A DNA stretch of 35,608 bases from Chitinophagales bacterium (lineage in GTDB: Bacteria; Bacteroidota; Bacteroidia; Chitinophagales; Saprospiraceae): the NCBI GenBank assembly GCA_013298845.1, contig JAAFJN010000020.1, positions 1 to 35,608 on the forward strand. Reading direction: 5' to 3'. The translations under genes and the position numbers were made by a program. Under the pieces are notes generated by a model that made no database searches, was not told where the DNA came from, and worked only from the letters and a program-made list of their open reading frames with translations. Positions 1 through 35,608 of the stretch are shown here, in pieces. How positions within the stretch are numbered: position 1 is the first letter of the stretch; every line of letters begins with the position of its first letter.

Positions 1-1
1 T

Positions 2-559
2 CCGGTGGAATTGTCGCTATTTGAAGCGCGTTTACAAGACGATAATACCGCCGCGCTCAAATGGGAAACGGAAACGGAAAAAAACAACCGGGGTTTTCAC
101 ATTGAACAAAGCACCAATGGCATCGAATGGACGCGGATTGGGTTTGTGGCTGGTAAAGGTCAATCGAATACCGTCGAAACGTACCAGTTCCGCACCAATG
201 TTTTGGGCAGCGGCCAGTGGTTGTTCCGCCTCGCTCAGGAAGATACCAACGGTGCCATCAACTACTCCGATATGCAGTCGGTACAGGTGCAGGAAAAACG
301 GTTTTCGGTGCGCATGACCCCTAACCCTGTGCTCACCGAAGCCGCCGTGCAGGTAGAGTGGGGCAATGTAAAAGGCGAAACCCTTAACATTGAGGTGTTT
401 AACGGTAATGTACAATTGGTACAGCAATTAAGTGGGATCGAGCGCAACGGCGACCAACAGTTGGTGCCCTTGCAGGTCAGTGAACTCCCAACGGGCAAGT
501 ACCTGGTACGCGTCACCGTTGGGAATTCGATTTCTTCTTTGCAAATGATAAAAATTTAA
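2..559 (+). CDS. C-terminal part of a T9SS-exported protein (5' end outside window)
   Basis: The reading frame is open from the first complete codon at base 2, so the true start lies upstream; the GTG at 5 is only an internal codon. The first 90 or so residues carry the pattern usual just before Bacteroidota sorting domains (PVELSLFEARL, then NNRGFHIEQSTNG, then WTRIGFVAGKGQS). The last 80 residues form a type A sorting domain: MTPNPV, a beta-rich stretch, LPTGKYLVRV, and a short basic end (SLQMIKI). Such tails direct export through the type IX system and attachment to the cell surface or release. The catalytic or adhesive part is outside the window, so the function is unknown. The stop overlaps the stop of the convergent gene on the other strand. 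Confidence 0.85.
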   Translation, partial: PVELSLFEARLQDDNTAALKWETETEKNNRGFHIEQSTNGIEWTRIGFVAGKGQSNTVETYQFRTNVLGSGQWLFRLAQEDTNGAINYSDMQSVQVQEKRFSVRMTPNPVLTEAAVQVEWGNVKGETLNIEVFNGNVQLVQQLSGIERNGDQQLVPLQVSELPTGKYLVRVTVGNSISSLQMIKI

Positions 560-1362
560 GGCACGACAATGGTTTTTTGGCTCAACGTATGCGCCGAAAA
601 ATAACCCAAAGCCGCCCCGCCAAAGTTATTATCGGGGTTGGATGGGGTAGTGCCATTGGGGCCTTCGCCCGAGGAGGCATCTAAAGTATAGAGGTATTTA
701 TAGGTGATACGGTCAATGCAGCGCATATCCACGCTGACCGTATCACCTTTTTTTATTTCCCGGTCGGAATTGGGCGCAAACAAAGGCCGTGTGAACGTGC
801 CGCCGTCGTTGTTGCGGTCGTCGAGCACAAAAATATTGGGCCAACGCTCGTTGTTGACGTATTGGATAAATTGGTAGTAATTTCCCAAACCCAGCGGGTC
901 CGCGAATTTGGGGACAATTTGCTGGGAGGTATTACCGGCAAAGGTGCTGGTTTGGGCCGAAATTTGGTCCATTTCCACCGCGGGAGGCATGGTAGAAACC
1001 GCCGTAAACCGTTTTCCCCCAATATACACATCCAACTGGTAAGTACGGCCCGGTACGCCCTGTACAATTTTGGTGGTTTGGTACAAGCCCGGCGCAATTT
1101 CGCGCAGTGAATCTACCGTTTGGCCGTCGTTGATGATGACGGTGGCATTGCTGATTTCCGGGTAAACGTTGGGTTCGTCAAACGCCACGGATTGGGTGAT
1201 TTTGACGGTGTAAGGCCCCAATTGGTTGTGGATATTGCCCGTAATGACGTATTGGGTTGCGGCTTCGTCGAGGTCAATTTCGATCACATCCTGGCAGGCC
1301 GTAGTGGCGAATAGGAGTGCCAAAAGGGCGGTTTTAAAGATATTTTGCGCGATATTTTTCAT
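556..1362 (-). CDS. DUF4249-family lipoprotein, partner of the upstream TonB receptor
   Basis: This 268-residue protein starts with a lipoprotein signal (hydrophobic segment at 10-19, lipobox TTAC, lipid Cys23). It then has the DUF4249 pattern: an early ITGNIHNQLGPYTVKITQS strand region, a TVIINDG beta-hairpin, LREIAPGLYQT and GRTYQLDV. DUF4249 proteins are found beside TonB-dependent receptors in Bacteroidota and are thought to sit at the outer membrane with them; their ligand is unknown. The start is 6 bp after the stop of the receptor gene, so the two are cotranscribed. It is the last gene of the operon, and its stop codon interleaves with that of the plus-strand gene ending at 559. Its length is close to that of the other DUF4249 gene here, but sequence similarity between them is low. 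Confidence 0.88.
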   Translation of the reverse strand: MKNIAQNIFKTALLALLFATTACQDVIEIDLDEAATQYVITGNIHNQLGPYTVKITQSVAFDEPNVYPEISNATVIINDGQTVDSLREIAPGLYQTTKIVQGVPGRTYQLDVYIGGKRFTAVSTMPPAVEMDQISAQTSTFAGNTSQQIVPKFADPLGLGNYYQFIQYVNNERWPNIFVLDDRNNDGGTFTRPLFAPNSDREIKKGDTVSVDMRCIDRITYKYLYTLDASSGEGPNGTTPSNPDNNFGGAALGYFSAHTLSQKTIVVP

Positions 1363-1368
1363 GTTTTT

Positions 1369-3702
1369 TTAAAATTTAAAGTTGTACGATACGCTGGGGA
1401 TAATGCCAAATAATGCCGTCCGAACGGCTTCGGTGGTGCCGGGATTATCGGTGGAATCGCGGAAGGTAATGGAATAGGCATTTTTGCGGTTATAAGCATT
1501 GTACACGCTGAAGGCCCATTCGGATTCAAACCGTTTGGTTTTGCGCGCCTGGAAAGTGGCACCCAGGTCGAGGCGGTGGTAATCGGGCATGCGGTAGCCG
1601 TTGCGGTCGGTGTAATAATAAGTGGTTACGCCGTCTACTTCGTATTTGCCGCTGGGGAAGGTAGTGGCGTTGCCGGTGTACCAAACCCAGTTGGCCGATA
1701 CGTTCCAGCGCCGGGAGAGTTGGTACATGGCCACCAGGGTAACGTCGTGGGTGCGGTCGTAGCGGTTGGGGTAATAGTTGCCGTTGTTGATACCGTCAAT
1801 TTTGCGTTCGGTGCGGCTCAGGGTATAACCCACCCAGCCGGTGAGTTTTCCGGTTTTTTTGCGCAGCAACAATTCGAGGCCATAAGCGCGGCCCGAACCG
1901 TAGAGCAGTTCTTTCTCCACCTCGTTGTTGGCGGTAATTTCGGCCCCGTTGCGGTAGTCAATTTGGTTGTACAGGTGTTTGTAATAGGTTTCAGCGCTGA
2001 ATTCGTAGCCTTGCTCCGCGCCAAAATTCTGGAACCAACCCGCCGATACCTGATCGGCCAGTTCCGGGCGGATATTTTCGGTGGTGAGTACCCACGAATC
2101 GGTGGGGTTGGAGGTGTTGCTGTTCGAGAGCAAGTGAAGGTTCTGTACGTTGCGGTTATAACTGAGTTTCAGCGATTGGCGGGTATTGAGCACATAACTC
2201 AACGACAGGCGCGGTTCGGGGTTGATATACGTTTTTACAATGTCGCCGCGTTCGGTTTCGCGGGTGGTGAGCAAATTGCCCTCGGCATCGTAGGTGTTAA
2301 ACGTGGAGCCGCCCAATACGTTAAAAACGGATAACCGCACGCCCGACAACACCGTGAGGCGGTCGGTGGCTTTCCATTCGTGGGTGAGGTAAGCCGCGCT
2401 TTCGAGGCCGCGCCGTTGGTCAAAATCATCAATATTGACACTACTTTCTTCGGAGGCTTCAATTTGGCCCGGCGTTACGTTGTGGTGGATAAAATTGGCC
2501 CCAAAACGCAGCGTATTGTTGCTGTTGACAAAATACTGAAAATCTTGTTTCAGGTTCCAATCCTGAATGGTGGAAGTAATACTAATGTCGTTGGTGCCGC
2601 TTCTGAGGTTGATATTATAGGTGTAATCGCTAAAAATGAGCGAAGTATTGCTAAACAGCCGGTCGTTATAAATGTGGTTCCAGCGCAAAGTGCCGGTTTT
2701 GTTGCCCCAGTTGAGGCCAAAATCTTCCCCAAATCCCAATACATCCTGGCCAAAATAACCGCTGAGGTAGAGGCGGTCTTTGTTGCCAATTTGGTAGTTT
2801 AATTTGGCGTTCAGGTCGTAAAAGTACAGGCGGCTGCCGCTGAGGCTGGTATCCGACGAGGCTTTGAGAAACAAATCGGCGTAGGTGCGGCGACCCGTGA
2901 CGAGGAACGAACTTTTGCCCTTTTGAATGGGGCCTTCCACGTTGAGTTTGCTCGATATTAGCCCAATACCGCCGCTCACCTGGTATTCCTGGTTATTGCC
3001 ATCGTTCATTTTCATATCCAGCACCGACGAAAGGCGGCCTCCGTATTGGGCGGGCATTCCACCTTTGTACAGGGTCGCGTCTTTAATGGCGTCGGCGTTG
3101 AAGGTGCTAAAAAAGCCGAGCAGGTGACTGGCGTTATAGACTGGGGCTTCGTCCAGCAGAATCAAATTTTGGTCGCTGTTGCCGCCCCGCACGAACAAGC
3201 CGCCGCTGCCTTCGCCGCCCGATTTTACCCCCGGCAACAACTGCAACGACCGGATAATATCGCGTTCACCCATGAGGGTCGGCAGTTTTTTGACTTCGGC
3301 CATGGAAAGTTTTTCCACGCCCATCACGGGTTTTTCGATGTTTTCGCCCACTTTGATGGCTTTAATTTCCACTTCTTCGAGGGTGGCATTGTCGGCCAGC
3401 GGAATATCGAGGCGTTGGTTGCCTTTGGTGAGGTCAATACTTTTTTTCCAGTCGGTGTAGCCCACGTAACGCACGATGAGGGTGTAGGTGCCGGGCGGCA
3501 GGGACAGGGAATAAAACCCGTATTCGTTGGAGGCCGCGCCTTTGCCCGGTAATTCGGCTACGGTAATAGCGGCGCCGATCAGGGTTTCACCACTGGCCTG
3601 ATCTGTAATGGCGCCGCTGACCGTATTATTTTGTGCATTGGTCGTCCATTGTAAAAACAGCAATAAAACGATGGTTAAGCTGGTTTTGAAAACATTTTGC
3701 AT
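1369..3702 (-). CDS. TonB-dependent outer-membrane receptor (no STN domain)
   Basis: This is an outer-membrane beta-barrel transporter powered through TonB. From the chosen start (777 residues) it has a signal peptide ending NAQ at 22-24, a carboxypeptidase-regulatory-like domain at about 27-105 (VSGAITDQASGETLIGAAI), a plug at about 120-235 (ERDIIRSLQLLPGV, GLFVRGGNSDQN, YGGRLSSVLDM) and a 22-strand-type barrel ending in aromatic VSYNFKF. An alternative ATG at 3726 adds eight residues; I prefer 3702 because the signal then begins MQNVFKTSLT. It is a diverged paralogue of the receptor at 4621-7299: both share a LGFFS(T/A)FNA and LYKG...YGGRLSS plug core. It lies between two DUF4249 genes. The substrate cannot be read from sequence. 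Confidence 0.92.
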   Translation of the reverse strand: MQNVFKTSLTIVLLLFLQWTTNAQNNTVSGAITDQASGETLIGAAITVAELPGKGAASNEYGFYSLSLPPGTYTLIVRYVGYTDWKKSIDLTKGNQRLDIPLADNATLEEVEIKAIKVGENIEKPVMGVEKLSMAEVKKLPTLMGERDIIRSLQLLPGVKSGGEGSGGLFVRGGNSDQNLILLDEAPVYNASHLLGFFSTFNADAIKDATLYKGGMPAQYGGRLSSVLDMKMNDGNNQEYQVSGGIGLISSKLNVEGPIQKGKSSFLVTGRRTYADLFLKASSDTSLSGSRLYFYDLNAKLNYQIGNKDRLYLSGYFGQDVLGFGEDFGLNWGNKTGTLRWNHIYNDRLFSNTSLIFSDYTYNINLRSGTNDISITSTIQDWNLKQDFQYFVNSNNTLRFGANFIHHNVTPGQIEASEESSVNIDDFDQRRGLESAAYLTHEWKATDRLTVLSGVRLSVFNVLGGSTFNTYDAEGNLLTTRETERGDIVKTYINPEPRLSLSYVLNTRQSLKLSYNRNVQNLHLLSNSNTSNPTDSWVLTTENIRPELADQVSAGWFQNFGAEQGYEFSAETYYKHLYNQIDYRNGAEITANNEVEKELLYGSGRAYGLELLLRKKTGKLTGWVGYTLSRTERKIDGINNGNYYPNRYDRTHDVTLVAMYQLSRRWNVSANWVWYTGNATTFPSGKYEVDGVTTYYYTDRNGYRMPDYHRLDLGATFQARKTKRFESEWAFSVYNAYNRKNAYSITFRDSTDNPGTTEAVRTALFGIIPSVSYNFKF

Positions 3703-3810
3703 AGCGTTGAATATATTTTTGACCATTCTAACGCTGCGAATAGGTATATGTTAAATGGAGCGGCGGTTTCCTCGGTGAATGGCCCAAATGTGTCGGTGAA
3801 TTAATGTGTT

Positions 3811-4617
3811 TTATTCCACTTCTACCCAAAGTGTATCGGAGTGAATTCCGGTAAATATGCCCAAACCGCCGTTGGTGATGTTGGTAAACGGCGTGGTGAG
3901 GTTTTGGGAACTGTTGCCATTGTCGTCGTACAGGGAGGCGTATTCGGCGTTGATGCGGAATAAAATGACCCGGTGTTGCCCGTAGTAGCCAAAACTTTGG
4001 AATCCCAATTCGTAACTGGCAATTTGCTCCGGCTCCGTCCGGAAATTGGGTGCCGGGCGGTCGCCGCTAAACAAAGCCACCGGATCGGTTTCGGTGTTTT
4101 CTACCACCACCAAATAATAGGCTCCGTCGTTGTTTTCCCAATTTAATTCAATCGGATCGGGGAAAGTTGGCGGGCCACCCGTTCCACCACCAAAAACCGG
4201 CACTTCAACTTGTTCGGCGGAGGCAGTAAACGATTGGGGTTGGTTCGGAACGACGGTTTCGGCCTGGTACAATTCGCCGTTGTACAGCAGGTGCATTGTG
4301 TAACTGGTGCCCGCCGCGATGGAATCGGTGCTTTTGTAAATGCCCGCCGACGTGTGCGCCAGCCACAGGGTATCGGTACCAGCGGTGAGCCAAATAAGGG
4401 CGTCCGTAATGGCGGTGTTGGTGTTGCTGTCGGCTTCAAACAACAATTGCCGTGCAACTTTGATGGTGGCCACGCGGCCAGGGTGCAGATACCCTTCCAC
4501 CACGGGCCGCAATTGGCTGCCGGTGGTGGAATTGAGGGTTTCTTTTTCGCAGGAAATGGCCGCTACCGTGAGGCAGAATAAGAGGGCGGCGCGGCACAAA
4601 AGGCTGAAATGTGGCAT
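3811..4617 (-). CDS. DUF4249-family lipoprotein
   Basis: 268 residues with a lipoprotein signal (hydrophobic 9-20, AISC, lipid Cys23) followed by the DUF4249 layout: LRPVVEGYLHPGRVATIKVAR, an ITDALIWLTAGTDT hairpin, AGIYKSTDSIAAGTSYTMHLLYNGE, and a C-terminal beta domain with an aromatic-rich QSFGYYGQHRVILF segment. It starts 3 bp after the STN-bearing receptor stops and is followed by 108 bp before the start of the next receptor. The order receptor, DUF4249, receptor, DUF4249 suggests that each receptor has its own partner. The family function (surface-exposed accessory to uptake) is inference from context, not from experiment. Confidence 0.85.
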   Translation of the reverse strand: MPHFSLLCRAALLFCLTVAAISCEKETLNSTTGSQLRPVVEGYLHPGRVATIKVARQLLFEADSNTNTAITDALIWLTAGTDTLWLAHTSAGIYKSTDSIAAGTSYTMHLLYNGELYQAETVVPNQPQSFTASAEQVEVPVFGGGTGGPPTFPDPIELNWENNDGAYYLVVVENTETDPVALFSGDRPAPNFRTEPEQIASYELGFQSFGYYGQHRVILFRINAEYASLYDDNGNSSQNLTTPFTNITNGGLGIFTGIHSDTLWVEVE

Positions 4618-4620
4618 TTT

Positions 4621-7299
4621 TTATCGAAGTTTAAGGGTTAACGTGAGGTTTGGCGTAAGTCCCAGGTAGTTGACATTAGTACTGACGACCGTATTGTTCA
4701 CAATTTCAAAGTTTTTATACCATACGTTTTGGCGGTTGTACAAATTAAACAAACTGCCGCCAATGCTGCCTTTGTCCGACGCAAAGCGGTAGGTGGCCGC
4801 CACGTCGAGGCGGTGATAATTGGGCAAACGATACGCGTTTTTGGCCGAAATATTGAGAAAATCGGTGGTTTCGCCGTCCAGAAGCGTAATTTGGTAAGCA
4901 CCTTCGGGCGCGGTATAAGGGCGTCCGGTGGCAAAAATCCAGGTGGCCGAAAAATCCCATTGCCGCCATTTGTACATACCCACGGCCTTAAATTCGTGGG
5001 TAACGTCGTTGGCGGCCCAAAAATCATTTTCACCGTACACCGGAAAATTCTGCCGCGTTTCCCCGATGGTATACCCCAGCCATCCGTTCAATTTGCCGTA
5101 TTTTTTTTGTAATAAAAAATCAATGCCCCGCGCTTTTCCGGTGCCCTGGTAAAAAAACTCATCGTAGGTAAAAGCCCCCATGCCCATTGCGGGCGTAAAC
5201 CGCAGCGAATATTCCGACAAACCGTCGAGGGTTTTGTGGTAGGCTTCGGCGTCGAATAACCAGTTTTTGTTTTCCCAACTGATGCCACCCACCCATTGCC
5301 GACTGGAAGAAACGGGTAAACGATCGTCGTCGGCCAATACCCAAAAGTCGCGGCTGCCGGACAGCACATCTTCCCGGATAACCCGCTTCGCAAATTGGTA
5401 ATATAATCCCGTGGCGGCTTTGAGTTTAATTTTTGGGGTCACCTTGAACGTTAGGTTGGCGCGGGGTTCGTAATAGGTTTTTTGCGTGGGTGAAAACCAG
5501 GTCACCCGAATACCGGGCGTGAACTGAATCCGTTCGCCCCAATACGTCATTTTATCCTGCAAATATCCGCCCGCCGTAGTGCCATCGGTGTGGCGGTCGA
5601 GCAACGATGATGTATCGTTTTGGGAATAGGAGTAGGCAATGTCGTTTTTGGTGATAAAACCGCCAAATTCGAGTTTTTGCGACGGAACAACCTGCCATTC
5701 CCAGTCGGTTTTGGCCGAATAGTCTTTTAAGTCATTGTCTTCAAACGTTCCGCGCCGGATTTCCGTTTCGCCGCCGTTACCGTCGGGGACATTGCCCGAA
5801 ACCCCGCGTTCGCGTTTGGAAAAATAATTGGAATAACTGATAAGGTTGTTGGAATACAATTTTTTGTTCCAGCGGCGGCTCCATTTGGCACTCGCTCCGG
5901 TATTGCCCCAACGGGTAATATCACTGATGTCAATGCCAAAACCGCCGCCTCCGCCGCCAAAACCTTCGGGAATTTGCGGTTTGATTGAGTTGTCCAAATT
6001 ATCCGCGCCGTTGTAAAAACTAATCGAATAGACGTCTTTTTTATTGGGTTTCCAGGTTGTTTTGGCGTTTACATCGTAAAAATAAGAAGCGACGGAGGCG
6101 TTTTGGTTCCCAAATGGCAAATTGTTGGTGCTTTCGTTTTCACCACTAAATCGTTGAAAAATCGTATTGTACAAAGGGCTGCGCCAACTTCGGCGGGCCG
6201 TAAAAATGGTAGTCACCTTTTCGCCAAAGGGCTTTTCCACCCAAATATTGGCGCTGAGCAAACTCACGTCGCCGCCCACGTTAAACTGGCGGTTATTGCC
6301 GTCTTTGCCCGTTATTTCTACCGCCGACGAAAGCCGTCCGCCGTATTTGGTGTCAAAAACGCCTTTATACAACTGCACATCTTTGATCGAATTGGCGTTA
6401 AACGCCGAAAAAAAGCCGAACAGGTGATCCACGTTGTACACCGTAAAACCATCAAACAGGGTAAGGGCCTGGTCGGGCGTGCCTCCGCGCACGTACAACC
6501 CCGAGGTGTGCTCGTTGGCGGCGCTGATGCCGGGCATTAGTTGAAAGGACCGGAAAATGTCTTTTTCTCCCAACGACGGCAGCGTGGATAGTTTGGACGG
6601 GGTCATTTTAAAGGCCGAAACCTGCTCCGATGCGCGCATGAGTTCTTCGCGTTCGGCCGTAACCGTCACTTCTTCGAGCGTGGTGCCGTTGGCGACCAAG
6701 GTAATGTCCAATTGGGTAAAAGGCGCTTCGGGAGATAAATGAACCAAGGCCGGTTCGTAGCCCAAATAGTTGAAAATCAAACTATTGGTGTCGGTCGGAA
6801 CATTCAGGATGGTGTATTGGCCATCCACATTGGCCGTTACGCCCAAAGGCACGCCCAACACCCGAACGGTCACAAACGGCAGCGATTCGCCCGTGTTTTT
6901 GTCCTGAATGGTACCACTTACGGTGATATTCCGGTGTTTGACGGCTCCCCGGTAACGTTGTTTGGTGCGCAGTAACTCTACCTCGGGATTTTCGTATTTG
7001 CCCATAATTTGCACCGAACCATCGTCGAGCCGCAGGTATTTGAGTTTGTGCTCGCGGCACATAAAGTTCAGGAACCGGCTCACGGGTTCGTTAAACGGGC
7101 GGTCGCTGTACACGAGTTCGTCGCATTTGGCGCGGTCAAATTTGAACCGGATGCCCGTGTCTTTTTGAAGATCGTCGAGAATTTTGGATACTGTACCTAC
7201 GTACAGTTTATCCAGCCGGACGGAATCAATGTTTTGGGCGTTTACGGTGTAACTCCCGAGCAGGAGAAAGGGTAATAATAAATAGCGTAGTGTGTGCAT
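4621..7299 (-). CDS. TonB-dependent receptor with N-terminal STN-type domain
   Basis: 892 residues from ATG 7299, which opens a clear signal peptide (MHTLRYLLLPFLLLG...NAQ). A reading from 7353 would add 18 non-signal residues and overlap the promoter, so I reject it. Order of parts: an STN-like domain at about 28-99 (VSKILDDLQKDTGI...LKYLRLDDGSVQIM), a carboxypeptidase-regulatory-like domain at about 126-203 (VSGTIQDKNTGESLPFVTV), a plug at about 225-330 (EKDIFRSFQLMPGI, LYVRGGTPDQ, YGGRLSSAVEI), and a barrel ending LTLTLKLR. STN domains usually relay substrate binding to an inner-membrane FecR/ECF sigma pair; none is visible here. The adjacent upstream genes are instead a LytS/LytTR pair. 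First gene of the receptor operon. Confidence 0.93.
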   Translation of the reverse strand: MHTLRYLLLPFLLLGSYTVNAQNIDSVRLDKLYVGTVSKILDDLQKDTGIRFKFDRAKCDELVYSDRPFNEPVSRFLNFMCREHKLKYLRLDDGSVQIMGKYENPEVELLRTKQRYRGAVKHRNITVSGTIQDKNTGESLPFVTVRVLGVPLGVTANVDGQYTILNVPTDTNSLIFNYLGYEPALVHLSPEAPFTQLDITLVANGTTLEEVTVTAEREELMRASEQVSAFKMTPSKLSTLPSLGEKDIFRSFQLMPGISAANEHTSGLYVRGGTPDQALTLFDGFTVYNVDHLFGFFSAFNANSIKDVQLYKGVFDTKYGGRLSSAVEITGKDGNNRQFNVGGDVSLLSANIWVEKPFGEKVTTIFTARRSWRSPLYNTIFQRFSGENESTNNLPFGNQNASVASYFYDVNAKTTWKPNKKDVYSISFYNGADNLDNSIKPQIPEGFGGGGGGFGIDISDITRWGNTGASAKWSRRWNKKLYSNNLISYSNYFSKRERGVSGNVPDGNGGETEIRRGTFEDNDLKDYSAKTDWEWQVVPSQKLEFGGFITKNDIAYSYSQNDTSSLLDRHTDGTTAGGYLQDKMTYWGERIQFTPGIRVTWFSPTQKTYYEPRANLTFKVTPKIKLKAATGLYYQFAKRVIREDVLSGSRDFWVLADDDRLPVSSSRQWVGGISWENKNWLFDAEAYHKTLDGLSEYSLRFTPAMGMGAFTYDEFFYQGTGKARGIDFLLQKKYGKLNGWLGYTIGETRQNFPVYGENDFWAANDVTHEFKAVGMYKWRQWDFSATWIFATGRPYTAPEGAYQITLLDGETTDFLNISAKNAYRLPNYHRLDVAATYRFASDKGSIGGSLFNLYNRQNVWYKNFEIVNNTVVSTNVNYLGLTPNLTLTLKLR

Positions 7300-7320
7300 A
7301 GGCGTAAATTGATGATTGTA

Positions 7321-7354
7321 CAAACCTAAGCACACTATTTTTAGCCGCCCCAAA
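7321..7354 (-). promoter_or_regulatory. Promoter of the receptor/DUF4249 operon
   Basis: Read on the minus strand there is TTTG (7351-7354), a 22-bp spacer, and TAGGTTTG (7321-7328), matching the Bacteroidota -33 TTTG / -7 TAnnTTTG promoter. The -7 box lies 21 bp upstream of the receptor ATG at 7299, so the leader would be short. The spacer is 1-3 bp longer than usual. Confidence 0.6.
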
Positions 7355-7376
7355 GGCGTAGGTTAACCGGTAGGAT

Positions 7377-8072
7377 TTATCGGTAAACAAGGTTTTTTAC
7401 CTTTGGCCAGTAACTTTCGCCAATGGGAATTTCTTTGTCGGCAATGGTGATTTTTTGGGCGCGTACCTTTTCAATTTTGTCCAAAGCCACCACGTACGAG
7501 CGGTGTACGCGCACGAAACGGTCGGGGGGCAAAGCCGTGAGGGCATTTTTGAGGCGCATGAGGGTCATAATGGGTTTTTGTCCGGTGTAAATGCGGATAT
7601 AATCGTCAAATCCTTCGATGTACAAAATATGTTCAAAAGGAATTTGCACTACGCTGTATTCTACTTTTACCATCAAATGCGTGGCCGCCGGTGCATCGGG
7701 TGGGGGAGAGCCTTTTTTGAACGCCACGTAAGCCTGCGCTTTGCTAATGGCCTGAATAAACCGTTGGTAATCAAATGGTTTTAACAAATAATCCGCCGCG
7801 TCGAGGTTAAATCCTTCCAACGCGTATTCGGCGTAAGCGGTGGTAAAAATCACGATGGGTGGCTCGGCCAAGGCCCTCAAAAACTGTAAACCCGTGATAT
7901 CGGGCATTTGAATATCGAGGAATAGCACGTCAACGCCGCCCTCCAGCAACCGCTGCAATGCTTCGTCGGGATTAGTGTAAAAACCCTGAGCGTGCAGCCC
8001 CGGTGTATCGTTGATATACGCCGCTAACAATTGCAGGGCTAACGGCTCGTCGTCGAGGGCAATGCAGTTCAT
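7377..8072 (-). CDS. LytTR-family response regulator
   Basis: A 231-residue transcription regulator with a receiver domain at 1-120 (acidic pocket DDE at 7-9, phosphoacceptor Asp53 in VLFLDIQMP, conserved Thr in IFTTAY, Lys in YLLKPFD) and a LytTR DNA-binding domain at about 131-231 (ILYIEGFDDYIRIYT, FVRVHRSYVV, KEIPIGESYW). Its ATG overlaps the stop of the histidine kinase gene by 4 bp, so the two are translationally coupled and form a cognate pair. It lies directly upstream of the receptor operon on the same strand, which makes that operon a natural target. This target assignment is inference. Confidence 0.93.
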   Translation of the reverse strand: MNCIALDDEPLALQLLAAYINDTPGLHAQGFYTNPDEALQRLLEGGVDVLFLDIQMPDITGLQFLRALAEPPIVIFTTAYAEYALEGFNLDAADYLLKPFDYQRFIQAISKAQAYVAFKKGSPPPDAPAATHLMVKVEYSVVQIPFEHILYIEGFDDYIRIYTGQKPIMTLMRLKNALTALPPDRFVRVHRSYVVALDKIEKVRAQKITIADKEIPIGESYWPKVKNLVYR

Positions 8073-9124
8073 AGCGGGATGGTTAACTGAACGGTGTAGG
8101 TTTCGCCGTCGTTACGGAGTTGCCATTCGTATTGGTCGGGGTACAATAAATCGAGGCGGCGGCGGGTATTTTCCAACCCGATACCCGTGTATTGCGTGGA
8201 TATACCCGGCGCGGCTGCTTCCTGCCATTGCCGGATGAAGTTGCGGCATTCAAAGGTTAAACGATGGGGCAAAATGTCAATGTTAACGTTGATTGGGGAA
8301 TATTCGCGGGTGCTGCCCCCGTGTTTAAAGGCATTTTCGACAAAAGGCAACAACAACAACGGCGCAATGCGGTGCGGTGCCGGGTCGCCGTTGATGGTAA
8401 AAGTAACGGGCGTTTTGTCGGTGAGGCGCATTTGGTGCAGTTCGATAAAATTCCGCAAATGTTCCAAATCCTGGGCAAGCGGCACTTTATCGGTGTTGGT
8501 ATCGGCCATAACGTACCGGAGCAAGTTGCTCAGGCGGAGCAGGGCCTGGGGAGCCGCGTCGTTTTTGGCCAATGTTAAAGTGTAAATGCCATTGAGGGTA
8601 TTGAACAAAAAATGCGGATTGAGTTGGGTTCTTAATTGGCCCAATTCTGATTCGAGTCGGGCATTTTCGCTGTCTTTTCGGCGTTTTTCGGCGGTTTGGT
8701 ATTCAAAATTGAGACGTACCCCGCTACTGGCCGCCCACATCAGCATAAAAAACAACGAACTGGCCACGTAAGCCGGATGTATGCCAGCGTCGGGTGGGCG
8801 ATTGGGATAAGTGATATTGATGGAGGTGTAAATAAACAACAACAGCACCACAAAACACCCGGCAATGCTCAAACCGTACCACAGCCGCCGCCGCTGCGTA
8901 AGCAAACGGGGAATGAGGATATAATAGTTGACAAAGTAAAACACCGCCAGCAGGGCATTAAAACTAATGAGAATGGATATAGGTGGTTTTATTCCGTCGG
9001 GGGGGCGCAATATCAGGGAGGCGGGTTTGGGCGGCCCTACCAACACCGTGACCATCAGCGGGAAACTGAGAAAAACCATCCAGATCGCAATGTGCGTAAT
9101 TCGTTGCCAGGTTTGTTGTGACAT
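8069..9124 (-). CDS. LytS-type sensor histidine kinase (His_kinase/PF06580 family)
   Basis: 351 residues with four hydrophobic segments in the first 135 (about 10-30, 48-72, 82-102, 117-132), a short coiled coil (about 140-165), and the His_kinase motif QLNPHFLFNTLN with phosphoacceptor His171. The ATPase part shows the N box LPFVENAFKHG and the G box TGIGLENTRRRLDLLY. There is no extracytoplasmic sensor domain beyond short loops, so the signal is probably sensed in the membrane. It phosphorylates the LytTR regulator encoded next, with a 4-bp overlap. The 115 bp upstream before the palindromic repeat show no convincing TTTG/TAnnTTTG promoter. Confidence 0.93.
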   Translation of the reverse strand: MSQQTWQRITHIAIWMVFLSFPLMVTVLVGPPKPASLILRPPDGIKPPISILISFNALLAVFYFVNYYILIPRLLTQRRRLWYGLSIAGCFVVLLLFIYTSINITYPNRPPDAGIHPAYVASSLFFMLMWAASSGVRLNFEYQTAEKRRKDSENARLESELGQLRTQLNPHFLFNTLNGIYTLTLAKNDAAPQALLRLSNLLRYVMADTNTDKVPLAQDLEHLRNFIELHQMRLTDKTPVTFTINGDPAPHRIAPLLLLPFVENAFKHGGSTREYSPINVNIDILPHRLTFECRNFIRQWQEAAAPGISTQYTGIGLENTRRRLDLLYPDQYEWQLRNDGETYTVQLTIPL

Positions 9125-9239
9125 AGGCCGCTAAGGTAATTCAAATGGACATTAGCGCGGTATTCACTCGGAGTATGGGCTGAATTTATCGGTTAATGGT
9201 GGTTTCTGGTCTGAATCGGGATTTTCAGCATGGGGGTTT

Positions 9240-9574
9240 AACTTCAAAAATCAAAAAATTTACATCTTATATCTTAAATCAAAAAAACATACTTGCCGCC
9301 CCACAAAACAACCCTAAAAGTACTCATGTGGCTTTGTCTTTCAGGAGGAATCTGTGGGATCGAAAAATTGGGTAAAAAGCGAGGAGCGAAAGAGGTGGCC
9401 ATCTCACGCTTTGAATGCACACGTTGCATTTGGTGTTTTTTTCCAAAATCCTATGTCAATAGATTCCTTCTGAATGACAAAGCCACACGAGTACTTTTAG
9501 GGTTGTTTTGTGGGGCGGTAAGTATGTTTTTTTGATTTAAGATATAAGATATAAAATTTTTGATTTTTGAAGTT
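9240..9574. repeat. Long imperfect palindrome (MITE-like), copy 1
   Basis: The two halves are inverted copies of each other for about 110 bp per arm. The ends are ACTTCAAAAATCAAAAA at 9241 and its reverse complement ending at 9573. Inside these come an ATCTTAAATCAAAAAAACAT block, a CCGCCCCACAAAACAACC block, and a core beginning GTGGCTTTGTC (9328-9355 and, inverted, 9460-9487). The central 105 bp are less symmetrical. The outer ends recur at 29391-29536, and the core recurs twice in 16811-17054. I see no transposase and no credible coding frame. It occupies most of the gap between the kinase gene start and the CotH gene end, and would fold into a long hairpin if transcribed. Confidence 0.85.
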
Positions 9575-9607
9575 GAATCGTCATCCCAAAATACTGATTT
9601 TGACAAT

Positions 9608-11128
9608 TTACTGCCCATTTCCCACCAAAAAGAACCGCTGAACCCCCACTTCACTGCGCAATATATACATGCCCGTTGGCCAATGACCCACCTCTATTTG
9701 GTGTACATCGGCGGTGGGGGAGAGGTGGAGGGTGCGGTGCCATTGCCCCAAGGCATCGTACACCTGCACTTCCCCGATGCGGTGCTGGGAGTTACTGATT
9801 TGGATGATATCGTGCGCCGGATTGGGCCATATTTCGAAACCCGCCGCCGGTTCGGAAGCGGTTTCGGTGCTGACCAAACCCGCGAGTTGCTGCAAAGTAT
9901 TGTTGCGGCGGTTTTCAATAAACGGTTTGATGCCGTAAGGCGTGTGCCCGTCAATGGTTTGGGTGAGGCTGTTGTGAAAATCGTTCATGCTGTAGTCGTA
10001 ATCGTAGGTGCGGTAGGTGTCCAATGCCGCCGAGGGCGTAATCAGGGCGTGCATATCGTCAATCCAGGGGAATAAATGGTTGGGACTCACAATGTTATTG
10101 GTGAGGTAAAACAGGTAATCCATGAATTGTTGTTTGTAGGCAGGGACGGCCATCAGTTTAGTGGCCAGCGGGCGTGGGCTGCTTTGGCTGTACCAGTTGA
10201 GGCAATTGCGGGTTGCCCAGTCGCGGTTGACCCAATCCACACCGAAGGTATTATCGGTGTCAATGACGATAAACTCAAATTTGCCCGTGGCGGGGTTATC
10301 GTAAAGGTAATAATTGTTTTGGTTGTAAAAATAATCGTCCCAATTGCCGGTAGCCACGTCGAAGGCAAATGATTTTAGCACCGATTCCACGTTCAATACC
10401 GCACTGATTTTGGCCGGATAATCAGCATTTACCGGTTCGTTGAGGGTGGTGGCCAATTGGGCAAAACGCGTGTAGTCGTCGGCTAATTCGTTGGTTTTCA
10501 GGTCGTAAGCCCGTTCAGTATCCGAGTGCATGAGCGCTTTGTAGGGGCCGGGACTGGTGCCGAGGTAGGCCAACGAAGCGGGCCATTGGCATTTGTACAA
10601 ATTGCCGTCGTTATCGCCGTACACGCGGTCGAGCCAACGTTTATCAATTTCTTCGATGTTGGTATAAAGGCCATAATACACCCCGTTGATGTACACATCC
10701 ACAAAAGCCGAGCGGCGCTCGGGCATACCGGCGTCGTTCCAGGCTTTGTAAAACAGCCGTTCGCGCATCATAGAAGGGTCGTTGTGCGAACCACGCAGGT
10801 TGAGTTTGCGCAGGCCCTGAAATTCGCCGTCTTCGTCAAATTCGTTAAAACTCACTTTAAACGATTTTTTTTGCGCCGATAAAGAGGTGTTACCCCGCAT
10901 CCGCAGCCCGATATTTTTAAACGAATCCACCTGATTGTTATAGGTAAAGAAAAAATCACCTCGAATGTATTCGTCGTTAATCAGGTTGGTATAAATGTAT
11001 TCAAAGGAATCGGGGCGCACAAAAATTTCAATACGGCCCACGGTGTTTTCGTCAAAAAGGGTGGCTTGTTGGCCAAAGAGCAGCGTGTGGGACAGGCACC
11101 AAAACAGAATCAGCGTTATATTTTGCAT
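9608..11128 (-). CDS. Secreted CotH-family kinase with T9SS sorting tail
   Basis: 506 residues from ATG 11128, which opens a signal peptide (MQNITLILFWCLSHTLLFGQ); an upstream ATG at 11206 would add 26 non-signal residues. The CotH domain spans about 33-400: RMRGNTS near 76-82 (the nucleotide-loop region of the family), RERLFYKAW, NIEEIDKRWL, then GNWDDYFYNQNN (about 261-272) and VIDTDNTFG (about 288-296), whose aspartates fit the catalytic and metal positions of this atypical protein kinase family. The last 80 residues are a sorting domain (IWPNPAHD...WPTGMYILR). CotH kinases are best known from Bacillus spore coats; in Bacteroidota exported versions are common but their substrates are unknown. 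It stands alone, with the small gene 11227-11583 as its nearest upstream neighbour. Confidence 0.88.
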   Translation of the reverse strand: MQNITLILFWCLSHTLLFGQQATLFDENTVGRIEIFVRPDSFEYIYTNLINDEYIRGDFFFTYNNQVDSFKNIGLRMRGNTSLSAQKKSFKVSFNEFDEDGEFQGLRKLNLRGSHNDPSMMRERLFYKAWNDAGMPERRSAFVDVYINGVYYGLYTNIEEIDKRWLDRVYGDNDGNLYKCQWPASLAYLGTSPGPYKALMHSDTERAYDLKTNELADDYTRFAQLATTLNEPVNADYPAKISAVLNVESVLKSFAFDVATGNWDDYFYNQNNYYLYDNPATGKFEFIVIDTDNTFGVDWVNRDWATRNCLNWYSQSSPRPLATKLMAVPAYKQQFMDYLFYLTNNIVSPNHLFPWIDDMHALITPSAALDTYRTYDYDYSMNDFHNSLTQTIDGHTPYGIKPFIENRRNNTLQQLAGLVSTETASEPAAGFEIWPNPAHDIIQISNSQHRIGEVQVYDALGQWHRTLHLSPTADVHQIEVGHWPTGMYILRSEVGVQRFFLVGNGQ

Positions 11129-11226
11129 CGTGTTTATTTTGGGCGTAAATGTAACAAAATGCCGGGGAAATTGGGCCTTGGGGGCTACATTTGCCGTTAT
11201 ACCCATTTTGGGCTTTTCAACGTCCG

Positions 11227-11583
11227 TTAATAACTGTCCCGTATTTCCCCCAACGTTGCCGTTTTCCTAAAATTATACCATAAAATCGCTTTAGGCGGTG
11301 CCGCGGCCGTATTGGTTTCCGTGATCTCCGCTCCGGCAAACTGCGCCAAAATGCCCAGGGTATTTGCCGAGGGATTGAGTGCTTCGGGGGTGTTTTGGGA
11401 AATGGCTTTGCTGTAATTCATCAGTGATTTATAACTAATCAGTTCACCGGTATTTTCATAAATCAACCAACTCAATGCGCGCGATTCGGCAAAATTGAGG
11501 GTGTGGGCAGGGGTTCCGAAGGCTTTGGTGTACACTTTTTGCATGAGGCAGCAGAAAGCACGGAAATCAGTAGTTATCATCAT
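11227..11583 (-). CDS. Small unrecognised protein, possibly DNA-binding
   Basis: 118 residues (117 if the second ATG is used). I recognise no named domain. Residues 15-80 look like a compact helical bundle: FAESRALSWLIYENTGELIS, then YKSLMNYSKAI, then NPSANTLGILAQFAG. That order (helix, turn, 'YKSL' helix, 'TLxxLAQF' helix) resembles helix-turn-helix regulators in which the last helix sets a target choice, but this is inference from pattern only. There is no signal peptide or membrane segment, so it should be cytoplasmic. The C-terminal 30 residues look less ordered. It lies 98 bp upstream of the CotH gene on the same strand and diverges from the haloperoxidase gene across 295 bp in which I found no clear promoter. 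Confidence 0.6.
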   Translation of the reverse strand: MMITTDFRAFCCLMQKVYTKAFGTPAHTLNFAESRALSWLIYENTGELISYKSLMNYSKAISQNTPEALNPSANTLGILAQFAGAEITETNTAAAPPKAILWYNFRKTATLGEIRDSY

Positions 11584-11878
11584 GGGTGGTTTATTTGAGC
11601 GTGTGTACTACAACCGGAATGAATTACGGAACAGGGTCGCAGTGCCTATATGTATGGGTGCTGGTTATTTGTGACTTAATAGTGCAAAAATTTTTAAAAA
11701 AGTTTGTTGAGCGTTATTTTCCTCGTTGCTTCCGAGCCGTTTCCACATTATTTCCAACAGAATGCTTGGTTAATTCCGCCGTAGTTCTCCATCAGTTGTA
11801 CCGCCGCCCCCACTTTTGCAGCAGAATAATAACTAAGACTTTTTCTTTTTTACCTTTTTAAAATCAAATACCACATTT

Positions 11879-13363
11879 ATGGATTCTATCCTTTTTTGGA
11901 ACCATTGCGCGTTGGAAGCCAACCGTATCAGCCACTCGCATGGTTTAGACAAAGGCGCATTAGGCCCCACGGGCAGTTCTCGCGCCATTGCCATTATTCA
12001 TTTGGCCATGCATGATGCTTATGTTGGGGCAAAAGGCCGCGCCAACACTACGCTGTCCATTTACGATTCCAATTCGCCCACGCCGGCGTCTGGTACGGCA
12101 GTTTCGGTGAATGGTGCTATTGCCGGTGCCGCACATGAAACCCTTCGCCTGTTGTACCCCGATACCAGTGTCCACGGCGATTTTAACCTCGCCAACCACT
12201 TTACACTGGCTTTTAACATGTTTAATGAGGCCGATTGGGACAATGGTGTGGCTTACGGTCGTGTGGTGGCCGTGCATATTTTGGGTTTGCGCCTTGCCGA
12301 CCCCGATTTGGGCGACAGCAATTACGACACCGTGGCTCCCCGTGGCCGTGGCAAACACCAAAAAGACCCCGATAACCCGACGCAAGGTTATCACGCGCCG
12401 TATTACGGAGCCAGAGCCACTTTGTTTGCTTCCACAAAACGCCATGCCCTCAACCCTTCACCCCAGCCGGGTACCGCCGATTACGAGCGTTATCTGGTAC
12501 AGGTAAAAGAAAAAGGAATCAAACCTGAACTGATGGGTAATGTGTCAAACGCCAAACGCCGTACTGTTGATGAAACCGTAATTGGTGTATATTGGGGTTA
12601 CGACGGTGCCAAATACTTGGGCACACCGCCGCGTTTGTACAATCAGATTGTGCGCGAAATTGCCATTCACCGTGGTAATACTTTAGAGCAAAATGTACGC
12701 TTGTTTGCGTTGGTGAATGCCGCTATGGGCGATGCCGGAATTTTGGCCTGGGAACAAAAATACGTGCACAATGTATGGCGTCCGGTGGCGGGTATCCGTA
12801 ACCACGATGTGTCCCTCGGCTCCGATGCTGTTCCGAGCAACAACCTCAACAATGCCGCCGATACGGAATGGCTGCCTTACGGTGCTCCCAAATCGAACGA
12901 ACCAGGTAAAAAGAACTTTACGCCGCCGTTCCCGGCTTATCCGTCGGGTCACGCGACGTTTGGTGCCGCTTCGTTGCACGTGGTGCGTAAGTTTTACAAC
13001 GTTAATGGTGCTGGGCCGGATAACTTGTTCAATGGCCTGCATTTTATTTCCGACGAATACAACGGTGTTACCACCGATAACCACGGTGCCGTGCGCCCTT
13101 TGCACCGCCGCAATTTCCCCAATGGTTTGTGGGATATGATTATCGAAAACGGCCTGAGCCGCGTTTATATCGGTGTACACTGGGCTTTTGATGCTTTCCA
13201 GTTGGACGGTAGCGATAAACCCGATTTGAACAATATCATCGATGCCAATGGCAATATCAAACCGGAGCAAAACGTCGGCGGAGTACCGTTGGGACTGGCC
13301 ATTGCGGAAGATGTTTTCCGCAACTTTAAAAAGTCGAACGTTGGCCCGGCTCAATATGCCTAA
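11879..13363 (+). CDS. Vanadium-dependent haloperoxidase, fungal chloroperoxidase-like
   Basis: A 494-residue enzyme of the vanadium haloperoxidase/PAP2 superfamily, which oxidises halides with hydrogen peroxide. All vanadate ligands are present in order: Lys294 and Arg301 (K-x6-RP), Ser356, Gly357 and His358 (PPFPAYPSGH), and Arg428 and His434 (SRVYIGVHWAFD). Compared with the Curvularia inaequalis enzyme as I remember it, Trp291, Phe351 and Asp242 match Trp350, Phe397 and Asp292. The resemblance runs the whole length, from ILFWNHCALEANRISH near the N-terminus to GGVPLGLAIAEDVF near the end. There is no signal peptide. The frame is closed by TAA at 11834-11836 with no other ATG between, so the protein appears cytoplasmic, unlike many bacterial homologues. 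Gene context is solitary; it converges on the repeat element at 13370. Confidence 0.93.
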   Translation: MDSILFWNHCALEANRISHSHGLDKGALGPTGSSRAIAIIHLAMHDAYVGAKGRANTTLSIYDSNSPTPASGTAVSVNGAIAGAAHETLRLLYPDTSVHGDFNLANHFTLAFNMFNEADWDNGVAYGRVVAVHILGLRLADPDLGDSNYDTVAPRGRGKHQKDPDNPTQGYHAPYYGARATLFASTKRHALNPSPQPGTADYERYLVQVKEKGIKPELMGNVSNAKRRTVDETVIGVYWGYDGAKYLGTPPRLYNQIVREIAIHRGNTLEQNVRLFALVNAAMGDAGILAWEQKYVHNVWRPVAGIRNHDVSLGSDAVPSNNLNNAADTEWLPYGAPKSNEPGKKNFTPPFPAYPSGHATFGAASLHVVRKFYNVNGAGPDNLFNGLHFISDEYNGVTTDNHGAVRPLHRRNFPNGLWDMIIENGLSRVYIGVHWAFDAFQLDGSDKPDLNNIIDANGNIKPEQNVGGVPLGLAIAEDVFRNFKKSNVGPAQYA

Positions 13364-13409
13364 AAAATAGTTGAATTTGTTGAATTTGTTTTGCCCGACG
13401 TAGATTATT

Positions 13410-13478
13410 CGTTTGCCCGTTGTGGGGCGGTCTTTCTGTATTAAAAATACACAAAGATCCCTTTACAACGGGCAAAAC
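13410..13478. other. Long stem-loop, possible bidirectional terminator
   Basis: GTTTGCCCGTTGT (13411-13423) pairs with ACAACGGGCAAAAC (13465-13478), and TCTTTCTGTAT (13431-13441) with ATACACAAAGA near 13447-13457, around a small TTAAAA loop. The whole 69 bp folds into one imperfect stem. It lies about 50 bp after the haloperoxidase stop and could stop transcription from either side; there is no clear T-run, so this is tentative. Confidence 0.5.
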
Positions 13479-13826
13479 GGAGGCCGGGACACTTAAAAGT
13501 AGTGGAAATACATTCAATTTTGTGGCATAAATCTACCAAATCTGAGAGATTTGGCAGATGGACACACCCGATATTCCGAGATGGGCGAATGGAGATTTGC
13601 GTTGGTATAAACTGAAATGTTTTTACGGGTAAACGTGTACGCCACGACGGGTGAAACGGAGGCTGGAACGCTTAAAAGTAGTGGAAATACATTCAATTTT
13701 GTGGCATAAATCTACCAAATCTGGGAGATTCGGCAGATGGACACACCCGGTATTCCGAGATGGGCGAATGGATGTTTGTGTTAGTATAAACTGAAATGCT
13801 ACGACGGGTAAAACGTGTACGTCACG
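13468..13826. repeat. Two tandem 179-bp direct repeats
   Basis: Unit 1 (about 13468-13646) and unit 2 (about 13647-13826) align with a 179-bp offset. Landmarks are CTTAAAAGTAGTGGAAATAC, then TGTGGCATAAATCTACCAAA, GGCAGATGGACACACCCG, TATTCCGAGATGGGCGAATG and GGTATAAACTGAAATG in each. Differences are scattered single-base changes. Frames on the minus strand in both units begin with the same MNVFPLLLSVPASV, but this only reflects the repeat and they end early, so I do not call them genes. Confidence 0.85.
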
Positions 13827-13877
13827 ACGAGAAAAACAAATTCAACAAATTCAACCCTTCCAATCCTTCTAACAAAT

Positions 13878-14861
13878 TCAACCCTTCCAACCCTTCCCAA
13901 CCATTTCGCTCCATTCCAAAGCCCGCATTTCCATCCACGAATGCGGACTTCCTTTTACCGCAAAACCACAGTGTCCTCCCAGTTCGGGCAATTCGAGGTG
14001 GAGGTACGCGTGTTTTTGGGCAATTTCAATCGGAAAACATTCGGGGGTGAGGATCGGATCGTTCACCGCGCTGGCCAACAGTGTGGGCACCTGAATGCCG
14101 TCCATAAAGTACAAGGGCGAGGAGTTTCGGTAAAAATCGTTGGCGTCGCGGTAGCCGCACATAGGTGCGCTGAACCATTCGTCAAAATCGCGCCAACGCC
14201 GCACTTCCTTAAACTTCTGCACGTCAATGCGGCCCGGAAACAGTTCGTTTTTGAGGTGGAGTTTTTTGACCAGTTTATTCATAAATCGGGTGCGATAAAT
14301 CCAGTTGCCGGGTTTATCCAGCACGTCGGCACCCGCTCCCAGGTCGCAAGGTGCCGAAAATACCGCCGCCGATTTCACCTGTTTGGGCACATTAGCACCG
14401 TTAACGCCCAGGTATTTCATGGTGATATTGGCACCCATGCTAAAACCCGCCATCGCAACGGCCTCGTAGCCGCCCGTGCGAATGGCGTGGTCGACTACCA
14501 ACCCAATGTCTTTAATTTCGCCGTGGTGGTAGAGCCGGAATTGGCGGTTCATTTCGCCCGAACAAGAGCGACAATTCCAGGCCAGTACATCCCAGCCGCT
14601 TTGGGAAAAAAGCCGCGCCGTTCCGCGCACGTATTGGCTGTTGGAACTTCCTTCCAGCCCGTGCGTCAGGATAACGAGCCGTTTGGCACCGGTGCGAATC
14701 CAGTCCAAGTCAAGAAAATCATCATCGGGGGTTTCGATGCGTTCGCGGGTGTAGTGAATGTCCGGTATTTTGCGAAAAGCACCGGGAATAATGGTTTGGG
14801 CGTGGCCTTCCAAGTGCCAAAAAGGGCGTTTGAAACGGGGTGGAGTGGGGGAAAAAGGCAT
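13878..14861 (-). CDS. YheT-type alpha/beta hydrolase
   Basis: 327 residues without a signal peptide, about the usual length for the YheT/Abhd family. It opens with the family signature RPFWHLEGHAQTI (11-23). The nucleophile elbow is GFSMGAN (Ser141), the acid is Asp268 in AVNDPILTPE, and the base is His297 in GGHCGF; THGLEGSSNS (66-75) forms the oxyanion region. These proteins are cytoplasmic or membrane-associated carboxylesterases of unknown natural substrate. It starts 24 bp after the secreted esterase gene and is probably cotranscribed with it. The last six codons (GKGWKG and stop) fall in a short repeated sequence next to the repeat element at 13370-13855, so the C-terminus may have been reshaped by it. 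Confidence 0.9.
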   Translation of the reverse strand: MPFSPTPPRFKRPFWHLEGHAQTIIPGAFRKIPDIHYTRERIETPDDDFLDLDWIRTGAKRLVILTHGLEGSSNSQYVRGTARLFSQSGWDVLAWNCRSCSGEMNRQFRLYHHGEIKDIGLVVDHAIRTGGYEAVAMAGFSMGANITMKYLGVNGANVPKQVKSAAVFSAPCDLGAGADVLDKPGNWIYRTRFMNKLVKKLHLKNELFPGRIDVQKFKEVRRWRDFDEWFSAPMCGYRDANDFYRNSSPLYFMDGIQVPTLLASAVNDPILTPECFPIEIAQKHAYLHLELPELGGHCGFAVKGSPHSWMEMRALEWSEMVGKGWKG

Positions 14862-14885
14862 TATTTATTATTGATAAAACAGTTT

Positions 14886-16610
14886 TTAATACCGCCAGGC
14901 CCGCAAATCGGCCCCTTTAGGCGCGCGTTGTTGCACTTGGTCGGTCCATTTAGGGATAAAATAGCGGTGGTAACGCAGTCGCGAAATGGCGTTGGGTTGG
15001 GTATGGTCGCCGTTCCAGCAATGTTCGGCGCGGTCGCCGTAATCCACCTGCCCGTCGAAGGTGGGGTTATCCAAACCCTTTAACATGTCTTCGGCCAAAT
15101 AGACGGCGTTGTTGAGGAAATAATTATCCATATCGCCGCAGTACAGGTGAATTTTGCCCTGCAACTTAGGACCAAGGGTTGCCCAGTCGCGGCGGATGAT
15201 GTGTGTAAGGTCGTAGTTGTCGCGCCAATATTCGGCCACTTTATGGTCAATTTCACCCGTTTTTTTGTCCCAAATCCTTCGCGGATACCCATCCGGGCCA
15301 ACGGGCGAATACACCGCCTCCCAAATATCGTATTGTTGTCCGCTGCGGCTTTTGGTGCCCAGTGCCAGTTCGTAATAATTGGCATCTTGCAGGGTTGTGG
15401 TAATTTGGCCCAGATAATCGCGGTTGCCCGGGCGCAACACCTGCCCAAAATCACCTTGCTGGTGATAGGCGTTTTTATCTTTGTACAAATCCACCAGCGT
15501 ATAAGCCCGGAAATCCACCGGATCGGGACAGGCTGCGTAACAACCGTTGAACTCGTCGGGGTAAAATACCTGCACCGCTAATGCTTCCCAACCGCCAGTG
15601 GAGCCGCCGTAGGTAAACCGCGCCCAACCTTCGCCAATGCCCCGGAACCGCTTTTCAATTTCGGGAATCAATTCGCGCATAATGGCATCGCCGTAGGGGC
15701 CAACGTTGGCCGAGTTAACGGCGTAAGAATCATCGTAAAACGGACAGGGGTGCTGAATTTCGATGGCGATAACCCGTGGGAAATCGGGGCCGGTCCACAT
15801 TTTGTAAAAATCGTACGCTTCCTGCTGCACAATGCGGTTATAACCTTCCAGTTTGAACCGCGCGCTGTACTCCGGTTTCAGGTTGGGATCGGGTGGATCG
15901 GTGCGAAAACCGCCAAAATCACTCGGAAAATGGCCGTGATAAATGGCCAGCGGAAACCGCACATCGGGGTGCGTATCCCAACCTTCGGGTAACAGCACGT
16001 GCGCCCCGAGGTACATGGGACGACCCCAAAATTCGGTCAGTAACGCACTTTGAATTTTGATGTGTTTGATGTATTTGGTGTCTTCCGGTTCGGGAATGGG
16101 CGGAATTTCTTGGTCCAGCGTCAGGTTGACGGGGCTTTTGGCTTTGGGGCCAATGGTGATTTTGACGGGTTTGGAATAGATATTGCCCGGTGCGAGGTTC
16201 CATTGTTGGCCTTCGCCGCGGTCCATTGGCATTTTAACGGTGTGGCCGTCTTTGCGGTGAAAAGTTTCGTATTTGTGCAAAATGGCCTGCACATAATAGT
16301 CGCCCGGCGGAACATCGGGCAGGGAACGGAGCGGGTAACCAAATTCGGCACCGGTAAAAACGCGGGGTATGCCGGGTTTCCAGTTTTCAACGTCCATTCC
16401 GAATATTTGGGCGGAGGTGTAATCGTCTTTTACCAAAAAACGCGGCTCTTTATCGGCCGATTTGGCAAAAATAAGCAACAAACGACCGTCTAAAACGGTA
16501 TTGGGGGTTCCGGGAAAAACAACGGAAAAACGAGATTTTTGGGCATTTGCCATGAGTGTCACCAACATCAGCAACGCCCCTGCCGTGTATTTGAGCATGG
16601 TGTTGTGCAT
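14886..16610 (-). CDS. Secreted esterase-like alpha/beta hydrolase
   Basis: 574 residues with a signal peptide (MLKYTAGALLMLVTLMANAQ; the ATG at 16598 is an equally possible start to the one at 16610). Residues 26-165 form a beta-rich N-terminal region, including PPGDYYVQAILH, like the domain found before secreted esterases. The hydrolase domain (about 195-570) has LPLAIYHGHFP-type entry, a nucleophile elbow GGSTGGW with Ser337, an Asp-containing CGDMDNYF, and a late His in AEHCWNGDHT, which fits an esterase-D-like catalytic triad. The substrate is unknown. It is the first gene of a probable two-gene unit with the YheT-like hydrolase, 24 bp apart. The region upstream (16611-17111) is filled with repeats, and I could not place a promoter. 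Confidence 0.8.
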   Translation of the reverse strand: MHNTMLKYTAGALLMLVTLMANAQKSRFSVVFPGTPNTVLDGRLLLIFAKSADKEPRFLVKDDYTSAQIFGMDVENWKPGIPRVFTGAEFGYPLRSLPDVPPGDYYVQAILHKYETFHRKDGHTVKMPMDRGEGQQWNLAPGNIYSKPVKITIGPKAKSPVNLTLDQEIPPIPEPEDTKYIKHIKIQSALLTEFWGRPMYLGAHVLLPEGWDTHPDVRFPLAIYHGHFPSDFGGFRTDPPDPNLKPEYSARFKLEGYNRIVQQEAYDFYKMWTGPDFPRVIAIEIQHPCPFYDDSYAVNSANVGPYGDAIMRELIPEIEKRFRGIGEGWARFTYGGSTGGWEALAVQVFYPDEFNGCYAACPDPVDFRAYTLVDLYKDKNAYHQQGDFGQVLRPGNRDYLGQITTTLQDANYYELALGTKSRSGQQYDIWEAVYSPVGPDGYPRRIWDKKTGEIDHKVAEYWRDNYDLTHIIRRDWATLGPKLQGKIHLYCGDMDNYFLNNAVYLAEDMLKGLDNPTFDGQVDYGDRAEHCWNGDHTQPNAISRLRYHRYFIPKWTDQVQQRAPKGADLRAWRY

Positions 16611-16637
16611 TTTAGTGGCGAATATAGGGCGTTTTTT

Positions 16638-16671
16638 TAGTGAAGAGTGTATAGTGAATAGTGAAGAGTGT
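16638..16671. repeat. Short 21-bp tandem repeat
   Basis: TAGTGAAGAGTGT occurs at 16638-16650 and again at 16659-16671, with a related TAGTGAAT between. It lies just upstream of the secreted esterase gene. No function is visible. Confidence 0.6.
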
Positions 16672-16690
16672 AAAATGAATTAATGGTCTG

Positions 16691-16796
16691 TGTCGGGAAT
16701 TTCCAGTTGTTTTACCTCGCAAGGCGTCCTGCGGCGAGATGTGCATCCCGGAGGCACGGAGTGGATGACATCTCAGAGCAGAACTGGCTTCCGACA
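16691..16796. repeat. 106-bp nested palindrome
   Basis: The outer arms TGTCGGGAATTTCCAGTT (16691-16708) and the inverted AACTGGCTTCCGACA (16782-16796) enclose inner arms GAGATGTGCATCC (16735-16747) and GGATGACATCTC (16763-16774). The sequence differs from the two other palindrome families in this window. The rest of the 16611-17111 gap is occupied by the repeats at 16638 and 16811. Confidence 0.65.
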
Positions 16797-16810
16797 AAAG
16801 ACATCTCACC

Positions 16811-17054
16811 AAAAGTGTGCCACACCAACCAATAACCTCAAAAACGCTGTGTGGCTTTGTCATCCAGAAGGGATCTATGTGATCGTGATGATGCGTAAAA
16901 TACCACTTGTTTTTAGTGGTTTATCATCCTCAAACGACCATTGTCCTGCCGTCTTTTGTCGCTTTTTATAACCAATGGCAAGTCCATAGATTCCTTCTGA
17001 AAGACAAAGCCACACAGCGTTTTTTGGTGTTCTTTGGTGATGCGGCATACTTTT
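16811..17054. repeat. Long palindrome sharing a core with the 9240 element
   Basis: The arms begin AAAAGTGTGCCACACCAACC (16811-16830) and end with a near inverted copy at 17035-17054. Each carries AAAACGCTGTGTGGCTTTGTC followed by a CAGAAGG(A/G)ATCTATG tail (left about 16841-16878, right inverted about 16984-17020). The GTGGCTTTGTC...GAATCT core is the same as in the 9240 element, but the outer AT-rich ends are absent. About 100 bp in the centre are not symmetrical. No coding frame is credible. Confidence 0.8.
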
Positions 17055-17111
17055 GGATGGATAAAGCACTAAAGCGCCACCTAAAGATCGGCGGTTACAG
17101 GATGATTGAGG

Positions 17112-17612
17112 CTACTGGCGGACATTAAGGTAATCCACTGCTTTTCGCCGTGATTTTATGGCTTTTCCGAAGTGGTAGTACGTAGTCACCGCCAAACCAG
17201 AAGTTACCAATGCGCCTCCGTACAAGACGGCATTTTCATATTTTGCATCTTTGTTGATTGTCGCCAATAAATAGACCAGCGCGGTGGTTCCAACCAGCAG
17301 ACTACCTCTTGCCCAAAATAAAGATTTTCGGTTGTGCCGCTCCGACAGCAGGAGTTCTCGATAAGCATTGGGATACGGTTCGAATTTGGCTTTCACTTCG
17401 GGTCGTACAAAGCCACGGTGGTTTAACATGGGCATTTTTTCTTCTCCTCGCCAAAGCGTAACGGGCCGGAAAACCACTTGTTCAATGTAGTAGGCCGAGT
17501 CGGCTGCCAACGGTGTAATGGTGGTTCCAGTACTAATCCGACTTTGTTGTGCGATAGCAACCAGTGGGAGCAGGAAAAAAAAGAGTGCGATGATTGTTGT
17601 GAATTGTTTCAT
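17112..17612 (-). CDS. Small exported membrane protein, unrecognised
   Basis: 166 residues from ATG 17612, which opens a signal sequence (MKQFTTIIALFFFLLPLVAIAQQ). A start at 17654 would put a charged, non-signal stretch in front, so I reject it. The middle (about 35-90) is soluble with an arginine-rich SERHNRKSLFW segment. Two hydrophobic segments follow: about 103-120 (GSLLVGTTALVYLLATI) and about 127-147 (AVLYGGALVTSGLAVTTYY), making a short hairpin, then a basic tail. No family is recognised. It is the last gene of the minus-strand block, 52 bp after the lipoprotein gene at 17665. Its position suggests a role at the inner membrane with the same envelope system, but that is inference. Confidence 0.65.
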   Translation of the reverse strand: MKQFTTIIALFFFLLPLVAIAQQSRISTGTTITPLAADSAYYIEQVVFRPVTLWRGEEKMPMLNHRGFVRPEVKAKFEPYPNAYRELLLSERHNRKSLFWARGSLLVGTTALVYLLATINKDAKYENAVLYGGALVTSGLAVTTYYHFGKAIKSRRKAVDYLNVRQ

Positions 17613-17664
17613 GTGTTGTTGACTTTTGATGACTATTTCATTTTTTATGAACACAAAATATTTC

Positions 17665-18384
17665 CTATTTATTCACCACAAACCGCATGGCTAAAACCCC
17701 GTTCTCCGCACGCCGCCACAATTTTTGGGTATCGGGGTGGCTGCCGTGCCACAAATCACACTCGAATTTCAGGGTAATATCGTACATAATGACGTCGTCC
17801 ACCTCAACACGTTCGTACCGTGTACACTCCAGATACGGGTTTTTTTGTGCTCCAAAACCACTTTCAAAACCGGCATCTGAGGTTCCATTTTCGCACCTGA
17901 ACGCAACGCGGAGGTCGAATACATCGGCGGTATCGGCGGGATTGTATCGGTCGCGCAGGCGAAGCGGGCCAACCTTAAAGGCATTGTCCAACATTTCGCG
18001 GGGCGTGGCGGGGTTGGGTGATAAATAGTTGAACAAAAGTTTGGGTTCCTCGTCCTTGGCCATCTCGGTATGCCGGATACCAAATTCCAAACAATACCGC
18101 CCGATGGCTTGACCCAGTTCGAGGGTAGGGCCATTGGTAATCACAATCAGCGTTGGCCGGTAATAACTGATATAATCATTGCTGCCCGCCGAACGGCAAA
18201 AGTCTTTGCCATCGAGTTGACAACTAAAATATTCTTCGCCGAGGGTGCCGTCACAGTCAAATTTGCTATTGGAGTAACATTCACCTAACTTAGGATCTGT
18301 GGAATAGAGTTCTTCCGCTTCATTGTCTTTTTTGCAACCCAAAATTGCGATTAGAAACAAGGAAAAAATGAGTATTTTTTTCAT
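17665..18384 (-). CDS. Disulfide-type lipoprotein, tandem copy A
   Basis: 239 residues from ATG 18384 (MKKILIFSLFLIAILGC; lipid Cys17). A start at 18411 would add nine residues in front of a complete signal, so I do not use it. The mature part has eight cysteines (36, 44, 55, 63, 98, 164, 187, 209), an even number that suits four disulfides. No named domain is recognised; the sequence looks mostly beta. Conserved points with the neighbouring lipoproteins are the F-x-C-x-G start, a YLSP turn in the middle, and a late YD(I/V)T-x-(K/E)F strand with a basic VVNK/TVKK end. It is about 95 percent identical to the next upstream gene except for a block just after the lipid Cys. Confidence 0.72.
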   Translation of the reverse strand: MKKILIFSLFLIAILGCKKDNEAEELYSTDPKLGECYSNSKFDCDGTLGEEYFSCQLDGKDFCRSAGSNDYISYYRPTLIVITNGPTLELGQAIGRYCLEFGIRHTEMAKDEEPKLLFNYLSPNPATPREMLDNAFKVGPLRLRDRYNPADTADVFDLRVAFRCENGTSDAGFESGFGAQKNPYLECTRYERVEVDDVIMYDITLKFECDLWHGSHPDTQKLWRRAENGVLAMRFVVNK

Positions 18385-18428
18385 GATCGTGTAAATGGTT
18401 AAACGCCACAACGAAAGGTTAAATAGGT

Positions 18429-18457
18429 ATTCCCGCCCGTGTTATCCTGGCGGGAAT
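18429..18457 (-). terminator. GC-rich hairpin after copy B
   Basis: ATTCCCGCC (18429-18437) pairs with GGCGGGAAT (18449-18457) around an 11-base loop, 11 bp after the stop of the lipoprotein gene 18468-19184. There is no strong T-run on either strand, so it may only attenuate transcription or protect the mRNA end. Confidence 0.5.
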
Positions 18458-18467
18458 GCCTTATGTA

Positions 18468-19184
18468 TTATTTGTTCACCACAAACCGCATGGCCAAAAC
18501 CCCGTTCTCCACACGCCGCCACAATTTTTGGGTATCGGGGTGGCTGCCGCGCCACAAATCACACTCGAATTTCAGGGTAATATCGTACATAATGACGTCG
18601 TCCACCTCAACACGTTCGTACCGTATACACTCCAGATACGGGTTTCTTTGCGCCCCAAAACCACTTTCAAAACCGGCATCAATAGTTCCATTTTCGCACC
18701 TGAACGCAACGCGGAGGTCGAATACATCGGCGGTATCGGCGGGATTGTATCGGTCGCGCAGGCGAAGTGGACCGACTTTAAAGGCATTATCCAACATTTC
18801 GCGGGGCGTGGCGGGGTTGGGTGATAAATAGTTGAATACGAGTTTGGGTTCCTCGTCCTTGGCCATCTCGGTATGCCGGATACCAAATTCCAAACAATAC
18901 CGCCCGATGGCTTGACTGAGTTCGAGGGTAGGGCCATTGGTAATCACAATCAGTGTTGGCCGGTAATAACTGACATAATCATTGCTGCCCGCCGAACGGC
19001 AAAAGTCCTTGCCATCGAGTTGACAACTAAAATATTCTTCGCCGAGGGTGCCATCGCAGTCAAATTTACTATTGGAGTAACATTCCACCAAAGCAGGAGT
19101 ACGAAAAAATTCTTCCGCTTCATTGTCTTTTTTGCAACCCAAGATTGCGATTAGAAACAAGGAAAAAATGAGTATTTTTTTCAT
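18468..19184 (-). CDS. Disulfide-type lipoprotein, tandem copy B
   Basis: 238 residues from ATG 19184 with the same signal peptide and lipid Cys17 as copy A, and the same eight mature cysteines shifted by one residue. Outside the block right after the lipid anchor there are only eight amino-acid changes from copy A. In that block copy A reads ELYSTDPKLGECY and copy B EFFRTPALVECY, one residue shorter. Both proteins are expected at the outer membrane, possibly surface-exposed, because the anchor is followed by Lys-Lys-Asp and acidic residues. The function is unknown. The gene lies 83 bp downstream of the related lipoprotein gene 19268-20053, with a GC-rich hairpin in between. Confidence 0.72.
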   Translation of the reverse strand: MKKILIFSLFLIAILGCKKDNEAEEFFRTPALVECYSNSKFDCDGTLGEEYFSCQLDGKDFCRSAGSNDYVSYYRPTLIVITNGPTLELSQAIGRYCLEFGIRHTEMAKDEEPKLVFNYLSPNPATPREMLDNAFKVGPLRLRDRYNPADTADVFDLRVAFRCENGTIDAGFESGFGAQRNPYLECIRYERVEVDDVIMYDITLKFECDLWRGSHPDTQKLWRRVENGVLAMRFVVNK

Positions 19185-19233
19185 GATCGTGTAAATGGTT
19201 AAACGCCACAACGAATGCTGGTTAAGAAAGCGT

Positions 19234-19259
19234 TCCCGCCGGTGTTTATCCCGGCGGGA
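19234..19259 (-). terminator. Hairpin after the 261-residue lipoprotein gene
   Basis: TCCCGCCGG (19234-19242) pairs perfectly with CCGGCGGGA (19251-19259) around an 8-base loop, 8 bp past the stop of the gene 19268-20053. It resembles the hairpin at 18429 in sequence and position, so the spacer may have been copied with the gene. No long T-run follows. Confidence 0.55.
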
Positions 19260-19267
19260 GATGTCAT

Positions 19268-20053
19268 TTATTTTTTTACCGTAAAGGTTCCCTTCATTTT
19301 ACCGTCTTTCATGGTGGTCCAAAGGTGGGCACCCGTTCCAGAGTACAATTCGCCGGTGAATTCAAAAGTGACATCGTACAAAAAGTGATCGGAAAATTCC
19401 CGTTTTTTCACCTCTGCTATTTTTACGTGCGCCCCAGGCGATTGTGGACCATTGGCTGAAAGAAGAAACTCATTCCATCCAACGGAGGAACCCTGAACAC
19501 TGAAGGATGTCCGGTAAATGATAGATACATCAATTGTCCAATAGGCGTGGGGATCATTTTTGACTTCCTGGTCTTTGTTGATGGGGTATGCCTTACCCAC
19601 CTCCAATACACTATCCAGCAAATAATCTAAGTTATGTTGGTGCGGAGACAAATAGAGCAAACTAAAAACGACTTCGTTGTCCAACTCCTTGTGTTCCAGA
19701 ACGTAATTTTGGGAGTACTTATTAATCATGGCATATGGGTATTCCATGTCCCCCACGGCAAACACATGATTAAATCCCAATGAAGTTACTCCGTTGGCAC
19801 CGACGTTCACGGATTGGGAAACATAGGCGAAGGAGGTATCTTTATCCTGCGCATTGATACAAAAAGGGCCGGAATCCAGGGAGGCTGACAGGTAATTTTC
19901 GGCGTAAATGCCTTGGCAGCCGAAATCGGCTTTTTGAAGGGCATCCCATCGTTCAGGGGCAAACCAGTCTTTGCGTGGATCTTCTTTGGGTTCTTTTTTG
20001 CAGGCGGTGAGGAGCAGGGCCAAAGTTGCTGTCAAATAAAAAAAGTATCTCAT
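19268..20053 (-). CDS. Lipoprotein related to the tandem pair
   Basis: 261 residues from ATG 20053 (MRYFFYLTATLALLLTAC; lipid Cys18); the ATG at 20110 would add 19 non-signal residues. The mature part has only two further cysteines (46 and 65). It aligns with the tandem lipoproteins: GCQGIYAENYLSASLDSGPFC against DCDGTLGEEYFSCQLDGKDFC, then YLSPHQ and LDSVLEVG against YLSPNP and LDNAFKVG, and at the end YDVTFEFTGELYSG...FTVKK against YDITLKFECDLWHG...FVVNK. It is thus a diverged founder or sister of the pair, with most disulfides missing. The function is unknown. A 10-bp palindrome lies 52 bp upstream of the start. Confidence 0.7.
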   Translation of the reverse strand: MRYFFYLTATLALLLTACKKEPKEDPRKDWFAPERWDALQKADFGCQGIYAENYLSASLDSGPFCINAQDKDTSFAYVSQSVNVGANGVTSLGFNHVFAVGDMEYPYAMINKYSQNYVLEHKELDNEVVFSLLYLSPHQHNLDYLLDSVLEVGKAYPINKDQEVKNDPHAYWTIDVSIIYRTSFSVQGSSVGWNEFLLSANGPQSPGAHVKIAEVKKREFSDHFLYDVTFEFTGELYSGTGAHLWTTMKDGKMKGTFTVKK

Positions 20054-20105
20054 GTCGTATTTTGTTTTAAAACGTGGGTTTTCGTATGTTTTGTGATGTC
20101 GATTA

Positions 20106-20115
20106 CACATATGTG
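20106..20115. promoter_or_regulatory. Perfect 10-bp palindrome, possible operator
   Basis: CACATATGTG lies in the 135-bp gap between the TlpA-like gene and the lipoprotein gene 19268-20053, about 52 bp upstream of the ATG. No TAnnTTTG box was found in this gap, so the site is weak evidence for separate control of the downstream lipoproteins. Confidence 0.25.
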
Positions 20116-20188
20116 ATAAATCATAAACTGCCTTGCACTTCTGGGCGAATGAGGCTCAAAGCATTAGGGTGAGGCATGAGCATAAAAC

Positions 20189-21415
20189 CTACCGTAACAA
20201 AGTTTCCAATAACACTAACAATGCTTTTTCACTTTCCTCGGAATACCCCTTTTCGATATGAACAACCCGTCGCGTCAGCCGATTCACTACTATCAATTTG
20301 GGGTATCCGGTAATCTTTATCCGGTCTGCGGTGGCACGTTCCGTAAAGGCAATAAAAAAGGAATACCCATACTTCTGTTTGTATTGCTTGATTAGAACGT
20401 CATATTGCTTATCAATGGGGTTGACTCCTACAATGGCCACATCTTTATCGTTCAGGGCCCTTGCCGTGCGGTCAAGGCCGGGCATGGCCAAGTTACAGGG
20501 AGCACAGGAGCGGTACCAAAAGTCCAACACTAAGTAACGCTGTTTAAAAGCCGTAAATAGCGGGAGTGTGTCGCCCGTTTCAAGGCGCACTATAAAATCC
20601 GGAATGCTATCGCCCAATGCTACTTCCAATTTGTCTCTTCGCCTGTTTTGATCCATTTCTTCCACATGATAACCTTGTGTAAGCATTTTTTGCACATCGT
20701 ATGCTTGCTCAAATGAGGCATTATCTGGTAATCGTCGAATAGGGGAATACTGCGTCTCGTCAAACTGAACGTGTCCGTCCTGCTGGTCAGCCCATGTGCG
20801 TATCCGGCGCGGTGTATAGGTATCCGGGTAAAGCAGCCACTGCTCGGTGTAGATCATAGAGTCCTTTGCTGTGGGGGTGATTTTCATACCGATGGGAAAT
20901 GCCCTGCGACGCAGTAATTCAATAAAAATGGTATCGTTCAATAAAAACTCGCCAACCTGTGCGATACCCCACTTTTCCGGGTCAACGGGAGCATGCCCCC
21001 GATTGGTCAAGATGGGTAGCGACAAAACCCCCGAGCGAAGGGCGTTGCCTTTGCTGATATAGGTGATCAGTCCTTTTTTCTGGCGCACTTGTTCGACCGC
21101 AACCGTGGAATCTTTTCGTACAAAAAAATAGACTTCGCCATCGCTGCCCTGCATAGGGCCACCTCCGGCGGGCCAGAGCACGAAACGTGCAAGTGTATCC
21201 CCAAGGCCGCCACCGGTTTTGAAATACCTAACCAGACCGGAATGGGTATTGGTATCTGCTTTGAGCAGGCTTTTGGACTTGTATACGGCCCTATATTCGC
21301 CTTTTTCTATAGAGAGCAGCGATTGGTTCATATGCTCAATGACTGCCTGTGGCGTAATTTGAGCAGATATAGGTATCGAAACTGTCAATATAATAAAAAA
21401 AAACAACTTTTTCAA
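20189..21415 (-). CDS. TlpA-like thiol-disulfide oxidoreductase, paralogue 1
   Basis: 408 residues with a signal peptide (MKKLFFFIILTVSIPISAQ). Residues 25-255 are a beta-rich domain of unrecognised family (IEKGEYRAVYKSKSLLKADT, then YPDTYTPRRIRTW), loosely recalling LolA/lipoprotein-carrier folds. Residues 268-405 are a TlpA/thioredoxin domain: GDSIPDF entry, active-site Cys304-Ala-Pro-Cys307 in FWYRSCAPCN, and the cis-proline loop TGYPKLIVV. It should act in the periplasm as a reductase or oxidase of protein disulfides. The next gene upstream is a paralogue, and the first gene of the unit encodes a cysteine-rich lipoprotein. No DsbD-like electron donor is present in the window. Confidence 0.85.
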   Translation of the reverse strand: MKKLFFFIILTVSIPISAQITPQAVIEHMNQSLLSIEKGEYRAVYKSKSLLKADTNTHSGLVRYFKTGGGLGDTLARFVLWPAGGGPMQGSDGEVYFFVRKDSTVAVEQVRQKKGLITYISKGNALRSGVLSLPILTNRGHAPVDPEKWGIAQVGEFLLNDTIFIELLRRRAFPIGMKITPTAKDSMIYTEQWLLYPDTYTPRRIRTWADQQDGHVQFDETQYSPIRRLPDNASFEQAYDVQKMLTQGYHVEEMDQNRRRDKLEVALGDSIPDFIVRLETGDTLPLFTAFKQRYLVLDFWYRSCAPCNLAMPGLDRTARALNDKDVAIVGVNPIDKQYDVLIKQYKQKYGYSFFIAFTERATADRIKITGYPKLIVVNRLTRRVVHIEKGYSEESEKALLVLLETLLR

Positions 21416-21440
21416 AATATTTTTTACTTTAAGAATAAAA

Positions 21441-22673
21441 TTATTTTAACAAGTTCTCCAAATACCGCAGGAGTTCCGCTTCTTCATGCTCCCCGTACCC
21501 CTTGGCTAAGCGGATTACCCTACGGGTTTGACCGTCCACCACCATAAGTGTGGGGTAAGCCCTTATTCTCAATTGCTCTGCGACAGTCTTGTCGGCAAAA
21601 GCGATTTTGAAGGAATACCCATACTGTTGTTTGTATTGTTTAATTAGTGCTTCGTATTGCTTATCAATAGGGTTAATGCCTACAATGGCCACATCTTCTC
21701 TAGTCAGTACCCTTGCCGTGCGGTTAAGTCCAGGCATGGCCAAGTTGCATGGCGCACAAGCACGATACCAAAAGTCAAGTACTAAATAATGCTGTTTGAA
21801 CGCTGTAAACAAAGGAAGTGTGTCGCCAGTTTCAACGCGCACCGTAAAATCTGGGATACTGTCACCGATACTCAATCTCTGTGCAGGTTGCGCCATAGAA
21901 AGAGTTTTTTCAACAAACTGATAACCTTGCTTTAGAAAGTGGGCTAAACTATTCTCTAAGTCTTGTAGTTCGAGGGAATCAGGTAATCTTGCGATCGGGC
22001 TATAGTTGATTTCATCAAAATAAGTTAAGTTATTTCCACGATCAATAATTAATCTAATGCGACGTGGCGTAAAAACATCAGGGTAAAACAACCATTGTTC
22101 AGTTATATGCATAGAATCGCAATCCAGTGGAGTCAACCTCTGGCTGTTTTTACTAAAACTACTTTTGTTCAAGGCTACGAATAAGGTATCATTTAATTGA
22201 AAAGGCTCTATATTCCAACCTTCAAAATCAGCCGGATTAAGGGGGAGATATTCTTTATTAGTTAAAATAGGCACTGACAAAATGTGAGTTCTCTCTGAAT
22301 TATAATGGGAAATATAATCTTTAATGCCTTTTTTTTGTGCTGGATTATATTGAATAATTTGTTTTTGATCTTGGTTTACAGTCCAAAATAACACACCGTC
22401 AAAACCTTTTGGAATTGTGCTTGTTGGCCAAAAGGTAAACCTGGCGATAGAATCGCCAGGCCCACCTTGGGTTTTGCAATATTGGACGCTTCCTCCACCT
22501 ATTGATGTATCTGCATCAAAATACGATTTGTATTTGTAGTAAACGCTATATGATCCTTTTTCGATGGCAAGGAGTTGTGTATTTACCTTTTCTATAAAGG
22601 TAAATACAGTCTCTTGAGCGTTTAGAGTGGTGCTGAAAATCGCTAAAAAAAGTGCCAATATCTTATTCGACAT
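21441..22673 (-). CDS. TlpA-like thiol-disulfide oxidoreductase, paralogue 2
   Basis: 410 residues with the layout of the next gene: signal peptide (MSNKILALFLAIFSTTLNAQ), an N-terminal domain at about 25-258 (IEKGSYSVYYKYKSYFDADT, YPDVFTPRRIRL), and a TlpA/thioredoxin domain at about 268-408 with Cys306-Ala-Pro-Cys309 in FWYRACAPCN and cis-proline RAYPTLMVV. The redox domain is about three-quarters identical to paralogue 1, the N-terminal domain much less (roughly 40 percent by eye). It starts 4 bp after the stop of the cysteine-rich lipoprotein gene, which indicates cotranscription, and ends 25 bp before paralogue 1 starts. It looks more AT-rich than the flanking receptor genes. Confidence 0.87.
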   Translation of the reverse strand: MSNKILALFLAIFSTTLNAQETVFTFIEKVNTQLLAIEKGSYSVYYKYKSYFDADTSIGGGSVQYCKTQGGPGDSIARFTFWPTSTIPKGFDGVLFWTVNQDQKQIIQYNPAQKKGIKDYISHYNSERTHILSVPILTNKEYLPLNPADFEGWNIEPFQLNDTLFVALNKSSFSKNSQRLTPLDCDSMHITEQWLFYPDVFTPRRIRLIIDRGNNLTYFDEINYSPIARLPDSLELQDLENSLAHFLKQGYQFVEKTLSMAQPAQRLSIGDSIPDFTVRVETGDTLPLFTAFKQHYLVLDFWYRACAPCNLAMPGLNRTARVLTREDVAIVGINPIDKQYEALIKQYKQQYGYSFKIAFADKTVAEQLRIRAYPTLMVVDGQTRRVIRLAKGYGEHEEAELLRYLENLLK

Positions 22674-22677
22674 AACT

Positions 22678-23709
22678 TTATTGGTCTATTATTGAAATAT
22701 TTGTGCCCGAAACAACCACTCCTTTTGAACTGCTTATCATATCACAATCACCGCCGTTACCACCTTCTTTACAAAAACATTCAAGGCATTTTTTTGAATT
22801 TTCTCTCATTTCGCATCCGTTGTTACACCCGTCTGCTGTACAATGGGGTTCGACTCCTCCGCTACCAATTTTTTCGGCTACTGATCCCAAGTCAAACGGG
22901 ATAAGCCAGTAAGACTGGTTAGACTCGTATGATAGTTTATTTGATATCGGGGTAGCACTTGAATAGTTATACAAATTTAAAGGGTAGTTTCCCTGAACCA
23001 ACTGCCTTGAGACTAAGACATCACCTGTTGGGGACTTTGAGATTTCAATCCTGCAATTCCCTCCGTAAAAAATACCAATGTTTGAATTGCGGTCTTCAAC
23101 TTCATAAAAGGTTACGTTTGGGGCTTCTATGATAAGCCCGAATAACTTATATGTAGCAGTATCTAAGGCTGGCATCGCCGAGGGGCACCATCTCATGTCG
23201 CAGTCTTGACAATCGCCGTCGCATACCCAATGTGTCCATTGACCATATCCTCCCCGATCTAATTCGCAATGAATTCCACCATATTCATCGTAGTTACCCT
23301 CACATTCACAATAGTATTCACCGCCGCCGCCGCCCGATCCAGTAGCAAGAATCTCAATTGGTGTTCCTCCTCCAAATGGAATGTAAAAATGTTTTACCGT
23401 TCCTAGTTCATTGATCTTGAATGACTTGTTTCCCGTTTGGGTAATATAGCCAGAATTGACAAAAACGCCGGATTTATGGGAATTTGGATCATAGTCTACA
23501 AGGCGTTTCTCTACACCTACGCTGCCATCATGGTTGCGAGTAATACTGAACTCGAATGTGGCGTCGCCAACATTAACTTTGATAATTTCTGAGGTGCGCT
23601 CAATACCTTGTATCTGCCCTGCTTGGGTTTCATCTAACTTCTGGTGCTCTTGGTTGCATGCAAAACAAACCAAGCATGAAGCCAAGATGAATAAAAATGA
23701 GTTTTTCAT
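22678..23709 (-). CDS. Cysteine-rich lipoprotein, unrecognised
   Basis: 343 residues from ATG 23709 (MKNSFLFILASCLVCFAC; lipid Cys probably 18, though LASC at 9-12 is also lipobox-like if the start is 23739). The mature protein has 15 further cysteines in two clusters: 134, 136, 148, 163, 167, 170, 175, and 290, 295, 299, 308, 311, 313, 322, with a lone Cys219 between. Cluster 1 follows a Gly-rich linker (124-130) and starts YYCECEGNYDEYGGIHCE, a spacing recalling EGF-like modules. No known domain is recognised. It is the promoter-proximal gene of an operon with two TlpA-like oxidoreductases, which are its likely folding partners. It has AT-rich base composition compared with neighbours. Confidence 0.75.
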   Translation of the reverse strand: MKNSFLFILASCLVCFACNQEHQKLDETQAGQIQGIERTSEIIKVNVGDATFEFSITRNHDGSVGVEKRLVDYDPNSHKSGVFVNSGYITQTGNKSFKINELGTVKHFYIPFGGGTPIEILATGSGGGGGEYYCECEGNYDEYGGIHCELDRGGYGQWTHWVCDGDCQDCDMRWCPSAMPALDTATYKLFGLIIEAPNVTFYEVEDRNSNIGIFYGGNCRIEISKSPTGDVLVSRQLVQGNYPLNLYNYSSATPISNKLSYESNQSYWLIPFDLGSVAEKIGSGGVEPHCTADGCNNGCEMRENSKKCLECFCKEGGNGGDCDMISSSKGVVVSGTNISIIDQ

Positions 23710-23830
23710 TTTAAGGTCTAATTTAAATAAATAATTCATAATTTTAAAAAATTTTTAAAAAAAAGTGAAAGATGTGTAAGAATCACAAGAAACTATAACT
23801 GGCCAGAAAAAATTTAAAAAATTCTTGTTA

Positions 23831-23863
23831 CAAAGATATAGGTCAGTTACCGCACCCGCCAAA
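23831..23863 (-). promoter_or_regulatory. Promoter of the cysteine-rich lipoprotein/TlpA operon
   Basis: On the minus strand TTTG (23860-23863), a 21-bp spacer and TATCTTTG (23831-23838) match the Bacteroidota promoter. It lies 121 bp upstream of the ATG at 23709, giving a long AT-rich leader in which I see nothing else. Confidence 0.65.
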
Positions 23864-23876
23864 GAAAAAACGTATG

Positions 23877-23957
23877 TATTTCTGCGCTTTTTAAAATATT
23901 TCGCAGCGATGCTGCGCTTTTTAAAATTTACGGCAATATTTCTGCGCAAAATATTTG
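23877..23957. promoter_or_regulatory. Iterated repeats between divergent promoters, likely operator
   Basis: CTGCGCTTTTTAAAAT occurs at 23882-23897 and 23912-23927 (30-bp offset). TATTTCTGCGC occurs at 23877-23887 and 23937-23947 (60-bp offset). AAAATATTT occurs twice, and CGCAGCGATGCTGCG (23902-23916) is a perfect 6-bp-arm palindrome. Offsets of 30 and 60 bp put the sites on one face of the helix, as for cooperative regulator binding. The last repeat overlaps the -33 box of the plus-strand promoter. Confidence 0.55.
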
Positions 23958-23984
23958 CCATGCGCGGGAATCCTGCTACATTTG
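23954..23984 (+). promoter_or_regulatory. Promoter of the 324-residue divergent gene
   Basis: TTTG (23954-23957), a 19-bp spacer, then TACATTTG (23977-23984): an exact match to the Bacteroidota promoter consensus. It is 61 bp upstream of the ATG at 24046. Confidence 0.75.
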
Positions 23985-24045
23985 CCTTAACATTACATTC
24001 TCTGTAATTTATTCTACCTAACAACATTCCCCCATTTGTAAAACA

Positions 24046-25020
24046 ATGGACAATCATATTCAAGTACGCCTGTTTAGTGCCATTGCTCAAAAGTTCAAAA
24101 ACCAGGCAAAAGCCATTGACGATTACCGGCTCCGCTTTCCGGGTATCGGCCAAAGCACGGCCAGGGCGCGTTTTACGGGTATCAACAGCATCACCTACGA
24201 ACACGGTATGGAAGTAGCCGCTGCCTACCGGTTGCACGACTGGGATATATGGCCGGAGGGCTGGCCACACACAAGTGGATACACAGAAGTCTCAAACCCG
24301 GGCGAAAACATCGGTCTTTACCTCGATATGCTGAACCAGGACCTGCTCAGCATCAGTAAAAATGCGCAGGCACGCCTGCACGTGGCCATCAACGATATGC
24401 CTTTTATTTTACTCAAACAGTACCGTGCGTTGGTCGGGTTTACGTTGTATTGTAGTTTGAGCCTCGAAATGAACCATAGTACCTACCGGCAATTTCGCTT
24501 TGGCGATGCATTTATGCAAGATACCCAGGTTTCCTTTTGGCTCGATCAGTGCAGGCAGGCGTTGGGAACGTACCAAAAAATCCAGGGCGTAGAATATTGG
24601 TCGCCGTATATGTTGCAGCCATTGGTACAAAAAATCAAATTGGTCAAAACCTTGGGCCTGTTTGAAGCAGAAACCATCGTTCAAAGGTTACACGAGGAGT
24701 TGGAAAAACTCGTGAACGACCTCGAAACAAAGGCGCATACGGGCAAAAAATTATTAGGCCCATTGACCGAAGGTGCGCCGGTGAAAATCTTTAACCACGC
24801 CGGTATTGTGACCGATACGTTAATTATTGCGGAGGTCAACGACGACCTCACTCCTTTTGGGTACGAAGTGCGCGGGTTATCCCATTTGCAGCGGTTGGGA
24901 AGCGCATCCGCTCAAACCAAATTAAAAGCTATTAAAAATGTCGGGCATTTTGGTGGTACCTTAGGCAGCGCGTTCGACAAGACCTTTTTTACCCAAATGC
25001 GGCAAGGTTTGGAGGCGTAA
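24046..25020 (+). CDS. Unrecognised cytoplasmic protein, possible local regulator
   Basis: 324 residues with no signal peptide or membrane segment. No named domain is recognised. Residues 8-60 are helical and could be a DNA-binding module (FSAIAQKFKNQAKAIDDYRL, then GQSTARARFTGINSITYEHG). Residues 85-240 are helical with several aromatic residues (FWLDQCRQALGTYQ, EYWSPYMLQPLVQKI). The C-terminal 70 residues look beta-rich (VTDTLIIAEVNDDLTPFGYEVRG). It is divergent from the cysteine-rich lipoprotein operon across 336 bp that hold two facing promoters and iterated repeats, the usual layout for a regulator and its target. That role is inference from position. It is followed, 119 bp later and behind a separate promoter, by a TonB receptor gene. 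Confidence 0.75.
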   Translation: MDNHIQVRLFSAIAQKFKNQAKAIDDYRLRFPGIGQSTARARFTGINSITYEHGMEVAAAYRLHDWDIWPEGWPHTSGYTEVSNPGENIGLYLDMLNQDLLSISKNAQARLHVAINDMPFILLKQYRALVGFTLYCSLSLEMNHSTYRQFRFGDAFMQDTQVSFWLDQCRQALGTYQKIQGVEYWSPYMLQPLVQKIKLVKTLGLFEAETIVQRLHEELEKLVNDLETKAHTGKKLLGPLTEGAPVKIFNHAGIVTDTLIIAEVNDDLTPFGYEVRGLSHLQRLGSASAQTKLKAIKNVGHFGGTLGSAFDKTFFTQMRQGLEA

Positions 25021-25065
25021 TCTCCCACCATTCACCTTTAAAATCCTACCACTCACCGCAAACTG

Positions 25066-25098
25066 CTTGTTTCTCCCGGCTGCTCACGGGTACATTTG
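25066..25098 (+). promoter_or_regulatory. Promoter of the receptor/LytS/LytTR module
   Basis: CTTG (25066-25069, one base off TTTG), a 21-bp spacer, and TACATTTG (25091-25098). It lies 41 bp upstream of the receptor ATG at 25140. Confidence 0.6.
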
Positions 25099-25139
25099 TG
25101 TTGTTAAAACAAAAACACGAACTAAAATTATTAACGAGC

Positions 25140-27530
25140 ATGAAAAAATTACTCACACTATGGATCGCGGTGCTTCCCCTGCTGGTATTTGCCCAAACCT
25201 CCACGTTGCGCGGGGTCGTATTGGATATTCAATCGGAAACGCCGCTCATCGGTGTTACCATCCGCACGGTGGGAACTGACCCGGTTTTGGGGGCTACCAC
25301 CGACGAAAATGGCCGTTTTGTGATCCGCAATTCACCCGTGGGGCGTTTGGCCATTAGTGTCAGTTACCCCGGTTACGAATCGCAACAAATTCCCAATATC
25401 CTCACCACCGCGGGCAAAGAAGTACAGTTGGATGTGCGTTTACAGGAGGCATTTACCAATATCGGCGAAGTGGTGATTACGGCCAAAACCGACAAAGACA
25501 GACCGATGAACGAATTGGCGACCATTTCGGCGCGGCAGTTCAATACCGAAGAAGTGAGCCGTTATTCGGGTGGCCGCAACGACGTGGCCAAATTGGTCGC
25601 CAATTTCGCCGGAGTAGCCGCCAATAACGATTCCCGCAACGACATCATCATTCGTGGAAACTCGCCCACCGGTGTGCTGTGGCGTTTGGAGGGTTTGCCC
25701 ATTCCCAACCCCAACCACTTTGCTACCCTGGGCACCACGGGCGGCCCGGTATCGGCGCTTAATCCCAACCTGATTTCCAATTCCGATTTTCTCACCGGGG
25801 CTTTTCCGGCGGAATACGGCAATGCTTTGGCGGGTGTTTTTGATATTAATTTGAGAACGGGCAACAAAGACAAATTTGAATTTATGGGCCAAATGGGGGC
25901 TTTTACCGGCATGGAAGCCATGATCGAAGGCCCTTTGAACAAAAAAAATGGCGGCTCTTTTGTGGTGGCTTACCGCCATTCGTTCGTGGAAGTAGCCGAT
26001 GCCGCCGGATTAAACGTGGGTACTACGGCTTTGCCCCGCTACAAAGATTTGTCGTTTAACGCCGATTTGGGCAAAACCAAACTGGGCCGTCTGTCGGTGT
26101 TTGGCATTGCCGCTACCAGTCAAATTGATTTCCTCGGACCGGAATTGGACAGCACCGACCTTTGGGCCAGCCGCAACGAAAATGCTTTTTCCCGGTCCCG
26201 TTTTGGGGTATTGGGCGTAAAACACAACGTGCTGCTCAACGACCATTCGTACATCCGGACAACGGTGAGCGGGGCGTTTACCGGTGTGCGTTACCGCGAA
26301 GAATACCTGAATTACGGCGGCGAACCGGGTCAAACCCTCGAAAAATTCAACGTAAAAGATGATTTAACCCAATGGCGTTTGTCGTCGTTGTACAACAATA
26401 AAATCAACCAGCGGCTCACGTTCCGAACGGGGGTATTGCTGCAACTCCAACACCTCGAAACCGGTGTGGATACCCGCGAACGAGTCCCCGATTTTAACGG
26501 CGACGGCTTGCCCGATTGGGTGGCGCTCCGCGATTTTACGGGAAATTTCCTCATGACCGAAGCCTACGCCCAGGCGCAGTACCGCCTCACCAACCGCATT
26601 ACCCTGAACACCGGCGTACACGGGCAATATTTTGACCTCACCGAAGACTGGGCCGTGGAACCCCGCGTGGCTTTAAACTGGCAGGTGGCACCGCGTTCGC
26701 GCATCAATCTTGGTTACGGATTGCACCACCAGGCGCAGCCTTTGCCCGTGTTTTTGTTCCGCAAACGCCTCCCCGACGGCTCCACCGTACCCACCAACAA
26801 CAACCTTGACTTTACCCGCAATCAGCATTTTGTGTTGGGTTACGACCTGAAACCGGCCACCGATTGGCGCGTAAAAACCGAGTTGTACTACCAATTCCTC
26901 AGCCAGGTGCCGGTAAATGCCTTTAGTTCGTCGTTTTCGATGTTGAATACCGGAGCCGATTTTGTGTTCCCCGAACAAAGTGATTTGGTCAACGACGGCA
27001 CGGGTTTTAACCGGGGCGTGGAAATTACCGTCGAGAAGTTTTTTAGCAAAGGGTATTACGCCCTGGTAACGACCAGTTTGTACGATTCGCGCTACAAAGG
27101 CAGCGACGGCGTGGAGCGCAGCACGGCTTTCGACGGTGGTTATGTGTTTAATGCATTGGCCGGTAAAGAGTTTAAAATTGGCAGTTCGGGTCGTCGTTTC
27201 CTGACTTTTGACACCAAATTTACCACGGCGGGCGGACGGCCCTACACCCCGGTGGATTTGCCCGCCAGCCAGGCCGCCGGTACCGAAGTGTTGTTGGATA
27301 ACCAAGCCTTTAGCCTGCGCCAGGACGACTATTTCCGTTGGGATGTCAAATTTGGGTTCCGCATCAACAGCAGCAAACGCAAGTTTTCACAAACCTTTTT
27401 CCTCGATTTTCAAAATATTACCAACCACGAAAATGTATTTGCCATGCGGTACAACGAAGAACGCGGCACCGTGGGTCGCGTGAACCAGATCGGTTTTTTC
27501 CCCGATGTTATGTATCGCGTTGAGTTTTAA
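25140..27530 (+). CDS. TonB-dependent receptor
   Basis: 796 residues from ATG 25140, which opens a signal peptide (MKKLLTLWIAVLPLLVFAQ); a frame start at 25098 lies inside the promoter. A carboxypeptidase-regulatory-like domain covers about 22-100 (LRGVVLDIQSETPLIGVTI, VSYPGYE). The plug covers about 115-245 (NDIIIRGNSPTGVLWRLEG, AEYGNALAGVFDI), and the barrel ends in PDVMYRVEF with a terminal Phe. There is no STN domain and no DUF4249 or SusD partner next to it. The plug is of a different subtype from the two receptors at 1369-7299. The two following genes encode a LytS kinase and a LytTR regulator, 17 and 6 bp apart, so all three probably form one transcript. The substrate is unknown. Confidence 0.92.
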   Translation: MKKLLTLWIAVLPLLVFAQTSTLRGVVLDIQSETPLIGVTIRTVGTDPVLGATTDENGRFVIRNSPVGRLAISVSYPGYESQQIPNILTTAGKEVQLDVRLQEAFTNIGEVVITAKTDKDRPMNELATISARQFNTEEVSRYSGGRNDVAKLVANFAGVAANNDSRNDIIIRGNSPTGVLWRLEGLPIPNPNHFATLGTTGGPVSALNPNLISNSDFLTGAFPAEYGNALAGVFDINLRTGNKDKFEFMGQMGAFTGMEAMIEGPLNKKNGGSFVVAYRHSFVEVADAAGLNVGTTALPRYKDLSFNADLGKTKLGRLSVFGIAATSQIDFLGPELDSTDLWASRNENAFSRSRFGVLGVKHNVLLNDHSYIRTTVSGAFTGVRYREEYLNYGGEPGQTLEKFNVKDDLTQWRLSSLYNNKINQRLTFRTGVLLQLQHLETGVDTRERVPDFNGDGLPDWVALRDFTGNFLMTEAYAQAQYRLTNRITLNTGVHGQYFDLTEDWAVEPRVALNWQVAPRSRINLGYGLHHQAQPLPVFLFRKRLPDGSTVPTNNNLDFTRNQHFVLGYDLKPATDWRVKTELYYQFLSQVPVNAFSSSFSMLNTGADFVFPEQSDLVNDGTGFNRGVEITVEKFFSKGYYALVTTSLYDSRYKGSDGVERSTAFDGGYVFNALAGKEFKIGSSGRRFLTFDTKFTTAGGRPYTPVDLPASQAAGTEVLLDNQAFSLRQDDYFRWDVKFGFRINSSKRKFSQTFFLDFQNITNHENVFAMRYNEERGTVGRVNQIGFFPDVMYRVEF

Positions 27531-27547
27531 ACGTACTTTTGCCCATA

Positions 27548-28591
27548 ATGCAAAAAAAATGTTGCTTCAAACGAGCATTTGGCTTTGACGATAAATTGGT
27601 GCTGATCGTGGGTATCCCGATCAGCGCCCTCATCGTATCCATGCTGCTTTTTAACGAATACTACACCAACGCCGATTGGGCCTTTCTGTCGGTGTGTATT
27701 CCCATGTCGTTTGTGTACACCACTACTTTTTGGTTGATACTGCGCTGGTTGTTTGTTCGGGTGAAATTGCGGTATCCGAGGTTAGAGGATTTGTCCATTC
27801 GCCTGGGGCTGATGGCTGTATTACTGATGTTGACTTTTTTGGTGGTGAACTTTGTGCTGGATAATATATTTCGCATGATTTTGCCGCAGCACACAAGTCG
27901 GCCTGATCCGGTAATGGAGTTTTTGGCGACCATTTTGTTGTCGTGCCTCGTGTTTACCATTTACGAAGCCATTTCTTTTTATTTGATGTTGCAAAATGCC
28001 ATTGCCGAAAAAGCCGATTTGCAACGGCAGCACGTGCAGTCGCAGTTGGAAGGTTTGCGCAACCAAGTCAACCCGCATTTTTTGTTCAACAGCCTCAATA
28101 CGCTGGTGTATTTGATTCCGGAGGACAGCGAAAAAGCGGTGAATTTTGTGCAAAAACTGAGTAAAGTGTACCGCTACGTGCTCGAAAGCCGCGATTCCAA
28201 CGTGATTTGTCTGCACGATGAACTCGATTACCTGCACGCGTATATTTTTCTGTTGCGCGAGCGTTTTGGCGATAATTTGCAGGTCGAAATTCGGGGTTTG
28301 GAGTCATTGGCCCACGCCAAAATTGTGCCCTTAACCTTCCAGATTTTGTTTGAAAATGCCATTAAACACAATGTCATTTCGTCGGGTAAACCGTTAAAAG
28401 TTGAAATTTTTTACGAAAATAGCCACCTGGTGGTGCGCAATACCCTGCAAAAGAAAAACCAGGTGATGGATTCCACCGGCGTTGGGCTGGAAAATATCCG
28501 CGAACGATACCGCCTGCTCACCGATTCGGAGATTCAGGTCATTACTTCTCAACAATATTTTACGGTGCTGATTCCGGTCACAAAACCTTAA
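27548..28591 (+). CDS. LytS-type sensor histidine kinase
   Basis: 347 residues from ATG 27548; a TTG at 27539 would add three residues and is less likely. Four membrane segments lie at about 16-36, 45-69, 84-110 and 124-148. A short coiled coil is followed by the His_kinase motif NQVNPHFLFNSLN (His177), the N box FQILFENAIKHN and the G box TGVGLENIRERYRLL. The kinase domain is the PF06580 type, as in the other kinase here, but the membrane part differs. It follows the receptor gene by 17 bp and precedes the regulator gene by 6 bp. It should phosphorylate that regulator; the stimulus may relate to the receptor's cargo (inference). Confidence 0.93.
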   Translation: MQKKCCFKRAFGFDDKLVLIVGIPISALIVSMLLFNEYYTNADWAFLSVCIPMSFVYTTTFWLILRWLFVRVKLRYPRLEDLSIRLGLMAVLLMLTFLVVNFVLDNIFRMILPQHTSRPDPVMEFLATILLSCLVFTIYEAISFYLMLQNAIAEKADLQRQHVQSQLEGLRNQVNPHFLFNSLNTLVYLIPEDSEKAVNFVQKLSKVYRYVLESRDSNVICLHDELDYLHAYIFLLRERFGDNLQVEIRGLESLAHAKIVPLTFQILFENAIKHNVISSGKPLKVEIFYENSHLVVRNTLQKKNQVMDSTGVGLENIRERYRLLTDSEIQVITSQQYFTVLIPVTKP

Positions 28592-28597
28592 TGTGTT

Positions 28598-29350
28598 ATG
28601 CGTATTTTGATTATTGAAGATGAACTCCCAGCGGCGCGCCAACTGACCAAACTCATTCAGGGTAAGGTGCCTCAGGCGACCATTCTCGATACCCTGGATT
28701 CCGTTGAAAGTGCCGTAAAATGGCTCACTTCGTTCGATACCCCGGATTTGATATTTATGGATATTCAAATTGCCGATGGGTTGAGTTTTGATATTTTTAA
28801 ACAAACGGAGGTCACTTCGCCCGTTATTTTCACGACGGCTTTTGACCAATACGCCATTCAGGCATTTAAAGTAAACGCCGTAGATTATCTCCTCAAACCC
28901 ATTGATCCCGACGATTTGGGCAAGGCTTTGGAGAAAATAAAAGCCGCCAAAAGCACCGATTCTTTGCCCGATATTAAAGAATTATTGCGCTACATGGACA
29001 AAGGACGGCAGTATAAAGACCGTTTTTTGGTCAAAACCGGCCAGCATTTTATCATGGTGCCGATCAACGAAATCGCCTTTTTTCACTCCTCCGACGGCCT
29101 CACGATGGTGCATACCCACGCGGGTAAAAAACATTTTGTCGAATACACCCTCGACGAATTGCAGGATCTGTTGCACCCGGAGTCGTTTTACCGCATCAAC
29201 CGCAGCACGTTTGTGAGTGTACAGTCCATTAAGGCCATTCACCCGCACCTCAACGGCCGCTTGAAATTAGACATCGCCCCCACGTTCAGCGACGAGGTAT
29301 TCGTCAGCCGCGAAAGGGTAGGGGAGTTTAAGGTTTGGTTAGGAGCGTAG
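28598..29350 (+). CDS. LytTR-family response regulator
   Basis: 250 residues: receiver domain at 1-122 (acidic EDE at 7-9, phosphoacceptor Asp55 in LIFMDIQIAD, Thr in IFTTAFD, Lys in YLLKPID) and LytTR DNA-binding domain at about 145-250 (IAFFHSSDGLTMVHT, FYRINRSTFVSV, VFVSRERV). It is the last gene of the receptor, kinase, regulator unit. It resembles the regulator at 7377-8072 in layout but is a separate subfamily with a longer linker (about 122-145). The targets are unknown; the receptor promoter at 25066 is the obvious candidate. The gene ends 41 bp before a palindromic repeat. Confidence 0.93.
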   Translation: MRILIIEDELPAARQLTKLIQGKVPQATILDTLDSVESAVKWLTSFDTPDLIFMDIQIADGLSFDIFKQTEVTSPVIFTTAFDQYAIQAFKVNAVDYLLKPIDPDDLGKALEKIKAAKSTDSLPDIKELLRYMDKGRQYKDRFLVKTGQHFIMVPINEIAFFHSSDGLTMVHTHAGKKHFVEYTLDELQDLLHPESFYRINRSTFVSVQSIKAIHPHLNGRLKLDIAPTFSDEVFVSRERVGEFKVWLGA

Positions 29351-29390
29351 TTTTTTTAGCGATGAGTTAGGAGAGATAAGAGATAAAAAA

Positions 29391-29536
29391 ACTTCAAAAA
29401 TCAAAAATTTTATATCTTAATTCTTAAATCAAAAACATATTCGTGTGATCCACAAAATAGGCAATTTACGCTTATTTTGTGGGGTGCGCCAGTATGTTTT
29501 TTTGATGTAAGAACTCCGATTTTTGATTTTTGAAGT
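29391..29536. repeat. Palindrome (MITE-like), short copy of the 9240 family
   Basis: Its ends are ACTTCAAAAATCAAAAA (29391-29407) and the inverted copy ending TGAAGT at 29536, the same as at 9241 and 9573. The block TCTTAAATCAAAAACAT follows on the left and ATGTTTTTTTGAT on the right. The interior is different and shorter (CACAAAATAG...CTTATTTTGTGG), and the GTGGCTTTGTC core is missing. It fills most of the 199-bp gap between two convergent genes and might serve both as a terminator. Confidence 0.85.
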
Positions 29537-29549
29537 ACTCCTCACTCCA

Positions 29550-30005
29550 CTAGCACGCTGGGCCACACACTACCGATGCATTCCAGCGGTCCAGTGCATT
29601 AACTGGTGATGTGGCGCTTACGTGCAGGAAGTATTGTCGGCCTACTTCCGCGCAAAAGGTGAGCGTTCCGTTGGTGTTGACAAAGGCAGTAGATGCCACA
29701 ATATTCCCCAAATCGTCCAATACCCGGAACCGGTTTTTGACGGTTAGCGGGCTATAAGAAATGGTTACCCGGGTTTTGTAAGAGCAATTTGTCCCCAAGG
29801 GAATGGGATCAAAATGCACCGTTCCAACGACCATTGTAGGTTCGCCCTGAAAAGACTCCGTGCAACTGCATTGTACCTCGGGTGCAAAATGGGGTTCCAT
29901 CGAAGCCATTGCAACGGGAATCGTTTGATCGGATGAAGTAGTGCACAAAAAAGCCAATAAAAAAAGGAGGGTCGTGCCACTCAACGTGAAAAAGATGTGT
30001 TTCAT
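29550..30005 (-). CDS. Small secreted cysteine-containing protein
   Basis: 151 residues with a signal peptide (hydrophobic 8-21). The mature part has six cysteines (in VQCSCTES, GTNCSYK, LTFCAEVG, VVCGPAC), an even number fitting three disulfides. The C-terminal half looks like a beta sandwich of the pre-peptidase or adhesin type: TRVTISYSPL, FRVLDDLGNIVAST, LTFCAEVGRQYFLHVSA. I recognise no named domain. It ends in a Cys, with no sorting tail and no membrane anchor. The gene is monocistronic: it converges with the LytTR regulator gene on one side, and on the other a 260-bp gap with a terminator separates it from the Fe-S carrier gene. Confidence 0.7.
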   Translation of the reverse strand: MKHIFFTLSGTTLLFLLAFLCTTSSDQTIPVAMASMEPHFAPEVQCSCTESFQGEPTMVVGTVHFDPIPLGTNCSYKTRVTISYSPLTVKNRFRVLDDLGNIVASTAFVNTNGTLTFCAEVGRQYFLHVSATSPVNALDRWNASVVCGPAC

Positions 30006-30039
30006 AATAAAGATGTTTTAATGAAATAAATTCTTCCTC

Positions 30040-30240
30040 AAATGAACAAGGGTGTTTGGTGTAATAACCTAAGTTGGTGGAGTGTGTGACAAAATCGGGG
30101 CAGAGAAGACAAAAAAGAGGAAGTTTGAAGTTTTTACTAACTCCTGGTACGTTAGACCGCACACTGAGTCGGACGGAGAATATCACAAAAAAACACCCCT
30201 GCTCACACAAATGAACAGGGGTGTTTGGTATAAATAACCC
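30040..30240. repeat. 31-bp direct repeat, two copies 169 bp apart
   Basis: AAATGAACAAGGGTGTTTGG at 30040 (through 30070, ending TAATAACCT) recurs as AAATGAACAGGGGTGTTTGG at 30209 (through 30240, ending AATAACCC). The second copy is one arm of the terminator at 30191-30226. The sequence between the copies holds no gene and no other structure that I can see. Confidence 0.65.
30191..30226 (-). terminator. Rho-independent terminator of the Fe-S carrier gene
   Basis: AAACACCCCTG (30191-30201) pairs perfectly with CAGGGGTGTTT (30216-30226), and on the minus strand the stem is followed by a T-run (positions 30190 to 30185). It lies 40 bp past the stop of the gene at 30266. Confidence 0.8.
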
Positions 30241-30265
30241 GCCGAAGCGGTTAATGGTTGGTGTA

Positions 30266-30634
30266 TTATGCCGAAAACGACGTGCCGCAACCACAAGAAG
30301 ACGTGGCGTTGGGGTTGTTAAACGTAAACCCGCGATTTTCGAGACCGTGTACAAAGTCAATTTCCATACCCAAAAGGTAAATGGCGTGGGCTTTGTTCAT
30401 CGCGATACGAACACCGTTGCTTTCGAATACATTATCCGCTTCCGTAACGGCATCAAAACCGAGTACGTAAGAAAAACCCGAACAACCGCCCCCTTTTACA
30501 CCTACGCGCAGCGCGTAGTCGGCGGGAATTTCGGATTGTGACGCACGAACTTTTTTGAGTTCGATCACGGCGCCTTCGGTGAGTTGAATTGGAGCGGTAG
30601 TAGCCGCTGTTTCTTGTTCTGTTATTGCACCCAT
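30266..30634 (-). CDS. A-type iron-sulfur cluster carrier (IscA/SufA/ErpA family)
   Basis: 122 residues. The three conserved cysteines are Cys51 (GGGCSGFSY) and Cys114 and Cys116 (SSCGCGTSF), which bind iron or an Fe-S cluster for delivery to target proteins. After a 15-residue polar N-terminal extension, the HesB-like fold runs from IQLTEGAVIELKKV to the C-terminus, the usual length for the family. Bacteroidota members often sit in the suf cluster; no other suf gene is present here, so it is probably an ErpA-like stand-alone carrier. A -7 box lies 32 bp upstream, and a strong terminator follows. I do not assign a specific gene name because IscA, SufA and ErpA cannot be separated by sequence alone. 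Confidence 0.93.
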   Translation of the reverse strand: MGAITEQETAATTAPIQLTEGAVIELKKVRASQSEIPADYALRVGVKGGGCSGFSYVLGFDAVTEADNVFESNGVRIAMNKAHAIYLLGMEIDFVHGLENRGFTFNNPNATSSCGCGTSFSA

Positions 30635-30665
30635 GGGAATGGACTTATTTTTATGTTTTACCCCG

Positions 30666-30673
30666 CAAAGATA
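30666..30673 (-). promoter_or_regulatory. -7 box of the Fe-S carrier gene
   Basis: TATCTTTG on the minus strand, inside a palindrome CCCCG-N8-CGGGG (30661-30678). No TTTG is seen at the right distance upstream, so this is only a half match. The leader would be about 25 nt. Confidence 0.45.
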
Positions 30674-30745
30674 CGGGGCTTTTCTTATTTAGATTGAATT
30701 TAAACGTCTTTGGCGCAGAAAAGTTTAGAGCATATCTACATGTTC

Positions 30746-31942
30746 TTATTTCAAACGTGACAAAACGTCTTTCATCCGACGAACGGCCTCGCGCAATTGC
30801 TCCTCGGAGGCGGCGTAACTCAGGCGGAAACAGTTCGGGTCGCCAAATGCCGAGCCGGATACCAAACCCACGTAAGCGCTGGACATGACGTAATCGCAAA
30901 AATCATCGGCGTTGTTGATGGTCGTTTGGCCGTCACTTTTGCCAAAAAACGCGCTGATATCGGGGAAAATGTAAAAAGCACCGTCGGGCAAATTGGTTTT
31001 AATACCCGGAATTTCTTCCAACATATTCAACACAATATCGCGGCGTTCGCGGAAGGCTTCGCGCATTTTTTGGGTGGGTTCGAGGCTGCTCATAAGGGCC
31101 ACTGCCGCGGCTTTTTGGCCAAATGAACTGGCACCACTCGTTACCTGACCCTGAATTTTGGCGCACGCATCGGCGATAAATTTAGGCGCACCCATGTAGC
31201 CCAAACGCCAACCGGTCATGGAAAAACCTTTGGCAAAACCGTTGATGGTCACGGTGCGGTCTTTTACATTCGGGAACGAACCAATACTCACGTGTTCGTG
31301 GGTAAAGTTGATGTATTCGTAAATTTCGTCGCTGATAATGTACACGTTGTCGTGTTTGGCAATCACGTCGGCGTAGGCTTGCAATTCTTCGCGGGTAAAA
31401 ACCGTACCGGTGGGGTTACAGGGCGAAGAGAAAATCACAAACTTGGTTTTGGGCGTAATCGCCTGTTCCAATTGTTCCGGCGTTGGTTTAAAATCGTTTT
31501 CCACGCCCGCGTACACGCAAACGGGGGTGGCTTCGGCCATTTTTACGATTTCGATGTACGATACCCAATAAGGCGCAAACAAAATGGCTTCATCGCCCGG
31601 GTTGAGCAATGCCTGACAAAGGTTATACACCGTTTGTTTGGCGCCGTTACTCACCACAATTTGCTCCGGGCGGTAGTCCAGGTTATTATCGCGTTTGAAT
31701 TTTTCGCTGATGGCCTTGTTCAGTTCGGGCAAACCCGCCACGGGCGTGTATTTGGTGTAGCCGTCTTTCAGTGCCTCGTAGGCCGCATCTTTGATGTGGT
31801 CCGGGGTATCAAAGTCGGGTTCACCAAGGCTCAAACTAATGACATCGTGGCCTTGTGCGCGCAATTCGCGGGCCATTCGCGCCATTTTTAAGGTTTCTGA
31901 TTCAGACAAAGCGAGTACACGCTGGGATAAAACTTGTTGCAT
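30746..31942 (-). CDS. aspC: Class I pyridoxal-phosphate aspartate aminotransferase
   Basis: 398 residues, a full-length fold-type I aminotransferase of the subgroup that includes bacterial aspartate and aromatic aminotransferases. Key sites: SLSLGEPDFDTP at the N-terminus, VSNGAKQTVYNL (phosphate binding), SPCNPTGTVF (179-ish), SDEIYEYINF with the pyridine-binding Asp205, and the Schiff-base Lys238 in NGFAKGFSMTGWRLGYM. It transfers the amino group between aspartate and 2-oxoglutarate in the cytoplasm. Substrate range cannot be fixed from sequence, so the symbol is indicative. It lies 111 bp from the Fe-S carrier gene and is preceded by a possible -7 box at 32010. Confidence 0.9.
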   Translation of the reverse strand: MQQVLSQRVLALSESETLKMARMARELRAQGHDVISLSLGEPDFDTPDHIKDAAYEALKDGYTKYTPVAGLPELNKAISEKFKRDNNLDYRPEQIVVSNGAKQTVYNLCQALLNPGDEAILFAPYWVSYIEIVKMAEATPVCVYAGVENDFKPTPEQLEQAITPKTKFVIFSSPCNPTGTVFTREELQAYADVIAKHDNVYIISDEIYEYINFTHEHVSIGSFPNVKDRTVTINGFAKGFSMTGWRLGYMGAPKFIADACAKIQGQVTSGASSFGQKAAAVALMSSLEPTQKMREAFRERRDIVLNMLEEIPGIKTNLPDGAFYIFPDISAFFGKSDGQTTINNADDFCDYVMSSAYVGLVSGSAFGDPNCFRLSYAASEEQLREAVRRMKDVLSRLK

Positions 31943-32009
31943 GGATAGTACAAAAATTGAGGGTAATACGCGAAAACCGGAACTATTGAGTTAGTGCTAT
32001 TTTGGGGCG

Positions 32010-32017
32010 CAAAGGTA
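32010..32017 (-). promoter_or_regulatory. Possible -7 box of the aminotransferase gene
   Basis: TACCTTTG on the minus strand, 67 bp upstream of the ATG at 31942. No matching -33 TTTG is found 17-23 bp further upstream. Confidence 0.35.
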
Positions 32018-32055
32018 GTGAGAAAAACGGAAAAGCGTCTTTGTACACCGCGATA

Positions 32056-33066
32056 TTACCAAATATTCACTTCCGGCTCCAGTTCAACGCCAAACCGTGC
32101 TTTCACCGAGGCAATAATGTCGCGGGCCAGTTGCAGGGCTTCGCTGCCCGTTGCGCCGCCGTGGTTCACCAGCACCAGCGCCTGTTTTTCGTAACAGCCC
32201 GTATTGCCCACCCGTTTGCCCTTCCAGCCGCATTGCTCAATGAGCCAGCCCGCCGGAATTTTTACCCGGTTATCGGGCAAATCATAACCCGGGGCTTGCG
32301 GGTATTCGCGCCGAATATCCGTCAATACCGCCGCCGGTAATTCGGGATTTTTGAAAAAAGACCCACAATTCCCGATTTTTTGCGGATCGGGCAATTTTAT
32401 CGAACGAATATACACCACCGCCCGGCTAATATCAGCAATGGTGGGCGGCGTTGTAATGCCCAGGGTTTCCAGCGTTTTGCTAATGTCGCCGTAACTGGTA
32501 TTGATGCGGTGTTGTTGGGTCGTCAGCGAAAATACCACCTCTTTAATCAGGTAACGGCCTTTGGCTTCGCGTTTAAAAATGCTGTCGCGGTAGCCAAATG
32601 CGCATTCTTTTTGGTTAAAAACCCGCTCTTTGCCCGTTTCCAGGTCAATGGCGCGCAACCGCACAAATACGTCTTTAATTTCAACGCCGTACGCCCCGAT
32701 ATTTTGAATGGGAGAAGCCCCCACGGTGCCGGGAATCAGGCTCAGGTTTTCGATGCCGCCCAGGTTGTTCTCCACGGCCCACTGCACAAACTGGTGCCAG
32801 TTTTCGCCGCCGCCCACGCGCACGTGCACCCGATTGGGCCACCGCCGGACGATTTCTTTGCCCATGATTTCGTTTTTGAGCAAAAGCCCTTCCATGTTTT
32901 GGGTAAAAAGGATATTGCTGCCACCGCCCAATACCCGAATGGGCCGGATGCCCCCCTGAATGGCCGCCCGCACGTCGCTGGTGCTGGAAACGACCGCGTA
33001 ATGGGCCGCTTTTGCCGCGAGGCCAAAGGTGTTAAAGGGCAAAAGTTCTTTGTTTTGTTCCAACAT
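32056..33066 (-). CDS. murB: UDP-N-acetylenolpyruvoylglucosamine reductase
   Basis: 336 residues, the length of the type I (E. coli-like) enzyme. MurB reduces UDP-GlcNAc-enolpyruvate to UDP-MurNAc with NADPH and bound FAD, in the cytoplasmic branch of peptidoglycan synthesis. FAD-binding motifs are VLGGGSNILF (45-54) and LSLIPGTVGASPIQNIGAYG (108-127). Catalytic residues are Arg160 in FGYRDS, Ser236 in GNCGSFFKNP, and the Glu in the C-terminal LEPEVNIW, corresponding to Arg159, Ser229 and Glu325 of E. coli as I recall them. It starts 6 bp after the gene at 33073 ends, so the two are cotranscribed. Confidence 0.96.
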   Translation of the reverse strand: MLEQNKELLPFNTFGLAAKAAHYAVVSSTSDVRAAIQGGIRPIRVLGGGSNILFTQNMEGLLLKNEIMGKEIVRRWPNRVHVRVGGGENWHQFVQWAVENNLGGIENLSLIPGTVGASPIQNIGAYGVEIKDVFVRLRAIDLETGKERVFNQKECAFGYRDSIFKREAKGRYLIKEVVFSLTTQQHRINTSYGDISKTLETLGITTPPTIADISRAVVYIRSIKLPDPQKIGNCGSFFKNPELPAAVLTDIRREYPQAPGYDLPDNRVKIPAGWLIEQCGWKGKRVGNTGCYEKQALVLVNHGGATGSEALQLARDIIASVKARFGVELEPEVNIW

Positions 33067-33072
33067 CAGGTC

Positions 33073-34359
33073 TTATTTTATACAATTGGTCAACTGCTGA
33101 AACAGACCAATGTGCTGCACATTATAATCTTCGTAACCGGTACTCCAGGCCACCCGAATCTGGTCGAGTTCGTTTTTTTCCAGTTTGCGTTGCAGGGCAC
33201 CGTTGATTGGGTACACGGCCTGAAACACCGCCACGCCGGTTTCGCCGTTAAATTGCCCTTCAATATTGGCTTCGTTAAATACCGTGATTAATTCGCCGTC
33301 CAAAAAACGCAAAGAAAGCAGGCTGCGGGGGGCCAATCCGCCAAACGTACGGCGGGCACTGGCATCCTGGATGGTGAATTCGAGCAGTAACTTGCCATTT
33401 CCGCCGTCGGAGGCCAGGGCGGCCCGGCAAATAATGTGCGCTTGTCCCTCCGGCAATACTTTTTTCTTGACGTTGTTGGTGAAACGGAACAATTCGGCCT
33501 TTTGGGTTTCGCGGTAAACGGCCCCCGTAAATTCGTCGCGGCGCTCCAACGCGTACGCACACGGGCGCGGCGGCGGCGTAATCATCACGTCTTTTTGTGG
33601 GTTGTATTGGTAAGGTTTGGGTTTTTCCGGCTGTTTTTCCTTGGGTTTTAGTTTTTTCTTCAAAGAACTCAACCGTTTGCCTTCCTGCGTTGTGGTGTCC
33701 GGCACGGCGGCGCTGGTGTCGGCAACGGCCACTGCAATGGGAGGAACAACTTCGGTGACCGGCGGGGACGTTGCAACAACGGGGGTATTATTATCCGCCG
33801 CGCCATCGGGAAGGGGGGCTGGTGGCGGTGCCGTTAAGTCGTTAAGTTTTTTCTCCAAAGTAGTGCATTTGGCGAAGTTTTTGGTCAGGTTTTTTCGTTG
33901 TACCGGAGCGGGTTGGGTAATGGCTGTTTCAAAGTGTTTTTTAGTTTTTTCGGAAAAAGAAAACAGTTTATTCAGGCTTTTTTCCTTTTTTTTGGCGTTT
34001 TTTAAAGCATTATTCACACCGGCCAGAGCATCTTTGGCGATGGTGGTATCGGTTTTGAGGGCCGTTAGTTGTTCGCCCAATAGCGTCGTTTCCTGCGCCG
34101 CGTCGCGGTTTTTGCTGTCAAATGTATAGTGCAACGCCTGCACTTTTTCGTTCAATACCGCTGTTACCGTCGTAATTTGCCAATCCGCTAAACTGTCTTT
34201 ATTCGCCGGTACTTCCGACCAGGTACGCGCTGTTTGGGCAAAAGCCAACGAATCCTCTATCGTATGGGGAATGGTATCCTGGGCCAGAACCGTTTCCGGT
34301 GCCCCCAGAAATGCCAACAGCAAAAGGGTGGTGACCAAATAAAAGGAATATTTCTTCAT
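33073..34359 (-). CDS. Exported protein with coiled-coil middle, unrecognised
   Basis: 428 residues from ATG 34359 (signal peptide MKKYSFYLVTTLLLLAFLGAPETVLAQ); the ATG at 34371 would add four residues. The region of about 30-175 is rich in Ala, Lys and Thr and looks helical, with likely coiled coil (LLGEQLTALKTDTTIAKDA). A Pro- and Val-rich stretch at about 175-230 is a flexible linker, followed by a Lys-rich segment. The C-terminal 160 residues form a probable beta domain (LLLEFTIQDAS, LSLRFLDGELITVFNEA, QIRVAWSTGYEDYN). No family is recognised. It lies upstream of and close to murB, which hints at an envelope role, but that is inference from position. Confidence 0.75.
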   Translation of the reverse strand: MKKYSFYLVTTLLLLAFLGAPETVLAQDTIPHTIEDSLAFAQTARTWSEVPANKDSLADWQITTVTAVLNEKVQALHYTFDSKNRDAAQETTLLGEQLTALKTDTTIAKDALAGVNNALKNAKKKEKSLNKLFSFSEKTKKHFETAITQPAPVQRKNLTKNFAKCTTLEKKLNDLTAPPPAPLPDGAADNNTPVVATSPPVTEVVPPIAVAVADTSAAVPDTTTQEGKRLSSLKKKLKPKEKQPEKPKPYQYNPQKDVMITPPPRPCAYALERRDEFTGAVYRETQKAELFRFTNNVKKKVLPEGQAHIICRAALASDGGNGKLLLEFTIQDASARRTFGGLAPRSLLSLRFLDGELITVFNEANIEGQFNGETGVAVFQAVYPINGALQRKLEKNELDQIRVAWSTGYEDYNVQHIGLFQQLTNCIK

Positions 34360-34453
34360 AATATGTTGCAACTGTTTTTTGAGTGCTGGATATTGTCGGA
34401 TGCGGCACTAACCGAACGGGGTTCGGCGCTACTTTGTATCCGCGAAATGGGTG

Positions 34454-34461
34454 CAAAAGTA
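34454..34461 (-). promoter_or_regulatory. Possible -7 box, minus direction
   Basis: TACTTTTG on the minus strand, 94 bp upstream of the ATG at 34359. No -33 TTTG at the right distance. The gap 34360-34606 separates two divergent genes and holds nothing else that I can see. Confidence 0.35.
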
Positions 34462-34516
34462 ACAAGATACCAATTATTTATGTGCCTTGCCACCAAAAAC
34501 TCACCCATAAGATCAG

Positions 34517-34524
34517 TATCTTTG
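34517..34524 (+). promoter_or_regulatory. Possible -7 box, plus direction
   Basis: TATCTTTG, 82 bp upstream of the prolyl oligopeptidase ATG at 34607. No -33 TTTG at the usual spacing. Confidence 0.4.
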
Positions 34525-34606
34525 CACCTTTATCAACATTTTGCTTTTTATCTCGTTTAAAAACGTGTGTAATCCATTTTTTTTGACTCAAAAACGATCC
34601 ATTTTT

Positions 34607-35608
34607 ATGGTGAAATCTGTACTTCACATTCTTTTTCCCGTTGCTTTAGGCAGCACCCTGTTTTTATGTAATTGCAAAAACAACCCCAAATCCAACACCA
34701 TCACTGATTTTAAAAAAATACCCGTGACATATCCTTTTTCAAAAAAAGACGACAAGGTAACTGATACGTATTTTGGAACAACGGTTGCCGATCCTTATCG
34801 CTGGCTCGAAGATGACCAGAGTCTGGAAACCAAAGATTGGGTGCAAAAACAAAATATCGTGACCAACGGCTTTTTGAGCCAAATTCCTTACCGCGAAAAA
34901 ATTGCCGCCCGCCTCGGCGAAATTTGGAATTTTGAAAAATTTGGTACCCCTTTCAAAAAGGCCGACCGCTATTATTTTTTCAAAAACGACGGTTTGCAAA
35001 ACCAAAGTGTGCTGTACATGCAGGAACAACTCAACAGCCAGCCGCTGTCGGTGTTGGACCCCAATACCTTTAGCAAAGACGGCACTTCATCGCTGCAAGA
35101 GTACGCTTTTTCCAAAGATGGCCGCTACCTGGCCTACGCTATCAGTGCCGGTGGTTCCGACTGGCGCACCATTCGGGTCAAAGACATGATGACCACCGAA
35201 ACGTTGGCCGACCAAATTGAATACGCCAAATTCACCGGAATTGCCTGGTACGGCGACGGTTTTTATTATTCGCGTTACCCAACGCCCGAAAAAGGGGACG
35301 AATTGAAAGGTGCCAACCAAAACAGCGCCATTTATTTCCACAAACTGGGCACTACCCAGGACATGGATCTACTGGTACACAAAGATCCCGCCCACCCGAA
35401 CTATTATTTTGGATTGGGCACCACCGAAGACGAGCGTTTTGCCTACCTCACGGCCGGTGAAAGTACCAGTGGCAACGCACTTTCTATCAAAAATCTGGCG
35501 AACAAAGACACCAAATTCACCCCCGTGGTTGCTGGTTTTAACCACGTTTTTTCGGTGTTGGACAATATCGGTGATTCGTTGTTGGTGTTGACCAATAACG
35601 GTGCCCCC
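34607..35608 (+). CDS. Prolyl oligopeptidase family serine peptidase (3' end outside window)
   Basis: The frame is open from ATG 34607 to the window edge (334 codons). It begins with a lipoprotein-type signal (hydrophobic VLHILFPVALGSTLFL, then Cys21 or Cys23). It continues with the typical N-terminus of the S9A family: VTYPFSKKDDKVTDTYFGTT, VADPYRWLEDDQS, then ETKDWVQKQN. From about 110 on it is the seven-bladed propeller (YYFFKNDGLQNQSVLYMQ, YAFSKDGRYLAYAISAGGSDW, WYGDGFYYSRYPTPEKGDE). The catalytic alpha/beta hydrolase domain with the Ser-Asp-His triad lies beyond the edge. The enzyme cleaves short proline-containing peptides, in this case at the cell envelope. It diverges from the 33073 gene. 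Confidence 0.9.
   Translation, partial: MVKSVLHILFPVALGSTLFLCNCKNNPKSNTITDFKKIPVTYPFSKKDDKVTDTYFGTTVADPYRWLEDDQSLETKDWVQKQNIVTNGFLSQIPYREKIAARLGEIWNFEKFGTPFKKADRYYFFKNDGLQNQSVLYMQEQLNSQPLSVLDPNTFSKDGTSSLQEYAFSKDGRYLAYAISAGGSDWRTIRVKDMMTTETLADQIEYAKFTGIAWYGDGFYYSRYPTPEKGDELKGANQNSAIYFHKLGTTQDMDLLVHKDPAHPNYYFGLGTTEDERFAYLTAGESTSGNALSIKNLANKDTKFTPVVAGFNHVFSVLDNIGDSLLVLTNNGAP

Follow-up and report, generated by a model that had tools for sequence, protein, structure and literature searches.

Recurrent pairing of six-cysteine proteins with predicted LolA-fold, TlpA-type oxidoreductases in Saprospiraceae

Few disulfide enzymes are known to be devoted to one secreted protein, and for most periplasmic thioredoxin-like proteins of Bacteroidota no client is known. 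In a stretch of 35,608 nucleotides from a Chitinophagales bacterium (Saprospiraceae; contig JAAFJN010000020.1), here called the window, the gene for a cysteine-rich lipoprotein is followed by two genes for thioredoxin-like oxidoreductases, which raises the question of whether these enzymes serve the lipoprotein encoded beside them.

Layout of the locus

The lipoprotein gene (positions 22,678–23,709, minus strand; 343 aa, 18 Cys) is followed after 4 bp by the gene for enzyme 1 (21,441–22,673, minus strand; 410 aa) and, another 25 bp on, by that for enzyme 2 (20,189–21,415, minus strand; 408 aa, TTG start). Given this close spacing on the minus strand, the three genes probably form one transcription unit. 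Opposite to them lies a divergent gene (24,046–25,020, plus strand; 324 aa). Positions, strands, and spacing of these genes agree with a first-pass annotation of the DNA, which had also described the divergent product as a cytoplasmic protein of no recognised family; in line with this, no signal peptide was discernible by eye and no Pfam model scored over its cut-off. By eye, though with no Pfam support, its N-terminal stretch resembles a helix-turn-helix. The facing promoters proposed in the same annotation correspond to matches of the pattern TTTG-N17-22-TANNTTTG, which we take to be the Bacteroidota-type promoter consensus and which occurs once per strand in the 306-bp gap before the divergent gene (23,831–23,863, minus strand, facing the lipoprotein and enzyme genes; 23,954–23,984, plus strand, facing the divergent gene). 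Across the window the pattern matches five times versus 1.66 expected, a number reached in 3 of 100 shuffles. GC content is 42% in the lipoprotein gene, 40% in that of enzyme 1, and 32% in the gap, compared with 48.5% for the window.

Members of the small family to which the divergent gene belongs are divergent from a lipoprotein gene in five of five loci. Its product may regulate the lipoprotein/enzyme unit, and relatives may have the same role at lipoprotein loci elsewhere in the genus. As a part of the recurrent gene pair described below it was ruled out, because none of the remaining paired genomes (G004, G054, G119, G201, and G248) yielded a match to the family.

The lipoprotein and the two enzymes

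Read from the N-terminus, Cys18 is the likely lipidated residue of the lipoprotein, within an imperfect lipobox (Cys, not Leu, at position −3). The 15 mature cysteines in two clusters that had been reported are indeed present after Cys18, arranged 7 + 1 + 7, with a single residue between the clusters. The first cluster contains a domain of six scattered cysteines (CxC..C..C..C..C; 23,158–23,394, minus strand), and the second (within 22,681–22,944, minus strand) has a rearranged Cys order. Two stretches of the lipoprotein weakly match one and the same stretch of a single-domain relative, and the domain may therefore be duplicated. The lipoprotein has no match in Pfam, PHROGs, or PADLOC, and only sub-threshold matches in NCBIfam and the PDB; the NCBIfam models Riean_0653 and BSAP5b were rejected as its identity because they cover the N-terminal end, with scores far under cut-off. 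Full-length searches returned nothing at E ≤ 1e-3 outside its own genome among 150 genomes of the family, and no match among plasmids. A single-sequence structure model (pLDDT 36) was too low in confidence for use.

Through the Cys domain, the lipoprotein is related to proteins of other Bacteroidia, a family that came to light only via the neighbours of related enzymes. Among 21 copies of the domain, all six cysteines are kept or nearly so, the loops vary widely in length, and no His or acidic residue is conserved. The Cys motif was absent from 650 non-overlapping ORFs (<450 aa, 758 kb of other fetched loci), which served as a measure of chance occurrence; its presence thus exceeds what chance would give. 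A profile search gave 22 matches in 20 genomes at E ≤ 0.1, 18 of them outside the rows of the profile itself; the eight examined (L100–L103, L105, L106, L114, and L118, the last by way of L123, leaving out the ten L104, L107–L113, L115, and L116) yielded five six-Cys loci, whereas L102, L103, and L114 proved not to be six-Cys proteins. No whole six-Cys protein from the window, G251, G147, G183, G100, G201, or G054 scored over a curated Pfam or NCBIfam cut-off, and the best match of the 21 domain copies to family models was that of one copy to VWC2L_1st (E 5e-4). No paper on this domain was found in the open-licence literature. By sequence comparison, it is without an entry in the family libraries searched and previously unnamed.

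Enzymes 1 and 2 are 49% identical, and enzyme 2 has its nearest relative (68%) in an unlinked copy at G000:C13:60 kb. The CAPC motif ascribed to them was found in both (FWYRACAPC and FWYRSCAPC, respectively), and 24 of 24 enzymes compared have a CxxC active site. Both score over the Pfam cut-off for the AhpC-TSA/Thioredoxin_8 group (PF00578/PF13905), and the PDB matches of enzyme 1 include ResA. With TlpA, ResA, and CcmG (DsbE) they share these Pfam assignments and a C-terminal thioredoxin domain with CxxC behind an aromatic pair, but they carry an additional N-terminal domain of ∼240 aa and adjoin the gene for a Cys-rich protein; genes related to cytochrome c or copper were not recognised next to them in the window. 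As their scores lie far under the curated cut-offs of the NCBIfam models for ResA, TlpA, and DsbE (e.g., 43 and 41 versus 170 bits for ResA), the enzymes are, judged by sequence, relatives of the TlpA/ResA family and not members of the named models.

A structure was modelled for enzyme 1 alone (pLDDT 78, pTM 0.60). In a Foldseek search, this model matched DsbE/ResA-like chains (E from 7.8e-10; TlpA lower in the list) and LolA chains of several bacteria (E from 4.7e-9, probability 1.0; TM by target 0.47–0.65, rmsd 6.8–8.5), and it contains the helix packed on a curved antiparallel β sheet (∼11 strands in this one model) by which the LolA fold is recognised. The enzymes would thus combine an N-terminal domain of predicted LolA-like fold with a thioredoxin domain of the TlpA/ResA type. 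The N-terminal domain shares this predicted fold, known here from the model, with the LolA/LolB/RseB superfamily but differs from it in being fused to a thioredoxin domain and in having no sequence match: none of 12 enzyme family members had a LolA-type Pfam match, nor did a profile search of the PDB with the enzyme return LolA. Against a library of viral folds, only thioredoxins and chance matches came up, and no paper on a LolA-TlpA fusion was found in the open-licence literature. DsbC and DsbG likewise pair a CxxC thioredoxin domain with a further domain, used for client binding or dimerisation; the shared feature is this two-part layout, isomerase activity being putative here.

Distribution of the gene pair

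Among 298 Saprospiraceae genomes surveyed, 17 encode LolA-TlpA enzymes (21 genes at 20 loci). At 6 of these 20 loci (the window, G054 with two six-Cys genes, G201, G248, G004, and G119:C87), a six-Cys gene lies directly upstream on the same strand (five recognised by motif and one by eye), and in all six pairs the Cys gene comes first, with a gap of 4–89 nt. The six loci span five genera, and their enzymes are deeply diverged. The pairs of G248, G004, and G119 were reached by way of their enzymes, at a time when the motif was already fixed. In G248 the Cys protein was first spotted by eye and then matched by the motif; that of G119, in which the Cys order is rearranged as in the second cluster of the window lipoprotein, was spotted by eye and is missed by motif and profile. 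As a control, 30 other thioredoxin-like genes of the enzyme genomes were inspected, and none had a six-Cys neighbour (Fisher test versus the linked loci, p 0.007 for the five motif loci and 0.002 for all six). Six-Cys genes occur in 5 of the 17 enzyme genomes versus 0 of 63 genomes without the enzyme (p 2.6e-4); as the genome-level profile was partly trained on linked genes and the genomes are related, the p values are rough. All six six-Cys genes that the profile detected in enzyme genomes adjoin an enzyme gene, a match in G016 having been set aside as spurious (a 59-aa frame with a stop).

By the standard that the first-pass annotation had set itself, lipoprotein homologues occurring mostly apart from the oxidoreductases would refute its proposal. 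Such was the outcome: 11 of 17 six-Cys loci have no thioredoxin gene in the flanks read (two of them, in G457, with <630 downstream bases available), and this plain count goes against the proposal on its own terms. Conversely, 14 of the 20 enzyme loci have no six-Cys neighbour. With 6 of 20 and 6 of 17 loci linked, the pairing is recurrent across distant enzymes, in a few environmental Bacteroidota, and not obligatory. Linked enzymes do not group together on the enzyme tree (six changes, at least five of them forced; 279 of 500 label shuffles need no more). G127 keeps an enzyme with 92.7% DNA identity to that of G201, in collinear flanks where the lipoprotein gene is missing, and in G201 an integrase-core ORF lies a few hundred bases upstream. 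In an ungapped codon comparison of these two enzyme genes, one stretch looks frame-shifted, and the rate of change derived from it was therefore set aside.

By eye, the partner has a lipobox-like N-terminus in the window, G054, G201, and G248, and no clear lipobox in G004 and G119; the G004 enzyme itself resembles a lipoprotein. Lipid binding would thus be no constant need of the pair.

Action of the enzymes on the lipoproteins encoded downstream, a further suggestion of the first-pass annotation, found one hint in its favour. These minus-strand genes form a 250-aa family, with two tandem near-duplicates by sequence comparison (17,665–18,384 and 18,468–19,181; 95% identity) and a distant copy (19,268–20,053; profile E 7.4e-11). 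Like the six-Cys lipoprotein, members are Cys-bearing lipoproteins beside such an enzyme, in the window and at locus L011, where the enzyme gene lies 42 nt behind a relative; unlike it, they show no link to the six-Cys domain. Against the suggestion, 19 of the 21 genomes with the family (among 298) have no such enzyme, the exceptions being G000 and G271 (G000 alone by another enzyme list, leaving 20 of 21 without). The idea derived from L011, that the association is really with this family, was not borne out for the same reason. Around family members in other genomes, the flanks fetched include a thioredoxin gene at two places (G045 and G061).

Weighing the role of the enzymes

Our preferred reading, with a probability of roughly 0.4, is that the three-gene unit encodes a six-Cys lipoprotein together with two thiol-disulfide oxidoreductases that act on it by preference, client and catalytic direction both being putative. 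The recurrence at six loci, with none among the 30 control genes and the 63 control genomes, sustains this part of the earlier proposal; the many unlinked members of both families count against it. The notion of a self-contained system had to be given up, as the genome encodes a DsbD-like protein and has 23 Thioredoxin_8 matches, enzymes of the LolA-TlpA kind included. The lipoprotein, to judge from its N-terminus, would be exported and lipidated, and its domains, with six conserved cysteines and loops of very different length, would fold with disulfides. The predicted LolA-fold domain would bind the client, and the CAPC thioredoxin domain would break and re-form wrong disulfides, probably as a reductase/isomerase fed by the DsbD-like protein; this putative direction follows family logic and the presence of the DsbD-like gene. 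That a lipoprotein with two Cys regions should have two neighbouring enzymes is compatible with this scheme but not required by it.

The close and uniform arrangement could also arise if a six-Cys gene from a labile set of surface-protein genes had repeatedly been inserted before, and lost from, a general-purpose enzyme gene, with no functional tie. The G127/G201 difference within collinear flanks, the integrase-core ORF, the scattered linked state, the predominance of unlinked members, the tandem duplicates downstream, a tandem of four related lipoproteins at G000:C10, and the low GC of the lipoprotein gene, enzyme 1, and gap all speak for this. Such a history does not readily explain why order, strand, and spacing are constant in six pairs, why the detected six-Cys genes of enzyme genomes adjoin the enzyme, and why other thioredoxin-like genes have no such neighbour; we hold it to be unlikely, though not lightly dismissed. 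The ResA/DsbE/TlpA group reduces metal- or haem-site thiols, TlpA serving the copper site of cytochrome oxidase, and a CxC motif can bind metal. The enzymes might accordingly keep the cysteines of the domain reduced for metal binding, which would suit its CxC motif and the structural proximity of the C-terminal domain to ResA/DsbE-like chains, with TlpA further down. The odds of this were raised slightly by the surroundings of an unpaired enzyme in G135: behind it lie genes for a regulator of the AraC type, with a weak heavy-metal-associated domain, and for a P-type ATPase with heavy-metal domains (the latter on the same strand). The six-Cys domain itself keeps all or nearly all of its cysteines, while its loops vary and neither His nor acidic positions are conserved, which is more suggestive of a disulfide core. 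Inspection by eye of the start of each gene next to the six pairs revealed no Sco, CuA, or cytochrome maturation gene. On these grounds we regard metal-site reduction as rather unlikely. An escort of acyl chains to the outer membrane by the LolA-like domain, the thioredoxin domain being secondary, would agree with the predicted fold and with the four lipobox-like partners. It seems improbable in view of the two partners with no clear lipobox, the lack of a LolA sequence match in Pfam or the PDB, and the use of the LolA fold for lipid binding, signalling, and catalysis alike, as described in PMC6363788.

Extended beyond this locus, the preferred reading of enzymes biased towards their neighbour would make the pair a client-specific disulfide maturation module. 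Its enzymes would be of a new periplasmic type, the LolA-fold portion catching a secreted six-Cys protein and the TlpA-type portion setting the disulfide bonds of that protein. The gene pairs would have formed and dissolved many times, and at this locus the pair would answer to a divergently encoded family of regulators associated with surface-lipoprotein genes. We consider this wider proposal doubtful. As the genes repeatedly adjoin, the data suggest that the enzyme is kept to service the six-Cys protein, though each occurs without the other. The analysis defines a six-Cys domain new to the libraries searched and a gene family divergent from lipoprotein operons, and comparing loci such as those of G201 and G127 offers a natural test of whether the enzyme depends on its partner. 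Because gene order points to a probable client, and the predicted fold to a way of gripping it, the pair is directly testable.

The window locus and the predicted fold of its enzymes

The window lies within a contig of 84,883 bases (C13) of the 6.37-Mb genome. All four genes of the first-pass annotation were found as described there: a cysteine-rich lipoprotein gene (22678-23709, minus strand), two genes for enzymes with a TlpA/ResA-type thioredoxin domain that follow it after the gaps given, 4 and 25 bp (enzyme 1, 21441-22673; enzyme 2, 20189-21415; both minus strand), and a divergent gene (24046-25020, plus strand). The facing promoters were recovered as Bacteroidota-type promoter-like sites pointing both ways from the gap preceding the divergent gene. 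Fifteen cysteines do lie past the likely lipidation cysteine of the lipoprotein, in a 7 + 1 + 7 layout of two clusters and one single residue. The stretch 22001-24000, centred on the lipoprotein gene, enzyme 1 and the intergenic gap, is low in GC (38% versus 48.5% for the window) and may be a recent acquisition. Further downstream, two tandem lipoprotein genes (17665-18411 and 18468-19211), encoding proteins 95% identical, stem from a duplication of recent date; on contig C10 of this genome the family also forms a tandem of four genes (L082:209-3614), two of them alike over 100 compared residues.

Searches of Pfam and of PDB sequences matched only the C-terminal thioredoxin domain of the enzymes; at the sequence level nothing matched LolA. 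When the AlphaFold model of enzyme 1 (seven-row alignment; pLDDT 78, pTM 0.60) was submitted to Foldseek, it matched DsbE/ResA-like chains (E from 7.8e-10) and also LolA chains of several bacteria (E from 4.7e-9, probability 1.0), the latter over 215-246 columns, which exceeds the length of the thioredoxin domain (TM by target 0.47-0.65, rmsd 6.8-8.5). The predicted order of residues 23-255, one helix and then about eleven strands, fits the LolA fold. As the superfamily of this fold serves several functions (PMC6363788), the fold by itself is no proof that lipoproteins are bound.

The six-Cys domain and its association with the enzymes

A search with the full-length window lipoprotein revealed no relatives in 150 Saprospiraceae genomes or in plasmids. 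Related lipoproteins were found via the neighbours of distant enzymes, in genomes G201 (216 aa) and G054 (two, 143 and 151 aa). Two segments of the window lipoprotein, residues 48-117 and residues 206-275, weakly match a single shared stretch in the G201 protein (E 4e-4 and 0.012, respectively; 0.003 and 0.11 in another comparison), which suggests that the window lipoprotein is internally duplicated. The common pattern, CxC-x(n)-C-x(n)-C-x(2-6)-C-x(2-3)-C, is here termed six-Cys. A profile search revealed further proteins bearing it in G251, G147, G183 and G100, and it also occurs elsewhere in the class, beyond this family (G457, G332, G647 and G520; 5 of 395 genomes, own genome counted). Among 21 aligned copies, five cysteines are invariant and the sixth nearly so; the second cluster of the window lipoprotein, like the G119 protein, contains the same kinds of parts in a different order. 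No curated family covered the domain over cut-off in the scans made.

Several neighbours of six-Cys genes were recorded. Short, by eye similar ORFs lie directly upstream in G100 (L122:7096-7353, 85 aa) and G183 (L121:1222-1503, 93 aa); Pfam matched a helix-turn-helix in both, the L121 match passing the cut-off and the L122 match falling short of it. Small secreted proteins sharing a similar stretch (by eye) are encoded near the six-Cys genes of G004 (L169:7848-8264) and G647 (L135:6469-6867). In G332, a radical SAM protein and a C39-peptidase ABC transporter are encoded ∼3 kb away from one of the six-Cys genes (L133:6856-14493), in what may be a modified-peptide export locus.

With a broader profile of the N-terminal domain, 21 enzymes were found in 17 of 298 family genomes, counted as 20 loci because the two window enzymes form one. 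All 20 were read, and in six a six-Cys gene lies directly upstream on the same strand, at a distance of 4 (window), 42 (G054), 59 (G201), 64 (G248), 72 (G004) or 89 nt (G119:C87; judged by eye, the other five by motif fit). These loci come from five genera, G201 and G248 being congeneric. A motif-bearing ORF was present in none of 30 other Thioredoxin_8 loci of the same 17 genomes (the best-scoring 30 of a longer list; flanks up to 1.5 kb; Fisher p 0.007 for five loci, like-for-like, and 0.002 for six). Six-Cys genes also occurred in 5 of the 17 enzyme genomes versus 0 of 63 others (p 2.6e-4; none of these p values takes account of kinship), as judged with a refined profile trained in part on linked copies and in an 80-genome set whose 63 comparison genomes are the lowest-numbered without enzyme (G001-G069), leaving out the enzyme-free domain carriers G100, G147, G183 and G251. 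A match in the enzyme genome G016 was dropped as spurious.

The pairing is not strict. The check proposed earlier, whether homologues of the lipoprotein always sit beside TlpA-like genes, came out negative: in the flanks read, eleven six-Cys loci had neither a thioredoxin gene nor one with the N-domain (G251, G147, G100, G647 and G520, one each; G183, G457 and G332, two each). Downstream, the flank comprised 255 bases at one G183 locus, and the G457 loci, which encode near-identical proteins, count as unlinked only within 471 and 625 bases. A search of the whole G183 genome yielded no enzyme. Conversely, a six-Cys neighbour is absent at 14 of the 20 enzyme loci; the window's own genome has four such enzymes, and those located at C13:60 kb and at C6:70 kb have no such neighbour. 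The enzyme genes of G201 and G127 are 92.7% identical over 1205 columns, and a stretch upstream is also common to both (179 columns, 84.4%); between the two, G201 has 827 bases including the lipoprotein gene, G127 about 50. An integrase-core (transposase-like) ORF some 450 bases upstream of the G201 lipoprotein gene (L079:10824-11249) may bear on its gain or loss. On a tree of 24 enzymes, three linked ones on long branches, the linked state needs six changes, at least five of them on well-supported branches, and does not cluster (279 of 500 shuffles do equally well). The partnership has thus either formed or dissolved on many occasions, or it comes about easily. By eye, the cysteine proteins of G004 and G119 have no clear lipobox; the G004 enzyme has one.

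The divergent gene family

The family of the divergent gene was sought in 14 genomes, of which the own genome has four members, the window gene included, and G208 one. The other 12, including G004, G054, G119, G201 and G248, gave no match at E<=1e-3, which places the gene outside the recurrent pair. All five members (about 330 aa; window 24046 on C13, C89, C27, C1 and G208:C65) face away from a neighbouring lipoprotein gene, the lipobox being judged by eye. This placement supports a role of the family, to which the putative regulator proposed earlier belongs, in the control of lipoprotein loci. The lipoproteins opposite differ, the Saprospiraceae 250-aa family being among them at C1 and, at C27, behind the first gene; the divergent proteins are candidate regulators of variable lipoprotein operons. 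The N-terminus of the window member was read by eye as a helix-turn-helix; Pfam found none.

Possible function of the pair

The analysis establishes the genes, a fold prediction and a recurrent gene order; the client, reaction direction and cellular place of the enzyme are inferred. The simplest account, to which we assign a probability of roughly 40%, is disulfide correction of an enzyme-bound six-Cys protein: the LolA-like part would bind the protein, the CAPC motif would correct its disulfides, and a DsbD-like protein encoded on C34 would feed the enzyme. The narrower view of a client-specific maturation module, whose LolA-fold domain captures the six-Cys protein and whose TlpA-type domain shapes its disulfides, is more doubtful. 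Less likely still, the enzymes may keep the cysteines of the six-Cys domain reduced for metal binding. Behind an unpaired enzyme gene of G135 (L163:6171-10628), genes for an AraC-type regulator (weak HMA match) and a heavy-metal P-type ATPase follow in the same orientation, a hint at metal in the case of this enzyme at least; this neighbourhood slightly raised our estimate for metal binding and slightly lowered those for both disulfide readings.

A search of open-licence literature turned up nothing on a LolA-TlpA fusion or on the six-Cys domain; one paper naming both LolA and thioredoxin deals with other genes (PMC12419801). Enzymes joining a thioredoxin domain to a client-binding domain are already known, and what is new here is a variant with a likely client. 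Under disulfide correction, general thiol machinery must suffice where six-Cys proteins occur without the enzyme, so the enzyme would help without being essential.
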